Assembly: GCF_039542385.1 (NCBI RefSeq)
Contig: NZ_BAABIA010000003.1
Coordinates: forward strand, 620,001 to 684,000
DNA length: 64,000 nucleotides
Source of the DNA: Prosthecobacter algae
Lineage (GTDB): Bacteria; Verrucomicrobiota; Verrucomicrobiia; Verrucomicrobiales; Verrucomicrobiaceae
Direction: 5' to 3'
The notes under the pieces are model-generated. The model did not search any database. It worked only from the letters and a program-made list of their open reading frames with translations, and was not told the origin of the DNA. Numbering within the stretch: position 1 is the stretch's first letter; each line of letters begins with the position of its first letter. This document shows positions 1 to 64,000 of this stretch, one piece after another. Both the position numbers and the translations under genes were made by a program.

Positions 1-2841
1 CGTGTGAAGCGTGACCTTCAGGGCGAACACTTTGGCCGTCTGGATACGTATTTGGACGAGATGGGTGCCCGTGAGCACCTGTTCTTTGATCGCACCCAGA
101 TGAACAAAACCCTGCCGGGAGCCATCGCTTTCCAGCCAGTGGAAAACTTCGAAAGTTTCATCCGCGAAAACATCCTGGAACCCGGTCTGCCTGAGGTGAA
201 GGAAGTACGCCGCAGCCTGGATGCCCTGCGTGAGGCAGAGCGCCGTGTGGACACCCTGGGGGACCAGCTCGGCTTTCTCCAGCGCATCCGCACGCACCAC
301 CTCAGCTTCAGCGAAGCCCGGCGTGAAGAAGCCCTCTTTGGCCACCTTCGTGCTGCCCTGGACCATGCCGAATCGGAAGAAAAATTCCATCGGGCCGATA
401 GTGACCTGCGCCTGCTGCGCGAGCGCCATGCCGAGGACAAAACCAGCATGGTGGCAGCCGTCAAAGAGCGCGACGAAGCCAAGGCTCGTTATGATGAAGT
501 GAAGCTCGTCGCCGGACGCGATGACAGCCTGCGCAAGCTCAACGACCTGCGCCGTCAACGGGCCGACCTGATGCCCCGCATCGAGCGCCTGCGCCACGCC
601 TCACGCACTGCGCATGAGATGCTGAATGAGCGCGCGCTGCATTGGGATGAATGGCTGCGCCACGGCCTGCGTGTCGGTTTGAATGCCAAGCTGGAGCGTG
701 CGGAGCTGCTGCCCCAGCTCCGCAATGAGGAAGCCCATGTCGGCCTGGAGGCCCTGCCAGGGCTGGCCCGTGAGTATGACCGCATCAGCCGTCTAGGTGA
801 AGACTGGCTGCGCCCGAAACTGGAAGAAGTGGAGGAGCTGGAAAAAGCCGAGGATGAACTGCAACGCCAGCTCGTGAGCCTTAGCGAAGGTCGCACTCAG
901 GCCACCCCACTTCTGGATGGTCTGCGTGCCCGTGGTAACAAGGCGGAACTCTTTGCCCGCGTGGTGGAGGTGAAGCCTGAGTTTGAAGCCTGGTGGCCGC
1001 TTTTAGAGTCCGTGCTGGGTGCCCACCGCCAGACCGTGCTGGTGGAAGATGACTGCTACCTCGCAGCGTGGGAACAATTCCAGAAGAACAGTGGCACCGA
1101 GCTGCTGGCCAATGCGGAAGAGCTGCGCGAGCTGAAACCGAAAGCTGAAAAGGGCTCTCTGGCCGAAATGCTGGAGACCAAGCACCCCACGGCCCGCCTC
1201 CTCATCAATCATTTGTTAGGCCAAATCATCGCCGTCAACAGCTCCACCAAGCTGAAGATGCATGAGCACGCCATCACGCAAGAAGGCTTGCTGAAACAAC
1301 CCGGGGTGCGCCGCCACCTGAGTGCGGAGAAGGAGCTGACCCTGGGCGAGGAAGGCCTGCGCCGCATGCGCAAGGAGCGTGAGGAAGGTCTGGAACGCGT
1401 GCGTGGCTTCATGAACGAATTCCGCCGCGAGGTGCATGCTGTGCGTAGCTGGCTGAAGCGCGGCCAGGAATACCGCCTGGGCGAAGACTCCCCGAAAGCC
1501 TCCGCCATCGAGCTCTCTCAGCTGCCTGGCCTGGAGGCCAACGAACGCCAATTGGAAGAAACCATCCAACTCCTGGCCACACCCGAACAAGATCGCCAGC
1601 TCCAGGAAATGGATGAACTGGAAATGCGCCTGCGCGGGCTGGAGCAGCGCATCGGCAGCCTCAGCACCTCCGTCACCGCTTTCGTCGTGAATGAACGGCA
1701 GATGCTGGAGCAACTGGACCTATGCCGGGAAGAATTCCAAAGCGCCACCCTGTCTCTGCACGAGAGTCTGAACAGCCTGCCTCGCGGCCTGGCCCAAGAT
1801 GAAATCGCGGCAGCGATGAAGGCGGCCCTGGAAGCCGGAGGCACCTGGCAAAAGCGCAAAGACCAGTCCGAGTATGGCCGTCAATACGCCCACGACCGTG
1901 CCGAGCGCACCCGCCGTGACCGCAATGATGAACGCCGTAAACTGGCGGAGGCGCACCCTGAATACCGGCATGACTTCGATGCCGAAGAGGAGGACAACGC
2001 CCGCTACGATGCCCGCTGCAACGATCTCGAATCGCATCAGCTCAGCCACTACCGCCAGATCGCCGAAGAGCGCCGCCGCGAGTGGGAAGAGCGCCTGCAG
2101 AGCCAGGTGCTGGATGTGCTGCGAGAGAAGATTGATGAAGCCACACGAACCATCAAGGAACTGAGCAAGATCCTCGATCAAGACATCGGCCGCTATCGTT
2201 ACCGCATCTCCCAGATCCGCGACCGCGCCCAGTCCGCCATGTGGAATATCATCGAGAACGGTCTCGAAGGCTTCAACCCCTCTGACGAACTGTTTGCCTC
2301 CTCGAAGCAGGAAGAAATCACCAAGGCTAAAGAAGAGCTCATGGCCGCGATTGATAACCCTGATGATGCCAAAGCGCAGCGCCTGCTGGACTACCGCTTT
2401 TATCATCGTTACGACATGCTCATGATCCCCAGCGGTCATAGCGAAGAGGCCGCCATTTCCCTCCAGAACAACGCTCGCAAAATGAGCGGCGGGGAAAACC
2501 AGGCCCCGTTCTTTGTCTCCATGCTCGCCGCCTTCCACCGCGTCTATGACCTGGGCCGCAAGGACAGCCGACGGAACCTCGGTTTGGTGGTTATGGATGA
2601 AGCCTTCTCCAAGCTCAGCGGTGATCGTATTGATGACTGCCTGGCCCTCGCCAGCAACTTCGGCCTCCAGCTCCTCCTCGCCTTCCCCATGGACCGCCTC
2701 GGCACCATGATCGACCACGCCGACACCGTCATCGAGTGCCGCGTGGACCGCAAACGCGACGGCCAGGGCCGCGATATCCACATCGAAAACTGGGTGGTGC
2801 CGTGGAACAAAGACAAACTGCTGCAGGCGCTGGCGGGGTAA
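1..2841 (+). CDS. jetC: Wadjet SMC-like ATPase JetC, 3' part (5' end off window)
   Basis: This is the C-terminal part of an SMC/MukB-like ATPase, probably the JetC subunit of a Wadjet anti-plasmid system, in which an SMC complex loads on DNA, extrudes loops and lets JetD cut circular DNA. The frame is open to the window edge, so the Walker A head lies upstream. Visible parts are long charged coiled-coil arms from about residue 60, a hinge-like break near 300-420, an ABC signature KMSGGEN near residue 826 and a Walker B segment LGLVVMDEAF near 860. The gene ends 21 bases before a JetD homologue, which is the main reason for choosing JetC over a generic SMC or MukB. JetA and JetB should lie upstream and cannot be checked. 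Confidence 0.85.
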   Translation, partial: RVKRDLQGEHFGRLDTYLDEMGAREHLFFDRTQMNKTLPGAIAFQPVENFESFIRENILEPGLPEVKEVRRSLDALREAERRVDTLGDQLGFLQRIRTHHLSFSEARREEALFGHLRAALDHAESEEKFHRADSDLRLLRERHAEDKTSMVAAVKERDEAKARYDEVKLVAGRDDSLRKLNDLRRQRADLMPRIERLRHASRTAHEMLNERALHWDEWLRHGLRVGLNAKLERAELLPQLRNEEAHVGLEALPGLAREYDRISRLGEDWLRPKLEEVEELEKAEDELQRQLVSLSEGRTQATPLLDGLRARGNKAELFARVVEVKPEFEAWWPLLESVLGAHRQTVLVEDDCYLAAWEQFQKNSGTELLANAEELRELKPKAEKGSLAEMLETKHPTARLLINHLLGQIIAVNSSTKLKMHEHAITQEGLLKQPGVRRHLSAEKELTLGEEGLRRMRKEREEGLERVRGFMNEFRREVHAVRSWLKRGQEYRLGEDSPKASAIELSQLPGLEANERQLEETIQLLATPEQDRQLQEMDELEMRLRGLEQRIGSLSTSVTAFVVNERQMLEQLDLCREEFQSATLSLHESLNSLPRGLAQDEIAAAMKAALEAGGTWQKRKDQSEYGRQYAHDRAERTRRDRNDERRKLAEAHPEYRHDFDAEEEDNARYDARCNDLESHQLSHYRQIAEERRREWEERLQSQVLDVLREKIDEATRTIKELSKILDQDIGRYRYRISQIRDRAQSAMWNIIENGLEGFNPSDELFASSKQEEITKAKEELMAAIDNPDDAKAQRLLDYRFYHRYDMLMIPSGHSEEAAISLQNNARKMSGGENQAPFFVSMLAAFHRVYDLGRKDSRRNLGLVVMDEAFSKLSGDRIDDCLALASNFGLQLLLAFPMDRLGTMIDHADTVIECRVDRKRDGQGRDIHIENWVVPWNKDKLLQALAG

Positions 2842-2862
2842 TCTTTCTTTATATTACTCACC

Positions 2863-4134
2863 ATGCCACCCGCCTGGCTCCAGACTCTTTTCGAGAAATG
2901 GCGTGCCACGCGGGGGGACAGGCTGGCTCCAGCCAAGAACCCGTTCTCCACTCCCTGGCCAGAACTTCTAGAAGATGCGGGCCTCAAGAGGGTCGAAGAT
3001 CAGCGTGCGGCGGAGCGTGATTTGGAGCGACTTGACCAGCAAGATCGCCTCAAAAGCATACCTCACAAATTCCGTGAGTATTTGATCCTGAGAGTGCAAA
3101 TTCCAATTGAGGCTGAACCTTGGCTTCAAGAAACTTTTGGCCACCGACCAGCCAGTGATCGCCATGCGCAATCACTCCTCGCCGTCAAAGAATTTGAGGC
3201 AAAGCTTCATCCTCGCTTCCCTGAACTCTGGCAGCAATGGTGTGGTCGAATCTATAAAACGTTCGAGCAAGGCCTCAATATTCCACCCCTCATGTGGAAA
3301 GCGCCCGAAAAAATGCGAGATCTGCTGGACCTGACTTTTCGATTCACATCGGTTGCCTGGGCAGAGAATACACCCGTTCGCACCGCGAGTATTGCGCTGG
3401 GACTTGAAGGAGGAAGCAAAGGATTAGAGCCACGGAAAGCAAACCTAGAATCTTGTCTCAACTCTTTGTTTGGCAGACTTGTCACTTTAGAATCATGCGG
3501 CATTCAATTGACCGAGCCTAAAGCGGATGTCGCAGGGCAAATCACTCTGCATTCCTTTGACGAGAAGGACATCATCCATGCCATGAAAGGAGTGGTCAGC
3601 CTGTCTCTCACGCCCGATATAGAACAAGCCATACACATCTCCACCCCAGCCGCTCAAATTCTCTTGGTGGAAAACAAAAAGACGACGCTTCCCCAACTGG
3701 CTTTAAAAAACAAAGCGGGCGGCACCTTGCTCATTGGCTGCAGTTTCCCCAACAGTGCCGTCCTCCGCTTGCTTGAATTGCTGCCACCAGATCTTCCCGT
3801 TTATCACTTTGGTGACACAGATCCTGCGGGGTTCCTCATCCTGGCTAAACTGCGCGAACAGACAGGACGCAGCATTCAACCATTCCTCATGCAGCATCGG
3901 CGTGGAAAGACAGCCATTGCGTTGACCGAGTATGATCGTAAAATATTGCCAGGGCTCCTTGAAAATCCTTGGTTAGAAGATGTCCGAGCTGAGCTGGAAT
4001 CCATCGCTTTCAGTCAGGACAAAGGGCTTTATGAGCAGGAAAACCTGGGCCAGCCAGATCTCAACGAGTGGCCATTCTACTCATCACTTACCGCAGCCCC
4101 CACAGCACCTTCACGGCCTGCGCAGCGGCCTTGA
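2863..4134 (+). CDS. jetD: Wadjet nuclease subunit JetD (DUF3322/DUF2220, Toprim)
   Basis: The 423-aa product matches the JetD layout: an N-terminal arm domain, then a C-terminal topoisomerase VI-like Toprim domain that cuts DNA in Wadjet systems. The Toprim signature is visible as a glutamate in LLVENKKT (about residue 267-274) and the acidic motif in HFGDTDPAGF (about 316-325). It follows jetC by 21 bases, so the two are probably co-transcribed. Its codons look A/T-richer than those of jetC and folP, which suggests a different history. The last 47 bases overlap the 3' end of convergent folP. No Shine-Dalgarno is seen before the ATG. Confidence 0.88.
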   Translation: MPPAWLQTLFEKWRATRGDRLAPAKNPFSTPWPELLEDAGLKRVEDQRAAERDLERLDQQDRLKSIPHKFREYLILRVQIPIEAEPWLQETFGHRPASDRHAQSLLAVKEFEAKLHPRFPELWQQWCGRIYKTFEQGLNIPPLMWKAPEKMRDLLDLTFRFTSVAWAENTPVRTASIALGLEGGSKGLEPRKANLESCLNSLFGRLVTLESCGIQLTEPKADVAGQITLHSFDEKDIIHAMKGVVSLSLTPDIEQAIHISTPAAQILLVENKKTTLPQLALKNKAGGTLLIGCSFPNSAVLRLLELLPPDLPVYHFGDTDPAGFLILAKLREQTGRSIQPFLMQHRRGKTAIALTEYDRKILPGLLENPWLEDVRAELESIAFSQDKGLYEQENLGQPDLNEWPFYSSLTAAPTAPSRPAQRP

Positions 4135-4954
4135 CGTTGTGAACGCGGAAAATCTGACTGCCCTGACGCATCCCGGCGGCGATGCAGGCCACGGTACCGG
4201 CATCGCGGTCCACCGCATTGGGCAAATCCAGCACTTGGCCGATCACGGTCTTCCTCGAGACTGGCAGCAGCACCGGGCGGCCCCAGCGCTGCAACTGATT
4301 CGCATGGCGGTACAGCGTCAGGTTATCCTCACGCTGCTTGGCGAAATCAATGCCGGGGTCTAGAATGATGTGCTCGGGAGACAGGCCCGCCACTTCGGCC
4401 AGAGCCAGTTTTTCATCAAAGAACTGCGCCATCGTCTCCAGGATATTGGCATAGCCCACATGGGTGTGTGGCACCTTCGGCTGGCCGATGCTGTGCATGA
4501 TTAGCAGGCTGGCCCCATGCTCCGCACACAGGCGCGCATGGGTTCCATCCGGCAGGGCGCTGATGTCATTGATGAGGTCGCCACCCTGCGGCAGCACGGC
4601 CTCAATGACAGCAGAGCGCCAGGTATTGATGGACAGCAGAGGCGGCCAAAGCTGCGCGCTGTCATGCGGTGGCCCGTCAAATTGGGCGATCAGATCCGGC
4701 CACGCAGTCACGAAGGGCAAGGTGCGGGCGATCTCCTCTTCCACACTGATGGGGCCGCGATTCGTCCGCGCGCTTTCCGCCCCGATGTCAATGATGTCCG
4801 CGCCATCGCGCAGCATCATTTTAGCCTGGGCCAGGGCCTTTTCAGGATCCAGCGTGCCGTCACCACAAAAGGAGTCGTCATTGATGTTGACGATGCCCAT
4901 CACCAGCGGGCGACGGGGAAACTCGATGACATGTTGGCGGGCTTTCCAGATCAT
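4088..4954 (-). CDS. folP: Dihydropteroate synthase (divergent)
   Basis: This 288-aa TIM-barrel protein has the full set of dihydropteroate synthase landmarks. The enzyme joins p-aminobenzoate to dihydropterin pyrophosphate in folate synthesis. The motifs are MGIVNINDDSF (19-29), DIGAESAR (56-63), LINDISAL (127-134), DPGIDFAK (199-206), SRKTVIG (233-239) and RVHNV (270-274). Several normally conserved positions differ. The aspartate of the usual SVDT loop is Asn110, GGEST has become GAESA, and TPDSF has become NDDSF. The pterin-binding Asn, Asp199, Lys235 and Arg270 are kept. The start overlaps the upstream gene's stop as ATGA. It may be the housekeeping FolP or a diverged paralogue. Confidence 0.85.
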   Translation of the reverse strand: MIWKARQHVIEFPRRPLVMGIVNINDDSFCGDGTLDPEKALAQAKMMLRDGADIIDIGAESARTNRGPISVEEEIARTLPFVTAWPDLIAQFDGPPHDSAQLWPPLLSINTWRSAVIEAVLPQGGDLINDISALPDGTHARLCAEHGASLLIMHSIGQPKVPHTHVGYANILETMAQFFDEKLALAEVAGLSPEHIILDPGIDFAKQREDNLTLYRHANQLQRWGRPVLLPVSRKTVIGQVLDLPNAVDRDAGTVACIAAGMRQGSQIFRVHNVKAAAQAVKVLWGLR

Positions 4955-5760
4955 AGGGGCCAGGTCTCCGGCAGAGGAACGATTGTCCGCTGACGGTTAT
5001 GAAATCTTACGGTTTCGCGGTAGCCGACGCTACGCACAAAAGCGAGTGCGCGAGCAAAATCCGCCCCCACATCCGTAGGCTTGTGCGCATCGGAATTGAT
5101 GACGATGGGCACGCCCGCGCTAAAGGCCATCTCTAGCATTGTCCGGGAGGGATAAAATTCACTCAGTCCTTTGCGCAGGCTCGCCGTGCTCACTTCCATC
5201 ACACCGCCCGTATCGGCCAGGGCTTGGATCACAGGCTCATAGTAAGGCCGCAGATCGCCCGTCGGCAGCGCGCCAAAACGCTTCGCCAGATCCGGGTGGG
5301 CATGAAAGTCATACTGCTTCGTGCGCACCATTTTCTCATACAGCCGCCAATACTGCCGCCACATCATCTCGATCTCAGACGGCGTTTTGAAATGGTTCAT
5401 GTACTTGGGGTCATCCACAGCCAAGTCATCCTGAATATAATGGACGCTGCCGATGAGGTAATCCCACGGGGCCAGCGCCGCCGTTTCATCCGTCCAGGCC
5501 TCACGGCCTTCCAGGTAGTCGCACTCCAGACTCAGGCGCACCGGGATGGTCACTCCCTGACGGGCCTCTTCCACCATATCTAGGTAACGAGGCAGGTCGC
5601 CCAGACTCATGCGCCAGTCATCCAGATGCCCCTGCGTCGGGTTATGGTCGGAAATACCGATCTCCGCCAGCCCGATGCTCTCCGCATGACGGGCGTATTC
5701 GATAGGATCACCCTCCGCATGATGACAGAGGGGCGTATGGTTGTGGTAGTCAGTCAGCAC
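4951..5760 (-). CDS. hisK: Histidinol-phosphatase, PHP family (HisK type)
   Basis: This PHP-domain phosphoesterase probably removes phosphate from histidinol phosphate in histidine synthesis. The N-terminus reads LTDYHNHT, the metal-binding HxH typical of PHP enzymes, followed by GISDHNP, LSLECDY, IGSVHYI, DFHAHPDL and INSDAHKP, which are the expected metal ligands of HisK/HisJ proteins. The frame continues upstream to an ATG at 5934, but that part is Cys/Leu-rich and unlike protein. A GTG at 5758-5760 gives the family's usual 269 residues. A TTG at 5776-5778 is the alternative. The stop overlaps the folP start by ATGA, so the two genes are translationally coupled. Confidence 0.82.
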   Translation of the reverse strand: MLTDYHNHTPLCHHAEGDPIEYARHAESIGLAEIGISDHNPTQGHLDDWRMSLGDLPRYLDMVEEARQGVTIPVRLSLECDYLEGREAWTDETAALAPWDYLIGSVHYIQDDLAVDDPKYMNHFKTPSEIEMMWRQYWRLYEKMVRTKQYDFHAHPDLAKRFGALPTGDLRPYYEPVIQALADTGGVMEVSTASLRKGLSEFYPSRTMLEMAFSAGVPIVINSDAHKPTDVGADFARALAFVRSVGYRETVRFHNRQRTIVPLPETWPL

Positions 5761-5788
5761 CCCTCTTCTTGGCGGCAAACAAGCCTGC

Positions 5789-5815
5789 TTGCAAGTGTCT
5801 CGAAGGCACTTGCAA
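5789..5815. promoter_or_regulatory. 9-bp inverted repeat upstream of hisK-folP
   Basis: TTGCAAGTG at 5789-5797 and CACTTGCAA at 5807-5815 form a perfect 9-bp inverted repeat around a 9-bp spacer. It lies 29 bases upstream of the proposed GTG start of hisK. The half-site size and spacing fit a dimeric repressor operator or a leader hairpin. No regulator candidate is adjacent. Confidence 0.5.
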
Positions 5816-6053
5816 CATGGCGATTGCAACCAGTTTAACGATATCTGACAGGAGGATGCTTTGTTTTTACCGCAGTGGAGCAAAGAGGCAATCAGGCAAA
5901 GAAAGCCTGAGTCTCCAATCCCATCCAGCATCATTGTTTGTCACCTGAGTCACTCCACCTACCTGCGGTGAATCAGAGCTTCCCCACGCTGGCGTGCAGT
6001 CATTGAAGTGGGTATGATTTGACATCTCTACACCTGTGCAGCATCCTGTCCAT

Positions 6054-6314
6054 ATGAAGGCAATAACATACACCGCTGCCCGCGAAAACCTCGCTCACAC
6101 CATGGACAGCGTCTGTCTGGACCATGATCCTGTGATCATCACCCGTAACCGCGATCAAGCAGTCGTAATGATGTCTTTGGAGGACTATGAATCTCTCCAG
6201 GAAACCGCCTATCTCCTCCGTGCTCCTGCCAATGCACGCAGACTATTGGAGTCCCTCGACGAGCTCAAAAGGAATCAAGGCATCACCAAGTCGCTGGCAG
6301 AACTGACGGCATGA
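6054..6314 (+). CDS. yefM: Antitoxin YefM (Phd/YefM family)
   Basis: This 86-aa protein starts with MKAITYTAARENLA, the classic YefM N-terminus that folds into the DNA-binding half of the antitoxin. It goes on to DPVIITRNRDQAVVMMSLEDYESL, typical of the family, and a flexible C-terminal tail that neutralises the toxin. The ATG at 6054 is preferred to one at 6036 because it aligns with the family start. It overlaps the toxin start by ATGA, so toxin translation depends on antitoxin translation. The pair is expected to repress its own promoter in the gap before it. Confidence 0.92.
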   Translation: MKAITYTAARENLAHTMDSVCLDHDPVIITRNRDQAVVMMSLEDYESLQETAYLLRAPANARRLLESLDELKRNQGITKSLAELTA

Positions 6315-6571
6315 ATATCCAGTTTTCGTCCCGTGCCTGGGAGGACTACACCTACTGGCAGCAATTCGATAAAAAGATCTCCAAGAAGATCAATGAGCTG
6401 CTCAAGGACATTTCACGAAGCCCCCATGAGGGCATCGGCAAACCCGAACCCCTCAAACACGCCCTCAGTGGATTTTGGTCACGGAGGATCACCGATGAGC
6501 ATCGCCTGGTTTACAGAATCGAAGGTAAGACCATTCAAGTCGCCCAGGCACGCTACCACTACGAAGATTGA
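6311..6571 (+). CDS. yoeB: Toxin YoeB (RelE superfamily mRNA interferase)
   Basis: This 86-aa protein has the size and end-to-end pattern of YoeB, a ribosome-dependent mRNA endonuclease. Landmarks are the start MNIQFSSRAWEDY, the segment GIGKPEPLK, the catalytic-region block SRRITDEHRLVY and the C-terminal ARYHYED, which carries the conserved His-Tyr. The glutamate, arginine and histidine expected of an active toxin are all present, so it looks intact. It is encoded directly downstream of and overlapping yefM. Confidence 0.93.
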   Translation: MNIQFSSRAWEDYTYWQQFDKKISKKINELLKDISRSPHEGIGKPEPLKHALSGFWSRRITDEHRLVYRIEGKTIQVAQARYHYED

Positions 6572-6711
6572 GTCTCCTTCTACAAGCGGGGGGCCGGTAT
6601 CGCTATCACGTTGTGCGGGTCCGTTGTGACGGAGGTGATTATATCGCCATTGAGCGGTTTAATCGAAAGCGATGGATACACGTTCTCCGACAACCTCGTC
6701 CAAACATTTCA

Positions 6712-7617
6712 TCACCCCTTCCTCACAGCCCGATACCCTGTCGGGCTGCATTTCATCACCCGCCGGAACAGTCGATTAAAAAACGACACCTGGGTAAACC
6801 CACAGCGCAAGGCGATCTCAAGCACAGTGCGGTCGCTTTCCACCAGCTCGCGGCAGGCAGCTTGGATCCTTAGGTGATTGAGGAACTCGCTCATCGTGCG
6901 CCCGGAATGTTTCTTGAATTGCCGAGCAAAGGTGGGGCGACTCAGGTGCGTGAGTTTCAGCACGTCCTCCAGCCGCACTTCCTCACGAAAATGCGCCACC
7001 AAATGCCGTACCGCTTTGGCAATGGCCTGCTGGTAGTGTGACTCCGCCGCCAGCGCAAAGGAGCGTCCCGAAAGTGGACAATGCTCTGCCGCCATCGCCT
7101 GCTGGATGCGCGAAAGGATGCGCAGCAGCAGCGCCAGTTGCTGAAGACCATCGGCCCTCGTCATCTCCTGCAGCCAGCCCGAGACCTCCGCCGCCGTCTC
7201 TCCCTGTAGATGCAAACCATGCCCGGAACGCCGGAACAGCTCGGCCAACGCCGCAGTCTCCGGGAAAGACCAGAAGGCATGGCCTAACGGAAAGTACCAC
7301 TGCACGGAGATGCCGCTGGAGGCCTGCCGTGTGTGCCAGTAGTGCGGTAGCCGCTCGCCCAACAGCACCAGATCTCCCGGCGCAAAGGAACCGATGTGAT
7401 CCCCCACAAACCGCGTCCCTTCGCCCGAAGTGAAAAGCGTCAGCTCCATCTCCACGTGAAAGTGCCAGTGCGTCCCCTCCCCCGTCACTCGCTCCGCCAG
7501 ATCCGGCCCCAGCACACATTCAACCTCTTTCAGCGAGCGCGACCAGCGCAGCACCCGGAAGGAGTGCCCGCTGGGAATCTGGATTTGCTCGCGCTCCACC
7601 TGCATGACCACTTTCAT
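6712..7617 (-). CDS. AraC-family transcriptional regulator
   Basis: This 301-aa regulator has an N-terminal cupin-like effector domain (about residues 20-110, with HWHFHVEMELTLF and the GDLVLLGERLPHYW turn). A C-terminal double helix-turn-helix of AraC type (about 195-298) contains VRLEDVLKLTHLSRPTFARQF and the second-helix block EIALRCGFTQVSFFNRLFRR. It is transcribed away from the sugar operon that starts at 7722, across a gap of 104 bases. It is therefore the likely sugar-responsive activator of that operon. The effector is unknown. Confidence 0.88.
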   Translation of the reverse strand: MKVVMQVEREQIQIPSGHSFRVLRWSRSLKEVECVLGPDLAERVTGEGTHWHFHVEMELTLFTSGEGTRFVGDHIGSFAPGDLVLLGERLPHYWHTRQASSGISVQWYFPLGHAFWSFPETAALAELFRRSGHGLHLQGETAAEVSGWLQEMTRADGLQQLALLLRILSRIQQAMAAEHCPLSGRSFALAAESHYQQAIAKAVRHLVAHFREEVRLEDVLKLTHLSRPTFARQFKKHSGRTMSEFLNHLRIQAACRELVESDRTVLEIALRCGFTQVSFFNRLFRRVMKCSPTGYRAVRKG

Positions 7618-7721
7618 AGCACCTTTTTACTTCATTTTGAAAGCCGAATGAGATGATAGTGCCACTTTTCGAGACAGCACACGTAGAAGGCTGCCCGCAA
7701 CACCGCTAAAAAGGGCGTCGC

Positions 7722-8765
7722 ATGAGCACCCCAACCGACTACCGTTTTTCCTTTGGCCCCTGGAACATCAGTGAAGGCGCAGACCCCTTCGGCACCGAAG
7801 TCCGCCCCGTTTTCCCCCATGAGGAAAAGTATGCGCTTTACCGCCCGCTGGGTTTTGAAGGCGTGCAGTTCCATGATGACGATGTCGTCCCCGGCATGGA
7901 TGGCTTCACACCAAGTCAGCTCACCGAAAAAGCCACTGAGGTGAAGACCATGCTGGCCAACCAGGGCCTCACGCCTGAGTTCGTCGCCCCGCGTCTGTGG
8001 TTTGCCGAGCAGACCACCGACGGTGCCTACACCTCCAACAGCGCCGCCGACCGCGCCTATGCCTGGGATCGCACCAAAAAGTGCATCGATATCGCCCGCG
8101 CCCTGGATTGCAAAGCCATTGTCCTCTGGCTCTCCCGCGAAGGCACCTACATCCGCGAAGCCAAGGATGCACGCCTCGCCTACCAGCGTATCTTGGAAAC
8201 GGTGAACGCCATGCTGGACTACGACAAGGAGATCGAAATCTGGATCGAGCCCAAGCCCAATGAGCCGACCGACCAAGCTTACGTGCCCACCATCGGTCAT
8301 GCCATCGCCTTGTCCTTCGCCTCCAGTGATCACAAGCGTGTGAAGGGCCTCATCGAGAGTGCCCACGCCCTCCTCGCCGGCCTCGACCCGAGCGATGAAA
8401 TGGCCTTTGCCCTCGCCCATGACAAGCTGGGCAGCGTGCATCTCAATGACCAGAACGGCCTGAAATACGACCAGGACAAAAACTTCGGTGGGGCCAACCT
8501 GCGCGTCGCCTTCAACCAAGTGCGCGTCCTCGAAGAAGCCGGCTACGGCCAGCGTGGCGAATTCATCGGCCTGGACATCAAGGCCATGCGCACCCAGCGC
8601 GGCTGCCCCGTAACCGCTCATCTGAGCAACAGTCGCGAGCTCTTCCTCCACGTTCTGGAAAAAGTCCGCACCGTGGACAACAACCTGGTCCAGCAGTACC
8701 GCGATGCCCGCGACTACGAGGCGTTAGAATTGTACATCATGAAGCACTTGATGGGGATCAAATAA
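7722..8765 (+). CDS. Xylose isomerase-family sugar isomerase
   Basis: This 347-aa TIM-barrel protein resembles actinobacterial-type xylose isomerases from the first residues (YRFSFGPW). The catalytic and metal-binding residues can be placed: the His-Asp pair in FHDDD (His51), Glu176 and Lys178 in IEPKPNEP, the Glu/His pair in IESAHALLAG, the KYDQD aspartates (250 and 252) and an aspartate in GLDIKAMR. It therefore looks active on an aldose or ketose. It is shorter than XylA (about 390 aa), and its neighbours differ from a xylose operon because there is no xylulokinase. The substrate is probably not xylose. It is the first gene of a four-gene operon. Confidence 0.85.
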   Translation: MSTPTDYRFSFGPWNISEGADPFGTEVRPVFPHEEKYALYRPLGFEGVQFHDDDVVPGMDGFTPSQLTEKATEVKTMLANQGLTPEFVAPRLWFAEQTTDGAYTSNSAADRAYAWDRTKKCIDIARALDCKAIVLWLSREGTYIREAKDARLAYQRILETVNAMLDYDKEIEIWIEPKPNEPTDQAYVPTIGHAIALSFASSDHKRVKGLIESAHALLAGLDPSDEMAFALAHDKLGSVHLNDQNGLKYDQDKNFGGANLRVAFNQVRVLEEAGYGQRGEFIGLDIKAMRTQRGCPVTAHLSNSRELFLHVLEKVRTVDNNLVQQYRDARDYEALELYIMKHLMGIK

Positions 8766-8787
8766 TCGCTGAACGACATCTTCTTCC

Positions 8788-9621
8788 ATGAAACAATACC
8801 GTCTCAATCGTCTCTTCAATGCCAAGTCTGCTCGCTGCTTCGATGTGGCCGTGGACCATGGTTTCTTTAATCAGCCAGGGTTCCTCCAGGGCATCGAAGA
8901 CATGCGCGTGGTCATCAAGACCCTCGTCGATGCAGCACCGGATGCCATCCAGCTCACCGTCGGTCAGGCCCGTCATTTGCAGGAAGTCCCAGGACGTTTC
9001 AAACCCTCCTTGGTCCTGCGCACGGATGTGGCCAATATCTATGGCAAAGAGCTGCCTGAGAGCCGCTTCAGCCTCATGCTGGAAGAAACCATGCTTCAGG
9101 CCGTCCGTCTGGATGCCGCCTGCGTCTGCGTGAATCTTTTCCAGATCCCCGGTGCCCCGGAAGTGCATGAGCAATGCGTGGAGAACATCCTCCGACTCAA
9201 GCCCCAGGCCGACTACTATGGCATGCCGATGATGATCGAACCCCTCGTCTTCCAGGCCAACAGCATTGCGGGTGGCTACATGGTGAATGGCGATGAAACC
9301 GCCATCACTTACCTCGTCCGCCAGGCCGTGGAATTAGGTGCCGATATCGTGAAGGCGGACCCCACCGATGACGTCAGCGTTTATCACAAAGTCATCGCTG
9401 CCGCCTCCGGCATCCCGATCCTTGTCCGTGGCGGTGGCCGCGTGAGCGACAAGGAAATCCTGGAGCGCACGCAGGGCCTGCTGGCCCAAGGTGCCGCAGG
9501 CATCGTGTATGGCCGCAACGTCATCCAGCATCCGAATCCCAAGGGCATCACCCAGGCCCTCATGGCCATGGTGCATGACAATGCCAGCGTGGATGAAGCC
9601 CTCAAACTCGTCACGGCATGA
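8788..9621 (+). CDS. Class I aldolase, DeoC/LacD/FbaB superfamily
   Basis: This 277-aa protein has the pattern of archaeal-type class I fructose-bisphosphate and related aldolases. It has an N-terminal VDHGFF, the Schiff-base lysine in IVKADPTDD (Lys189), a phosphate-binding LVRGGGR and the C-terminal GIVYGRNVIQ. It should cleave a phosphorylated keto-sugar to a triose or tetrose phosphate plus an aldehyde. It begins 22 bases after the isomerase and overlaps the next gene by ATGA. The exact substrate cannot be read from sequence. Confidence 0.82.
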   Translation: MKQYRLNRLFNAKSARCFDVAVDHGFFNQPGFLQGIEDMRVVIKTLVDAAPDAIQLTVGQARHLQEVPGRFKPSLVLRTDVANIYGKELPESRFSLMLEETMLQAVRLDAACVCVNLFQIPGAPEVHEQCVENILRLKPQADYYGMPMMIEPLVFQANSIAGGYMVNGDETAITYLVRQAVELGADIVKADPTDDVSVYHKVIAAASGIPILVRGGGRVSDKEILERTQGLLAQGAAGIVYGRNVIQHPNPKGITQALMAMVHDNASVDEALKLVTA

Positions 9622-10739
9622 AAGACATCCGCATCGGCATCATCGGCGGCGGCCTCATGGGTCGCGAAATGGCCAGCGCCTTCGCCCGCTGGTGTGCGCT
9701 CACCGATGTGAGTGTGCGCCCCGTGCTCACCTCCGTGGCAGATTTGAATCCTGCCACCTTGGCCTGGTTTGATTGCATCCCTTCCTGCACGCAGAAGACC
9801 ACGGATTACCATGAACTCCTGGCCAATCCCGAAGTGGATGTGGTCTATGTGGCCGTGCCACATAACCTGCACGAAAAGCTTTATCTGGATGTCCTCGCCG
9901 CTGGCAAAGACCTCTTTGCGGAAAAGCCTTTCGGTATTGACCTACCTTCCTCACGCCGCATCCTCGGTGCGGTGAAGTCGAGCGGGCGCTTCGTCCGCTG
10001 CAGCTCAGAGATGCCCTTCTTCCCAGGTGCCCAGCGTGCTTTTGAAATCGCCAAAAAAGGCGAGATCGGCCGCGTGCTAGAAGTCGTCTCCGGCTTCCAT
10101 CACAGCAGCGATCTGGACCCCACGAAGGCGGCTAACTGGAAGCGTATCAACGCCACCTGTGGTGAAGGTGGCGCGCTCAATGACCTGGGCATGCACTCCT
10201 GTCACCTGCCGCTGCGCCTGGGCTGGAAGCCGACACGCCTGTTTGCCCAGCTTCAGAAAGGCTACCCCCAGCGTCCTGATGGCAAAGGCGGCGTAACAAA
10301 TTGTGATACCTGGGACAATGCCCTGCTGCACACCTGGATGACCATCGCCGATCAAGAGGTGCCCCTGCGCCTGGAAATGAAGCGTCTGGCCCCCGGTGCC
10401 ACCAACACCTGGTTCATCGAGATCCTCGGCACCGATGGCGGCGTGCGTTTTAGCACTGCCGAACCGAAGACCCTTTGGATCTTTGAGCGTGGCAAGGAAC
10501 AGTGGTGGAAACGCACCGAGCTTGGCTTTGGCACGCCGTTCAAAGCCGTGACCGGTGGCATCTTCGAGCCTGGTTTCCCAGACGTCATTCAGCAGATGTG
10601 GGCCGCTTACCTAATGGAGCGCGAAGGACTGCTGGAAGGTCGCTTTGGCTGCGCCACCCCTGAAGAGGCCGTGGCCACCCATGAGATCTTTGCCGCAGCG
10701 CTGGAGTCCCAGCGCGCAGGTACCGTCGTCAGTCTCTGA
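9618..10739 (+). CDS. Gfo/Idh/MocA-family oxidoreductase (sugar operon)
   Basis: This 373-aa NAD(P)-dependent dehydrogenase has an N-terminal Rossmann fold with GIIGGGLMG (residues 7-15) and the family lysine in EKPFG near residue 101. A C-terminal substrate-binding domain includes EGGALNDLGMHSCHLPL. Enzymes of this family oxidise sugar or inositol hydroxyls. It overlaps the aldolase by 4 bases and ends 14 bases before the kinase, so it is part of the same catabolic operon. It may supply the keto-sugar used by the isomerase. Confidence 0.88.
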   Translation: MKDIRIGIIGGGLMGREMASAFARWCALTDVSVRPVLTSVADLNPATLAWFDCIPSCTQKTTDYHELLANPEVDVVYVAVPHNLHEKLYLDVLAAGKDLFAEKPFGIDLPSSRRILGAVKSSGRFVRCSSEMPFFPGAQRAFEIAKKGEIGRVLEVVSGFHHSSDLDPTKAANWKRINATCGEGGALNDLGMHSCHLPLRLGWKPTRLFAQLQKGYPQRPDGKGGVTNCDTWDNALLHTWMTIADQEVPLRLEMKRLAPGATNTWFIEILGTDGGVRFSTAEPKTLWIFERGKEQWWKRTELGFGTPFKAVTGGIFEPGFPDVIQQMWAAYLMEREGLLEGRFGCATPEEAVATHEIFAAALESQRAGTVVSL

Positions 10740-10753
10740 GATTCGTTCCGTTT

Positions 10754-11761
10754 ATGACCTCCCCTCGCTCAGGCATTCTGGCCGCTGGCAACTTCATCGT
10801 GGATTACGTGAAGATTGTGGATCACTACCCCCAGCAGGACATGCTGGCCAGCATCCTGGGCGAGTCGCAGGCCAATGGCGGTGGGCCTTACAATGTGCTC
10901 AAAGACCTCACTGCCATGCGGGCGGGCTTTCCTCTGGTCGCTTGCGGCCTGGTGGGAGACGATGCCAATGGCCGCTGGATCCGCAGCGATTGTGAAGCTC
11001 ACGGCATTGATACCGCACAACTGCACAGCACGGCTCAACGCTCCACCTCTTACACCGATGCGATGACGGTGCAGAGCACCGGACGTCGCACCTTTTTCCA
11101 TCAGCGTGGGGCCAATGCGCTCTTTGCTCCCAGCCACTGTGACTGTACACAGTCCAACGCCAAGATCCTACACCTGGGTTACCTCATGCTGCTGGATCAC
11201 ATGGATAGCTTTGCGGAAGATGGCCGCACCCATGCCGCCCATCTGCTCGCCCTGGCCCAGCAAGCAGGCTTAGAAACCAGCGTGGACATGGTCAGCACGG
11301 AGAACCCCCAGTTCCGCGAAATCGCCCTCAGCGCCCTACCCTTTACGGACCATCTCATCATCAATGAGATCGAAGCTTCCCGTGTGCTCACCCGCACCCT
11401 CCCCGCCGATGACTTCCCTGCCCTCCTCGCCGCCGCGCAGGAGATCCTTCAGCTCGGTGTTAAACAGAGCGTCACCATCCATGTCGAGCACGGTGCCGCT
11501 GCCTGCACCCATGCTGGGGAAACCCACATCCAGCCCTCGCTGAACCTGCCAGCAGGTTACAGCCAGGGTGCCACCGGCGCAGGCGATGCCTTTGCCGCCG
11601 GTCTCCTCTACGGCCTCCACGAAGGTTACTCGCTGGCGGAGCGCCTCCGCCTCGCCGTCTGCACCGCCGCCGCCTCGCTCTCGCATCCCACACCTTCTGG
11701 CGGCATGAAACCTGTCGCCGAATGCTTGGCCCTCACGGGCCGTTTTGAGTTCCGATTTTAG
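10754..11761 (+). CDS. PfkB-family carbohydrate kinase
   Basis: This 335-aa ribokinase-like protein starts with an N-terminal lid and substrate region (GNFIVDYVKIVDHYP, NGGGPYNV). It ends with the PfkB signature GATGAGDAFAAGLLYGL near residue 275, which carries the catalytic Asp and anion hole. It probably phosphorylates the keto-sugar so that the upstream aldolase can cleave it. It is the last gene of the operon. A short palindrome without a T-run (TACCTTT/AAAGGTA, 11765-11780) follows the stop. Confidence 0.87.
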   Translation: MTSPRSGILAAGNFIVDYVKIVDHYPQQDMLASILGESQANGGGPYNVLKDLTAMRAGFPLVACGLVGDDANGRWIRSDCEAHGIDTAQLHSTAQRSTSYTDAMTVQSTGRRTFFHQRGANALFAPSHCDCTQSNAKILHLGYLMLLDHMDSFAEDGRTHAAHLLALAQQAGLETSVDMVSTENPQFREIALSALPFTDHLIINEIEASRVLTRTLPADDFPALLAAAQEILQLGVKQSVTIHVEHGAAACTHAGETHIQPSLNLPAGYSQGATGAGDAFAAGLLYGLHEGYSLAERLRLAVCTAAASLSHPTPSGGMKPVAECLALTGRFEFRF

Positions 11762-11858
11762 AGATACCTTTCCAAAGGTAAATCACTACGGTCTTTCATC
11801 CAAAGCTCCCACCGTACCCTAAGCCTAACAGGCGTTCTTGCACGCTGCCCCGGTCCCC

Positions 11859-12092
11859 AAGCCCAAAGGGCTTCTGTCCCCTAGCCCAGGGTTGGCACAA
11901 CCCTGGGTAAATCGACCCCACGCCCCCCTCAGCGCCCAACCCCAACGGGGTTGTGTCGGTCATACGACCGCCCCCTCAACATCCACGTCCACCAACAGAA
12001 CCCCGTTGGGGTTCATCCTCCGATGTAGCCGCGTCTTCCTATTTCCCAGGGTTGTTCCAACCCTGGGCTAAATTCCGCGAGCCCGTTGGGCT
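11859..12092. repeat. Mirror-symmetric cluster of six palindromes (REP/BIME-like)
   Basis: The 398-base gap between the kinase and the GntR gene holds six short palindromes. A (11859-11873) has arms AAGCCC/GGGCTT. B (11885-11907) has arms CCCAGGGTTG/CAACCCTGGG. C (11937-11953) has arms CAACCCC/GGGGTTG. C' (11998-12014) has arms GAACCCC/GGGGTTC. B' (12045-12067) has the same arms as B. A' (12080-12092) has arms AGCCC/GGGCT. The gaps are 11 and 29 bases on the left and 30 and 12 on the right. B' and C' match the reverse complements of B and C with their flanks. The whole is one inverted repeat of two three-hairpin units, like paired REP elements. No gene is seen in this gap. Confidence 0.85.
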
Positions 12093-12159
12093 TGGAATCA
12101 CAAAGCCATCCCAAAAATTAATCCCCTGATAAACTCAGCACCACAACCACGTTCTAACA

Positions 12160-12888
12160 ATGGTCAGACCACCTGATCACCCTGCCATGATCCTCGACAC
12201 CATCGCCCGCCCGCCTTCCCTGGTGGAAAAAGTCTGTCAAAGCCTGGCTACCATCGCGCGGCGGGATGTGGCGGAGGATGAAAACTGGTTACCGACGGAG
12301 CGCGAACTTGCGGTTCAACTGGGCGTAAGCCGCAGCGTGGTGCGCGAGGCGACGAAACGGCTGGAGCAGCAGGGCCTGCTGGAGATCCGCCAGGGCTTGG
12401 GCATCCGCACCGTCAATCACTTGCATAAGCCCCTCACGGGCGCGCTGGAACTGCTGGTGCCCGATGCCACGGAACGGCTGCGCCAGCTCATCGAAGTCCG
12501 CCTCATGGTCGAGCCTGAAAACGCCCGCCTGGCAGCGGAACGTGCGACACCAAAACAGGTGAAAACCCTCCGAGCCGTTCATGAAAAGCTGGCCCTGGCC
12601 ACCACTTTTGAAGACTCCGTCATGGCCGACATGGAATTTCATCGCACGCTGGCCGTGCTTTCGGGAAATCAGATTGCCGGGCTCCTCATGCACTCGCTTT
12701 CAGATCTCCTGCAGGCAAGCCTAAAACATGGTTACCAGCGCGTCACCCCCGCCACCGCCATCCGCCAGCACGCCGCCGTGGTGAAAGCCATCGAGCAAGG
12801 CGACAGCGCTGCCGCAGCCCGTGCCATGCATAAGCATCTCATCACCGCCCGTGAAGACCTCGGCCTGAATGGATCCCCTACTGCCTAA
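12160..12888 (+). CDS. FadR/GntR-family transcriptional regulator
   Basis: This 242-aa regulator has an N-terminal winged helix of GntR type (ENWLPTERELAVQLGVSRSV, then REATKRLEQQGLLEIRQGLG). A C-terminal all-helical FCD ligand domain (about 95-230) shows the RLMVEPENARLAAERAT helix and the metal-site region MADMEFHRTLA. Starts at 12160 or 12187 are both possible and neither has a Shine-Dalgarno. The stop is 2 bases before the DUF1501 gene, so the regulator is probably co-transcribed with it and controls the locus. FCD regulators usually sense small organic acids. Confidence 0.88.
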   Translation: MVRPPDHPAMILDTIARPPSLVEKVCQSLATIARRDVAEDENWLPTERELAVQLGVSRSVVREATKRLEQQGLLEIRQGLGIRTVNHLHKPLTGALELLVPDATERLRQLIEVRLMVEPENARLAAERATPKQVKTLRAVHEKLALATTFEDSVMADMEFHRTLAVLSGNQIAGLLMHSLSDLLQASLKHGYQRVTPATAIRQHAAVVKAIEQGDSAAAARAMHKHLITAREDLGLNGSPTA

Positions 12889-12890
12889 CC

Positions 12891-14291
12891 ATGAATACGA
12901 CCTTCCTTTCCCGCCGTGCGTTTCTGGATCGCATGAGCACCGGCCTCACCGGTGTGGCCCTCACCCGACTCATCAATGGTGCCCCGGTCCAACACCCACA
13001 CTTTGCGCCCAAGGCGAAGCAGGTGCTGCAGATCTTCTGCCCCGGTGCGGCCTCTCACGTGGACCTTTGGGACCACAAACCGATGCTGGAAAAATACCAC
13101 GGCACGCCCATGCCTGGGGGTGAGGCCGAGGTGAGTTTCCAGGGAAAGAATGGCAATCTCATGCGCTCGCCGTGGGACTTTGTGCCTGCGGGGCAGAGCG
13201 GTAAAAAGATCACCTCCCTGCTCCCGCACATGGCGCGGCATGTGGATGACATCGCCTTCATCCACAGCATGGCCTCGCGCACGAACACGCACGGCCCCGG
13301 CTGTGTGGCCATGAACTCCTGCTTTACGCGTGATGGTTTCCCCAGCGCGGGCTCCTGGGTGAGCTACGGCCTGGGCAGCCTCAATGAAAACCTGCCCACC
13401 TACGTTTCCATCCAGGACCTGCGTGGAGAGCCGCCTAACGGCAAGTCTAACTGGAGCAACGGCTTCCTCCCTGCTCAGCATCAGGCCGTCAGCATGGCCG
13501 CGCAGCAGCCCCTGCGAAATCTCGCCCGGCCAGCCGCCATCTCTCCCGCAGAGGAAAAAGCCACACGCGAATACCTGCATTTCATCAATCAACAGCACGC
13601 CCAGGCCCACCCCGGTCAGGAGGAACTCCGGGCACGCATGGCCGCGTATGAATTGGCGGCCAAGATGCAGCTCACCGCGCCGGAAGTCAGCGATCTCTCC
13701 CGCGAACCCCAGCACATCCAGGATCTCTACGGCACGAATGATGCCAACCACCTCAAGTCCGCCTACGCACGCAATTGTTTGTTAGCCCGCCGATTTCTGG
13801 AGCAGGGAGTTCGCTACGTCAGCCTTTACTCCGCATCCCGCGCCAGCGCGGTGGATGGCCTGCTGAATTGGGATGCACACAAAACCCTCAAGGCCGACTA
13901 CGAACGCCACGGCCCCATCTTTGACCAACCCACCGCCGCCTTGCTCACGGACCTGAAACAGCGCGGCATGCTCAATGATGTGCTCATCATCTGGTGCACC
14001 GAGTTTGGCCGCATGCCTACGCACCAGCAGGGCACCTCGGGGCGGGATCATAACCCCGACGCCTACACCGCCTGGATGATGGGCGCGGGCATCAAAGGTG
14101 GGGTGAGCCACGGGGCCACCGATGACTTTGGCCGCCGTAGCGTGCAGGACGTCACCAGCGTTTACGATTTCTACGCGACCATCCTTCATCTGTTAGGCCT
14201 GGATCACGAAAAACTCACCTACTACCACAACGGAACGAATCGCCGCCTCACCGATGTGCACGGCCATGTGCTGACGCCAATCTTGGCCTGA
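12891..14291 (+). CDS. DUF1501 protein, Tat-exported
   Basis: This 466-aa member of the DUF1501 family is distantly related to sulfatase/alkaline-phosphatase folds and is abundant in Planctomycetes and Verrucomicrobia. It starts with a twin-arginine-like signal, SRRAFLDRMSTG. Conserved blocks are FCPGAASHVDLWD, WVSYGLGSLNENLP, the CTEFGRMP segment and GRDHNPDAYTAWM, and near the C-terminus GATDDFGRRSVQ and LLGLDHEKLTYYH. These proteins are normally encoded next to DUF1549/DUF1553 cytochrome proteins. Here that partner starts at 15156, beyond an antisense toxin-antitoxin pair. Its molecular function is not established. Confidence 0.9.
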   Translation: MNTTFLSRRAFLDRMSTGLTGVALTRLINGAPVQHPHFAPKAKQVLQIFCPGAASHVDLWDHKPMLEKYHGTPMPGGEAEVSFQGKNGNLMRSPWDFVPAGQSGKKITSLLPHMARHVDDIAFIHSMASRTNTHGPGCVAMNSCFTRDGFPSAGSWVSYGLGSLNENLPTYVSIQDLRGEPPNGKSNWSNGFLPAQHQAVSMAAQQPLRNLARPAAISPAEEKATREYLHFINQQHAQAHPGQEELRARMAAYELAAKMQLTAPEVSDLSREPQHIQDLYGTNDANHLKSAYARNCLLARRFLEQGVRYVSLYSASRASAVDGLLNWDAHKTLKADYERHGPIFDQPTAALLTDLKQRGMLNDVLIIWCTEFGRMPTHQQGTSGRDHNPDAYTAWMMGAGIKGGVSHGATDDFGRRSVQDVTSVYDFYATILHLLGLDHEKLTYYHNGTNRRLTDVHGHVLTPILA

Positions 14292-14455
14292 ATGAGCCCT
14301 TCTATCCAGCTCATGAGACCATTGCTCCATCCTTTGAAACTCGTCTCCAAGCGTGAGTTGCAGCGCGCCGGGTTGAGGAGGGATCGCGCCTTCTCGCTTA
14401 TTCCTTCAGAGAGGAGGCAGCAATGGCTGGACACCAAACACACTCGGGATGAAAT

Positions 14456-14794
14456 CTAGTCCACCAGCCAAGGTCGTCGTTCATGACGGACCTGCAAAAG
14501 TGTTAGATGCTGACGGCCTTCATCCAGCACGTAAAGCAAACGCCAACCTGGCTTGGATTTCCAGGGGACGAATCGCATCTGACGCAGTTCCAGATGGGGC
14601 TGCCAGCGGCCATTCTCAGGGGCAAAGCCGTGCCGCTCAGGGTGCTGATTCAGTTTTGACAAGGCTGTTTCCAGCTTGCCTAACCAGCGATCTGCTAAGT
14701 CTGATCCACCGCGCTGCTCATCCTCTTCATACCAGCGCATCTGGTCTTCGATGCAGCGCACCGCATCAGGCGCGAGGTGCAGTTTCCAGCTCAT
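14456..14794 (-). CDS. RelE/ParE-family toxin
   Basis: This 112-aa basic protein has the RelE/ParE fold pattern: an N-terminal strand (WKLHLAPDAVRCIEDQMRWY), a helical hairpin, then strands ending RFVPWKSKPGWRLLYVLDEG and LTLLQVRHERRPWLVD. Such toxins act on gyrase or on ribosome-bound mRNA, and the sequence alone does not decide which. It overlaps its antitoxin by ATGA. It is antisense to the surrounding DUF1501/cytochrome locus. Confidence 0.8.
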   Translation of the reverse strand: MSWKLHLAPDAVRCIEDQMRWYEEDEQRGGSDLADRWLGKLETALSKLNQHPERHGFAPENGRWQPHLELRQMRFVPWKSKPGWRLLYVLDEGRQHLTLLQVRHERRPWLVD

Positions 14795-15099
14795 GGGGCA
14801 GGCTGGCGGCGTGTGGCAGCGCGACTGCGGATGCCCTCAAAAGCCTGGCTGGCGGGCTGGGTGGGGCGGCCTTTGGCGTAGTCGTTCAGCGCGGCCTGCA
14901 GGCGCACATCCAGGCGATGTTCCTCCGCCTCATGGGACAATGCCTCAAAGGCGACGACCGACATCACCACCACTGCAGCTTTGCCATTGTGGGTCAGCAC
15001 GCGAGGGCGGTGGTTTTTAGCCAGCGCGCGGGTGTGCTTCCGCGTGTTTCGCGAAAAGTCCGTGAGGCTCACCACATCGTCTTTCAAGGAAATATCCAT
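14791..15099 (-). CDS. Phd/YefM-family antitoxin
   Basis: This protein of about 102 aa carries the Phd/YefM signature near its N-terminus: SLTDFSRNTRKHTRAL, then HRPRVLTHNGKAAVVVMSVVAFEAL. The C-terminal half is charged and flexible. The start at 15099 (MDISLKDD) is preferred to 15141, because the extra residues are unlike the family and a GAGG lies just upstream. It should bind and neutralise the ParE-like toxin with which it overlaps, and repress their shared promoter. That promoter must lie in the 56-base gap before the cytochrome gene at 15156. Confidence 0.82.
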   Translation of the reverse strand: MDISLKDDVVSLTDFSRNTRKHTRALAKNHRPRVLTHNGKAAVVVMSVVAFEALSHEAEEHRLDVRLQAALNDYAKGRPTQPASQAFEGIRSRAATRRQPAP

Positions 15100-15155
15100 A
15101 ACCTCAACTAAACACATGATTATGTGTTTGGCAATTCCCACTCTCCAACTCCTTC

Positions 15156-18023
15156 ATGAAGCATTTTTATCTTTTACTAGCGCTCCTCGGCAGCTCCGCA
15201 CTCCCTCACTCGGCAGCGGCAGATGTAGCCTTCTTTGAGCAGAAAATCCGCCCAGTATTGGTGGAGCACTGCTACGCCTGCCACAGCGCGGAGGCGAAGA
15301 AGCTGAAAGGGAATCTTTACCTGGACTCGAAAGCCGGTTGGGAAAAGGGCGGCGACAGCGGCCAACCTGCCATCCTCCCTGGCAAACCGGAGGCCAGCCT
15401 GCTGATCCGCAGCATTCAGCATCTGGAGCCAGACCTGGAGATGCCGCCGAAGAAACCAAAGCTGCCGGAGGCGGTCATCGCAGATCTCATCACCTGGGTG
15501 AAAATGGGCGCGCCAGACCCACGCACGGGCGTGAAGATAGAGGCGAAGCGAGCGGATAAAACCTGGTGGTCCCTGCAACCGCTGCGCGATGTTTCCAGCG
15601 ACCTAACCAAGTTTACAAGTGGTGCGATTGATGGCTTCATCACTCAGGCCCTGGTAGAGAAAAAACTGTCGCTGAATGGCCCAGCGGAGGCGCGGACGTT
15701 GATCCGCCGGATGAGCTACGATGTCACCGGCCTGCCGCCCACGGCCACTGAGGTGGCGGCTTTTGAAAAAGCCTACAAGACCGATGCCGACGCGGCCACC
15801 ACAGCGCTGGTGGATCGCTTGCTGGCCAGCCCGCGTTATGGCGAGCAGTGGGGCCGCCACTGGCTGGATGTGGTGCGCTTTGGCGAGAGCAATGGCTTTG
15901 AGCGAAACTTCGTCATTGATGATCTGTGGCCCTTCCGGGATTACGTCATTCGCTCGCTCAATGCGGACAAGCCTTTCAATCAATTCATCACCGAGCATCT
16001 CGCGGGCGATGTCATCGGCAAAGATCAACCAGAGGTCGAAGTCGGCAGCGCCTTCCTCGTCGCTGGTGCCTACGATGACGTGGGCAATCAAGATCCCGTG
16101 GCGCAGAAAAACATCCGCGCTGCCACGCTGGATGACATGATCACCGCCACGGGCGGGGCCTTCCTAGGCCTAACCATCAATTGCGCACGCTGCCATCATC
16201 ACAAATTCGATCCCATCCCCACGGAGGACTACTACCGCCTGCGCGCCGCTTTTGAAGGTGTTACCCACGGACGGCGAGTCATCGCCAGTGCAAAGCAACG
16301 CGCGAACCATGCAGCGGCAATGAAACCTCTAACAACAAGGATGACTGCCCTAAATGCGGCCAAGGCAGCGCTGAATGCGCAGGTGGAACAACGAGCGAAG
16401 GCGGCCTTTGCGGAAATGAAACCCACCCGCTCCAAGATCGATGTACATGGCACGGAAGAATCCTTCCCGCCAGTGGAGGCACGGCAGGTGCGCTTCGTCA
16501 TCCAATCCATGACCAGTGAGCCCGGCGGTAAACTGGCGGGAGGGAAGCTCACCGAATTCCAAGTCTGGAGTGCGGAGGCCACCCCGCATAATGTGGCCCT
16601 CGCAAGCCTCGGCACCAAAGCCGCAGGCGCCAAGTCAGCAACCGCTGAAGATTTCCCCGAGGCCTACGGGCCGCAACTGTGCATCGACGGCCAGTTTGGC
16701 GAGCAGTGGTTCATCGGCCACCCAGCGGTGCTCACGCTGACTTTTCCCCGAGTGGAAAAGATCCAGAGCATCACTTTCATCAACGCCAAAGGCGGTCGCG
16801 ACATTGATGAAAGCAAGGTGCGCGGGGCCACGCCCTGTGAGTATGAGGTGCAGATCTCCCTGGATGGCCAGACCTGGCAAACCGTGGCCAGCGATGCCGG
16901 GCGCGAGGCCTGGAGCCCCGCCCACGGCATCGCCAAAGCACGCCGCAGCGTGATAACGAAAGAAGAGACAGCACAGCTCGCCACGCTGGATCGGGACATC
17001 GCGCAAGTGCAGCGCGAGATCGCCGCCGTGCCACCGCTACCTCAGGTCTGGGCGGGCACGCACGCACAGCCAAAGGAGGCCACGTTTGTGCATCTCGGGG
17101 GTGATCCTATGAAACCCGCCGCGCCAGTGCCGCCCGCCAGCCTACAGGTGCTGGCGGATCTAACCCCCGCCTTTGCGCTGCCGCAAGATGCACCGGAGGG
17201 GCAGCGCCGCCTGGAGCTCGCCCGCTGGATCACCAGCGATGCGAATGCGCTCACCGCCCGCGTTTTGGCCAACCGCGTGTGGCATTACCATTTCGGCACA
17301 GGCCTGGTGGATACGCCCAGCGACTTCGGTTTTCTGGGCAGCCAGCCCACACACCCTGCTCTGCTGGATTACCTGGCCCGTCGACTCATCGCCCATCGCT
17401 GGAGGCTAAAGCCGCTGCATCGGGAGATCCTGCTTTCCCAGACCTATCGGCAGTCGGGCCAGCATCGCGCCGAAGCCGCGCGTGCAGATCAGGATGCGCG
17501 GCTGCTCTGGCGTTTCCCACCTCGCCGCCTCACCGCAGAAGAGGTGCGCGACACCCTGCTCGCGATCGCTGGCAAGCTAAAGCTGGATCCCATGGGTGGC
17601 CCTGGATTTCGCCTCTACAAGGCCATGCAAAACAACGTCACCACCTACACCCCGCTGGATATGCACGGGCCAGAGACGTATCGCCGCGCCGTGTATCATC
17701 AAAATGCCCGCGCCAGTGTGGTGGATGTACTGAATGATTTTGACCTGCCCGACATCTCCTTTGCCGCTCCCCGCCGGGCGAATACCACCACGCCCATGCA
17801 GGCACTAACGATGCTGAATCACCCCTTCACCCTGGACATGGCCGCAGCCCTGGCCCAGCGCCTGGACGGTCCCGATCCCATCCCCCAGGCCTATCAGCTC
17901 CTCTTCCAGCGCTTGCCCACAGCGGCTGAGAAAGAAGCTGGCGCCCGCTTCATCGAAAGCCAGAGCCGCACGGCCTTTGCCCGCGCATTGTTGAATTCAA
18001 ATGAACTCATCTACCTGGAATGA
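15156..18023 (+). CDS. Secreted cytochrome-type DUF1549/DUF1553 protein with discoidin-like insert
   Basis: This 955-aa exported protein has a Sec signal (1-21) and a planctomycete-type cytochrome C domain with haem motif CYACH (39-43). It continues with a DUF1549 domain (about 155-375) holding a second CxxCH in NCARCHHHKFDP, and a C-terminal DUF1553 domain (about 675-945). Between them (about 432-590) lies a beta-rich stretch that reads like an F5/8 type C (discoidin) carbohydrate-binding module (ITFINAKGGRDIDESKVRG, YEVQISLDGQTWQTV). Such proteins are suspected to take part in extracellular polymer breakdown, but no activity is proven. Its usual DUF1501 partner is upstream at 12891. Confidence 0.9.
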   Translation: MKHFYLLLALLGSSALPHSAAADVAFFEQKIRPVLVEHCYACHSAEAKKLKGNLYLDSKAGWEKGGDSGQPAILPGKPEASLLIRSIQHLEPDLEMPPKKPKLPEAVIADLITWVKMGAPDPRTGVKIEAKRADKTWWSLQPLRDVSSDLTKFTSGAIDGFITQALVEKKLSLNGPAEARTLIRRMSYDVTGLPPTATEVAAFEKAYKTDADAATTALVDRLLASPRYGEQWGRHWLDVVRFGESNGFERNFVIDDLWPFRDYVIRSLNADKPFNQFITEHLAGDVIGKDQPEVEVGSAFLVAGAYDDVGNQDPVAQKNIRAATLDDMITATGGAFLGLTINCARCHHHKFDPIPTEDYYRLRAAFEGVTHGRRVIASAKQRANHAAAMKPLTTRMTALNAAKAALNAQVEQRAKAAFAEMKPTRSKIDVHGTEESFPPVEARQVRFVIQSMTSEPGGKLAGGKLTEFQVWSAEATPHNVALASLGTKAAGAKSATAEDFPEAYGPQLCIDGQFGEQWFIGHPAVLTLTFPRVEKIQSITFINAKGGRDIDESKVRGATPCEYEVQISLDGQTWQTVASDAGREAWSPAHGIAKARRSVITKEETAQLATLDRDIAQVQREIAAVPPLPQVWAGTHAQPKEATFVHLGGDPMKPAAPVPPASLQVLADLTPAFALPQDAPEGQRRLELARWITSDANALTARVLANRVWHYHFGTGLVDTPSDFGFLGSQPTHPALLDYLARRLIAHRWRLKPLHREILLSQTYRQSGQHRAEAARADQDARLLWRFPPRRLTAEEVRDTLLAIAGKLKLDPMGGPGFRLYKAMQNNVTTYTPLDMHGPETYRRAVYHQNARASVVDVLNDFDLPDISFAAPRRANTTTPMQALTMLNHPFTLDMAAALAQRLDGPDPIPQAYQLLFQRLPTAAEKEAGARFIESQSRTAFARALLNSNELIYLE

Positions 18024-18121
18024 TCCACATCACCTTTGGTTAGGCCTGCCTTCACAGCTATATTCGTCGTTTTGACAACGCAGCTTGCCTGAAGGCAGGT
18101 TCGCATCTTCTGTCGCCCTCC

Positions 18122-18997
18122 ATGAAAAGCATGACAGGATTTGGCCGTGGGGAATCGCGGCAGGCAGAAGGCACCGCCTGGGTGGTGGAGTGCAGCAGCG
18201 TGAACCGCAAGCAACTGGAGGTCGCTGTGAACCTTCCACGTGACCTCAGCGATCTGGAAACGCAGGTGCGCACTCAGGTCGCCGCCGCCTGTTCCCGAGG
18301 CCGGGTCAATGTGCTCATCCGCAGTGATGCCCCGGAGACCTCTCATCTGCCGCATGTGGATGAAGCCGTCGCCGCCAAGTATGTTCAGAGCCTGCGCGAT
18401 CTCGCGGGCAAACTGGGCATCTCCCCAGAGATCAGCCTCAGTGAAATCGTTCGCCTGCCCGGAGTGCTCGCAGGCGAATCAGCCGCCGCAGATCCAGAGT
18501 CTGCTTGGCCAGCCATTCAGGAGGCCCTCGCCGCCGCCCTTGATCAGCTACGCTCCATGCGCGGCACAGAGGGCGGCCATCTTCGCGAAGAAATGGAAAC
18601 CCGCCTCCTCAGCATCGAAGCCCATGCCGCCGTCATTGCCGAAAAGGCCCCCCTCGTCCCCGAACACCAGCGCCAGGTCCTGCGTCAGCGTTTGGAGCAG
18701 GCTGGTTTGCCCCTCCCGCTGGACGATGAGCGCCTACTCAAAGAGATCGCCCTCTTTGCCGACCGCACCGACATTTCCGAAGAACTGTCCCGCGCCGCCA
18801 GCCACCTGAAACAATTCCGCACCTACCTGGCTTCCGCAGAGCCTGTGGGCCGCAGCCTCGACTTCCTGGTGCAGGAGTTTTTCCGCGAGTTCAATACCAT
18901 GGGCTCCAAGTGCAACAACGCCGAGATCGCCCATGCCGTCGTCAGTGCGAAGACGGAGCTGGAGAAGATTCGCGAGCAGGTGCAAAATGTGGAGTGA
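18122..18997 (+). CDS. yicC: YicC-family endoribonuclease
   Basis: This 291-aa protein has the hallmark start MKSMTGFGRGE and the conserved SSVNRKQLEVAVNLPRDLSDLE block. The C-terminal DUF1732 part includes GRSLDFLVQEFFREFNTMGSK and ends with ISHAVV-like residues and a final ELEKIREQVQNVE. YicC proteins are ribonucleases with roles in RNA turnover. Its last 56 bases overlap the convergent MFS gene. It starts 98 bases after the cytochrome gene and is probably transcribed independently. Confidence 0.93.
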   Translation: MKSMTGFGRGESRQAEGTAWVVECSSVNRKQLEVAVNLPRDLSDLETQVRTQVAAACSRGRVNVLIRSDAPETSHLPHVDEAVAAKYVQSLRDLAGKLGISPEISLSEIVRLPGVLAGESAAADPESAWPAIQEALAAALDQLRSMRGTEGGHLREEMETRLLSIEAHAAVIAEKAPLVPEHQRQVLRQRLEQAGLPLPLDDERLLKEIALFADRTDISEELSRAASHLKQFRTYLASAEPVGRSLDFLVQEFFREFNTMGSKCNNAEIAHAVVSAKTELEKIREQVQNVE

Positions 18998-20210
18998 CCC
19001 CGCGCAGTGCGCGGAAGGCCAGCACCAGAGCCAGCAAAGTCAGCACCGCGCTGGCAAAAAAGGCCACACCCGGCAGGTGGACCGGTGCTTCCCGGCTCAC
19101 AAAATAACCAAACAATCCGGTGCACATCGGCGGGCCCAAAATACCCGCCACACTGGCGAGACTGGTCAGGGATCCCTGCAATCCTCCTTGCTGGTCATCC
19201 GGCACACTGCGGGACATCAGCCCCTGCACCGCAGGTCCGGCCACCCCAGATAGGCTGCCCACAAAGATACACGCGTAGATCATCCACCCCTCCGTGGCCA
19301 GACCGTAGCACACATACAGCACCGTCCCCAGCGCCAGGCCCATGAGCGCGGTCTTCACCTCGCCAAACCGGCCCACGATCACCCGCGCCAGCCCCCCTTG
19401 CACCAGCGCCGTCATCACGCCTACAAAGGCCAGTGAAAGTCCCGTCGCCTGTGTATCCCATCCGTACCGATAGCTCGTGTACAGCACCCAGATCGCCGGA
19501 TAAACCTGATGCCCCAGGGTGAACAGAAAGCTCGTGGTGATCAGCCCCAGCACACTCGGAAAATGCCGCAGCGCCATCAGGGAACCCACCGGATTGCTCT
19601 TGGCCCAACTAAAAGTACGTCTGTTCTCAGGAGCCAAGGATTCCGGCAGCACAAAAACACCATAGAGCCAGTTCACCAGCGTCAGCGCCCCCGCCGCCAA
19701 AAAGGGCACCTTCAGCCCGTATTGCCCCAGCCAGCCTCCCAGGGCTGGCCCGATGATGAAGCCAATCCCAAAAGCCGCACCGATGAGGCCAAAGTTCGCC
19801 GCCCGTTTCTCCGGCGGACTGATGTCCGCGATGTAGGCTGTCCCCGCCGCAAAGTTCGCCCCCGTGATCCCCGCCACGATCCGCCCCACCACAAACCAGG
19901 CCAGATTCGGCGCAAAGGCGATCAGCAGATAGTCCAGCCCCGAACCAAACAGCGAAATCAAAATCACCGGCCTCCGCCCAAATCGGTCCGACAGGCTGCC
20001 AATGAGCGGCGCAAACAGAAACTGCATCAGCGCATACGTCGAATGCAGCATCCCGTAGGTCAGCGAAGCCGTCGCCACATCCCCACCCTGATAGTTCTCG
20101 ATCAGCTTCGGTAAAATGGGAACGATCAGACCGATACCCAGGATATCCAGAGCAAGAGTGATGAAGATGAAACCAAGGGCAGGGCGGCGGCCGGACATAA
20201 AGCGTCGCAT
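18942..20210 (-). CDS. MFS transporter, TetA-like drug exporter type
   Basis: This inner-membrane protein of about 422 aa has twelve predicted hydrophobic spans. The MFS motif A follows span 2 as GSLSDRFGRRPVILIS, and a motif C-like run (GIGFIIGPALGGWLG) lies in span 5. Together these point to a drug/H+ antiporter of the TetA/DHA1 type. The frame extends to 20303, but the ATG at 20210 (MRRFMSGRRPALGF) or 20198 puts the first span at the expected place. The substrate is unknown, and similarity of this kind does not prove tetracycline resistance. Confidence 0.87.
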   Translation of the reverse strand: MRRFMSGRRPALGFIFITLALDILGIGLIVPILPKLIENYQGGDVATASLTYGMLHSTYALMQFLFAPLIGSLSDRFGRRPVILISLFGSGLDYLLIAFAPNLAWFVVGRIVAGITGANFAAGTAYIADISPPEKRAANFGLIGAAFGIGFIIGPALGGWLGQYGLKVPFLAAGALTLVNWLYGVFVLPESLAPENRRTFSWAKSNPVGSLMALRHFPSVLGLITTSFLFTLGHQVYPAIWVLYTSYRYGWDTQATGLSLAFVGVMTALVQGGLARVIVGRFGEVKTALMGLALGTVLYVCYGLATEGWMIYACIFVGSLSGVAGPAVQGLMSRSVPDDQQGGLQGSLTSLASVAGILGPPMCTGLFGYFVSREAPVHLPGVAFFASAVLTLLALVLAFRALRGVTPHFAPARESSPAPSSH

Positions 20211-20377
20211 CCATGACCACGAAAACCGCAAAGTGCAAATGACAGCTATTTGACACACCTCTTCCACCCAGCCGGAATCTCCGGATTTTACACAGCCTTG
20301 CACATTGCATAAACGTTCAAAAATTCACCGAGGAAAAAGAATGAACCTTCCGCTCATTGGGCGCATCTTAGGCCGTC

Positions 20378-23300
20378 ATGGTTTCCTCCACCACGCCACG
20401 CCGCTCCTGCCTGCGGCTGCTCACTGCACTGCTATTTTTCATGGCGGCGTTGGCGCAGGCCCAGACGCGGACAGAGCAGGTGGAAGGCGAGGTCATCGTG
20501 ACTTTCAAGGCCACCGCTACCCGTCGTTCCGCGGAGTCTGCACTCAAGCGCCGCTCCCTCCGATTTGAACGGCATTTCCCCGAGCTCTCCGCCCTGCGCC
20601 GCAGGCCCATGGGCCTCGTGAGAAAGCAGGGACGCAAGACCCAGGAGCTCATCCAGGAGCTCAAGGCCGATCCCACGGTCGAAACCGTGGAGCCCAACTA
20701 CCTCCGCTGGGTCAAGGCTACCCCCAACGACACCCGTTTCAACGACCTCTGGGCCCTCCGTAATACTGGCCAGACCGTGGATGGCCTCAAGGGCACCAGC
20801 GGGGCCGACATCAAATACCTCGAAGCTTGGGACAAGGCCCGCTCACCCATCGGCGAGATGGTCGTCGCCGTCATTGATACCGGAGTCGATGTCCTTCACC
20901 CCGAGCTGGCCCCGCGCATGTGGGTCAACACCCAGGAGACGCCTAACAACAACCTCGACGACGACGGCAACGGCTACAAGGACGACTACCACGGCTACGA
21001 CTTTGCCGATGACCTGCCGGACCCTTCCGACTCTGGCGAACACGGCACCCATGTCGCAGGCACTATCGCCGCCCAAGGCAACAACAACCTCGGCCTCATT
21101 GGCATTCACGACCAGGTCCGCATCATGGCCTTGAAAGTCTCAAATGACGGCGATGCCATCAGCAGTTCCGGCGTGATTGAGGCCGTCGAATACGCCGTTG
21201 CCATGAAGCGCCGCGGCGTCCCCATCGTTGCGTTGAATGCCTCCTATGGTGGTGGCGGTTTCAGCACCGCCGAAAAAGATTCCATCGCCTCCGCCGGGGC
21301 CGAGGGCATCATCATGTGTGCCGCCGCCGGCAACGAAGGGGCCAACAACAACCTCACCCCCAGCTACCCCGCTTCCTACGATCTTGCCAACATCATCACC
21401 GTCGCCTCCACAGATGCACGGGATGAGCTTTCAGGTTTCTCGAATTTTGGCAGCACCTCCGTGGATATCGCCGCTCCAGGTTCCAAAATCCTTTCCACGG
21501 AGCCCAGCCAATTCACGGTCAATATCGGCAGCAACAGTTACGAAACCCTGCCCATGACTTTCGGCGCTGTCACCACCGGCCTCAGCGGTAAGGTCTATGA
21601 TTGCGGCATTGGCAATCCGGGCGAGTTTCCCTCCGGCGTCAGTGGCAACATCGCCCTCATCGCCCGTGGCACCCTCACCTTTGCTGAAAAGGTCACCTAT
21701 GCCAAGGCCGCCGGGGCCAAGGCCGCCATCATCTACAACAACGTGGACGGACTTTTCCTCGGCACACTGGGAACAGCAGGCGACTGGATCCCCGCCCGCG
21801 CCATCTCACGTGCCGATGGCCTCGCTATCAAGGCCCTCGCCCTGCCGTCAAATGCCAGCATCGTCATGAGCTCCGGCTACCAGTTTCTCAGTGGCACCTC
21901 CATGGCCACCCCCCATGTCACCGGGGCCGTCGCCTTTGCCGCGCTCAATTTCCCCAATGAAACCGTCTCTCAGCGCGTGGCCCGCATCCTCAACAACGTG
22001 GATGTCAAAACCAGCCTCCAGGGCAAAGTCAGGACAGGCGGCCGGCTGAACCTCAACCGCATTGTGGACACCAATCAAGATGGCGTCGCCGACTGGCTGA
22101 CCTCTGCGATTACCATCACCAATGGCAATGCACTCAAAGGCGGCGTTGTCGGGGCCGCCTATGCGGAAACATTGGTCACCAGCCAGGGCACCGCCCCCTT
22201 CACCTTCTCCGTCAGCCAGGGCAGCCTGCCGCCCGGCCTCACCCTCTCCACAGCCGGGGTCCTGGGCGGTCAGCCCACCCAGGCAGGCTCCTTCAATTTC
22301 ACCGTCCTCGTCAATGACAGCGCCCAGAACGATGGCGGCAAAAACTTCACCCTGGTCATCGCCGCCACAGCCCCATCCATCACCACCACAGATCCCTTGT
22401 CAGAAGGCAGCACCGGCGCACCCTACACCGCCACTCTCGCAGGCAGCGGCGGCACCGCCCCCTACACCTGGACCCTCCTCTCCGGCAGCCTCCCCAGCGG
22501 TTTCACCCTCAGCAGCGCAGGAGTCCTCAGCGGCGTTCCCGCAGACGCCTCCACCAGCACCTTCACCGTCAGGCTGGTGGACGCCCACCAGCTCGTTGTG
22601 GAAAAGGAACTGCATCTCAACGTCACGCTTTCCCCCATCACCATCACCACAGGTTCGCCCCTGCCCTACGGCATGCGTGCCGAGCCCTATGCTCAGTCAC
22701 TCATCGCCGAAGGCGGCCAGGCTCCTTACACCTGGAGCATTGGCAGCGGCAGCCTGCCCCCGGGCCTGCAACTCAGCACCACGGGGCTCCTTCAGGGGAA
22801 ACCCACCACGGCTGGCAACTACACCTTCCGTGCCCAGCTCAGCGACGACAATGACCTCATCACCTCCAAGACCTTCAGCCTGGAAATCCGCAGCGTCTTC
22901 CTCCTTCCCGTGATGAACGCACTGGCTTTAGATAGCACCTTTGTCGGGGCTCCCTACACCGCCAGCCTCACTGCGCAAAATTACCCCAAAAGCTTCACGC
23001 TCAAAGGGCTGCCCAAGGGCCTGACTTATTCTTCAAAAACGGGCATCATCAGTGGCCGTCCACAGGTCCCCGGCGACTTCACCATCACCGCTACGGCCGC
23101 CAATCCCGCCGGACGCAGCGCAGAAGTCACTGGCCAACTCATCGTCCGTTCCCTCGATCCAGAATGGATCGGCAGCTTTGCCGGCACCATCGCCCCTGAC
23201 CCGGAGATTGGTCGCAATCTCGGCAGCCGCTTCACCCTCACCACCACCGCCCTCGGCTCCTACACCGTCAAGGTCACCACTGGTGCCACTACCAAAAGCG

Positions 23301-24280
23301 CCGTCGGTTTCCTCTCTGAGGCCGCCCCCCAGATCTCCGTGCAGGTGGATTCCCTTGCCCTCACCCTCACTCTCGATGGCACAGCCCAGCTCATCTCCGG
23401 CACACACGGCAGCGCCACCGCCAGCGTCAGTGGTTGGCGCAATCCATGGCACGCCAAAAACCTCCCCGCTGCGGACCATGCCGCTTATTACAGCGCAGCG
23501 CTCAACCTCACAGAGCCCGGCGACCAGGGCCAGGCCGCCATCCCCCAGGGCACTGGTTACCTCACCGCACGCATCAGCACCGCAGGCATCGTCACCATCG
23601 CTGGACGCACCGCCGCAGGCGATACCGTGACCAGTTCTTTCGGCCTCGGCCCCGATGGCCAGGCCGGAGTGTACCAATCCCTTTACAAGCACAAAGGCTC
23701 CCTGTTAGGCAACTTTACCGTCAGCCTCTCGGGCGAATCCGCCCCGCTCGGCAACAGCCTAACAGGAAGTCTGTCTTGGCTTAAACCGCGGGATACCTCA
23801 CGCACTTATGGAGCCGGGTTTGGCCGACTCAACCTGTCCTTGGCCGGCGGTTATCTGGCCCTCAAATCAGCCGGCAGCATCGTCCAGGGCCTGCCCCTGC
23901 CAAGCAATCCCGCTCTCATCTTTACCGATGGCGGCCTCGACCTCTCCGACACCGATCCCAATGTCACCTCCTTCGAATACAGCAGCACCTACGTCGTCAA
24001 GATGCCGGTGGCAGGCAGTCCAGGCAATCCCGCTCGCGCCACCCTCGTCATTAACAAGGCCACCGGCACGGTCACCGGCAGCTTCACCCTGGCCGAGCTC
24101 GACTCCACACTCAAACGCAAGGCCAGCTTCCTGGGAATGATCGTGCCTCAGCCCTCCGGCGAGGTGAAGGCCCAGGGCTACTTCCTCCTGCCTCAGCTCC
24201 CTCTCGATGGACAAAAAGCGACCACCATCCCCATTTTAAGCGGCGGCATGCAGGTCCTGCAAACATTGCCCCCGGATTGA
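20378..24280 (+). CDS. Secreted subtilisin-like protease (S8) with PA insert and Ig-like repeats
   Basis: This 1300-aa exported protease has a signal peptide (1-29) and an inhibitor-like propeptide (about 35-110, GEVIVTFKATATRRSAE). The subtilase domain has its triad at Asp167 (VIDTGVD), His222 (GEHGTHVAG) and Ser508 (SGTSMATPH), with the oxyanion Asn in AAAGNEG. A protease-associated domain is inserted at about 370-485. Four putative Ig-like (He_PIG) repeats follow at about 577-922, each with the GTAPYTW and LPxGLxLSxxG pattern. A beta-rich C-terminal region (about 925-1300) is not recognised. It is a probable extracellular or surface exoenzyme. Confidence 0.9.
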   Translation: MVSSTTPRRSCLRLLTALLFFMAALAQAQTRTEQVEGEVIVTFKATATRRSAESALKRRSLRFERHFPELSALRRRPMGLVRKQGRKTQELIQELKADPTVETVEPNYLRWVKATPNDTRFNDLWALRNTGQTVDGLKGTSGADIKYLEAWDKARSPIGEMVVAVIDTGVDVLHPELAPRMWVNTQETPNNNLDDDGNGYKDDYHGYDFADDLPDPSDSGEHGTHVAGTIAAQGNNNLGLIGIHDQVRIMALKVSNDGDAISSSGVIEAVEYAVAMKRRGVPIVALNASYGGGGFSTAEKDSIASAGAEGIIMCAAAGNEGANNNLTPSYPASYDLANIITVASTDARDELSGFSNFGSTSVDIAAPGSKILSTEPSQFTVNIGSNSYETLPMTFGAVTTGLSGKVYDCGIGNPGEFPSGVSGNIALIARGTLTFAEKVTYAKAAGAKAAIIYNNVDGLFLGTLGTAGDWIPARAISRADGLAIKALALPSNASIVMSSGYQFLSGTSMATPHVTGAVAFAALNFPNETVSQRVARILNNVDVKTSLQGKVRTGGRLNLNRIVDTNQDGVADWLTSAITITNGNALKGGVVGAAYAETLVTSQGTAPFTFSVSQGSLPPGLTLSTAGVLGGQPTQAGSFNFTVLVNDSAQNDGGKNFTLVIAATAPSITTTDPLSEGSTGAPYTATLAGSGGTAPYTWTLLSGSLPSGFTLSSAGVLSGVPADASTSTFTVRLVDAHQLVVEKELHLNVTLSPITITTGSPLPYGMRAEPYAQSLIAEGGQAPYTWSIGSGSLPPGLQLSTTGLLQGKPTTAGNYTFRAQLSDDNDLITSKTFSLEIRSVFLLPVMNALALDSTFVGAPYTASLTAQNYPKSFTLKGLPKGLTYSSKTGIISGRPQVPGDFTITATAANPAGRSAEVTGQLIVRSLDPEWIGSFAGTIAPDPEIGRNLGSRFTLTTTALGSYTVKVTTGATTKSAVGFLSEAAPQISVQVDSLALTLTLDGTAQLISGTHGSATASVSGWRNPWHAKNLPAADHAAYYSAALNLTEPGDQGQAAIPQGTGYLTARISTAGIVTIAGRTAAGDTVTSSFGLGPDGQAGVYQSLYKHKGSLLGNFTVSLSGESAPLGNSLTGSLSWLKPRDTSRTYGAGFGRLNLSLAGGYLALKSAGSIVQGLPLPSNPALIFTDGGLDLSDTDPNVTSFEYSSTYVVKMPVAGSPGNPARATLVINKATGTVTGSFTLAELDSTLKRKASFLGMIVPQPSGEVKAQGYFLLPQLPLDGQKATTIPILSGGMQVLQTLPPD

Positions 24281-24342
24281 TCCATTTCCTGCGGAACCAG
24301 TTGCAGTCCCGTGGGTTGGAAGTCTTCGACCAACCACCCGCC

Positions 24343-25116
24343 ATGAGCACCGACCCATTCCACATCCGCTTTGATCGCCGCCGCCTCCTCCAAAGCCTGC
24401 TCCTTACCACAGGCGGCATCATCACCAGCTCCATTTACGCTGAGGCATTGACGCTCACCCCGCGCGCCACCGAAGGCCCCTATTACCCGGACCACCTGCC
24501 GCTGGACCAAGACAACGACCTCCTGCAGATCCAGGGCAATGCCGCCCAGGCCGTTGGCACCGTCACCGAATTTGGCGGCAGGCTGCTCAATGCCGATGGC
24601 AAGCCCATCCAGGATGCACTCATCGAACTCTGGCAGGCGGATAACAATGGATGCTACATCCACAGCCGCGGCACCCAGCGTGGCAAGGAGCGCGACCCCC
24701 AGTTCCAGGGCTACGGCAAAATCATCACCAATGAAAAGGGCGAGTATCGTTTCCGTACCATCAAGCCCGGTCTTTACACCGGCCGCACCATCCACTGGCA
24801 TGTTGCCGTGAAACAGGGCGACAAACGCATGCTCACCACCCAGCTGTACATTGCTGGCGTGCCGCAGAATGACCGCGATGGCGTCCTCCGCAGCATGGGC
24901 AACGAGGCTCAGCGCCTCTCCGTGATTCGCGAGTTCAAGCCCAAAGAAACCGGCAGTGCTGAACTCCTCGGCACCTGGGACATCGTCATTGGCAGCACCC
25001 CGGAAGATCCCGAACAGCGCCGTCGCCCTGGTGGCCCTCCCCCCGAAGGTGGCCGTCCTCGCCGTGGCGAAGGCCCGCCTCCTGGCGGCCCCGGTGGCCC
25101 ACCTCCCGGCCGCTGA
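24343..25116 (+). CDS. Intradiol ring-cleavage dioxygenase-like Tat protein
   Basis: This 257-aa protein has a twin-arginine-like signal (DRRRLLQSLLLTTGG) and the intradiol dioxygenase fold. It shows TEGPYYP, ELWQADNNGCY with a ligand tyrosine, and YTGRTIHWHV, which carries the second Tyr and two His iron ligands. Classical relatives cleave catechol or protocatechuate with Fe(III). Exported versions in Verrucomicrobia have no settled role. The C-terminal 40 residues are Pro/Gly/Arg-rich (PPPEGGRPRRGEGPPPGG). The ATG at 24343 is chosen because upstream codons look non-coding. It follows the subtilase by 62 bases. Confidence 0.85.
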   Translation: MSTDPFHIRFDRRRLLQSLLLTTGGIITSSIYAEALTLTPRATEGPYYPDHLPLDQDNDLLQIQGNAAQAVGTVTEFGGRLLNADGKPIQDALIELWQADNNGCYIHSRGTQRGKERDPQFQGYGKIITNEKGEYRFRTIKPGLYTGRTIHWHVAVKQGDKRMLTTQLYIAGVPQNDRDGVLRSMGNEAQRLSVIREFKPKETGSAELLGTWDIVIGSTPEDPEQRRRPGGPPPEGGRPRRGEGPPPGGPGGPPPGR

Positions 25117-25142
25117 GTCATCAGCATCCCGCTGCGCGGTCC

Positions 25143-26555
25143 TCAGGGGGCCGCCAGCACCTCCCGGATCGCCTTCTTCATCACCGCCTCGCTGCCCGGC
25201 GGCGTCCAGGCCCAGTCGTTCAGATTGCTGTCCTGCTCCTTCCAGGACCGTTCGATCGGGATGTAGCCGGGCCCACATTCCCCATACCCCAGAGTGAAGA
25301 CAAAGCTGTCAGGTCGGCACGCCTGCGCAAAAAGCTGAAACTCCACATACGCCTCCGCCGGCAGCAGTAGTACCTGCGCCGGGCCAAAATCCACACACGG
25401 CACCTGCACCCGGTGCCCGCGCTTCACCCGCTCATACCAGGCCAGCCCCATCGCCGCCTCCGCTCTTTCAAAAGGGCTCACCCCCTCGGCCAGCCTCTTC
25501 CGCAGGATCGTCTCCGTGTGCGCCAGCGTGTTGCGCGCCCCCAGCGGCATCCGCACCATCCTGAATTGCGACTGCTCCAGCGGCACCTTTTGCGTCCCCT
25601 TCCACGCCTCCTGCATCGCCGCATTCAGCCGCCCTGCCAGCACTTCCAGATTGTCCGGCGCGCCTGCGTTCCACTTCCCCGCCGTCACATTGCCGGAGCA
25701 CCCGCTCGCATAAATTTGCAACACTTCTGGGTAGGCCGCCTGCATCTTCTCCCGCGCCCGCCCTGGAAAGTCAGCGGAAACCCGCCCCTTCCCGTAGCTG
25801 CTCATCGGGTGCACCGCATACCCGTGCAGCGCACAGACCGGCGTGTCCCCGTCCCAAAAGCTCAGCGTGCGCAGCCAGGGGTCGATCGTCCCCACATCCG
25901 CTTTCTGCGCGTCCGGGATCGTGCTCCGGCTCATCCGGTTGTAAAAGACCCGCCCGTCTCCGCCGAGATACCGCCGATTGCTTGCCACCTGCTGCACCTC
26001 AGCCTTGCCCAGCCCCAGGTGCGTCACCCGCCGCGCCTTTGGCAGTGCCTCGCTCAGCGCCCTGGCCACCCTCTCGATGCACTCCTCATTAAAGGCCGGC
26101 CAGCAGACCGAGGCCACCTGGATGGCCGCCTCCGGCGCAGGCGCCGGGATTTTCTTCCATGCCCCCGTCGCATCCATCTCGCGCAGCAGCTTCTCCGCCT
26201 CCTCATCCATCACCGGCGCATCATGCACATGCGTGCTGTGGATCATCACCCGCTCCGGCTCCGTCCCCGCCGCTACAGCCAGCGCCTGCTGCCATTTTTC
26301 AAACGACGTCCCGCGGATCTCACACCAGTCAAAGCTCACCAGCACCATCGGCCTGTCCCCGCCCGTCAGCACAAAGCCCTTCGCATACAGCGGGTCACCC
26401 ACCTCCTTGGCAGGCGCGATGCCGCCGCCCATGCACGGATGCCCCTTCGGGATCGTCACATCCACACTGAAGGTCGCCAGGCGGAAGCCCGCCCCATCCT
26501 GGGCCATCACCGCCCCGCCCATCAGCAGGCACCCGAGAAACAAAAGGTATCGCAT
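25143..26555 (-). CDS. Neutral ceramidase-like secreted hydrolase
   Basis: This 470-aa protein starts with a signal peptide (MRYLLFLGCLLMGGAVMA). It resembles the N-terminal catalytic domain of neutral/alkaline ceramidases, with GFVLTGGDRPMVLVSFDWCE, the zinc-site-like HSTHVHDAP (His106, His109, His111), YNRMSRSTIPD, and ASGCSGNVTAGKWN. It lacks the C-terminal domain of full ceramidases (about 650 aa). Many verrucomicrobial relatives are annotated only as hypothetical. A much longer open frame continues upstream to 28133, but that part is antisense to the sulfatase. It is divergent from that sulfatase across 87 bases. Confidence 0.82.
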   Translation of the reverse strand: MRYLLFLGCLLMGGAVMAQDGAGFRLATFSVDVTIPKGHPCMGGGIAPAKEVGDPLYAKGFVLTGGDRPMVLVSFDWCEIRGTSFEKWQQALAVAAGTEPERVMIHSTHVHDAPVMDEEAEKLLREMDATGAWKKIPAPAPEAAIQVASVCWPAFNEECIERVARALSEALPKARRVTHLGLGKAEVQQVASNRRYLGGDGRVFYNRMSRSTIPDAQKADVGTIDPWLRTLSFWDGDTPVCALHGYAVHPMSSYGKGRVSADFPGRAREKMQAAYPEVLQIYASGCSGNVTAGKWNAGAPDNLEVLAGRLNAAMQEAWKGTQKVPLEQSQFRMVRMPLGARNTLAHTETILRKRLAEGVSPFERAEAAMGLAWYERVKRGHRVQVPCVDFGPAQVLLLPAEAYVEFQLFAQACRPDSFVFTLGYGECGPGYIPIERSWKEQDSNLNDWAWTPPGSEAVMKKAIREVLAAP

Positions 26556-26642
26556 CCCCCAGATACGGCCTCCGCCCCCGCTTTCCTGCCTGACATTCAC
26601 CCCGGCGCAAGATCCCTCGCCTCCCTTCGTTTCAGCCCCATC

Positions 26643-28064
26643 ATGCGCTCCCTGCTCGCCGCCGCCATCGCCCTCTTCACCACCGCCCTCCCGGCCGCCC
26701 CACCTAACATCATCTTCATCATGGCAGATGACCTCGGCTACACCGATGTCGCCACCTTCGGCAGCCAGTACTACGAGACCCCGAACATTGATAAGCTCGC
26801 CACCCAGGGGCTGAAGCTCACCAGCCACCACCACTGCCAGAACTGCCAGCCCACCCGCGCCGCCCTCATGAGCGGCCAGTACGCCCCCCGCACCGGCGTT
26901 TACACCGTCGGCGACATCGGCCGCTTCGAGTGGCAGACCCGCCCCCTCCGCCCGGTAGAAAACGTCACCTCCCTGCCGCTGGAGAAGATCACCATCGCTC
27001 AGTCCCTGAAAAAGGCCGGTTACGCCACCGGCATGTTTGGCAAATGGCACCTCGGCATGAAGGAAGAGTTCCACCCTGGCAAACGCGGCTTCGATGAAGC
27101 CATCGAATCCAGCGGCAAGCACTTCGATTTCCGCACCACTCCAGAAGTCGCCTACCCCAAAGGCCAGTACCTCGCCGACTTCCTCACCGACAAAGCCGTG
27201 GACTTCATTCAGCGCCACAAGGACCACCCCTTCTTCCTTTACATCCCTCACTACGGCGTCCACTCCCCCATCCACGCCAAGCCCGAACTCATCGAAAAAT
27301 TCAAGACCAAACCCGGCGTCGGCGGCCATAACAATCCCGTCTATGCCGCCATGATAGCCAGCGTCGATGAAAGCGTCGGTCGCGTCATGGCCGAGCTCGA
27401 CAAACAGGGCCTCACCGACAACACCGTCCTCATCTTCACCAGCGACAACGGCGGCGTCGGCGGTTACACCCGCGAAGGCATCAAAAAAGGCGGCGACACC
27501 ACCGACAACGCCCCCCTCCGCAGCGGCAAAGGCAGCCTCTATGAAGGCGGCACCCGCGTTCCCTTCATCGTCCGCTGGCCCGGCACCACACCCGCCGGGA
27601 GCCAAGTCGGCCAGCCCAGCATCCATGTGGATCTTTACCCCACCCTGCTGGAGATCGCCGGTGCAGCCGCCCCAGAAAACTACCCCCTCGATGGCGAAAG
27701 CCTCGTCCCCCTGTTCAAAGATCCAAAGGCCGCCCTGCAGCGCCCCGCCATCTTCCAGCACTTCCCCGGCTACCTCGGCGCAGGCGAAAACACCTGGCGC
27801 ACCACCCCCGTCGGCCTCATCCAGCAGGGCCGCTGGAAGCTCATGGAATACTTCGAAGACGGCCGCCTCGAGCTCTACAACCTCGATGACGACATCGGCG
27901 AAACCAAAAATCTCGCCTCCGCCCAGCCTGACAAAGTGAAGGAATTGCAGAGCCAGATGATCGCCTGGAGAAAAACCGTCGGCGCCCGCATGCCCACCCC
28001 CAATACCCCCACCGAAGCCCCTGCCAAGAAGGGCAAAGGCAAAAAAAAGAAAAAGGCCCAATAA
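26643..28064 (+). CDS. Sulfatase (formylglycine-dependent, CQPTR site)
   Basis: This 473-aa exported arylsulfatase-family protein has a signal peptide (1-19) and the metal-site start PNIIFIMADDLGYTD. The formylglycine site reads CQPTRAALMSG, with the modified cysteine at Cys68. The GMFGKWHLG block follows, and a later metal site LIFTSDNGG. Its core CxPTR differs from the commoner CxPSR, and the usual LTGR is MSGQ. Both still fit the enzyme that makes formylglycine. The C-terminus is a Lys-rich tail (KKGKGKKKKKAQ). It probably desulfates polysaccharides or small sulfate esters outside the cytoplasm. Confidence 0.9.
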   Translation: MRSLLAAAIALFTTALPAAPPNIIFIMADDLGYTDVATFGSQYYETPNIDKLATQGLKLTSHHHCQNCQPTRAALMSGQYAPRTGVYTVGDIGRFEWQTRPLRPVENVTSLPLEKITIAQSLKKAGYATGMFGKWHLGMKEEFHPGKRGFDEAIESSGKHFDFRTTPEVAYPKGQYLADFLTDKAVDFIQRHKDHPFFLYIPHYGVHSPIHAKPELIEKFKTKPGVGGHNNPVYAAMIASVDESVGRVMAELDKQGLTDNTVLIFTSDNGGVGGYTREGIKKGGDTTDNAPLRSGKGSLYEGGTRVPFIVRWPGTTPAGSQVGQPSIHVDLYPTLLEIAGAAAPENYPLDGESLVPLFKDPKAALQRPAIFQHFPGYLGAGENTWRTTPVGLIQQGRWKLMEYFEDGRLELYNLDDDIGETKNLASAQPDKVKELQSQMIAWRKTVGARMPTPNTPTEAPAKKGKGKKKKKAQ

Positions 28065-28211
28065 AAGCCTTCCCGCAGAAAAAACCTTCGGTTCCATCCG
28101 GCAGCCCCGCGCTTTCGGCACGCCGCTGCCCACCTCCCTCCACTGAAAAATTTGACAGGGGGGTGGAATGCGTGCCCTTGGTTGCCCCCATTTCCGTTAA
28201 CGACACCCATC

Positions 28212-30845
28212 ATGCCCAAGGCCCTCATCATTGCCGAAAAACCCAGTGTGGCCACCGACCTTGCCCGTGCCCTGGCGAAGGCGCCCGGCATGACTCCCTT
28301 CACCAAGGAGAAAGACTACTTTGAAAACGAGACCCACGTCATCTCCAGCGCCATCGGTCACTTGATCGAACTTGGCTTCCCCGAGGTGAACGGCAAAAAG
28401 ATCGGCTGGGGCTGGACCCACCTGCCAATCATGCCGGAGGAGTTCGAACTCAAGCCCATCGAAGACAGCGCCGACCGCTTCAAGCTCCTCAGCCGCCTCA
28501 TGAAGCGCAAGGACGTGGACCAGCTCATCAATGCTTGCGATGCTGGCCGCGAGGGGGAACTCATCTTCCGCTACATCGTCGAGGCCGCCGGCATCAAAAA
28601 GCCCGTCCAGCGCCTGTGGATGCAGTCCATGACCCAGGGTGCCATCCTCGAAGCCTTCAAAAAGCTGCGTAGCGACACCGAAATGCGTCCCCTCGCCGAT
28701 GCCGCCAAGTGCCGCAGCGAGTCCGACTGGCTCGTCGGCATCAATGCCACCCGCGCCCTCACCGCCCTGAATTCCCGCAACGGCGGCTTCCGCCTCACCC
28801 CTGCCGGACGCGTCCAGACCCCTACCCTCACCATCCTCGCCAAGCGCGAGCTCGAAATCCAGGCCTTCGTCTCCCGCACTTACTTTGAAGTGCACGGCCT
28901 TTTCGAAGTCCCCGCCGGCAGCTACGAGGGCCGCTGGTTCGACGAATCCTTCAAAAAAGACGAAACCGACGAGCACAAAAAGCCCGAGCGCCTCTGGGAC
29001 CTCGAAAAAGCCCAGGCCATCGTCCAGCGCTGTCTCGGCAAACCGGGCAAGATCGAGCAGGTCACCCGCCCGACCAAACAGATCGCCCCCCTTCTCTACG
29101 ATCTCACCAGCCTCCAGCGCGAGGCCAGCAACCGCTTCGGCTTCTCCGCCCGCCGCACCCTCCAGATCGCCCAGGCCCTCTACGAAAAGTTCAAGGTTCT
29201 CACCTATCCCCGTACCGACTCCCGCTACCTCCCTGAGGATTACCTCGGCACCGTCAAGGAAACCCTCAGCACCTTTGCCCGGCAGGATACCCGCAAGCCC
29301 GGCGCCCTCCCCCAGGACCTCGGCACCCACGCCGCCACCGCGCTGGACAAAAACTGGGTGCGCCCCACCAAGCGCGTTTTCGACACCACCAAGGTCAGCG
29401 ACCACTTTGCCATCATCCCCACCGGCCTCATCCCGCCCAAGGAACTGCCCGAGGCTGAGCAAAAGCTCTTCGACATGGTCGCCCGCCGTTTCGTCGCCGT
29501 CTTCTTCCCCCCCGCCGAGTTTGAAGTCACCACCCGCATCACCCGCGTGGACCACGATGCCTTCAAGAGCGAGGGCAAGGTCCTCGTCGAGTCCGGCTGG
29601 CTCGCCGTCTATGGCAAAAAGGCCGCCGAAGAAGCCGCTGCCGAAGGCGACAGCAAGTCCAAGCTCCTCGTCCTCGCCAAAGACGGCGACAGCGCCCGCA
29701 CCGTGGACATCGAAGCTGCCGAAATGCAGACCAAGCCTCCGGCCCGCTTCAATGAAGCCACCCTCCTTTCTACCATGGAAGGCGCAGGCAAGCTCGTCGA
29801 AGATGAAGAACTCGCCGAAGCCATGAGCGAACGCGGCCTCGGCACCCCCGCCACCCGCGCCGCCATCATTGAAGGCCTCATCTCGGACAAATACATCGAG
29901 CGCGTCGAACGGAACATCGCCGTCACTAGCAAGGGACTCACCCTCATTGACCAGATCAGCCAGATCGGCATCGAGGCCCTCAGCAGCCCCGAACTCACCG
30001 GCCAGTGGGAGTATAAACTCCGCCAGATGGAGCAGAACAAGCTCGATCGCGGCAGCTTCATGCGCGACATCCGCCACCTCACCAACCAGGTGGTCGAAAA
30101 AACCAAAGCTTATCAGAAGATCGCCAAAGACCGCGTCTATCCCGACTTCGATGCCAAGTGCGGCGTCTGCGGCCAGCGCGGCTTCGAACAGAAGGAAGAC
30201 TACGTCTCCTGCAAAAACCCTGAGTGCAAAGTCCGCGTTTACAAGGTCATCGCCGGTCGCGAACTGGGCGAAGACCTCCTCCGCGAGCTCCTCGAAAAAC
30301 GCTTCCTTCCTCCCATGGAAGGCTTCCGCAGCCGCCTTGGCAAGGACTTCACCGCCGGCATTGAGGTCAAGGACGACGGCAAAACCGCCTTCGTCTTCCC
30401 CGGTGGCGAAAACGATCCCGACGCCCCACCGCCCTTCGATTTCGCCAGCGCCACTCCCATCGCCAAATGCCCCGTTTGCGCCCTCAAAAAGCGCGATGGC
30501 AAAATCTACAACACCCCGGACCATTACATCTGCAACATTGCCGCCAAGGACGCCAAAGCCTGCAATGCCCGTCTGCCCAAGGTCCTCTGCAAGAAGGAAA
30601 TCAGCGAGGAGAACGCCATCAAGTTCTTCACCGAAGGCAAGACCGACGTCATCGCTGGCATGATCTCCAAACGCGACCGCCCCTTCAGCGCCTTCCTGCT
30701 CTGCAAGCCCGGTGAAAAACGCCTCCTCGGCTGGGAATTCCCACCCCGTGAAGCCAAACCTAAGGCCCCCGCAGCCCCTAAAAAAGGCCGCTTCGCCAAA
30801 AAAGCCGCTGCCCAAGACACCCCCGAGGACGCCCCCGAAGAGTAA
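28212..30845 (+). CDS. topB: DNA topoisomerase III (type IA)
   Basis: This 877-aa type IA topoisomerase relaxes and decatenates DNA by single-strand passage. It starts with the Toprim signature [12 protein letters not shown] and has the acidic motif in [14 protein letters not shown]. The active-site tyrosine is Tyr332 in [11 protein letters not shown]. The C-terminal region has a Cys4 zinc-finger-like segment (CGVCGQRGF with CKNPEC), a second degenerate Cys cluster and a Lys/Ala-rich tail. ATG 28212 is chosen by homology to the family start, although the frame opens at 28152. It is transcribed alone. Confidence 0.93.
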
Positions 30846-31158
30846 TCTCGGGGCGAGGTGGGAGAGCGCAGACGATGAGGCCCTCCTGGCCTCAGGTTTG
30901 GGCGCGAACTCACCCCACGCGAAGCGTCCAGGAGTGCGGTGGCAAAGAAGCCGGGGCCAACAGGCTTCGGCGACACCGCTTTCGTTCGCAGGCAAAAGGC
31001 AGACCTCATCCTCACAACCCAAGCGGCGAGACAGCCTAAAAAGGCATTTTGCACGACACGCCCGCTGCTTGCAAAACTGTGCCAATCCTGCCGCTTTGAA
31101 ATCGGGAGGTTGATTTTTTGCAAATAACTGTCATCTGTGGTTTCCCGTTTTTCTACTT
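30846..31158. other. 313-base gap with one hairpin
   Basis: No gene is supported here. The only structure seen is a nested hairpin at 30936-30979, with an outer stem GCGGTG/CACCGC and an inner stem AAGCC/GGCTT around a 10-base loop. It lacks a T-run and could be a dispersed intergenic repeat or an RNA hairpin. The last 60 bases become A/T-rich and should hold the desaturase promoter, but no clear -35/-10 pair stands out. Confidence 0.5.
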
Positions 31159-32019
31159 GTGACTAAACCCGCCTTTCAACTTACCACCGGTGGCATCCTC
31201 TTTTTTGGAATCCACGCTCTTGCCATCACGGCATTCTTTGTGAAACCGGATCTGACAGCCATCCTGCTCTGCCTGGGACTGTTTCTGATCCGTAAATTTG
31301 GCATTACCGGTGGCTACCACCGCTACTTCTCCCATCGTTCTTATAAAACCTCTCGCTGGTTCCAGTTCGTCCTGGCTTGGCTTGGAGGCATGTCCGCCCA
31401 AAAAGGCGCTCTTTGGTGGGCCGCCCATCACCGTCACCATCACCAGCATTCCGATCAGGAAGAAGACATCCACTCCGTCAAGCAGCAGGGCTTCTACTGG
31501 GCCCACGTCGGCTGGATCCTTGCCCCCGACTACAATGACTATGACGCCAAGCGCGTCAAAGACCTCACCAAGTTCCGTGAGCTCGTCTTCATTGACAAAT
31601 ACCACTTCATCCCGCCGGTGGCCCTGGCCATCGCCACTTACGTTTTCGGTCTCCTCATGACCGGCACCGCGATGGGCGGCCTGATGTACTTCCTCTGGGG
31701 CTTCTGCCTCAGCACCGTCATCCTCTATCACACCACCTTCGCCATCAATTCCTTCTGCCACCTTCTCGGTAGCCGTCGTTATGAAACTGGCGAATCCAGC
31801 CGCAACTCCTTCATCCTCGCCATCCTGACTCTGGGCGAAGGCTGGCACAACAACCACCACTACTACCCACACTGCGCACGCCAGGGGTTCTTCTGGTGGG
31901 AAATTGACCCTACCTACTACGTCATCAAGCTCCTCAAATTCGTGCGCATCGTCCACGAAATCAAAGAGCCGAATGCTCGCGTGCTGGAAGGCAAGGAAGC
32001 CACGGCGGCCCTGGGCTGA
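31159..32019 (+). CDS. Acyl-CoA/acyl-lipid desaturase
   Basis: This 286-aa membrane di-iron desaturase introduces a double bond (delta-9 type) into fatty acyl chains. It has the three histidine boxes HRYFSH (54-59), HHRHH (90-94) and HNNHH (about 231), and four hydrophobic spans. The start codon is GTG at 31159, chosen because no in-frame ATG precedes the first span. A strong terminator follows 17 bases after the stop, so this is a single-gene unit. Cold or membrane-stress control is likely for the family but is not visible here. Confidence 0.92.
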   Translation: MTKPAFQLTTGGILFFGIHALAITAFFVKPDLTAILLCLGLFLIRKFGITGGYHRYFSHRSYKTSRWFQFVLAWLGGMSAQKGALWWAAHHRHHHQHSDQEEDIHSVKQQGFYWAHVGWILAPDYNDYDAKRVKDLTKFRELVFIDKYHFIPPVALAIATYVFGLLMTGTAMGGLMYFLWGFCLSTVILYHTTFAINSFCHLLGSRRYETGESSRNSFILAILTLGEGWHNNHHYYPHCARQGFFWWEIDPTYYVIKLLKFVRIVHEIKEPNARVLEGKEATAALG

Positions 32020-32036
32020 TTGCCCCATCTCAATTC

Positions 32037-32068
32037 AAAAGCGGAGGCCAAAAGCCTCCGCTTTTTTT
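32037..32068 (+). terminator. Rho-independent terminator after the desaturase
   Basis: A near-perfect stem AAAAGCGGAGGC/GCCTCCGCTTTT with a four-base loop is followed by a run of seven T. This is a textbook intrinsic terminator placed just after the desaturase stop. Confidence 0.93.
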
Positions 32069-32462
32069 GTGTCCATAACCGCCCCCCAAAGTCCACTTTC
32101 AGCCGCTTGCCTGGGCCCTGGCCGTGCCGGATATTAGACGGGTTTCCAGACGTTGCCGCGCCATGGACGCCACGTCTTCTTGGTCAGATCCTTTGTCTTC
32201 TTCAGATGGTCTCGTTCGTTCCATCATTCCCGTCCTCTTCCCCATGGGGAAGTCATGGGGACACCATGGGGATGATGATCCCCACGCCATCCCCATCCCA
32301 AGTCGTTGATTGCCAGAGGATTGCTTCACCAGATCGCCAAATGGGGAAAAAACGCATCCTCTCCCCATCCCCAGTCACAGACTCATCGCGCCAGTAGCTG
32401 ACCAGACATTTTTCTAATCCCCTGCTGGACGAATCCCGCTGCTCCGAAGAAACTCTTTCCTC
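32069..32462. other. Intergenic region with CCATGGGG/GGGGAT palindromes
   Basis: No gene is supported in these 394 bases. Two perfect palindromes lie close together: CTTCCCCATGGGGAAG at 32237-32252 and GGGGATGATGATCCCC at 32268-32283. Further CATGGGGA, ATCCCCA and AATGGGG words continue to about 32375. This dense cluster of GGGGAT-type words could be a binding-site array for a regulator of the downstream vWA genes, or a remnant repeat. Confidence 0.5.
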
Positions 32463-34268
32463 ATGCCCGCCTTCACCCACACTGCCGCCCTCTGGGCCTT
32501 GCTGGGCATCCCCCTGGTGCTGGCCATCCATTTTCTCCAGCGTCGCAGCCGCCGCGTCACCGTCACCACGCTGTTCCTTCTCCAGCAGCTCCAGCGCGAA
32601 TCGGAAAAGGGCAATCGCATCGAAAAACTCCGCCTTTCCATCCCCCTCTGGCTGCAGTTGCTCATCGTGCTCATCTTCACCTGGCTGCTCGCCGGCCCCC
32701 GCTGGTTGCGCCAGGATGCAGTGCACCGCATCGCCATTGTTCTGGACAGTTCCGCTTCCATGCAGGCCTTCCGGCCATCGGCTGAAAAGGCCATCCGTGA
32801 GACCCTGGCCAGCATCCTGCCCCTGGGAGCACGGGCCGAACTGGCCTTGCTCAGCACCGACGTCAATGCCGCCAACCTCTACTACGGAGGCACTTCTGGC
32901 GATCTCATGGCCTCCCTCTCCGCCTGGCAGCCGCTCCTGGGCACACATGATTTCACCCCCGCCCTCCGCACTGCCCGCAGCTTTTCCGGCCCTCTTGGCG
33001 CGGTGCTTCTCATCACCGATCATCCTCCTTCCGCCTCCCTGCCCTTCGCCGCCAAAGCCCTGTCCATCGGCCAGGAAAACGCCAACGTCGGCTGGGCCGG
33101 CATTTCCGTCGAGGAACAGGACGGCCAGGACTTCTGGCGCGCCATCGTCCGCAACTACAGCGCCTCACCCCAGGAGCGGGAATGGGTCGTCTCCTCAGGC
33201 CCCCAGGCCTCTGCCCCCATCAAAATCACCCTCGCCCCGCGCGAATCGCGCACCCTGTCCGGCCCTTTTTTGGAAGCTCAAAACGCCCTCCGTCTCACCC
33301 TCACTCCCGATGCCCTGACTCTCGATGATGAACTTCCCTTCGTGCGTCCGCAGCCCAAGACCCTGGCTCTTCACCTCCCGGTGCCCAAAAATTTGGCCAC
33401 TCAGGAAATCGTCAGCCTGTTCAGCAGCTATGCCCACACGACCGTGGCCAAGGAAGCCCAGCAGGCCGATCTCCAGGTCATCACCTGGCCGCCCAGCGTT
33501 GCGCTGGAAGCCACCCAACACGCCTGCCTTTTTGCCACCCCTTCCCAGGTTGCCAATCCCCCGCCTCTTCGCGGGGCCATCGTCGGTGAAGCCCATCCGC
33601 TCACGGACGGGCTAAACTGGCAGTCCCTCCTCGTCCGCGAAGGCATGGTCATGCCACGCGATCATCTCGACCGCGTGCTTCTCTGGCAGGGCGAGCGGCC
33701 ACTCATTAGCCTGCGCCAAACACCGGCGGGAGCCCGTCAGCTTTTCTGCCATTTCGATCTCGCCACCAGCAATGCCCGGAAGCTGCCCGCGCTCGCCGTC
33801 CTGCTTCATCGTTTTCTCGAACAGGTGCGCGGGGAAAAAATCGCACCTGAAAGCGCCAACTACGATCTCCGCCAGCGCCTCACCGTCGCCCACAGCCGAC
33901 TGGAAAGCGCCTCCCCTCTCACCCTGAAAATCCAGGGAGGCAAAACCGAAACGCTTCCCCTGACCCAGGCCCACCTGCTGCGCGCACCTGCCACCCCTGC
34001 CTTCTTCGAAATCACCCAGGGACCGCAAAACCTGCTCATCGCCGCCGCCCACTTTGCGGACTCGCGCGAAGCCGACCTCAGCAACTGCAAGCCCTTCGAC
34101 GAACGTGCCTCCCTTCAGACCGAGCAGGTTCAGTCTCTCCAGGAGCCCGATCCACGCTGGCGGCCCTGGACCCTACTTCTTCTCGCCCTCCTTCTGGGTA
34201 GCTGGTGGCGGGGTCGCGACAAGACACCCGCCCCCGCCTTGAACCCTTTGTCCGGCCCCTCTTCATGA
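32463..34268 (+). CDS. BatA-type membrane protein with vWA-like domain
   Basis: This 601-aa membrane protein has the aerotolerance-regulator (BatA) N-terminal domain. Two hydrophobic spans (about 8-24 and 62-79) flank a basic loop, and a vWA-like domain has a MIDAS start at Asp95 (LDSSASM). The middle is beta-rich, and a last membrane span lies near the C-terminus (about residues 564-580). Bat proteins usually work with a MoxR ATPase and a DUF58 protein in protein-complex maturation or stress tolerance, but none is encoded upstream here. The stop overlaps the next gene by ATGA, so the two are coupled. Confidence 0.83.
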   Translation: MPAFTHTAALWALLGIPLVLAIHFLQRRSRRVTVTTLFLLQQLQRESEKGNRIEKLRLSIPLWLQLLIVLIFTWLLAGPRWLRQDAVHRIAIVLDSSASMQAFRPSAEKAIRETLASILPLGARAELALLSTDVNAANLYYGGTSGDLMASLSAWQPLLGTHDFTPALRTARSFSGPLGAVLLITDHPPSASLPFAAKALSIGQENANVGWAGISVEEQDGQDFWRAIVRNYSASPQEREWVVSSGPQASAPIKITLAPRESRTLSGPFLEAQNALRLTLTPDALTLDDELPFVRPQPKTLALHLPVPKNLATQEIVSLFSSYAHTTVAKEAQQADLQVITWPPSVALEATQHACLFATPSQVANPPPLRGAIVGEAHPLTDGLNWQSLLVREGMVMPRDHLDRVLLWQGERPLISLRQTPAGARQLFCHFDLATSNARKLPALAVLLHRFLEQVRGEKIAPESANYDLRQRLTVAHSRLESASPLTLKIQGGKTETLPLTQAHLLRAPATPAFFEITQGPQNLLIAAAHFADSREADLSNCKPFDERASLQTEQVQSLQEPDPRWRPWTLLLLALLLGSWWRGRDKTPAPALNPLSGPSS

Positions 34269-36976
34269 TCCTGCGTCACCCCGAATGGCTTGCCCTCTTC
34301 CCCGTCCTGCTGTTGGCAGGCTGGTGGCTGCCTCGTCTGGGCGTCTGGCGTCCATTGCGACTCTTTTTGTTAGGCCTTCTCGCCCTCGTTCTCGCCCAGC
34401 CCCAGTGGCGGCGGCTTGCCGATGGTGTGGACCTCTGGGTCCTGCTCGACAGTTCCGCCTCCGCCGAAAAGCCCATGGCCAAAGGACTGCCCGAATGGGA
34501 TAAGCTGCTGGAGCAAAGCCGCGGCCCCAGCGACCGGATGTTTCAGCTCAGCTTCGCCGAGGAAGTCATGCGCCGTGGCGCGGAAGGAGCCGAGCTATAT
34601 GACCGCCAGCGCCAGTCCACCCGCACCGCCCAGGCTCTCACACAGGCCCTCGTCCAAGTCGGCAAGGAGAGCGAAGGTCGCCCCGCCCGCCTGCTCATCT
34701 TCACCGATGGCTATGCCACCGAACCCCTCACCGGCATCGCCGAAAAGCTCAAGGCCGAAGGCATCGAACTGGATTACTACCTCGCCCGCGATCCCGAGCC
34801 CACCGACTACCGCATCTCCGCCTTGCGTTTGCCCACCAAGGCCCAGCTTGGCGAACCCTTCCTCATCGAGATCGAAGTCCGCGGCACGCGCGATGGCCCT
34901 GTGCCACTCAAGCTCATGCGTCAGGGCCGCGAACTGAAAACCGCCGAAGTGGACATCCGCCTCGGCACAGGTTTGATCCGCCTCACCGACCGCTTGGGCA
35001 ATGCAGGTGTGGCCCACTATGAGGCCATCATTCAGCCCGCCATCGATGCCCACCCCGGCAACAACCGCCATGAAGCCATGATCGAGATCGCCGGTGGCCC
35101 TCGCGTCCTTCTCCTCACCTCCTACACCGACGATCCCGTGGCCACCACCTTGCAGCGCCAGGGCTTCACCGTCGAAACCGTCACCGATCTGCGCAGCGTC
35201 CGCACCGGCCAGCTCGCCGGGGCCAAATGTGTCATCCTCAACAACGTTCCCGCCTTTGAACTGCCCGGCGAATTCCTCTCCTCCCTCGACTTCTACGTTC
35301 GTGAGCAGGGCGGCAGCTTGCTCATGGCTGGCGGCCAGAAGAGCTTTGCCGCAGGCGGCTACTTCGAGTCCTCCATAGATTCCCTCCTGCCTGTCTCCAT
35401 GGAGCTCAAGCAGGAGCACCGCAAACTGATGGTCGCCATGGCCATCGTCATGGACCGCAGCGGCTCCATGAGCATGACCGTCAAAAACGGCTTCACCAAA
35501 ATGGCCCTCGCCGATGAAGGCGCGGCCAATGCCATCCGCTTCCTCGGTCCGCAGGATCTGCTCACCGTTTTCGCCGTGGACAGCGAAGCCCACCAGATGG
35601 TCCCCCTTCAGCCTGTCGGGCCTAACCGCGAAAGCATGGAAAGCGCCGTGCGCCGCATCGAAAGCACCGGCGGCGGCATCTTTGTTTACAATGGCCTCAA
35701 AGCCGCCTGGGATCAGCTCAAAACCGCCCCGGCCGGTCAGCGCCACATCATCCTGTTTTCCGATGCCGCCGACTCAGAAGAGCCCGGCGATTACAAAAAC
35801 CTCATTGATGAAATCCTCGCCAATGGCGGCACCCTCAGCGTCATCGCCCTCGGCACCCGCGCCGACTCGGATGCCCAACTGCTCGAAGACATTGCCACAC
35901 GCGGCAAAGGCCGCCTCTTTTTCACCGACAAGGCCGAGGAACTCCCCAGCATCTTCAGCCAGGAAACCGTGGCCGTGGCCCGCAGCGCCTTCATCCGCGA
36001 CCCGGTCAAAACCCAGGCCGCCGGTGGTTGGTTTGAAATCACCAGCCAGCCCCTCGACTGGCATGCCCAGGCCGATGGCTACAATCTCTGTTACCTGCGC
36101 GACTGGGCCAGCCAGGCCCTCATCACCCAGGATGAATACACCGCCCCGCTCGTCGCCTTTGGCCAGCGCGGCATCGGCCGCACCGCCGCCATCACCTTCC
36201 CTCTGGGGGGCGAGTTCTCCGCCCAGACCCGCGCCTGGCCGAAATACGGCGACTTCCTCCAAACCCTGACCCGCTGGCTGATGGGGGAACAGTTGCCTCC
36301 CGGCATCGGCCTCAAGCACCGCCTGGAAGGCACCGGGCTCACCATTGACCTCCTCCATGACGATACCTGGGAACAGCGTCTCATGGCCAAGGCACCCCGC
36401 ATCATGCTCGCCCATGGGGCCACCGCCGGCTCTAGCCATGAGCTGGCCTGGGAACGTCTCTCCCCCGGCCATTACCAGGCCCGCGTGGACCTGCCCGAAG
36501 GCGAAATGGTACGCGGTGCCGTTCAGGTGGGTACCCAGGCCTTGCCCTTCGGTCCCACCCTCGTGGGCACCAGCACCGAGTGGGCCTTTGATGAAGCCCG
36601 CACCGAGGAACTGAAGCAGGTCTCCCTGGCGAGCGGTGGCCGTGAACTGCTGGAACTCAGCCAAGCCTGGCGCAGCCCCCGTGCCGAACGTTTCGTGGAC
36701 CTCCGCAACGAACTCCTCCTCCTCGCCCTCATCCTCATGCTGGCCGAGGCCCTCATCACCCGCACCGGCTGGCATCTCCCCGTATGGGCCTTCGCAGGCT
36801 GGAAGATCAAAGGCAACCGTCCCTCCCCCAGCCCCGCCGTCCTGGCTCATCAAAAGCGCGTTCACAAGGAAGCCACCCCTCCCCCCACAGCCGCTCCCCC
36901 GCCCCCCGAAGCCCCACCTCCCCCGGAACCCGAGATCAATCGCCAAAGCCGCTTCGACCGCGCCAAGAAAAGATGA
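34265..36976 (+). CDS. Large vWA and glutamine amidotransferase-like membrane protein
   Basis: This 903-aa protein has N-terminal spans (about 5-50) and a degenerate vWA-like region (VLLDSSASAEKP). A type 1 glutamine amidotransferase-like domain (about 275-380, GPRVLLLTSYTDD, GGSLLMAGGQKSF) is followed by a complete vWA domain whose MIDAS is Asp397-x-Ser399-x-Ser401 (VMDRSGSMS). A C-terminal span (about 815-840) precedes a Pro-rich cytoplasmic tail. This layout is common in Verrucomicrobia and Planctomycetes, next to BatA-like proteins. The start at 34265 overlaps the previous stop. The role is unknown beyond the link to the preceding gene. Confidence 0.85.
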   Translation: MILRHPEWLALFPVLLLAGWWLPRLGVWRPLRLFLLGLLALVLAQPQWRRLADGVDLWVLLDSSASAEKPMAKGLPEWDKLLEQSRGPSDRMFQLSFAEEVMRRGAEGAELYDRQRQSTRTAQALTQALVQVGKESEGRPARLLIFTDGYATEPLTGIAEKLKAEGIELDYYLARDPEPTDYRISALRLPTKAQLGEPFLIEIEVRGTRDGPVPLKLMRQGRELKTAEVDIRLGTGLIRLTDRLGNAGVAHYEAIIQPAIDAHPGNNRHEAMIEIAGGPRVLLLTSYTDDPVATTLQRQGFTVETVTDLRSVRTGQLAGAKCVILNNVPAFELPGEFLSSLDFYVREQGGSLLMAGGQKSFAAGGYFESSIDSLLPVSMELKQEHRKLMVAMAIVMDRSGSMSMTVKNGFTKMALADEGAANAIRFLGPQDLLTVFAVDSEAHQMVPLQPVGPNRESMESAVRRIESTGGGIFVYNGLKAAWDQLKTAPAGQRHIILFSDAADSEEPGDYKNLIDEILANGGTLSVIALGTRADSDAQLLEDIATRGKGRLFFTDKAEELPSIFSQETVAVARSAFIRDPVKTQAAGGWFEITSQPLDWHAQADGYNLCYLRDWASQALITQDEYTAPLVAFGQRGIGRTAAITFPLGGEFSAQTRAWPKYGDFLQTLTRWLMGEQLPPGIGLKHRLEGTGLTIDLLHDDTWEQRLMAKAPRIMLAHGATAGSSHELAWERLSPGHYQARVDLPEGEMVRGAVQVGTQALPFGPTLVGTSTEWAFDEARTEELKQVSLASGGRELLELSQAWRSPRAERFVDLRNELLLLALILMLAEALITRTGWHLPVWAFAGWKIKGNRPSPSPAVLAHQKRVHKEATPPPTAAPPPPEAPPPPEPEINRQSRFDRAKKR

Positions 36977-37038
36977 ACTCCGCAACGAGGGCCTGCGACC
37001 GCTCAGATGGGATGAGAAACGCCCTGCCCAAACCCGCG

Positions 37039-37866
37039 TCAGTACAAAACACGCACCAGATACAGCCCGCCCGCCGGGGCCATCTGGTTGCTCTGGGGGG
37101 CCGTATCGTCGGTAAGCAGGCTCTGAAACCAGGGCACCGTGGCGCGGCCACGTGCGACGAGGATGAGGCTGCCCACAATGAGGCGTACCATTTTATAAAG
37201 GAAGCCATCACCCTCGAATTCCAGTTCCAGGATGTCCCCGTCCTCACGCATCTCGGCACGATGAATGGTGCGCGTTGTTTTCTCTGGGAGAGCGCGGCGT
37301 TGGGTCTCGGGCATGTCACCGCGATTCGCGGAAAGGCGCACGAAGTTGTGCGTGCCCACGAGGCTGTCCAGGCAGGTCTGCAGGGCCGCCATGTCCAGCG
37401 GGCCGTGGATGTGCCAGACGCGATCGGATTCAAAGGGGGAAAGCTGGGGCGCGCGCCAGATGCGGTAGCGATAGACCTTGCCCTTCGCATCGTAACGGGA
37501 GTGAAAAGTCGGCGGCTCAGCCGCGCGCACATCCACCAAGCGGATGGTGAGGGGCAGGCAGGCGTTGACGGCTTTCACCCAGGCTTCATCGCTCATGCGA
37601 AGGGTCACGGGCACGTCCATGTGGGCCACTTGGCCCAGGGCATGCACGCCCGCATCCGTGCGGCCCGAGCCGTGAACGGTGGTGACGGCCTGGGTGGCCT
37701 TGAATACGGCAGCGCTCAGTTCATCCTGGATGCCGCCGCCGATGGCCAGGGCCTGCCAGCCCCGCCAGGGGGTGCCGCAGTAGGCCACCACCACACGCAG
37801 ACGCCGCAGTCCCGGACCTGGGCCTTTGTTCAGCCCCAGCTTACTTTCGGCGTCGCTTCGACTCAT
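37039..37866 (-). CDS. truA: tRNA pseudouridine synthase A
   Basis: This 275-aa TruA isomerises uridines 38-40 of the tRNA anticodon arm. The catalytic aspartate is in GSGRTDAGVHALGQ. Other family blocks are YCGTPWRGWQ, FHSRYDAKGKVYRYRI, THNFVRLSA and the C-terminal GDGFLYKMVRLIVGSL. The ATG at 37866 lies inside the 3' end of ruvX, giving a 26-base overlap, so the two are probably translated from one mRNA. The frame extends further upstream, but that sequence is antisense-like and unsupported. Confidence 0.94.
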   Translation of the reverse strand: MSRSDAESKLGLNKGPGPGLRRLRVVVAYCGTPWRGWQALAIGGGIQDELSAAVFKATQAVTTVHGSGRTDAGVHALGQVAHMDVPVTLRMSDEAWVKAVNACLPLTIRLVDVRAAEPPTFHSRYDAKGKVYRYRIWRAPQLSPFESDRVWHIHGPLDMAALQTCLDSLVGTHNFVRLSANRGDMPETQRRALPEKTTRTIHRAEMREDGDILELEFEGDGFLYKMVRLIVGSLILVARGRATVPWFQSLLTDDTAPQSNQMAPAGGLYLVRVLY

Positions 37867-38335
37867 GGTTAGTCCACTCCAGGTCGTAGGTTTCATCCGG
37901 CAGGAGAAAGCCCGCCGGGCCGCGCTGGCTATTGAGGTAATCTTGCAGGATGACCACAGCGGCCAACTGATCCACGATCTCGTTGCGCTGGCGCTTATCG
38001 GTGATGCCTGCCCGGGACATGGAGGCTTCCGCTTCCACGGAGGAGAGGCGCTCATCCACAAACTCGATGGGCAGCTCATGCTGAAGAGCCTTGCCCAGAC
38101 GATCGGCAAATTTCTCCACACGCTCCGTCGCCTCGCCCCGATTGCCGCTCATGAGAAAAGGCATGCCGATGACGATGCGGGCGATGTGTTTCTCCCGCGC
38201 GATGCGGGCGATCTCGCGCTCCACCTCGGACTTGGACTCCAGGGTCTTAAGCGGGCTGGCGGTCAGCTCCATCTCGTCGCTGATGGCCAGTCCGATGCGG
38301 ACGGTTCCGTGATCAATGGCGAGGATGCGTGGCAT
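37841..38335 (-). CDS. ruvX: RuvX/YqgF, Holliday junction resolvase-like RNase
   Basis: This 164-aa RNase H-fold protein acts in pre-16S rRNA processing and is often annotated as a Holliday junction resolvase. The acidic active-site residues are visible in ILAIDHGTVRIG, FVDERLSS and IVDQLAAVVILQDYL. The GMPFLMSG block matches the family. The C-terminus ends in a basic run (ESKRRRK). Upstream of the ATG is a pyrimidine-rich stretch with no Shine-Dalgarno. It leads a short unit with truA. Confidence 0.93.
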   Translation of the reverse strand: MPRILAIDHGTVRIGLAISDEMELTASPLKTLESKSEVEREIARIAREKHIARIVIGMPFLMSGNRGEATERVEKFADRLGKALQHELPIEFVDERLSSVEAEASMSRAGITDKRQRNEIVDQLAAVVILQDYLNSQRGPAGFLLPDETYDLEWTNHESKRRRK

Positions 38336-38380
38336 GGGGGGAGAGGGAAGCCGCCAAGATGCACCGCATTCGCCCTGGGA

Positions 38381-39142
38381 TCAAGAGCCTGCCGCCCATT
38401 GATCCCACAGCAGCTTCACCACCAGGGCAAAAACGACGAGGAGGAACATGACACGGATGAAGGGAGCTCCATGGCGGATGACGAGGCCCGAGCCAAGCCG
38501 GGCACCGATGAGCTGGCCCGCGATCATCACGGCGGCGATGTCATATCGGACTTGTGCAGCCCAGATAAAGACCGAAACGGAAGCGAGGTTGCTGGTGAGG
38601 TTGACCACCTTTGTGTAGGCGGTGGCGTGGAGCAGATTCAGCCCCAGGAGGGAGAGACAGGCCACCGTCCAGAAAGTGCCCGTGCCAGGGCCCAGGAAGC
38701 CATCGTAAAACCCCAGCACGCAGCCACCCAGGCAGGCAAAAACGGTGGGCGTGAGCCGGGCGCGTGCAGCCTGCTGGCCGAAGCGTGGACTCACCAGTGC
38801 GTATGCGGCGATGCCCAGCAGCAGCCAGGGCACCAGCTTTTTCAGCAGATCGGGGCTCACCTGCGTCACTGCCAGAGTGCCCAGCAGGGCCGCAACAAAG
38901 GTGACCGCCACGGCCAACCGCACCTGGGCCCACTGCACCAGCCCTGCCTGCGCATAGCGCCGCACGGCCAGCAGCGTGCCAAAGGTGCTCTGCATCTTAT
39001 TGGTGCCCAAGGCCAGATGCGGTGGCAGCCCGGCCCAAAGCAGCGTCGGCAGGGAGATCAGCCCCCCACCCCCAGCGATGGAGTCAATGAACCCCGCGCT
39101 CAACCCAGCAAGAAAGAGAAGCAGCAGCGTATCCCAGCTCAT
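38381..39142 (-). CDS. TauE/SafE-family sulfite/anion exporter
   Basis: This 253-aa polytopic membrane protein has eight or so hydrophobic spans. The TauE/SafE signature comes early (AGFIDSIAGGGGLISLPTLL), and the second half echoes it (GFYDGFLGPGTGTFW). The family exports sulfite or sulfo-organic anions, and the substrate here is unknown. Given three sulfatase-related genes in the window, a link to sulfur release is possible but unproven. The start at 39142 (MSWDTLLLL) is preferred to 39202 because it places the first span correctly. Confidence 0.9.
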   Translation of the reverse strand: MSWDTLLLLFLAGLSAGFIDSIAGGGGLISLPTLLWAGLPPHLALGTNKMQSTFGTLLAVRRYAQAGLVQWAQVRLAVAVTFVAALLGTLAVTQVSPDLLKKLVPWLLLGIAAYALVSPRFGQQAARARLTPTVFACLGGCVLGFYDGFLGPGTGTFWTVACLSLLGLNLLHATAYTKVVNLTSNLASVSVFIWAAQVRYDIAAVMIAGQLIGARLGSGLVIRHGAPFIRVMFLLVVFALVVKLLWDQWAAGS

Positions 39143-39268
39143 GGGGGACTTTTGGTTAGGCCAGAAAGGGCACGGCAGCGCGAAATCATGGTGAGGATGC
39201 AACCAGACTTCGCCCTTGGCTGCAATCAGGGATTGCCAATTTCAATCATAGCTGAACAATGGCGGACG

Positions 39269-41653
39269 ATGAAGCTCCTGCTGCCCTGCCTTTTCGCCGC
39301 CCTCACCGCCACTGCTGCCGGACCCGGGGCCCCGGTGGGGAAATTCCAGCAACTGGAGCAACTGCTGCCCACCCCCACCCCGCAGCGCATCGCCTCCGGC
39401 GCACCGGGCGCGGCCTACTGGCAAAACCGCGCGGACTATGAGATCCACGCCACGCTGGATGATGTAAAGCGCAGCCTCAGCGCGGAGGCCACGGTGACTT
39501 ATCACAATCTCTCCCCAGATACGCTGGACTACCTCTGGGTCCAGCTCGACCAAAACTACCTCTCGCACAATGCGGACTCCCGCCTCACGCCTAACAGCAA
39601 GCGTGGCATTGACCCCGCCAAGGTCACCTACTCCGCACTGGATCGCCTGCTGGCTTATGAGACCTATGACGGAGCACTGAAGATCTCCCGCGTCACCGAT
39701 GCTGAAGGTCAGGCCCTACCCTACACCGTAGTGAAGACTATGCTGCGGGTGGACCTGCCGGAGCCGCTTAAAGCCGGCAGCACCCAAGTCTTTAAAATGG
39801 CCTGGAGCTATCCCATCAATGACTGCAAGCGCATCAATGCCCGCACGGGGTATGAGCACTTCCCGGAAGATGACAACTGCATCTACACCCTCGCCCAGTG
39901 GTTCCCCCGCCTGGCGGCCTACACGGACTACGCAGGCTGGGTGAATAAGCAGTTCCTCGGCACGGGCGAATTCACCTTGGAGTTCGGCAACTACAAGGTC
40001 CACCTCACCGTGCCGGAAGACCACCTGGTGGCCGCCACGGGCCTGCTGCAAAATCCCGAAACGGTGCTGACCGCGACCCAGCGCGCGCGCCTGCAAGCGG
40101 CTCAAGGAGAAACGAAGAAGCCCGTCTTCATCGTCACACCTGAAGAGGCCAAGACAGCGGAAAAAACCAAGGCCAAAGGCCAGAAGACCTGGATCTTTGA
40201 GGCTGAAAACGTGCGCGACTTTGCCTTTGCCAGCTCGCGCAAATTCATCTGGGATGCCATGGCTGTGGAGGGTGCCACCTTTCCTCCCACGCCAGAGCGC
40301 CGGGGTGGCATCACGGACCGCATGTTTCGCCCACCTGTGATGGCCATGTCCCTCTACCCAAAGGAAGGAATGCCGCTGTGGGACAAGTATTCCACCCACG
40401 CCATCGCCCACACTATCCAGACCTATTCACGTTATACTTTTAGTTATCCCTACCCCGTCGCGTGGTCGGTGAATGGCCCGGTGGGCGGCATGGAATACCC
40501 CATGATTTGCTTCAACGGCCCACGCCCAGAGAAGGACGGCACCTACCCTGAGCGCACCAAATACGCGCTCATTGGCGTGGTGATCCATGAAGTAGGGCAC
40601 AACTACTTCCCCATGATCGTGAACTCCGACGAACGCCAGTGGACCTGGATGGATGAAGGACTAAATTCCTTCCTGGAATACCTGACGGAAGAGGAGTGGG
40701 AGAACGACTGGAAACACCGCCGGGATGCACGCGGGCTCACCGACTACATGCGCCTGAGTGATCGTGTGCCCGTGATGACCAATTCCGAGTCCATCGCCGA
40801 TCTGGGCCCGAATGCCTACGGCCAGCCCACCGTGGCGCTGAATATCTTGCGCGAGCACATCCTGGGGCGCGAAGCCTTTGACCACGCTTTTAAAATCTAC
40901 TCCCGCCGCTGGATGTTCAAGCGACCCGCCCCAGCCGATTTCTTCCGCACTATGGAAGACGCCAGTGGGGTGGATCTGGACTGGTTTTGGCGCGGCTGGT
41001 TTTACAGCGTGGATCACGTGGATGTCTCCATTGACGAAGTGAAGTGGCTGCAACTGGACAGCCGCGACCCCGCCGTGGAAAACCCGAAGAAGAAAAAGGA
41101 AAAGGACGAGCTGCCGCAAACCCTCACCCGCCAGCGCAACGCGACGCTGCCGAAGCGCGTGGACCGTTTTCCAGAGCTCAAGGACTTCTACGACCAGTTC
41201 GATGAAGCCACCGCCTTGCCCAGCGAGAAAAAGAAATATGAAACTCTGCTCAAAGACCTGAAGGAGGAAGAAATCGACCCCGAGTTGTTGAAGACCAAGC
41301 ATAACTTTTACGTGCTGGAATTCAGTAACCTGGGCGGTCTGGTGACACCGTTGATTTTGAAGCTGGACTACACGGACGGCAGCAGTGAGGAACTGACGCT
41401 GCCCGCCGAGATCTGGCGCTTTAACACCGAGAATACCACCAAGCTGCACCTCACGCTGAAGGAGCTGAAGTCCGTGACCTTTGATCCCCGCCAGGAACTG
41501 GTGGACTGCAATGTGGAGAACAACTTTTGGCCTCGCCGTCCGGTGAAAAGCCGCTTTCAACTCTTCAAGGATGACAAGGCGCCGAACCCCATGCGTGAGC
41601 TGACCCAGCCAAAGAAAAAAGAGGCCGAGAAAAAGTCTGATGAGAAAAAGTAG
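39269..41653 (+). CDS. M1-family metallopeptidase, secreted
   Basis: This 794-aa zinc aminopeptidase-like protein has a signal peptide (1-17), an N-terminal beta saddle, and a catalytic domain with substrate motif VGGMEYP. The zinc motif HEVGH (440-444) is followed after 18 residues by the third ligand in WMDEGLNSF, the exact M1 spacing. The C-terminal part is charged (EKKKYETLLKDLKEEE) and ends in a Lys/Glu tail. It should trim N-terminal residues from peptides outside the cytoplasm. Its stop overlaps the next gene by 14 bases. Confidence 0.92.
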   Translation: MKLLLPCLFAALTATAAGPGAPVGKFQQLEQLLPTPTPQRIASGAPGAAYWQNRADYEIHATLDDVKRSLSAEATVTYHNLSPDTLDYLWVQLDQNYLSHNADSRLTPNSKRGIDPAKVTYSALDRLLAYETYDGALKISRVTDAEGQALPYTVVKTMLRVDLPEPLKAGSTQVFKMAWSYPINDCKRINARTGYEHFPEDDNCIYTLAQWFPRLAAYTDYAGWVNKQFLGTGEFTLEFGNYKVHLTVPEDHLVAATGLLQNPETVLTATQRARLQAAQGETKKPVFIVTPEEAKTAEKTKAKGQKTWIFEAENVRDFAFASSRKFIWDAMAVEGATFPPTPERRGGITDRMFRPPVMAMSLYPKEGMPLWDKYSTHAIAHTIQTYSRYTFSYPYPVAWSVNGPVGGMEYPMICFNGPRPEKDGTYPERTKYALIGVVIHEVGHNYFPMIVNSDERQWTWMDEGLNSFLEYLTEEEWENDWKHRRDARGLTDYMRLSDRVPVMTNSESIADLGPNAYGQPTVALNILREHILGREAFDHAFKIYSRRWMFKRPAPADFFRTMEDASGVDLDWFWRGWFYSVDHVDVSIDEVKWLQLDSRDPAVENPKKKKEKDELPQTLTRQRNATLPKRVDRFPELKDFYDQFDEATALPSEKKKYETLLKDLKEEEIDPELLKTKHNFYVLEFSNLGGLVTPLILKLDYTDGSSEELTLPAEIWRFNTENTTKLHLTLKELKSVTFDPRQELVDCNVENNFWPRRPVKSRFQLFKDDKAPNPMRELTQPKKKEAEKKSDEKK

Positions 41654-42149
41654 CCTCATCCTCGCTGTCGCCGCCGCACTGCTCGCGCCTTGTCTCCATG
41701 CGCATTCGCTGCATCAGTCCACGGCGGAGGCCGAGTTCAATACCGTCACCCAAAAGCTCGAAGTTAGCCTCACCGTTTTCCTCAGCGACCTCGAGCTGGC
41801 CCTGCAAAAGCAGCAAGAAAAGCGCCTATCTCCAGACACGACTTTCGAGTCGAAAATTCAGGCCTACCTGACGCAAACTTTCGTGGTAACCGATGCCGCA
41901 GGTCACATCGCGCCGCTCCTCTGGGTGGGTCGTGAACTGGAGGCGGACAGTCTCAAAAGCGGCGATCCCGCCCTGACGATCTTCTTTGAAATCCCTCTGC
42001 CTCAGGGGCTGGAAGCCTGCACGCTCCGGCATGCTGTGTTTAACGAACTCTTCGAAGACCAAGTTCAGCTCCTCAGCCTCCGCAGCGGCAGCGAAAAATC
42101 CCAGCGTCTCTTTAGCAGGAAAGCCATGGTCCAGATCCTGCTTCAATGA
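41640..42149 (+). CDS. DUF6702-like secreted protein
   Basis: This 169-aa protein has a signal peptide (1-21, ending LHAHSLHQS) and a strand-rich body: STAEAEFNTVTQKLEVSLTVF, then PALTIFFEIPLP and LRHAVFNELFEDQVQLL. This matches the DUF6702 pattern of small exported proteins that, in Bacteroidetes, lie beside M1 peptidases. The 14-base overlap with the M1 gene supports the pairing and suggests the two proteins work together. The function is unknown. Confidence 0.75.
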   Translation: MRKSSLILAVAAALLAPCLHAHSLHQSTAEAEFNTVTQKLEVSLTVFLSDLELALQKQQEKRLSPDTTFESKIQAYLTQTFVVTDAAGHIAPLLWVGRELEADSLKSGDPALTIFFEIPLPQGLEACTLRHAVFNELFEDQVQLLSLRSGSEKSQRLFSRKAMVQILLQ

Positions 42150-42308
42150 CAGCACGTCATTTGGAGGCCCTGCCAGAAAGCCACTTTTTGCGCCACTGGG
42201 TGATCCGTTTGCAGAATGGCCATGTCATCCCTGACTGACGCTATTTACTAACCTTTTTTACTTTAGCGCGTCGTAAAGACTTGGCTCATCGTTAAAACGA
42301 TTTTATTT

Positions 42309-45300
42309 ATGTTTATGAGAAAACTTCGACTCGGTGGGGTTCGTGCCTGGCTAGCGGCTGCACTTTTGAGCGCCGGCATGGCGACGGCGGCAGACTATGT
42401 GGTCACTTCGGCCTCTGTTTTTGAATCCGGCAACCTGAACCTTGTCCTATATCAAGCCAGCATAACTCCCGGCCCGCACAGGATCACCTTTGATCCGGCC
42501 ATCCTGCCTGCCACCTTTACAATCAACACCTTTGGTCGCACAGTTATCAACTACGATCTGACGATGTCGGGGCCTGGGGCGGATCAGGTCACGATTGACT
42601 TTGGTGGCTTTAGTCCTGGCTTCCAGATTTCAGCAGGGCGCACCGTGGTTTTTACCGGTCTAAAATTTGCCAATGCGCGAAACACCGGCACAGACGGGGC
42701 GTCTGGAAACTTCACCACTCAACCCACGCCTGGAGGCTCGGCTGAAGGCGGAGCCATCCTGAATGGGGGAAATCTCACGGTGACCAACTGCGTTTTCGAG
42801 GCCTGCAAAACCTTTGGGGGAAGAGGCGGCAGTGGTGCTTTCTTCACGAACCAGCAAGGCCAGCCCGGCGGGGCAGCTCGGGGCGGTGCGATCTTCAGCA
42901 ACGGCACCAGCTTAACGGTGACTGGCTGCTTGTTTTTGGACAATGATGCCACGGGCGGCAATGGCGGCTCGGGGGCCAGTGATACCCAAGGTGGGCAGTT
43001 CTCCTTTGGCGGTGGCGGCGGCGACGGGGGTGTGGGCCAAGGCGCTGCCATCTACGCAGCAGCGGGCACTTGCTCCATCACTCGCACCACTTTCGCCGGT
43101 CAAGGTGCTTTTGGTGGCGTGGGTGCCAACGGCGGCCAGTTTTCAAACACCTCCTCCTCGGGCTACAATCCTGGGGGAAAAGGAGCCAATGCGGAAGGCG
43201 CTGCCATTTACGCAGCCTCTCCAGTTACACTCCTCCATTGCACGGTGGTCAATGGATATTGCCGGTCCGGCACAGGCGGTTTCTCTGGCTTCGGCATACC
43301 CTTAGGGGCGACGGGTTTGGCTCGGGGTGCTGGCGTTTTTGGCGCGGGTGTGGTGACCGTGGGGAATTCTTTGATGGCCCTGAACCAAGTCTCAGTTGGA
43401 AATACTCCACAGAGTCCCACTGACGTCGGCGGGTCTTTCTCCTCTCTCGGTTATAACTTGATTGCCGTCTTGCCCGATGGAGTCGCAGGCTTCAGTGGCA
43501 GCACGGAGCTGACAGGGACGACAGCCGCACCGCTGGACGCCAAAGTTCAGGTCCTACCAGCGCCCAATGGTTATGCCGTTGGCAGCCTTCGCCTGCGCCC
43601 TGGCAGCCCTGCGGTGGATAAAGGCAAGGCGCTCTCTGGTGCCACCGTGGATCAGCGTGGCCAGCCACGCACGGTGAACCTGGACGATGCCCAGTTCCCC
43701 AACGCTGTCGGCGGCGACGGCACCGACATCGGAGCCTTTGAGTCACAGACATTGCCAAACACCCAGCCCATCGTCTTGCCTGGCAATTCGTTTATGGGCA
43801 GCGCAGGCCAGGCACTCAGTGGTGCTTTTGTCTTTGGTTATGATGACGACAATGATCCAATCACATACACCATCGTCGGCACTGCATTGCCGACCGGGTT
43901 GACTCTGAACAACGATGGCTCCATCACTGGCACTACCACGGTGGTCGGCTTTGGCACCTACCGGTTCAAGGTGAATGACGGCAAGGAAGACAGCGAGGTA
44001 TCTACCTTTACGCTCGTGATCAATGAGATCCCCTCCCTGGTGGTCACCACTACGCAGGACTCCCTTTCGAACATTGACGGCGTGACCTCCCTGCGGGAGG
44101 CCATCAGCCGGGCTCAAGACGACGGACTCACCACGCCGGTGACCTTTGATTCCAGCGTCTTTGCCACCCCCCTGTCCACCAGTTTGCCGATTACTTCGAT
44201 CTCGATCACCAGTGATGTGGAGATCATCGGTCCCGTCGCTGGAGTCACTCTTCCGGGCATGACCTTCTCCATCAGCGGCGGCACCGTGTCGCTTTCGAAG
44301 CTGACCTTCCGCGGCTCCATGAGCGCCCCTTATCTGGATGTTTCGGGCACCACGAATCTCACGGTCACAGGCTGCACCTTTGGCGACGGGCAGTTTTTTG
44401 GAGGCTTACCCATCAACAACAATGGCGGCACGATCACCCTGCGGAACTGCACGATCGCCAGCAACGACGGCAGCTCCAGCGGCAGCTCCGCCAGCGCCAT
44501 CTATCAAGCCTCCGGCACCCTGCTGCTGCAAAACTGCACCATCGCTGCCAACATCGGACCCAACGCCATTTTCATCGTGGACGGCAGCTTCTCCATGGGC
44601 AACACCCTGGTGGTTAGCAACACCCTCGCAGCCTCAGGCGCAGCGGCCAACCAGATTCAAGGTGCCCTCACCAGCCTGGGATATAACTTGATCGGTGCTG
44701 CCCCGAACATGACGGTGACCGGAACGACCACAGGCAATCAGTTGAACGTGGCCAATCCGTTGCTCGATCCCGCTGGTCTTCAACTCAACGGCGGCCCCAA
44801 CCGAACCATCGCGCTTATGACGGGCAGTCCCGCCATTGATAAAGGCAAGGTGCAGGCCGCTGCCACGGCGGATCAACGCGGACGCCTGCGCCCCTTTGAA
44901 AACAAAACCGTTCCGAATGCCACCGGTGGAGACGCCAGCGACATCGGTGCTTTTGAGGTCAGCACTCCCGAGTCTCAAATCTCCATCCGGCCAGTGCTTG
45001 GCCCGGATTCTTTTGGCCCCGAGCTCCTCAATGGAGACACCTTCGACTTCAGCCCATTCTTCATTCAGGAGGTCGGCACCGAGACCACGGTGACTTTGGA
45101 GATCCGCAACCGGGGCAGCGCCCCGCTGGTGCTGAATGGCCCTTCCTTCGTCACCCTTCAGGGGGTCAGCGCCAGTTCTTACTACCTCGAGCAACCCGCC
45201 GTCGCGACCGTCGCCGTGGGCGCTTCTACTACCTTCAAGGTCACCTTTTGGCCTCAGACGCCAGGATTAAAAACGGCCGGACTTTCGATCTCCAACAATG

Positions 45301-47189
45301 ATTTGGATGAACCTAACTTCAGCCTGCAACTGAGTGGCACGGCTGAAGATAACACCGCTGTCCAGCCTGAGCTGATTGCCCCCAAGATGAACAGTGGCCT
45401 CTACCCCATGGCCAACATTGTCTTCCGTCTGCCAGAACCTCCAAAGGCAGGCACGGTGAAGTTGATTTTCCAGCTTCAGGATCCGCCCTACACAAATTAC
45501 AATTTTGACCTTCCAGCCGTGGTCACTTCCGGCATTCACACGGTCACCGTGGACACCGTCACCAACGACATGGGAGAGGGACCTTACCATGTTAACATCG
45601 AGTACCAGGACGTGCTCAGTTGGACCAACGGGGCGAGAAATTCTGGTGTCCGGATCCGTCCCGTGGCCGCCAGCAGCACCCTTCAAGTGGCCAGCAAAGC
45701 CGCAGCGCCAGGGGCAGGGGTCTTCCTGCCAGCGGGTGCCACCATCACCAGCTTTAACCTCCCGGCCATTGATGACGCAGGCAACGTCACCTACCTGGCC
45801 AAGTGGTCCAGCGTCTCTCCCAAGCTCTCTGGCACAGGCCTTTTCTTGAACAACAAGTGCTCCGGCTTCACCGGTGGGCCCACCTCGCTTCCTGGCGGCT
45901 CCAAATACACTGCCTTCACGGACCCCGTCATTGACGGTGGCCAACTCCTCAGCATCGCCAGCATTGCCGGTGGCACGCCGAAACCGCCCGCCAAGGTGGT
46001 GGTGATAGCCTCCAGCTCAGAGAGTCAGTCCCGCCTCGGCATTCTCAATTCCCTGGGCGAAGCTGCCCCAGATGCCACCGGCGCACTGCCGACCGGCGGC
46101 CCCGTGTTTAAAGACTTCCGTGCGGTGGATGTCCATGCGGGCGTCATCGGCATCTACGCCCAACTCTCCGGTGGCACGGGCACGCTGAAAGTCACTGCCG
46201 CCAATGACGTGGGCCTGTGGCTCAAAAGCGGCAATCTCCCCATGGCTCAGGCCCTGCGGGAAGGTCAGCAGATCGGCTCCAAAACTGTCGGCACCATCGT
46301 CAGCTTTATCTCTGGGGCACTCTCCGGGGGCCAAGGCCGTGGCTGGGTCACCAAACCCGCCGGCACCCAAGGGGCTGTGCTAGCCCTGGTCACCTTTACC
46401 GACCGTACCCAAGCGGTCGTCTCGGCGGAAAGAAATGGCGCGGCCACCGTCTTCTCCGCTGCGGGTGCCATCGGCACGGCCGGCGGTCCGACTCTTGCGG
46501 GGGGCAGCTTCGCCTCGTACGGCTTCCCGGCGGCCAATGATCAGGATACCAGCACCTTCCTGGCCACCTTAAAAGTCGGCACAGGCGGCGTCACCAAAGC
46601 CGATGCGCGTGGTATCTTCCTCAGCAACCAGGACGGCACCTACAGCCCTCTGGCACGAGTCGGTTTGCCTTCCGGCGTCCTCAATTCCTCCTACAGTGTG
46701 CTGGGCGACCCCGTCCTCTCCACCGACAGTTCAGTGGCGTTCCTCGCGACGCTGAAAGGCGGCACCGTCAAAGGCCCCAATGCGACCACGCTCTGGTGGA
46801 AACCCGCGCAGGAGCCGCTCCAGATGCTGGTCCAAGGCGGTGGTGAAGCTCCCGATGTGCCCGCTTCCCAGTGGAAGGCAATTACCAATCTCTCCATCGC
46901 AGGAGGTGGCCGCGGACCCGTCTTCGCTGCTTCCCTCGTCATCGGCAAAGGCGGCGTGACCGCCAGCAATGACACCGGCGTCTGGGCCTGCGACTTCCTG
47001 GGCCGCCCGCGCCTGCTCTTCCGTGAAGGGGATCTGATCAATGGCAAACGCCTGACCTCCTTCCTCCTGCTCAAAAGCAGCGTGGGAAATCTCGGAATCA
47101 CACGGAGCGTGAATGATGCCGCCAAGGTGGCATGGATTGCCACCTTCAGCGACAAAACGACCGCCCTCATGACTTCCGAAGTGCCTTAG
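42309..47189 (+). CDS. Giant secreted beta-helix/choice-of-anchor protein
   Basis: This 1626-aa exported protein has a signal peptide (1-28). Two Gly-rich right-handed beta-helix regions (about 50-430 and 577-835) each end in a choice-of-anchor Q-like block with GSPAxDKGK, DQRG and DIGAFE (about 432-478 and 838-884). A putative Ig domain (494-574) separates them. A CSLREA-like start (SLREAISRAQDDG) opens the second helix. A choice-of-anchor D-like domain (about 897-1015) comes next. The last 500 residues repeat blocks such as GTGLFLNN and ARGIFLSN, resembling the NxxGxxAF tandem-repeat family. It probably sits on the cell surface. No clear sorting signal is seen. Confidence 0.88.
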   Translation: MFMRKLRLGGVRAWLAAALLSAGMATAADYVVTSASVFESGNLNLVLYQASITPGPHRITFDPAILPATFTINTFGRTVINYDLTMSGPGADQVTIDFGGFSPGFQISAGRTVVFTGLKFANARNTGTDGASGNFTTQPTPGGSAEGGAILNGGNLTVTNCVFEACKTFGGRGGSGAFFTNQQGQPGGAARGGAIFSNGTSLTVTGCLFLDNDATGGNGGSGASDTQGGQFSFGGGGGDGGVGQGAAIYAAAGTCSITRTTFAGQGAFGGVGANGGQFSNTSSSGYNPGGKGANAEGAAIYAASPVTLLHCTVVNGYCRSGTGGFSGFGIPLGATGLARGAGVFGAGVVTVGNSLMALNQVSVGNTPQSPTDVGGSFSSLGYNLIAVLPDGVAGFSGSTELTGTTAAPLDAKVQVLPAPNGYAVGSLRLRPGSPAVDKGKALSGATVDQRGQPRTVNLDDAQFPNAVGGDGTDIGAFESQTLPNTQPIVLPGNSFMGSAGQALSGAFVFGYDDDNDPITYTIVGTALPTGLTLNNDGSITGTTTVVGFGTYRFKVNDGKEDSEVSTFTLVINEIPSLVVTTTQDSLSNIDGVTSLREAISRAQDDGLTTPVTFDSSVFATPLSTSLPITSISITSDVEIIGPVAGVTLPGMTFSISGGTVSLSKLTFRGSMSAPYLDVSGTTNLTVTGCTFGDGQFFGGLPINNNGGTITLRNCTIASNDGSSSGSSASAIYQASGTLLLQNCTIAANIGPNAIFIVDGSFSMGNTLVVSNTLAASGAAANQIQGALTSLGYNLIGAAPNMTVTGTTTGNQLNVANPLLDPAGLQLNGGPNRTIALMTGSPAIDKGKVQAAATADQRGRLRPFENKTVPNATGGDASDIGAFEVSTPESQISIRPVLGPDSFGPELLNGDTFDFSPFFIQEVGTETTVTLEIRNRGSAPLVLNGPSFVTLQGVSASSYYLEQPAVATVAVGASTTFKVTFWPQTPGLKTAGLSISNNDLDEPNFSLQLSGTAEDNTAVQPELIAPKMNSGLYPMANIVFRLPEPPKAGTVKLIFQLQDPPYTNYNFDLPAVVTSGIHTVTVDTVTNDMGEGPYHVNIEYQDVLSWTNGARNSGVRIRPVAASSTLQVASKAAAPGAGVFLPAGATITSFNLPAIDDAGNVTYLAKWSSVSPKLSGTGLFLNNKCSGFTGGPTSLPGGSKYTAFTDPVIDGGQLLSIASIAGGTPKPPAKVVVIASSSESQSRLGILNSLGEAAPDATGALPTGGPVFKDFRAVDVHAGVIGIYAQLSGGTGTLKVTAANDVGLWLKSGNLPMAQALREGQQIGSKTVGTIVSFISGALSGGQGRGWVTKPAGTQGAVLALVTFTDRTQAVVSAERNGAATVFSAAGAIGTAGGPTLAGGSFASYGFPAANDQDTSTFLATLKVGTGGVTKADARGIFLSNQDGTYSPLARVGLPSGVLNSSYSVLGDPVLSTDSSVAFLATLKGGTVKGPNATTLWWKPAQEPLQMLVQGGGEAPDVPASQWKAITNLSIAGGGRGPVFAASLVIGKGGVTASNDTGVWACDFLGRPRLLFREGDLINGKRLTSFLLLKSSVGNLGITRSVNDAAKVAWIATFSDKTTALMTSEVP

Positions 47190-47207
47190 CACACCTGTCT
47201 TCAGAGA

Positions 47208-47235
47208 CTGCCCGAGGGCCTCATCCTGAGGGCAG
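47208..47235. other. Hairpin between convergent genes
   Basis: CTGCCC/GGGCAG arms (47208-47213 and 47230-47235), or alternatively CCTCA/TGAGG (47219-47223 and 47227-47231), can pair in the gap between the giant protein and the convergent oxidoreductase. There is no T-run, so it would be a weak or Rho-assisted terminator at best. Confidence 0.35.
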
Positions 47236-47315
47236 GCGACAGAATCTGGCAGTGCTTCTCCGAAATGCCCTACCAGTACATGGTGCCCGGCCGAGTTTGA
47301 TGAAGGAAAAGAAGT

Positions 47316-48494
47316 TTAAACCGTCACCCAGGTCTTGGCTTTGCTGCTTTGCAGGATGGCTTCGCAGAGCTTCACTTCATGGTGGCCATCGGCGGCGGTG
47401 GCGAAGAGAACGGGGGTTTTCTTGCCACTGGCGATGTGTTCATAGACGGCACGGTAGTGCATCTTGTGGGCGTCGCTGAAGCCTTCGGCATGGCCACCGG
47501 GGTAGTCGGTAAAGTTGGCCACGTCTTCCAGGAAACCGGGGGTGCCGCGTTGCAAAATCTGGTTAGGCTGGTCGCGACGCCCGAGGATGATTTCGTTCGG
47601 CTGCTGGAGGTCCCACTGGACGCTGCCTTTGGTCCCGTAGATGCCCAGGGCGAGGCTGCACTTCCACCCAGCGGCGACCTGGGAGATGCTCGCATTGGCA
47701 TGAACGCCGTTGGCGTGGCCGTGCTTGGACTTGCCGAACTTCAGCAGCACGCTGCCGAAGTCTTCCGTGTCCACTTTGTAGGGGACCATGGTTTTGGGGT
47801 CCACCTTGGCGAAGGTCTTTACCTCGCCTTTCGGACGCAGGCGAGTTTTGTGAAAGGTTTCGATGTGGGCAAAGACGCTTTCGGCCTTGGCTCCTAGGAT
47901 GAAGCTAACGGCATCAATCCAGTGCGTGCCGATGTCGCCGACGGCGCGCAGTTTGCCGCCTTCGCTGGCCATAACACGCCAGTTATAGTCGGTCTGGTGC
48001 AGCAGCCAGTCCTGGAAAAAGTGCCCCTGGACGTGGATGATTTCGCCAAGGTCTCCGCGCTCCACCAAGGCGCGCATTTGCAGCACTGCGGGGAAGAAGC
48101 GGCACATGTAATTCACGGCAAAGACAGGCCCGGCCTTGCCCCCCTTTTTCACGGCCTCCACCACCTGCACGGTTTCGGCGGTGGTCATGCCGAGGGGCTT
48201 TTCACAGATGACGTGCTTGCCCATGGCCAGGGCGCCTAGGCATTGCTCGACATGGGCTTTGTTCGGCGAGGTGATATGCACCACGTCCACGTTCGGGCTG
48301 GCGAACATGGCTTCATGATCGTAGTCGCCATAGGCTTCCTCGATGCCCCACATCTCAGCCGCCTTGCGGGCGCTTTTAGAAGAGGCGCAGATGGCCGTCA
48401 CCTGGATGCCCAGACGTTTCAGCGCCTCAATATGGACCGGGCCGATGAAGCCGGTGCCGATGATGCCTGCGCGGAGATGATGGAGGGGTGTCAT
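47316..48494 (-). CDS. Gfo/Idh/MocA-family oxidoreductase
   Basis: This 392-aa NAD(P)-dependent dehydrogenase has GIIGTGFIGPVH (10-21) and the catalytic-lysine block CEKPLGM. The family's second domain shows YMCRFFPAVLQMRALVE, AVGDIGTHWIDAVSFI and the C-terminal GGHAEGFSDAHK, typical of a verrucomicrobial subgroup often annotated as a sugar dehydrogenase. It is not clustered with other sugar genes and runs opposite to its neighbours. The substrate is unknown. The only purine-rich site, GAGG, is too close to the ATG to be a good Shine-Dalgarno. Confidence 0.88.
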   Translation of the reverse strand: MTPLHHLRAGIIGTGFIGPVHIEALKRLGIQVTAICASSKSARKAAEMWGIEEAYGDYDHEAMFASPNVDVVHITSPNKAHVEQCLGALAMGKHVICEKPLGMTTAETVQVVEAVKKGGKAGPVFAVNYMCRFFPAVLQMRALVERGDLGEIIHVQGHFFQDWLLHQTDYNWRVMASEGGKLRAVGDIGTHWIDAVSFILGAKAESVFAHIETFHKTRLRPKGEVKTFAKVDPKTMVPYKVDTEDFGSVLLKFGKSKHGHANGVHANASISQVAAGWKCSLALGIYGTKGSVQWDLQQPNEIILGRRDQPNQILQRGTPGFLEDVANFTDYPGGHAEGFSDAHKMHYRAVYEHIASGKKTPVLFATAADGHHEVKLCEAILQSSKAKTWVTV

Positions 48495-48747
48495 GCCTCA
48501 CGCTGCCCCAGGAGGGGCTGACTGTGCAAGTAGGGGTTTTCGGCAAAAGCGGACTGTGAGGAGTGTTCTGCCCGTCTTTTGAGCCGGGCCCGCAAAAAAG
48601 TCGGGCGTGAAAGCCAAAATGAGGTGACGGAACTGGCACGAGGGCTGCCCAGGGAGGAGGCGGGCCTGGGCGACGTGGTTTTTTAAAACAAAACTCCGTG
48701 CTGGACGGGCAGGGCAGTTTATTTGTAATCTTCATTTTTCCCGGGAC

Positions 48748-48951
48748 ATGCGTCTGTTTTCCAAAATCCTCTGGCTCCTTGCTTTTCTGGCCGCCACTTT
48801 CTGCTGGATGGTGCTCTTTGAGCACGGTTTCAGCATGACTGGCTTCAGCAAAGGGGTGCGGGAGGAGTGGCGGACGCTCACCGAACTGGTCTCCGGCAAG
48901 GAAGACCCCACCGCCAAGGACACCCCTGTTAACCCCCCGAAACGCCAATAG
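48748..48951 (+). CDS. Small single-span membrane protein
   Basis: This 67-aa protein has one clear membrane span (about residues 5-24, ILWLLAFLAATFCWMVLF) and a charged C-terminal tail ending PVNPPKRQ. It ends 4 bases before the TPR gene, so the two are probably co-translated. The pairing and spacing argue that it is real despite its size. It could anchor or signal to the TPR protein. The family is not recognised. Confidence 0.65.
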   Translation: MRLFSKILWLLAFLAATFCWMVLFEHGFSMTGFSKGVREEWRTLTELVSGKEDPTAKDTPVNPPKRQ

Positions 48952-48955
48952 CATC

Positions 48956-50323
48956 ATGATCGTCACCGCGAGCGAACTGCAACCCAAGTATCAGAATCTT
49001 TGGAAAAGAGGCCAGTTGTCCGTCGAACAGAAGAACTGGGACTATGCTGTGAGTCTCCTGCTTCCGATTGTCAAAGAAGTGCCGTACTTTCTGGAAGGGC
49101 GCAAATGGCTGCGCCTGGCCGAAGGTGAAGCGGCGGGCAGCGGTCGCAAATTCAGCTTTGGCGGCGGCATGTTCAAGGGCGGCGGCAAGAAAGATCCCTG
49201 GGAGTCCATCGCGGACCTGGAGGAGAACGTTTTCCAGAAGGATCCGTACAGCGTCAGCGGCAACCAGCAGCTCTATGATCTGGCGCTGAAAGTGGAGTTC
49301 CCCGAGTTGGCATCCTTTGCCCTGGAAACGATCTGCAAAGGCCAGCCGACGAACACCAAGGTGATGCACACCCTGGCGGAGCATTACATGGCCCACGGCA
49401 AGCCGAAAGAGGCCAGCCGGGTGTATGCAGACATTTTGAAGCTGGATCCGAAGGATCTGCACGCCGGCAAAGGTGAAAAAGACGCCTCCGCTCGCGCCTC
49501 CATCGAAGGCCAGGGCTGGAACACGGGCGACATCAACAGCGCGAAGAAGGATAACAAAGAAGCGAACCTGCTGGAAATGCTGAATAAGCAGGGCCGCACG
49601 CAGGAGCAGACGGAGTCCCTCCTGGCTCACTTCACGGAGCTGTACAACCAGGACCAGAAGAACATCAACTATGTGAAAAGCATGGCGCAGCTCTTTGAAG
49701 AGCTGGACCAGACGAGCACGGCGCTGGACTTCTACCAGTATGCGCTGACGCTGAACCCTGGGGATGTGGCCCTGCAGCGCCGCACGGAAATCATCCGCGA
49801 CAAGGCGGAGGACCTGTACATCCAGCAGATGCAGGCCCACATTGAAGCCTACCCTGACGCCCCTGACGTGGAAGAAAAACGTGCCCAATTGGCCGAAGTC
49901 CGCCGTCAGCGCGCCTCGGTGATGATCAATGAGGCGAAGTCCCGTGTGGAGCGCAACCCGACGGACAAGGCCCTGCGGTATGACCTGGGCCAGGCTTACT
50001 TCAACTCCGCGATGTACACGGAAGCGATTCCGGAACTGCAGCAGGCGAAGAGCAACCCGAACATCCGCATCAAGGCGATCCTGATGCTGGGCCGCTGCTT
50101 TGAGAAGAAGAACATGAACGACCTGGCCTTCAGCGCCTTCATGGATGCCTCCAAGGAACTGGCGATCATGGACAACACGAAGAAGGAAGTGCTCTATGAA
50201 CTGGCACTTGTGAGCGAGAAGATGGGCCGGCAGGACCAGTATCTGGAAGCACTGAAGGAGATCTACAATGCGGACTATGGCTACCGCGATGTGGCCACCC
50301 GCGTGGAGTCCTCCTACACCTGA
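48956..50323 (+). CDS. TPR-repeat protein
   Basis: This 455-aa soluble protein is built from tetratricopeptide repeats. Examples are WDYAVSLLLPIVKEVPYF, YMAHGKPKEASRVYADILKLDP, TSTALDFYQYALTLNP and YTEAIPELQQAKSNP. A Gly/Lys-rich loop (about 61-77) interrupts the N-terminal repeats. There is no signal peptide. TPR proteins are scaffolds, and its partner is probably a membrane complex, given the small membrane protein encoded just upstream. A good terminator follows. The exact role is unknown. Confidence 0.85.
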   Translation: MIVTASELQPKYQNLWKRGQLSVEQKNWDYAVSLLLPIVKEVPYFLEGRKWLRLAEGEAAGSGRKFSFGGGMFKGGGKKDPWESIADLEENVFQKDPYSVSGNQQLYDLALKVEFPELASFALETICKGQPTNTKVMHTLAEHYMAHGKPKEASRVYADILKLDPKDLHAGKGEKDASARASIEGQGWNTGDINSAKKDNKEANLLEMLNKQGRTQEQTESLLAHFTELYNQDQKNINYVKSMAQLFEELDQTSTALDFYQYALTLNPGDVALQRRTEIIRDKAEDLYIQQMQAHIEAYPDAPDVEEKRAQLAEVRRQRASVMINEAKSRVERNPTDKALRYDLGQAYFNSAMYTEAIPELQQAKSNPNIRIKAILMLGRCFEKKNMNDLAFSAFMDASKELAIMDNTKKEVLYELALVSEKMGRQDQYLEALKEIYNADYGYRDVATRVESSYT

Positions 50324-50350
50324 TTTTTCTTCGACCGAAACCATCTACGA

Positions 50351-50385
50351 ATCCCTGGTCTGCCAAAAGTGGACCAGGGATTTTT
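50351..50385 (+). terminator. Rho-independent terminator after the TPR gene
   Basis: A perfect 10-bp stem ATCCCTGGTC/GACCAGGGAT around an 11-base loop is followed by TTTTT. It lies 27 bases after the TPR gene stop and ends that unit. Confidence 0.9.
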
Positions 50386-50562
50386 GTTCTCCCGACGAGG
50401 GGGAAGAGAGGCAATGAACGAGTCCAGGCGGTCTAGCTTGCAAATATTGGCCACCCCTGGCTACACCACCGTCTTAGCCATTCGCCCTGGCAGCCTGCTT
50501 TCATTTGGACTCTTTTTGGAAATGGTCTAAAACAAGCCAACCGCAGGTGCCCACCTTCCCCC

Positions 50563-52347
50563 ATGTCACTCCAGCCGCCGACCCCTGCTAGCAATCCGCT
50601 GTTCCGGCTCGCCTTTTACGGCCTGGCGATCGGGATGGCGCTGGTGCATGTGTTTATCACTTTCCGGGGGCTGAGCAGTGCCACGGGCATGGAACAGGCG
50701 CAGATGGCGCGGGAGATGGCGAGAGGGAATTATTTTGAGACGAAGGTGGTGCGGCCCTATGCGTGGGCTTTGCTGAATGAGGCGGGGAAGAATCCGGCAC
50801 CGGAAGCCATGCCGGATATCACGCAGCCACCGCTGCAACCGCTGCTATGGGCGCCGGCCTTCAAACTTCTGAAAGGGCAACTGGACTACACACCTGGGAA
50901 GAATGGATCCATCTATCTGCTGGATCGGGTAATCGCCTGCTTTGGGGTGACGGGAATGCTGCTGGCGCTGCTGTGGACACACGGGGCGGCGAGAAAACTT
51001 TTCGATGAGACGGTGGCAGCGGTGACGGTACTGGCGCTGGCGGTGTGTGAGCCGCTGTGGGAACTGGCCGTAAGTGGCAGCCCGGTGGCGACGCTACTGC
51101 CGCTGACGGCGCTGGCCTTCCGGCTGCTGGTCTCGGCAGCGATGAGAGGACAGGCGGGCCACGCGGTGGGAATGCCCCTACTCACCCTGGGAGCGGTGGC
51201 GGCGATGATGATGCTGACCCACTGGCTGGCGGTGTGGTTGGTGATGGGCCTGGTGCTGGCGACGGTGGTAGCCGTGCCGCAAAAACGGATGGGGGCGGTG
51301 CTGGTGGCGGTGATGCCCATGCTGGCCCTTGTGGGGTGGGGGTGGTGGATGCAGCAGCGCTGCGGAGATCCCTTGGGCGGTGCGAAGACCCTTTTTCAGA
51401 CCCACCTACTGCCGCTGGATGTCAGCGTGCTGCAACGGCAGTTCGCGCTGAACATGCCCCCCGTGCAGGTAGCGGAGCTGCTGAGGAAACTGCTGCAAAA
51501 CTGGCAGGAGCAACTGGGTGGCCTCTTTGCCCATCTGGGCTACAGTGTGCCAGCCCTGTGTTTCATCGTGGCGCTGCTACACCGTTTCCGGCGGCCTGAA
51601 ACGGCGAAGCTGCGGCTGAGCCTGGGTGTGCTGACCCTGGCGGTGGTGCTGGGCATGGGCTTCATCGGCCTGCCTGAGGGGAGGCTGGATGACAACCAGT
51701 TTTACCTGCTGCTGGTGCCTGGCCTAACCATTTATGGGGCAGCAATGCTGGCGGTGATGTGGGCGCGCCTGCACCCGAATGGCAATGGGCTGTGGACCCG
51801 ATGGGGCTATGCCCTGGTGGCCCTGGCGCTGAGTGCGCTGCCGCTGCTGAACGTGCTGCCTGCGCAGGTGAAAATGGGGCTGACCCTGAGGAACCGCATC
51901 TACCCCCACTGGCCGCCTTATGTGCCTGACCGGGTGGCGCTGGTGAACCGGCTGGTGGAGCCGGAGGAGATGCTGTTTTCCGACGCGCCATGGTTTGTCG
52001 CCTGGTATGCGGACAAGGTGACGAGCTGGATCCCGGTGAAGCGTGAGCAATTTGACCGGATGAAAGCCCAGGCAGAGGAAAGAGGGAATCCGGTGGCGGG
52101 ATTCATCATGACCCCGGTGAGCACGCGCATGGAGTATCTGCATGAGGCCTTCAGCGGTCCCTATGGCGAATGGCCGGAACTGCTGTTCCGCGGGCCGATG
52201 ATGGCCTTTGACCGCGACTTCCCTGCGCGGCCGGACTTTGAGTACAAAATCCCGGTGGCGCTGGTGGCCATCCCGCTGGGGGCGAAGGAGAGCCTGAGCC
52301 TGCAGATGACCTTTTACACGAACCGTTCCCGCACGCTGAAAGACTGA
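50563..52347 (+). CDS. Polytopic membrane protein, GT-C glycosyltransferase-like
   Basis: This 594-aa protein has about ten hydrophobic spans between residues 12 and 430 and a soluble C-terminal region. The first external loop (GMEQAQMAREMARGNYFET) and the following NxxxxxxxxTQPPLQPLL segment fit the GT-C (PMT/ArnT-like) pattern, where a loop acid near span 1 is catalytic, but the usual DD or DE is not obvious. It may transfer sugars from lipid-linked donors. Codon use is unusually rich in CTG and GCG. It stands alone after a terminator. Confidence 0.65.
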   Translation: MSLQPPTPASNPLFRLAFYGLAIGMALVHVFITFRGLSSATGMEQAQMAREMARGNYFETKVVRPYAWALLNEAGKNPAPEAMPDITQPPLQPLLWAPAFKLLKGQLDYTPGKNGSIYLLDRVIACFGVTGMLLALLWTHGAARKLFDETVAAVTVLALAVCEPLWELAVSGSPVATLLPLTALAFRLLVSAAMRGQAGHAVGMPLLTLGAVAAMMMLTHWLAVWLVMGLVLATVVAVPQKRMGAVLVAVMPMLALVGWGWWMQQRCGDPLGGAKTLFQTHLLPLDVSVLQRQFALNMPPVQVAELLRKLLQNWQEQLGGLFAHLGYSVPALCFIVALLHRFRRPETAKLRLSLGVLTLAVVLGMGFIGLPEGRLDDNQFYLLLVPGLTIYGAAMLAVMWARLHPNGNGLWTRWGYALVALALSALPLLNVLPAQVKMGLTLRNRIYPHWPPYVPDRVALVNRLVEPEEMLFSDAPWFVAWYADKVTSWIPVKREQFDRMKAQAEERGNPVAGFIMTPVSTRMEYLHEAFSGPYGEWPELLFRGPMMAFDRDFPARPDFEYKIPVALVAIPLGAKESLSLQMTFYTNRSRTLKD

Positions 52348-52458
52348 CCAGGCGATGCAGGGGCACAAGCGGCGTTGGAATCCGCCAGGATTGGTCGACA
52401 GATCGAACTGGCCTGAAGCTGGAGAGTGCCAACGTCTTGGACAAGACTGGCGCGAGAT

Positions 52459-53904
52459 TCAGAGACCTGCGGCGAGGGCGGCCTCGCGGACGAGCTTGAT
52501 GAAACGGCGGCGTTCGCCAGTGGCATCGCTCCCTTGGGATTGCTCAGCCAGAGAAAGGACGAGAGCGTGGTCCAGCTTGGGAGCCTGAGGGATGCCGCGC
52601 ATGAGCAGGCCAAAGCTGACGACAGCGCTGTCGAAGATAAAGTCTTCGCGGGCGCTCTGCCAGGAATCCCCCCCATCAATGACGGCAAGCTTGGTGCTGT
52701 CAAAAGGGCCGATGGCCTGGGTGGTGAAGCGGCCTTTCTCCAGGGTGACGGTAGCCACCGTCTTATCCCCAGCAGGAGCGCCGTTGGGCATGAACTCATA
52801 CCAGAGGACGTGGGTGCCAGACTGGCGCAGCTCTGCCGCAGGCTGATGACGCTCGCAAAGCTGACGGTATTCGCGGACGTTGTTGGGATCGAACGTGACC
52901 CGCAGCGGGTAGGTGGTGGGACTGAGAGCGGCGGGCTGGTCTGCGGGCAACTGGATGGTGACCCGCAGCAGGCGATGGCCTTCGTTCCATGGGCAGGAGG
53001 CGACCTCAGCCTTCCAAGAATGGATGAAGAGATCGGTATTGCGGGTCTTGCCTGGCTCCTTGGATTCGGCAGCAGGGGAAGCGGCAGGGGCTGGGGAGGC
53101 GAGGAGTTCCTTACGATTTACCTTGGCTGGCAGGGGGCGGATCTGGGCGGGAGCCAGGGCAAACTGATCCACGGGCTGGCGGCTGGCATTGACGAACTGG
53201 GTGTGTTTTCCCGGACTGATGGTGGGGAATGGGCGTGGCGCGACGGCAGCCACGATGACCGGAGCCGCAGGCTTGGCGGCAGGCAGAGTGACGGGCTTCA
53301 CCTCTGGAACTGGGCTGGCCGCAATGACCGGGGCTGGAGGCGCTGGCGGTGCGACCACCAGCACGGGAGCTTTTTCGGGTGCCTTCGGAGCCTTCACAAG
53401 GATGGCGGGCGCCGCGGAAGCCGCAGGTGCCTGAACGAGGATTTTTTCAGCGGGGGTGGAATCTGAAGCGGAGACTGGCGCGGACGGAGTCTCTGGGGAG
53501 ACCTGGGCGACAGCGGCAGAATCCCCGCCACCCAGACCGGAATGGCGGCCAACGAGATAGGCTGCCCCGGTGAGAGCAATGACAGCGGCGGCCTTGAGCA
53601 GGCCAGAAACAACAGGCCACAGGCCGGGGGAACGGCGCTGGGCGGGGCGGGGCATGAGGGGCCCCATGCGGCGAGGTATGCTAGTGGGATAAAGGACTGC
53701 GTGGCGCTGCTCCGGCCGGAGGCGCTCCTGCGGAATGGGGGCACCCTGACGCAGGGCATCGGTAGCGGCTTCGACCTGCTCCAACTCATGGGCGGCCACG
53801 GGGCAGGCGGCGAGCAGGGCGTGGATCTCCCGGGCCTGACGCGCGTGCAGCTCCCCCAGGGCATAGGCCGTGAGATCGGGATTTTCGTGCGGAGTCGGTT
53901 TCAT
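52459..53904 (-). CDS. Anti-sigma-like membrane protein with YfbK C-terminal domain
   Basis: This 481-aa protein starts with an anti-sigma-like cytoplasmic domain (LTAYALGELHARQAREIHALL, then CPVAAHELEQVEA) and has one membrane span at about 97-117. A long Pro/Ala/Val-rich periplasmic linker runs from about 128 to 250. The C-terminal domain (about 305-475) matches the YfbK C-terminal (DUF3520) pattern, with RVTFDPNNVREYR, SWQSAREDFIFDSAVVSFGLLMRG and RRFIKLVREAAL. The vWA domain that normally precedes this part is absent. The gene is 6 bases downstream of an ECF sigma factor and is presumably its regulator. Confidence 0.8.
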   Translation of the reverse strand: MKPTPHENPDLTAYALGELHARQAREIHALLAACPVAAHELEQVEAATDALRQGAPIPQERLRPEQRHAVLYPTSIPRRMGPLMPRPAQRRSPGLWPVVSGLLKAAAVIALTGAAYLVGRHSGLGGGDSAAVAQVSPETPSAPVSASDSTPAEKILVQAPAASAAPAILVKAPKAPEKAPVLVVAPPAPPAPVIAASPVPEVKPVTLPAAKPAAPVIVAAVAPRPFPTISPGKHTQFVNASRQPVDQFALAPAQIRPLPAKVNRKELLASPAPAASPAAESKEPGKTRNTDLFIHSWKAEVASCPWNEGHRLLRVTIQLPADQPAALSPTTYPLRVTFDPNNVREYRQLCERHQPAAELRQSGTHVLWYEFMPNGAPAGDKTVATVTLEKGRFTTQAIGPFDSTKLAVIDGGDSWQSAREDFIFDSAVVSFGLLMRGIPQAPKLDHALVLSLAEQSQGSDATGERRRFIKLVREAALAAGL

Positions 53905-53910
53905 AAAGGG

Positions 53911-54450
53911 TCAGTGGGAAGGGGTGGCCAGCTCGCGGTTCAGCAGTTCGCGCAGTTTCTTGATGGCCACGTGCATGATGAATCCGACGTTGCCCACGGT
54001 GAGGCCGGTGACGTCGGCGATCTGCTGGTAAGAGCAGTCGTGCATGAATTTGAGGCGGATGACCTCGCGCTGGTTGGGGCGCAGTTTTTCGACGAGTTCC
54101 CAGAGGCGGGTGTGCAGCTCCTGGGAATCGGCATTTTCAGAAGGATCGGGCCCGAAGGAGACGGCGCTTTCGAGGGCATCTTCATTGCCGAGATCGAGGC
54201 GGTGGTCCTTGCGGAGAATGTCGAGGGCGCGATTGCGGCAGACGGTGAAGAGCCAAGCCTTGAGGTTGTCCCGGACTTTGTCAGGGTCGGTGAGGTAAAG
54301 CTTGAGCAAGGCATCCTGGACGACGTCGCGCGCGCGTTCGTAGTCACCATTGAGGATGCCAGCGGTGTAGGCAATGAGATTGCTTTCGCATTGGTCCAGC
54401 GCCCGCCTGACAAGGAGGGAAGCTTCATCTTGGTGCGGCTGGACGGACAT
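53911..54450 (-). CDS. ECF-type RNA polymerase sigma factor
   Basis: This 179-aa sigma-70 factor has region 2 (about 20-85: YERARDVVQDALLKLY, then LKAWLFTVCRNRALDILRK) and region 4 (about 110-170: LRPNQREVIRLKFMHDCSYQQIADVTGLTVGNVG). It is the size of an extracytoplasmic-function sigma factor. It precedes, by 6 bases, the membrane protein that probably holds it inactive until an envelope signal arrives. A target promoter motif cannot be defined from one site. Self-regulation would place one in the gap 54451-54583. Confidence 0.92.
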   Translation of the reverse strand: MSVQPHQDEASLLVRRALDQCESNLIAYTAGILNGDYERARDVVQDALLKLYLTDPDKVRDNLKAWLFTVCRNRALDILRKDHRLDLGNEDALESAVSFGPDPSENADSQELHTRLWELVEKLRPNQREVIRLKFMHDCSYQQIADVTGLTVGNVGFIMHVAIKKLRELLNRELATPSH

Positions 54451-54583
54451 GTTTTCACTTTGCGACTATTCTAACGGGTGGGGAAGAGATTTGTTAGAGA
54501 CGGATTTGCAGAACGTTGCGACAATCTTCCTTCGGGCTGGTTTCAGCCACCCCGCCCCTGACGCGTCCGTTTTCCATCCCTGA

Positions 54584-56671
54584 ATGTCCCCTTCTTCCGC
54601 CTCCCGCCTACCTGTGGCTTTTTTGCTCGGGACCCTCAGCCTACTCAGCGCCTTTTTGCTGTTCCAGGTTCAGCCCGTGATCAGCAAATACATCCTGCCC
54701 TGGTTCGGGGGCAGCCCAGGGGTGTGGACCACCTGCATGGTATTTTTTCAAATCGTGCTTTTTGCGGGATACACGTACGCTCACCTGCTGACAAAACTGC
54801 GCCCACGGACGCAGGCGATCATTCACAGTGTGCTGATGCTGGCGGCGCTGGCCGTGCTGCCGATCGCGCCTGGAGACGGGTGGAAACCGGCGGGGGGTGA
54901 GGACCCGGCAGGCCGCATTTTACTGCTGCTGCTGGGCACGGTGGGGCTGCCGTATTTCATTCTGTCCAGCACCAGTCCGCTGGCGCAGGTGTGGTTCACC
55001 CGAGCAGTGCCCGGGGGTACGCCATGGAGGCTTTATGCGCTGTCGAACATCGGTTCGCTGGTGGCGCTGCTGAGTTACCCGTTTTTTTTCGAACCCCGCC
55101 TGGAGGTGACTTCGCAGACGTGGCTGTGGTCGGGCGCGTTTGTGGTCTTTGCCGCGCTGTCAGCCACGCTAGCCTGGAAGGTGAGCTCCCCTGCCCCGGC
55201 CACTGAGGTGGTGGAAAAAACCGATGGCGAAGCTGCCGAAACGGCACCGAAATGGTGGCATCGCCTTCTGTGGGTGGCGCTGCCGGCACTGGCCAGTGTG
55301 ATGCTGCTGGCGACGACGAACCATGTCTGCCAGGATGTAGCGGTGGTACCCTTCATGTGGGTGGTGCCGCTGAGCCTCTACCTGCTGACTTTCATCCTGT
55401 GCTTCGAGCATGAGCGCTGGTACATGCGCGGGCTGTGGGCACCGCTGGCCATGGGGGTGCTATTTATCACTGCCGGAGAAAAGCACCTGGGCTGGGAGGT
55501 GGACCTGACACCAGACTACCTGGCGGAAATCGCCTGGTGTTTTGGCGCAATGTTCCTGGCCTGCATGGTCTGCCATGGGGAGCTGGCGCGGCTGAAACCT
55601 GCGCCGTCCCGGTTGACGGAGTTTTACCTGATGATGTCGGCCGGCGGGGCCATCGGAGGACTGCTGGTGAGCCTGGTGGCCCCGAGAATTTTTGTCACTT
55701 ACATGGAGTGGCCTCTGGCGCTGCTTGCCAGCCTGCTCGTCGCCACCATCACCCTGGCGGTGGCTGGGGTGCGGCTCTCCCGTTGCTGGGTCGGCTTTCC
55801 GCTGGCGGGTGTCGCCGCGGTCCTGGGGAGTCTGGGCATAGGTTTTCTAGCAGAAAAAACGACCAAGGTTGAGCCCCGTCTGGAACGCGTGCGCAACTTT
55901 TACGGGACGGTGCATGTGGATGAGGACTACGACACGGGGCTGGAGAACGAGTACCGGACGCTCACCCGCGGAGGCATTGTCCACGGCATGCAGAACCTGG
56001 GCGACCTCTACCGCGAGGAGCCCGTGACCTACTATGGCCGTCACACGGGCATTGGCCGGGCCCTGGGGAGGCTGGCAGGGCAAAAGGGGGCCAAGGTGGG
56101 CATCGTGGGTCTGGGGGCGGGTACGGCGGCCTGCTATGCCCAGGCGGGTCATGACTTCCGCTTTTATGAAATCAATCCGGATGTGGTACGGCTGGCGCGA
56201 AAACACTTCACCTACCTCGCGGATGCGGAAAAACGCGGCAGCACGGTGGCCACTATCATCGGCGATGCACGCCTGATGCTGGAGCGGGAGCCTAACCAAC
56301 AGTTCGATGTGCTGCTGCTGGATGCCTTCAGCGGCGATGCGATCCCCATGCATCTGCTGACGCGCGAAGCCTTTGAGATTTACCACCGCCACATGAAGCC
56401 GGATGGCATCATTGTCGTCCACGTGACGAACAGCTACCTCATCCTGGCCCCCGTGGTGAAAAAACAGGCCGATGCAATGGGGTGGCAAACCACCCGTGTC
56501 ATCACGGCCCAAATGGGTGATGACGACGATACGGACTACATGCTGGTGACCCAGAATGAAGCCTTCCTAAAGAACACCCCAGCCGACGAACCGGAAGATG
56601 AACCGAAGCTGGATGTGCCGCTGTGGACGGACCGTTATCACAACCTGTTTCAGATCCTGCTGACCGAGTAA
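54584..56671 (+). CDS. Fused membrane/spermidine synthase-like protein
   Basis: This 695-aa protein has about ten hydrophobic spans in its first 425 residues (VAFLLGTLSLLSAFLLFQVQ, DEP-like loops). A C-terminal Rossmann methyltransferase-like domain of the spermidine synthase type follows, with VGIVGLGAGTAACYA, FRFYEINPDVVRLAR, TIIGDARLMLE and LLLDAFSGDAIP. Such fusions are common in environmental bacteria. Whether they make polyamines is unclear, because the polyamine-binding pocket is poorly conserved. It is transcribed away from the sigma factor. Confidence 0.85.
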   Translation: MSPSSASRLPVAFLLGTLSLLSAFLLFQVQPVISKYILPWFGGSPGVWTTCMVFFQIVLFAGYTYAHLLTKLRPRTQAIIHSVLMLAALAVLPIAPGDGWKPAGGEDPAGRILLLLLGTVGLPYFILSSTSPLAQVWFTRAVPGGTPWRLYALSNIGSLVALLSYPFFFEPRLEVTSQTWLWSGAFVVFAALSATLAWKVSSPAPATEVVEKTDGEAAETAPKWWHRLLWVALPALASVMLLATTNHVCQDVAVVPFMWVVPLSLYLLTFILCFEHERWYMRGLWAPLAMGVLFITAGEKHLGWEVDLTPDYLAEIAWCFGAMFLACMVCHGELARLKPAPSRLTEFYLMMSAGGAIGGLLVSLVAPRIFVTYMEWPLALLASLLVATITLAVAGVRLSRCWVGFPLAGVAAVLGSLGIGFLAEKTTKVEPRLERVRNFYGTVHVDEDYDTGLENEYRTLTRGGIVHGMQNLGDLYREEPVTYYGRHTGIGRALGRLAGQKGAKVGIVGLGAGTAACYAQAGHDFRFYEINPDVVRLARKHFTYLADAEKRGSTVATIIGDARLMLEREPNQQFDVLLLDAFSGDAIPMHLLTREAFEIYHRHMKPDGIIVVHVTNSYLILAPVVKKQADAMGWQTTRVITAQMGDDDDTDYMLVTQNEAFLKNTPADEPEDEPKLDVPLWTDRYHNLFQILLTE

Positions 56672-56881
56672 GGAAGCTGCCCGTGAAACAATCCACAGTT
56701 TTTTGGCACTCCGCCCGAGTTTGTCGGGCACAGGGCACTCTTGAGCGAAGAGGTAAAAGCGATGCACGAGGCAGGCAAGGTGGAGTGAGTCCACGAAACG
56801 CAGCAAGCAGGGCCTGGCCGCACGCTTTGAAAAAAATTGGCACACTTCATCTTGTGAACGGGAAAAGAAATGTAGCCGTTG

Positions 56882-59833
56882 ATGCATCGTTTTACTGCCA
56901 TGACTTTTCGCCTCGCCCTGCTGCCCTTGCTGATCGCCTCCTCGCTTCACGCAGAAGAGGTAGAGGCGCTTTTTGTTAGGAGAGTATGGCCCTTGTTTCA
57001 AGAAAAGTGCCTGGCCTGTCATGGGCAGGACGAGGCGAAGATCAAAGGCGGGCTGGACATGCGCACGCTGGCCAGCACGCTGAAGGGAGGGGACAGTGAA
57101 GCGACGAGCCTCGTTGTGGAAAAGCCCGAAAGCAGCCCGCTGTATCTCGCCGCCACCCGCACCCATGAGGAGTGGGAGGCGATGCCGCCGAAGGAGAAGG
57201 ACGCCCTCACGGAAGCACAACTCGGCTGGCTGAAGAGCTGGATCACGGAAGGTGCCCCGTGGCCTGAGGAGGCGGAGCGGCAAAAGATCGCCCAGGCGCA
57301 CGCACAGGCCTGGGAGGCGGAGGATGGACTCATCATCAAGACCACCGGGGCGCTTTCGCCCGACTGGGCGAATCGCCGCTACCCGCCTGCCGCGCTGTGG
57401 GGTTACCAACCGGTAAAAAAAACCACGCTGCCTGCCACGGCCCCGCACCCCATTGATGCCCTGCTGTCCCTGCACCTTCCCAACGGAGTGAAACCCGCCC
57501 CGGCAGCGGATCCTCGAACCTTCATCCGCCGCGCCACCTTTGACCTCACCGGCCTACCACCCACACCGGAGGAGGTGCATGCTTTTGAGCTGGCGATGAA
57601 GACCACCACTGACGTGGAAGCGACCTACACCCAGTTGATTGATCGCTTGTTAGACTCGCCCCACTATGGCGAACGCATGGCGCGGCACTGGCTGGATGTG
57701 GCTAGATATGCGGACAGCAGCGGCTTTGCCAACGACTACGAGCGCGGCAATGCCTGGCGCTATCGCGACTACGTGGTGCGCAGTTTCAATGCCGACAAGC
57801 CCTACGATCAGTTTATTAAAGAGCAGATTGCCGGGGATGAGATGGCCGCCAATACCGCCCAGGCAGGCAAGAGTGCCAGCCTCACTTCGGAAGGACTCAT
57901 CGCGACTGGCTTCCTGCGCATGGGCCCGTGGGAACTCACGGGCATGGAGGTGGCGAAAGTCGCCCGCCAGCGGTTCCTGGATGATGTGACGAATAGCGTG
58001 GGCGAGACCTTTCTGGCCCACTCCCTGCAATGTGCGCGCTGTCACGATCACAAATTCGATCCCGTGCCCACACATGATTATTATGCCATGCAGGCTTGCT
58101 TCAGCACCACGCAACTTGCGGAACGTGCCGCCCCGTTTTTGCCCGAAGAAAACACCACGGGCTTTGAAGAACTCAAATACCTGGAGATGCGTTATGCCGA
58201 GCACCTGAATGTCCTGCGCAAGCTGGATAATCAAATGCTCGTCAACGCAGAAAAGTGGTATGCGGAGAAGAAGCTGGATCGTCAAGCCTGGGACCAAGCT
58301 GTGGCGGCAGCCCGTGCAACGCTGCAAAACGGGGGTGCGAAGAAAGGCCCCGGCCAGGGTGGCAAGGGCAAGGCACGGAACTTTGTGGGCGTGTATGACC
58401 TGGCCCGCAACAGTCTGCAAAAGCAGAGCTTACCGGAGGGTCAGTATCCGCCGAAGCTGGTCGGCTTTCAGCCGGTGGACTTCGGCAATGAACGTGTGGC
58501 CCGCAAGGGATTGGAGCGCCTGAAGTGGGAGATGGAACGCTACGAGCCCTATGCCTTCAGCGTATACAATGGCCGCACTCCGACGATGACCAGCGTGAAC
58601 CAACCGCTCCGCGTGCCGCAGGATCGACTCACCGCAGGCGATCTGGAACAAACGGCCATCCTGGGCGGAGGAGATCCCTTTTCACCCACCACGCCCGTGC
58701 AGCCAGGGGTGCTGACAGCCCTCTTTGAAACCGCGCAGGTGCAGGCTCAAATCACCGCAGAACTGGAGGGCCGCCGCAGCGCCCTGGCGGCCTGGATTGC
58801 CCGTGCGGACAATCCCCTCACCACCCGCACCATCGTGAACCGTCTGTGGCTCTGGCACTTCGGTCAAGCCCTGGCGGGGAACCCCAATAACTTTGGCAGC
58901 ACGGGCAAGAAACCCACGCATCCGGAGCTGCTGGACTGGCTGGCAGCGACGCTGGTGGACAAGGGCTGGAGCATCAAGGAAATGCATCGCCTCATCATGA
59001 GCAGCGCGGCTTATCGGCGAAGTGCGCATGCCATTCCCAATCCGGCGGACAGGAGTGTCCACGCTCCTCTTGATACAGCGCCCTTCACGCGCGAAGAACT
59101 GGAGGCTGCCTATGCCGTTTTCAAACCGCGCCGCCTCACCGCTGAGGAGCTGCGTGACACGATGCTGAAGGTCACGGGCGAGCTGAACCCCGCCCTGGGA
59201 GGCATCCCGAATCGGCCTGAAATCCACCGAGAGGTGGCCATGCAGCCGCGCCAAGTCATGGGTACTTTTGCTGCTGCCTGGGTGCCGAACCCCCTACCCT
59301 CCCAGCGGCACCGCCGCAGCCTGTATGCGCTGAAAATTCGCGGCGTGCGGGATCCCTTCATGGAGGTTTTTAATGAACCTGGTCCCGATTTTTCCTGCGA
59401 GGCGCGAGAGGTCTCCACCGTGACGCCGCAGGTCTTCAGCCTATTCAATGGCCAGGCCTCCTATGACCGCGCGCTGGCCCTGGCTCATCGCGCTTTAAAA
59501 GACCAACCTGCCGATGCCCTGGAGCGCGTCTTTGCCCTGGCCTATGGCCGTGCGCCCACAACGGAAGAAAAGACCGCCTGCACCACCCACTGGCAAGCCA
59601 TGGAGGTGAAGCAGCAGGCACTCACTTTCTCCTCTCAGCCACCGCCGCTGGAGATCACGCGCGAGGCGGTAGAAGAGAACACCGGAGAGAAATTCAGCTT
59701 TCAGGAGAAGCTGCCCGCCTACGCCGACTTCATCCCCGATCTGCAACCCGGCGCCGCGGATGCCCGCACCCGGGCCCTGGCGGATGTGTGCCTAGTGCTG
59801 ATGAATTCCAACGAGTTTGCTTATGTCTATTGA
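56882..59833 (+). CDS. Secreted cytochrome-type DUF1549/DUF1553 protein
   Basis: This 983-aa exported protein has a signal peptide (1-24) and an N-terminal cytochrome C domain with haem motif CLACH (43-47). DUF1549 (about 187-408) contains a second CxxCH in QCARCHDHKFDPV, and DUF1553 (about 620-975) reads RSALAAWIARADNPLTTRTI and RRLTAEELRDTML. Unlike the paralogue at 15156 it has no discoidin-like insert. A sulfatase start overlaps its 3' end by 11 bases, so the two are co-translated. The locus probably handles a sulfated polymer. ATG 56882 or 56900 are both possible starts. Confidence 0.9.
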   Translation: MHRFTAMTFRLALLPLLIASSLHAEEVEALFVRRVWPLFQEKCLACHGQDEAKIKGGLDMRTLASTLKGGDSEATSLVVEKPESSPLYLAATRTHEEWEAMPPKEKDALTEAQLGWLKSWITEGAPWPEEAERQKIAQAHAQAWEAEDGLIIKTTGALSPDWANRRYPPAALWGYQPVKKTTLPATAPHPIDALLSLHLPNGVKPAPAADPRTFIRRATFDLTGLPPTPEEVHAFELAMKTTTDVEATYTQLIDRLLDSPHYGERMARHWLDVARYADSSGFANDYERGNAWRYRDYVVRSFNADKPYDQFIKEQIAGDEMAANTAQAGKSASLTSEGLIATGFLRMGPWELTGMEVAKVARQRFLDDVTNSVGETFLAHSLQCARCHDHKFDPVPTHDYYAMQACFSTTQLAERAAPFLPEENTTGFEELKYLEMRYAEHLNVLRKLDNQMLVNAEKWYAEKKLDRQAWDQAVAAARATLQNGGAKKGPGQGGKGKARNFVGVYDLARNSLQKQSLPEGQYPPKLVGFQPVDFGNERVARKGLERLKWEMERYEPYAFSVYNGRTPTMTSVNQPLRVPQDRLTAGDLEQTAILGGGDPFSPTTPVQPGVLTALFETAQVQAQITAELEGRRSALAAWIARADNPLTTRTIVNRLWLWHFGQALAGNPNNFGSTGKKPTHPELLDWLAATLVDKGWSIKEMHRLIMSSAAYRRSAHAIPNPADRSVHAPLDTAPFTREELEAAYAVFKPRRLTAEELRDTMLKVTGELNPALGGIPNRPEIHREVAMQPRQVMGTFAAAWVPNPLPSQRHRRSLYALKIRGVRDPFMEVFNEPGPDFSCEAREVSTVTPQVFSLFNGQASYDRALALAHRALKDQPADALERVFALAYGRAPTTEEKTACTTHWQAMEVKQQALTFSSQPPPLEITREAVEENTGEKFSFQEKLPAYADFIPDLQPGAADARTRALADVCLVLMNSNEFAYVY

Positions 59834-61142
59834 TTCCTTTTTGACGTGGATCAAGGCTGGCGCAGTGCTGCTCACCGCATTGCTCGGCATACCCGCCCAG
59901 GCCGCGCTCCGACCTAACATCATCTTCATCAACTGCGATGACCTGGGTTACGGTGATCTGGCTTGCTATGGCGCGCGGGATATCCGCACACCGCACCTGG
60001 ATCAAATGGCGACTGAGGGCACGCGTTTCACGGATTTCTCCGTCACCTCCGCGCTGTGCACGCCGTCACGCGCCTCGCTGATGACGGGCCGTTATCCCGG
60101 CCGCAGTGGCCTGGCGGTAGGGGTGCTGCGGCCCGATGCAGCGGGCGGCCTGCCCGCCACGGAACTGACGCTGGCAGAGGTGGCCAAAAGCGCAGGCTAC
60201 GCTACGGGCTGCATTGGCAAATGGCACCTGGGTTTCAAGCCGGGGCTGAGGCCGATGGATCAGGGTTTCGACAGCTACTATGGGGTGCTTCATAACCTGG
60301 ATCATTTTGAAACCGTGGTCTTTGAAAAGGAAGGCGGCATGCCCGTGCTGCGTGGCCATGAGGTGGAACGCCGCCCTGCCGTGCCCGCAGAGATGACGGG
60401 CCTCTACACAGAGGAGGCGCTGAAGTTCATCGAAAGCCATCGCGACCAACCCTTTTTCCTCTATCTGGGCCATGCCATGCCGCACCTGCCTTTTGATGCT
60501 TCGCCTCGCTTCAAAGGCAAATCCGCACGCGGTCTGTATGGCGATGTGGTGGAAGAACTGGATGACAGCACGGGCCAAATTTTAACCCGGCTGCGCGCCC
60601 TGGGACTGGCCGACAAAACACTGGTGATCTTCACCAGTGACAACGGTCCCGAGCGCAAGACCCCAGGCACCGCCGCGCCCCTGACAGGCAGCAAACACAC
60701 CGTCCATGAAGGTGGCCTGCGCGTGCCCTGCGTGGCCTGGTGGCCCGGCCGAGTGCCAGCCGGGCTCACGTGTGGCGAGTTTCTCTCCACCCTGGATGTG
60801 CTGCCCACCCTGGCCGCCCTCACCGGGGCCACTCTGCCCGCGGGCCTAAAACTGGATGGCAGCGATGTCAGCCCCGTGCTCCTCCATTCCGCCCCTTCCC
60901 CTCGACGCACGCTGTACTCGCTCTACGGACTGAAGATGAACCGCAAGGAATCCATGCGTGAAGGCTCCTGGAAACTGCATCTCACCAGTCCACCCACGCT
61001 TTATCAGCTAACCAACGATGTGGCCGAAACCAACGACATCGCCGCCCAGCACCCCGACGTGGTTGAGCGCCTCACGCGACTCGCCGCTCAACATCGCCAA
61101 GACACCCGCATCCCCGAACGTCCAAAGCCTGTGAAACAATGA
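59823..61142 (+). CDS. Sulfatase (canonical formylglycine site)
   Basis: This 439-aa exported arylsulfatase-family enzyme has a signal peptide (1-27) and the metal-site start RPNIIFINCDDLGYGD. The formylglycine signature is fully canonical: CTPSRASLMTGRYPGRSG, with the modified Cys79. GKWHLGFKPG and VIFTSDNGPE follow. The start at 59823 overlaps the cytochrome gene's stop region. It should cleave sulfate esters in the periplasm or outside. The next gene in the same direction is a DUF1501 protein, 673 bases away beyond an antisense toxin-antitoxin pair. Confidence 0.92.
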   Translation: MSIDSFLTWIKAGAVLLTALLGIPAQAALRPNIIFINCDDLGYGDLACYGARDIRTPHLDQMATEGTRFTDFSVTSALCTPSRASLMTGRYPGRSGLAVGVLRPDAAGGLPATELTLAEVAKSAGYATGCIGKWHLGFKPGLRPMDQGFDSYYGVLHNLDHFETVVFEKEGGMPVLRGHEVERRPAVPAEMTGLYTEEALKFIESHRDQPFFLYLGHAMPHLPFDASPRFKGKSARGLYGDVVEELDDSTGQILTRLRALGLADKTLVIFTSDNGPERKTPGTAAPLTGSKHTVHEGGLRVPCVAWWPGRVPAGLTCGEFLSTLDVLPTLAALTGATLPAGLKLDGSDVSPVLLHSAPSPRRTLYSLYGLKMNRKESMREGSWKLHLTSPPTLYQLTNDVAETNDIAAQHPDVVERLTRLAAQHRQDTRIPERPKPVKQ

Positions 61143-61150
61143 GCTTTTTG

Positions 61151-61549
61151 TTAAACCAGCAGCTCTCGCAACTTCGCCGTGACCTCGTTCCGGCTGAGCA
61201 CCCCGGCAGCGACGGCCAGGGTGAGAGTTTCCCAGTCGTCACAGTCGTCAGCCGTCGTGTATCCATTGAGCTTCAAAAAGACAATGCAGGAACCAAGAGC
61301 CGCTCTTTTGTTACCATCGACAAAAGGATGATTACTACAGAGGTAAAACAGGTAGGCCGCTGCAACTTCCACGTTGTCATTGAATGGGGAAACGCCTCCA
61401 AAACTGGCTTGAGGGGCCGCTATTGCCGACTCGAGCAAAGCGAGATCCCGCAGCCCCAGAGCCCCGCCAAACTGGGCAATGGCCTCCGCGTGGATCTCCA
61501 GAACGATATCTACCGTAAGATGAAGGCAGGTATTGGGATTATCGTTCAT
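61151..61549 (-). CDS. doc: Doc/Fic-family toxin
   Basis: This 132-aa Doc-type toxin has the Fic motif HPFVDGNKR (74-82). The lysine is typical of Doc proteins, which phosphorylate EF-Tu, but the glycine where P1 Doc has alanine is closer to AMP-transferring Fic proteins. The helical core is of normal length and looks intact. It overlaps its antitoxin by ATGA. It lies antisense between a sulfatase and a DUF1501 gene, ending 8 bases from the sulfatase stop. Confidence 0.88.
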   Translation of the reverse strand: MNDNPNTCLHLTVDIVLEIHAEAIAQFGGALGLRDLALLESAIAAPQASFGGVSPFNDNVEVAAAYLFYLCSNHPFVDGNKRAALGSCIVFLKLNGYTTADDCDDWETLTLAVAAGVLSRNEVTAKLRELLV

Positions 61550-61773
61550 GCGAGCCGTTTCATGGTACGGGCATACTGCTTCATCGTGTCCTTAATCAAG
61601 GCGGAGACGTCTTCTTTGGGTGGCATGGAAACCAGGGGTGTAATCGTGATCGTACCTCCTGCGTGGATTTCCATGTTCACTTGGTCTCCGACTTTAAGCC
61701 GCGTGAGCTGGGTGACGGCAGAATCAAAGATGATCCCCTGCGAATTGCCGATCTTGGTGATGGTCTTAATCAT
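61546..61773 (-). CDS. AbrB/MazE-family antitoxin
   Basis: This 75-aa protein starts with the SpoVT/AbrB swapped-hairpin pattern (MIKTITKIGNSQGIIFDSAV, then LKVGDQVNMEIHAGGTITITP). A C-terminal helix should bind the toxin. AbrB-type antitoxins pair with Doc toxins in some bacteria instead of Phd. It overlaps doc by ATGA and should bind the short (42-base) gap before the DUF1501 gene at 61816, so it could also influence that gene. Confidence 0.85.
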   Translation of the reverse strand: MIKTITKIGNSQGIIFDSAVTQLTRLKVGDQVNMEIHAGGTITITPLVSMPPKEDVSALIKDTMKQYARTMKRLA

Positions 61774-61815
61774 GCGTTAAACTATGTTTTACACCCCCAT
61801 TTGTCAACCAAACCC

Positions 61816-63240
61816 ATGAACCGTTCCCTCTTCCCCTGTGCCGGAGCGCGGGCGCTGCATACGCCGACGCGACGTGAGTTTGTCTATGGCCTGGGCACCT
61901 CCCTTGGCAGTGTGGCGCTGACTTCCCTCATGGCCGCTGAGGCCCGCAGCCCTCTGGCGCCCAAGCCGCAGCAGGTCCCGGCGCGGGCAAAAAACTGCAT
62001 CTTTCTCATGATGGAGGGCGGGCCGAGCCACATTGATTGCTTCGATCCCAAACCGGCGCTGGAGAAGCTGCACCTGAAGGAATTTGTGCGCGAGGGGGCG
62101 ATGAGATCCGCCATGGAAAGTGGCAAACGCTACTACGTGCGCAGCCCTTTCAAGTTTGCCCAGCATGGCCAAAGCGGTGCCTGGATGAGCGAGCCCTGGC
62201 AGCACCTGGCCAAGGTGGCGGATGATATCTGCTTTTACCGGGGGTGCCAGGTGGACAGCGTGAATCACCCCACCGCGATGTACCAGATGAACTGTGGCAA
62301 CCGCTTTGGCGGAGATCCCGCCCTGGGTGCCTGGGTCTCCTACGGTCTAGGTTCGGTGAATCAGGACCTACCCGGCTTTGTCGTGCTGCCGGAGATCAGC
62401 TACCCGCAAGGCGGCAGCGCGAACTGGGGCAATGGCTACCTGCCTGCCGATTTCCAAGGCACACCCCTGCGCCCCAAAGGCAGCCCCGTACTGGATCTGC
62501 TGCCGCCTCCTGGCATCTCGCCCGAGCACCAGCGAGCGAACCTAGACCTGCTGACGCGGCTTAACCAAAAGCATGTCCAGGACCACCCCTGGCATGACGA
62601 GCTAAAAGCCCGCATGAATAACTACGAGCTGGCCTTTCGTATGCAGATGCAGGTGCCCGAGGTCATTGATCTGGAAAAAGAAGATGCCGCGACGAAAACG
62701 ATGTACGGCATCGGCCAAGACGCCACGGATGCCTTTGGCCGCAAGTGCCTGCTGGCGCGCAAGCTGGTGGAAAAGGGCGTGCGCTTTGTGCAGCTCTACG
62801 CCGGGACCTGGGACAGCCATGATTACATCGAACGAGCCCACGGCAACCTCATCCGGCAGGTGGATCAGCCCATCGCTGCGCTCATCGCCGATCTCAAACA
62901 ACGCGGTCTACTAGAGGATACCCTCATCGTCTGGTGTGGCGAATTTGGCCGCACCCCGGACAATGGCGTGCGTGGCGGCACCCAGTATGGGCGGGATCAC
63001 AACCCCAAGGCCATGACGATGTGGTTCGCCGGAGGTGGCGTGAAGGCTGGGCACACTATCGGTGCCACGGATGATCGCGGCATGGAGGCCATCGAAGAAG
63101 TGCATCATGTTCGCGATGTCCACGTCACCCTTTTGCGCCTGCTGGGGCTGGATGACAACAAACTCACGTTTTACCACGCAGGCCGGTTTAAACAGCTCAG
63201 CCAATTCGGTGGCCAAGTCATCGACAAGCTCATCGCCTGA
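61816..63240 (+). CDS. DUF1501 protein, Tat-exported (second locus)
   Basis: This 474-aa DUF1501 protein has a twin-arginine-like signal (TRREFVYGLGTSLG). Family blocks are FLMMEGGPSHIDCFDPKP, WVSYGLGSVNQDLPGFV, VWCGEFGRTPDN, GRDHNPKAMTMWFAGGG, GATDDRG and LLGLDDNKLTFYH. It completes the cytochrome-sulfatase-DUF1501 set at 56882-63240. The ATG at 61816 is 42 bases from the divergent antitoxin start. Function is unknown. It ends 6 bases before the convergent SUMF1-domain gene. Confidence 0.9.
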   Translation: MNRSLFPCAGARALHTPTRREFVYGLGTSLGSVALTSLMAAEARSPLAPKPQQVPARAKNCIFLMMEGGPSHIDCFDPKPALEKLHLKEFVREGAMRSAMESGKRYYVRSPFKFAQHGQSGAWMSEPWQHLAKVADDICFYRGCQVDSVNHPTAMYQMNCGNRFGGDPALGAWVSYGLGSVNQDLPGFVVLPEISYPQGGSANWGNGYLPADFQGTPLRPKGSPVLDLLPPPGISPEHQRANLDLLTRLNQKHVQDHPWHDELKARMNNYELAFRMQMQVPEVIDLEKEDAATKTMYGIGQDATDAFGRKCLLARKLVEKGVRFVQLYAGTWDSHDYIERAHGNLIRQVDQPIAALIADLKQRGLLEDTLIVWCGEFGRTPDNGVRGGTQYGRDHNPKAMTMWFAGGGVKAGHTIGATDDRGMEAIEEVHHVRDVHVTLLRLLGLDDNKLTFYHAGRFKQLSQFGGQVIDKLIA

Positions 63241-63246
63241 GACGAT

Positions 63247-64000
63247 TCATCCGTCCACAGGCAGCGGATCCAGCGCCTGAGGCGGCTGAGGTTTGACATC
63301 GAGATCGAGCACGAGCCGGAAACCAAAGTCTGGCTGGGCACGAGAGCGACTGCTGTGCATGCGGCTATCTGGGCGCATCTTCACAATGCGCCCCGTGGCC
63401 CAGGATCCGCCACGGAGGTAGTAGTGAATCGGCACACGGTTAGCCCCGGAGGCCCAGCGGGTATCCGTCCATTCAGCCACATTCCCATGCAGATCGAAAA
63501 GGCCCAGGGCATTGGCGGGAAAGCTCCCCACTGGGGCCGTGCAAGGATAGGGATCTTCCGGGGCATCGGCCGCCAGCCGCGAAGGCCACAGGGCATACTG
63601 ACGCGCTTCTGGCCCTGCAAAATTGCCAGCAGGTAACATGTGAGGCTCCGCTGAAAAAGTCGGGGGGGCATCCGGGCCTGGATCTTGGGTGATGCCAGCA
63701 GCCAGGCTCCATTCGGCATCCGTGGGCAGACGATAGGCCTGATTTTTCTTCAACCAGCCAGCAGCGATTTCCTGATTGGTGAGCCAGGCGCAAAAGTAGC
63801 GAGCATCTCTCTGGCTCATACCACAGACGGGATGGTCTGGAGACTGGCTGAAGCCAGGGTGTTCCCAGCTCGTGGTGGAGGCAGAGGGAGGAACTCTGCC
63901 TGCTGATGCAGCCCTACCGCTCCAGTCCGGCAGCGCCTGCCGTGTGCGGACATAGGCCGCAAAGTCGCGAACGCGTGTTTCATGCTGGGCAAAAAGAACC
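63247..64000 (-). CDS. SUMF1/FGE-sulfatase-domain protein, partial (5' end off window)
   Basis: The frame is open from the stop at 63247-63249 to the window end, so this is the 3' part of a longer gene. It reads ETRVRDFAAYVRTRQALPDW, then HPVCGMSQRDARYFCAWLT, RLPTDAEW, LFDLHGNVAEWTDTRW and RGGSWATGR, ending with FGFRLVLD. All of these belong to the formylglycine-generating-enzyme domain. The pair of cysteines that true FGEs carry just after RGGS is absent here (SWATGRIVKMRPDSRM). It is therefore probably a sugar- or protein-binding FGE-like domain, not the enzyme that activates the neighbouring sulfatase. Confidence 0.87.
   Translation of the reverse strand, partial: VLFAQHETRVRDFAAYVRTRQALPDWSGRAASAGRVPPSASTTSWEHPGFSQSPDHPVCGMSQRDARYFCAWLTNQEIAAGWLKKNQAYRLPTDAEWSLAAGITQDPGPDAPPTFSAEPHMLPAGNFAGPEARQYALWPSRLAADAPEDPYPCTAPVGSFPANALGLFDLHGNVAEWTDTRWASGANRVPIHYYLRGGSWATGRIVKMRPDSRMHSSRSRAQPDFGFRLVLDLDVKPQPPQALDPLPVDG

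Follow-up and report, generated by a model that had tools for sequence, protein, structure and literature searches.

Known members of the IS200/IS605 family have one subterminal hairpin per end, and the IS200-type members carry TnpA alone. Members of the family insert 3' to a short target without duplicating it, by way of a single-stranded circular intermediate. REPINs are paired REP sequences mobilized by a RAYT, which is a class 2 TnpA_REP. The passages on ends in one study describe IS605-type elements as having no terminal inverted repeats. They also present the PATEs of Haloquadratum, IS605-type kin that are too short for a transposase, have palindromes near their ends and have no terminal inverted repeats (PMC3119063). 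The TnpA-Y1 transposases of subclass 1.2 are characterized, in the sections of a survey devoted to them, as generally without terminal IS200 structures, low in copy number and found mostly in Cyanobacteria and Bacteroidetes (Quentin et al. 2018, PMC6006769). TIRtrons are described in the text and legends of their source as tyrosine transposase (TIRYT) genes with long inverted repeats, some of them self-complementary, and with dispersed copies. Their proteins are RAYT-like, some have a GGGGWSAS motif and some have double palindromic TIRs (Di Nocera et al. 2013, PMC3733652).

The locus studied here lies in a window of 64,000 nt (G000:C3:620001-684000) from a 6.1-Mb genome of the Verrucomicrobiota, G000. 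An earlier note on this DNA had described six palindromes of three types in the mirror order A-B-C-C'-B'-A' at 11859-12092, with spacings of 11/29 on the left and 30/12 on the right. Coordinates and shuffles bear out this layout. All six palindromes have a loop of 3, and five have arms of at least 6 bp. The features, in window positions, are as follows.

10754-11761, forward strand: host gene for a PfkB-family kinase, flanking the element; it adjoins the empty site in G046 and G013
11856-11961, forward strand: left end unit A-B-C, 94.5 bits with the unit model R1 and itself among the 51 units used to build that model
11859-11873, forward strand: hairpin A, outer, left end, perfect 6-bp arms, loop 3
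11885-11907, forward strand: hairpin B, left end, CCCAGGGTTG...CAACCCTGGG, 10-bp arms, loop 3
11937-11953, forward strand: hairpin C, inner, left end, 7-bp arms, loop 3, followed by GTC
11954-11997, no strand: 44-nt spacer from C to C', the position of the transposase gene in intact relatives
11990-12096, reverse strand: right end unit C'-B'-A', 92.3 bits with R1 and also among the 51 model-building units
11998-12014, reverse strand: hairpin C', inner, right end, 7-bp arms, loop 3
12045-12067, reverse strand: hairpin B', right end, 10-bp arms, loop 3
12045-12093, forward strand: weak match of Rfam RF01687 (Acido-Lenti-1 RNA) on B'-A', 25.3 bits against a gathering score of 37, E 0.0031
12080-12092, reverse strand: hairpin A', outer, right end, imperfect, 5-bp arms, loop 3
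12160-12888, forward strand: host gene for a GntR/FCD regulator, flanking the element and conserved in G016, G046, and G013

The five loop-3 palindromes with arms of at least 6 bp compare with a maximum of three in 5000 dinucleotide shuffles (reached in 2 shuffles) and of two in any other 235-nt stretch of the window. As had been noted from the letters, the reverse complement of the right half matches the left half, in inverted repeats of 29 nt (93% complementary), 23 nt (91%) and 16 nt (94%). Folding as single-stranded DNA gave -73.2 kcal/mol for the element versus -33.5 (sd 3.0) for 200 shuffles. The element DNA had no match at E<=1e-5 in the phage and plasmid collections. Elsewhere in the window, the reverse strand at 14456-15141 holds a gene pair for a ParE-type toxin (PF05016, 24.0 bits, barely above the cut-off of 23) and a Phd/YefM-type antitoxin (PF02604, 37.9 bits).

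By the terms of the earlier note, its proposal would fall if the element were unique in its genome, which it is not. BLAST against its own genome found related sequence on contigs C7, C12, and C9, and the three longest matches cover everything between the outer edges of A and A' (query positions 36-40 to 275 of 311). Copies were then counted with R1, a covariance model of the 109-nt A-B-C unit. For this model, 148 contexts of the B hairpin were reduced to 58 oriented units and then to 50 with loop-3 A and C; the left unit of the window was put into the set by its coordinates and the right unit was added, giving 51. At E<=0.001, R1 has 16 matches in the genome under study and at least one in 56 of the 68 family genomes. 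Thirteen of the own-genome matches reach 50 bits or more; the window holds two of them, C7 seven, C12 two, and C9 and C4 one each.

In the 51 units, 98.2% of the stem cells are paired, and none of 500 shuffles was as high. This value is inflated by selection because the units were picked for palindromes at A and C, and kinship inflates the counts. Picking does leave the variety of the stem sequences unaccounted for: two-sided stem changes occur at 10 of the 24 pairs, in 91 cells. Outside the stems, 50 of 51 units have AG before hairpin B, 46 have GTC after hairpin C, and 24 have GTC after hairpin A. A likeness to CGTC-tagged REPs, which have stems of 8-9 bp, loops of 4-5 nt and CGTC at one end, was considered and dropped because the sizes differ, with arms of 5-10 bp and loops of 3 here, so the GTC after C is a resemblance only. 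Two side observations concern other repeats. The C9 copy (L063 1880-2113) and the decayed C4 copy (L064 1611-1850, R1 50.1 bits) share, by eye, about 150 nt past hairpin A, which are perhaps part of another repeat. The right flank of the C7 array (L061 3570-3880) contains short stretches that are present several times in G016, G046, and G013; these are probably another repeat family.

On C7, the units enclose a gene for a 151-aa protein, P0001 (C7:56079-56531), with a whole A-B-C-C'-B'-A' on either side. Homologous genes in related genomes have the same ends. The 15 close loci, which are 62-100% identical with duplicates left out, include nine (L078, L081, L082, L083, L085, L086, L087, L088, L171) in which all six palindromes are perfect and the order is A-B-C-[tnpA]-C'-B'-A'. 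One or two palindromes are not perfect in L079, L080, and L084; L165 has an extra unit, and further units adjoin tnpA on the left in the genome under study (L061) and in G016 (L077). The usual positions relative to the start codon are -130 for A, -103 for B and -50 for C, and past the stop codon they are +31 for C', +80 for B' and +114 for A'. From A to A', the intact element is about 712 bp in G026, G041, and G037. Since the gene of the nine relatives sits between C and C', the pair in the window is best read as the two transposon ends without the gene: its ends are the same as those of the autonomous element, and the gene is missing. It is highly probable that the window element is a non-autonomous, MITE-like copy of a Y1 HUH transposon of the single-strand type.

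The C7 protein matches PF01797 with 71.9 bits and has HVH at residues 56-58 and YIEGQEEHH at 116-124, which is a Y---Q--HH motif. An alignment of 31 homologues shows no variation at residues H56, H58, Y116, Q120, H123, and H124, and D145, E146, and W150 at the C-terminus are invariant in 29 aligned rows. The protein scores 49.1 bits with the IS200/IS605 model NF033573, just under its cut-off of 55, and 18.6 bits with REP_Tyr_transpos, for which the cut-off is 80. Its AlphaFold model (mean pLDDT 86.3) has ISDra2, IS608, and other IS200-type TnpA as its nearest folds, and the RAYT structure 4er8 comes only at rank 30. Judged from its sequence, the C7 transposase is IS200-like and belongs to subclass 1.2, not to RAYT/TnpA_REP.

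This classification bears on the proposal in the earlier note that the paired three-hairpin units are moved by a RAYT, with no such transposase in the window. The absence holds for the whole Y1 family: PF01797 has nine matches in the genome, all off contig C3, five of them Y---Q--HH genes and four Y---NP (RAYT-type) genes. A true REPIN would agree with an inverted palindromic unit pair that is intergenic and present in several copies, and the search for a RAYT gene did find the four Y---NP genes. However, R1 found no unit at any of these four loci (L069, L070, L071, L072; C1:283230, C10, C7:327939, C14), whereas units enclose the Y---Q--HH gene on C7. Strong matches lie at this gene and on C9, C12, and C4, and weaker ones (21-33 bits) lie beside the Y---Q--HH genes on C5 and C6; the C1 and C2 genes of this type have no R1 match beside them. 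Among 107 homologous genes, 103 have Y---Q--HH and none has Y---NP. In none of the 51 units does the tetranucleotide GT[AG]G stand directly at the 5' foot of a hairpin (A, B, and C, both strands), and two units have it within 4 nt after B. The gene here also sits between two units, unlike in a REPIN. RAYT/REPIN membership was rejected on the Y motif, the GTAG foot and the association, and we regard a true REPIN as extremely unlikely. What survives of the proposal is a large inverted repeat made up of two three-hairpin units, repeated in the genome and linked to a Y1 HUH transposase; because the inverted pair is repeated and a Y1 transposase lies elsewhere in the genome, the element is REPIN-like in kind.

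Inverted ends were also found well beyond the close relatives. The flanks of subclass-1.2 genes were surveyed at 109 loci, after 11 records had been removed as duplicates (L186 being a presumed duplicate); two partial genes were dropped to give 107, of which 106 had long enough flanks. When the left flank was compared with the reverse complement of the right, the median score was 92 versus 21 for shuffles (maximum 30), and 86 of the 106 loci scored above every shuffle. A direct, non-inverted comparison had a median of 29, yet 48 loci pass the same threshold because palindromes match directly too. The remaining 20 of the 106 loci, including the close orthologue of G016, are not above shuffles in the inverted comparison, and the C7 locus is barely above them (34 versus 30) because extra units adjoin the gene. 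In the 81 of 106 loci with an inverted flank score above 40, the repeats have medians of about 117 nt and 80% identity. The left repeat of these 81 holds three hairpins in 39 loci, two in 20, four in 10, one in 10, five in one, and none in one, so at least one hairpin is present in 80; in a control with one shuffle per locus, 76 of 81 have zero to two. The stem sequences vary widely among loci (e.g., L181, L182, L307). A Persicobacter (Bacteroidota) plasmid gene, 41% identical, has similar inverted ends with a score of 66 versus a shuffle maximum of 33. The Bernardetia ends (L279) also score as inverted, 96 versus 47, but they are AT-rich with weak hairpins.

Comparison of the same sites between species shows units present in some genomes and absent from others. 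At the window site, the two host genes are 398 nt apart here, and in both G046 and G013 the gap is a few tens of nt; G016 is no test of this site because its kinase flank differs. Where G016 and G000 have about 44 nt upstream of an argC-like gene, G046 has about 281 nt, which include a solo A-B-C unit. Downstream of argJ, a unit is present in G000 (on C9) and in G016 and absent in G013 and G046. R1 had no match in the six loci standing for empty sites (L137, L138, L270-L273). The insert edges at the three occupied and empty sites are too inexact to define a target site or a cleavage site, with no exact edge found; the insert in the window is longer than its palindromic core, with about 95 nt extra at the left end and some 30 nt extra at the right. 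As a separate observation, the region upstream of the GntR gene, where the window holds the element, has another palindrome in G016 (L136; GCATCACTC...GAGTGAT), and two similar copies of it were seen by eye.

The arrays also take part in larger changes. The intact element of about 712 bp is inverted in place in G026 relative to G041 and G037, and the break points of the inversion fall in the A-B inverted repeat. In G016, a tnpA encoding a 96% identical protein has an ArgJ gene on one side and a DUF1501 gene on the other (Pfam assignments). The G000 counterparts of these two neighbors are split between contigs (C9, L063 and C12, L062), each beside units, and tnpA is on C7. Since ArgJ and DUF1501 are joined at the array in G016 (L208) and split in G000, arrays coincide with a rearrangement, whose break points are at the units. 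The copies on C9 and C12 seem to be what is left of a single ancestral array that was broken up in this way, and not independent insertions. At the sensitivity used, most of the 15 close loci have unrelated flanks; the exceptions are three loci sharing one site and matches of 67-70% to a gene beside the G016 copy. Taken from sequence comparison, unrelated flanks across species are weak evidence of movement.

These events fit a process in which the units spread chiefly by homologous recombination and gene conversion, with TnpA as a domesticated passenger. The rearrangement between G000 and G016 and the inversion at the repeats agree with it, as do the one or two close tnpA per genome among the matches listed, and related domesticated TnpA are reported in another study (PMC8266576). 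Such a process is compatible with a gene-less transposon copy. As the chief means of spread it is unlikely, since occupied and empty intergenic sites with conserved flanks, and the inverted ends retained around tnpA at many loci, are hard to explain by recombination. Two genomes rated 99% complete, G017 and G046, have 20 and 8 unit matches, but their best tnpA homologues are 48% and 46% identical, so that neither has a close tnpA; their units are perhaps orphans, or perhaps mobilized by a divergent TnpA.

The weak RF01687 match on B'-A' raises a different explanation, in which the element is a transcribed structured RNA (a small RNA, a 3' mRNA stabilizer or a terminator) kept for its RNA function. 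A table of one study lists Acido-Lenti-1 as a probable RNA of Acidobacteria and Lentisphaerae (Weinberg et al. 2010, PMC2864571), and part of a 2026 study places it beside the protease genes of Tannerella forsythia, with a function that is little known (PMC13298647). The passages on the motif in these two studies do not tie it to a transposase.

RF01687 was scanned both around transposase genes and across genomes. Around the transposase genes, both element ends pass the gathering score in L182, from a Planctomyces relative, and in L307, from the same order as the window genome. Persicobacter (35.7) and another Planctomyces relative (33.2 and 32.9) come close to that score without reaching it; the same scan gave no match at E<=0.1 in any of 12 close loci. 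The surroundings of 60 subclass-1.2 genes (96 kb) hold 66 matches at E<=0.01, spread over 31 loci. The gathering score is reached by 25 of these matches, in 18 of the 60 loci. Within 150 nt of the gene ends, 36 matches point outward versus 7 inward, with both ends matched in 10 loci, and farther away 9 point outward versus 14 inward. No match was found in 18 control loci around the GntR gene (63 kb), a set taken from genomes of the same genus and unmatched genome by genome to the 60 loci. In the scan of the phylum at E<=0.001, 108 of 387 genomes have RF01687, 70 of them over the cut-off, and 14 control genomes have none. A Y1 gene lies within 1.5 kb of only 2 of the 30 best-per-genome RF01687 loci versus 0 of 27 control loci, which implies that most of those copies are gene-less, so the association with tnpA rests on the scan around tnpA genes. 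Outward pairs with no gene found nearby occur at L292 and L304. In L280 (1501-2456), four copies of equal score are in direct orientation, three of them at a 115-nt period. We infer that RF01687 copies are transposon ends, also beyond the genomes scanned.

For the window element, an RNA function has in its favor the catalogued status of RF01687, the position just downstream of a gene, and the two-sided stem changes, which suit RNA as well as single-stranded DNA. However, the element has no terminator-like U-tract. Terminator-like sites are confined to 11724-11742, within the kinase gene, leaving an intrinsic terminator unsupported as the main role. Presence and absence at the same site between species, hairpins that are near-perfect on both strands with both orientations side by side, and the mostly outward RF01687 matches near transposase gene ends also argue against an element kept for its RNA. 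We consider this explanation very unlikely, and the transposon ends may have a secondary RNA role.

In the reading as a gene-less transposon copy, each end is an array of three hairpins, about 110 nt long, and the two ends are inverted repeats. The hairpins, folded in single-stranded DNA and perhaps at the replication fork, would be recognized by the TnpA encoded on C7, which would cut near the outer foot of A via Y116. This TnpA would then move both kinds of copy, intact and gene-less, by way of a single-stranded intermediate, like the TnpA of IS608 and ISDra2, with the gene-less copies presumably mobilized in trans. Such ends, being inverted repeats of palindromes, are equivalent on the two strands, and the strand asymmetry of IS200/IS605 would need a replacement.

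A broader proposal, which we give an even chance of being right, is that subclass-1.2 TnpA drive widespread and so far unrecognized single-strand transposons with symmetric inverted three-hairpin ends. Acido-Lenti-1 would then be the outer two hairpins of those ends and not an RNA gene, including the copies at the Tannerella forsythia proteases. These findings name a candidate for the DNA substrate of a transposase subclass described as being without terminal structures, make it likely that this subclass serves a mobile element, and propose a concrete explanation for an Rfam family whose function is not known. They also point to an HUH transposase system with symmetric inverted ends, for which the asymmetric mechanism of IS608 and ISDra2 is no obvious fit, and advise caution to annotators who take Acido-Lenti-1 matches as regulatory RNAs.

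Triple-hairpin inverted ends are named in none of the literature search results, drawn from a library with few subscription journals. With IS200/IS605 elements such as IS608 and ISDra2, the system shares a Y1 HUH transposase with Y---Q (below the NF033573 cut-off), the nearest folds, and hairpins near both ends; it differs in having three hairpins per end and ends that are inverted repeats of about 110 nt, the inverted repeats being found at 86 of 106 loci. With TnpA-Y1 subclass 1.2, it shares Y---Q--HH, the conserved C-terminus and the low copy number. Unlike that subclass as described, the genes here are from Verrucomicrobiota, Planctomycetota, and one Bacteroidota plasmid, and have inverted multi-hairpin ends, with three hairpins in 39 of the 81 strongest loci and at least one in 80.

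Compared with a REPIN or REPtron and its RAYT, the inverted palindromic unit pair, repeated in the genome, and units that outnumber the close transposase gene are the same, whereas the transposase class is another, the GT[AG]G foot is missing, each unit has three hairpins and the gene is between the units. The relatives here resemble TIRtrons in having a Y1 transposase gene between long inverted repeats. They differ in that the protein is not class 2, while that of TIRtrons is RAYT-like, a distinction that follows the text and legends of the TIRtron source; the two groups may overlap. Like a PATE, the window element is too short for a transposase, has palindromes near its ends and is related to the IS605 type, but it has terminal inverted repeats. 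Two hairpins of RF01687 match B'-A' of the relatives' ends, partly above the gathering score, in contrast to its catalogue entry as a probable RNA and to the window copy at 25.3 bits against the cut-off of 37. The most fitting reading of the window element is a copy of a subclass-1.2 TnpA transposon that has the inverted triple-hairpin ends and lacks the gene, a new form within the IS200/REPIN/TIRtron group.
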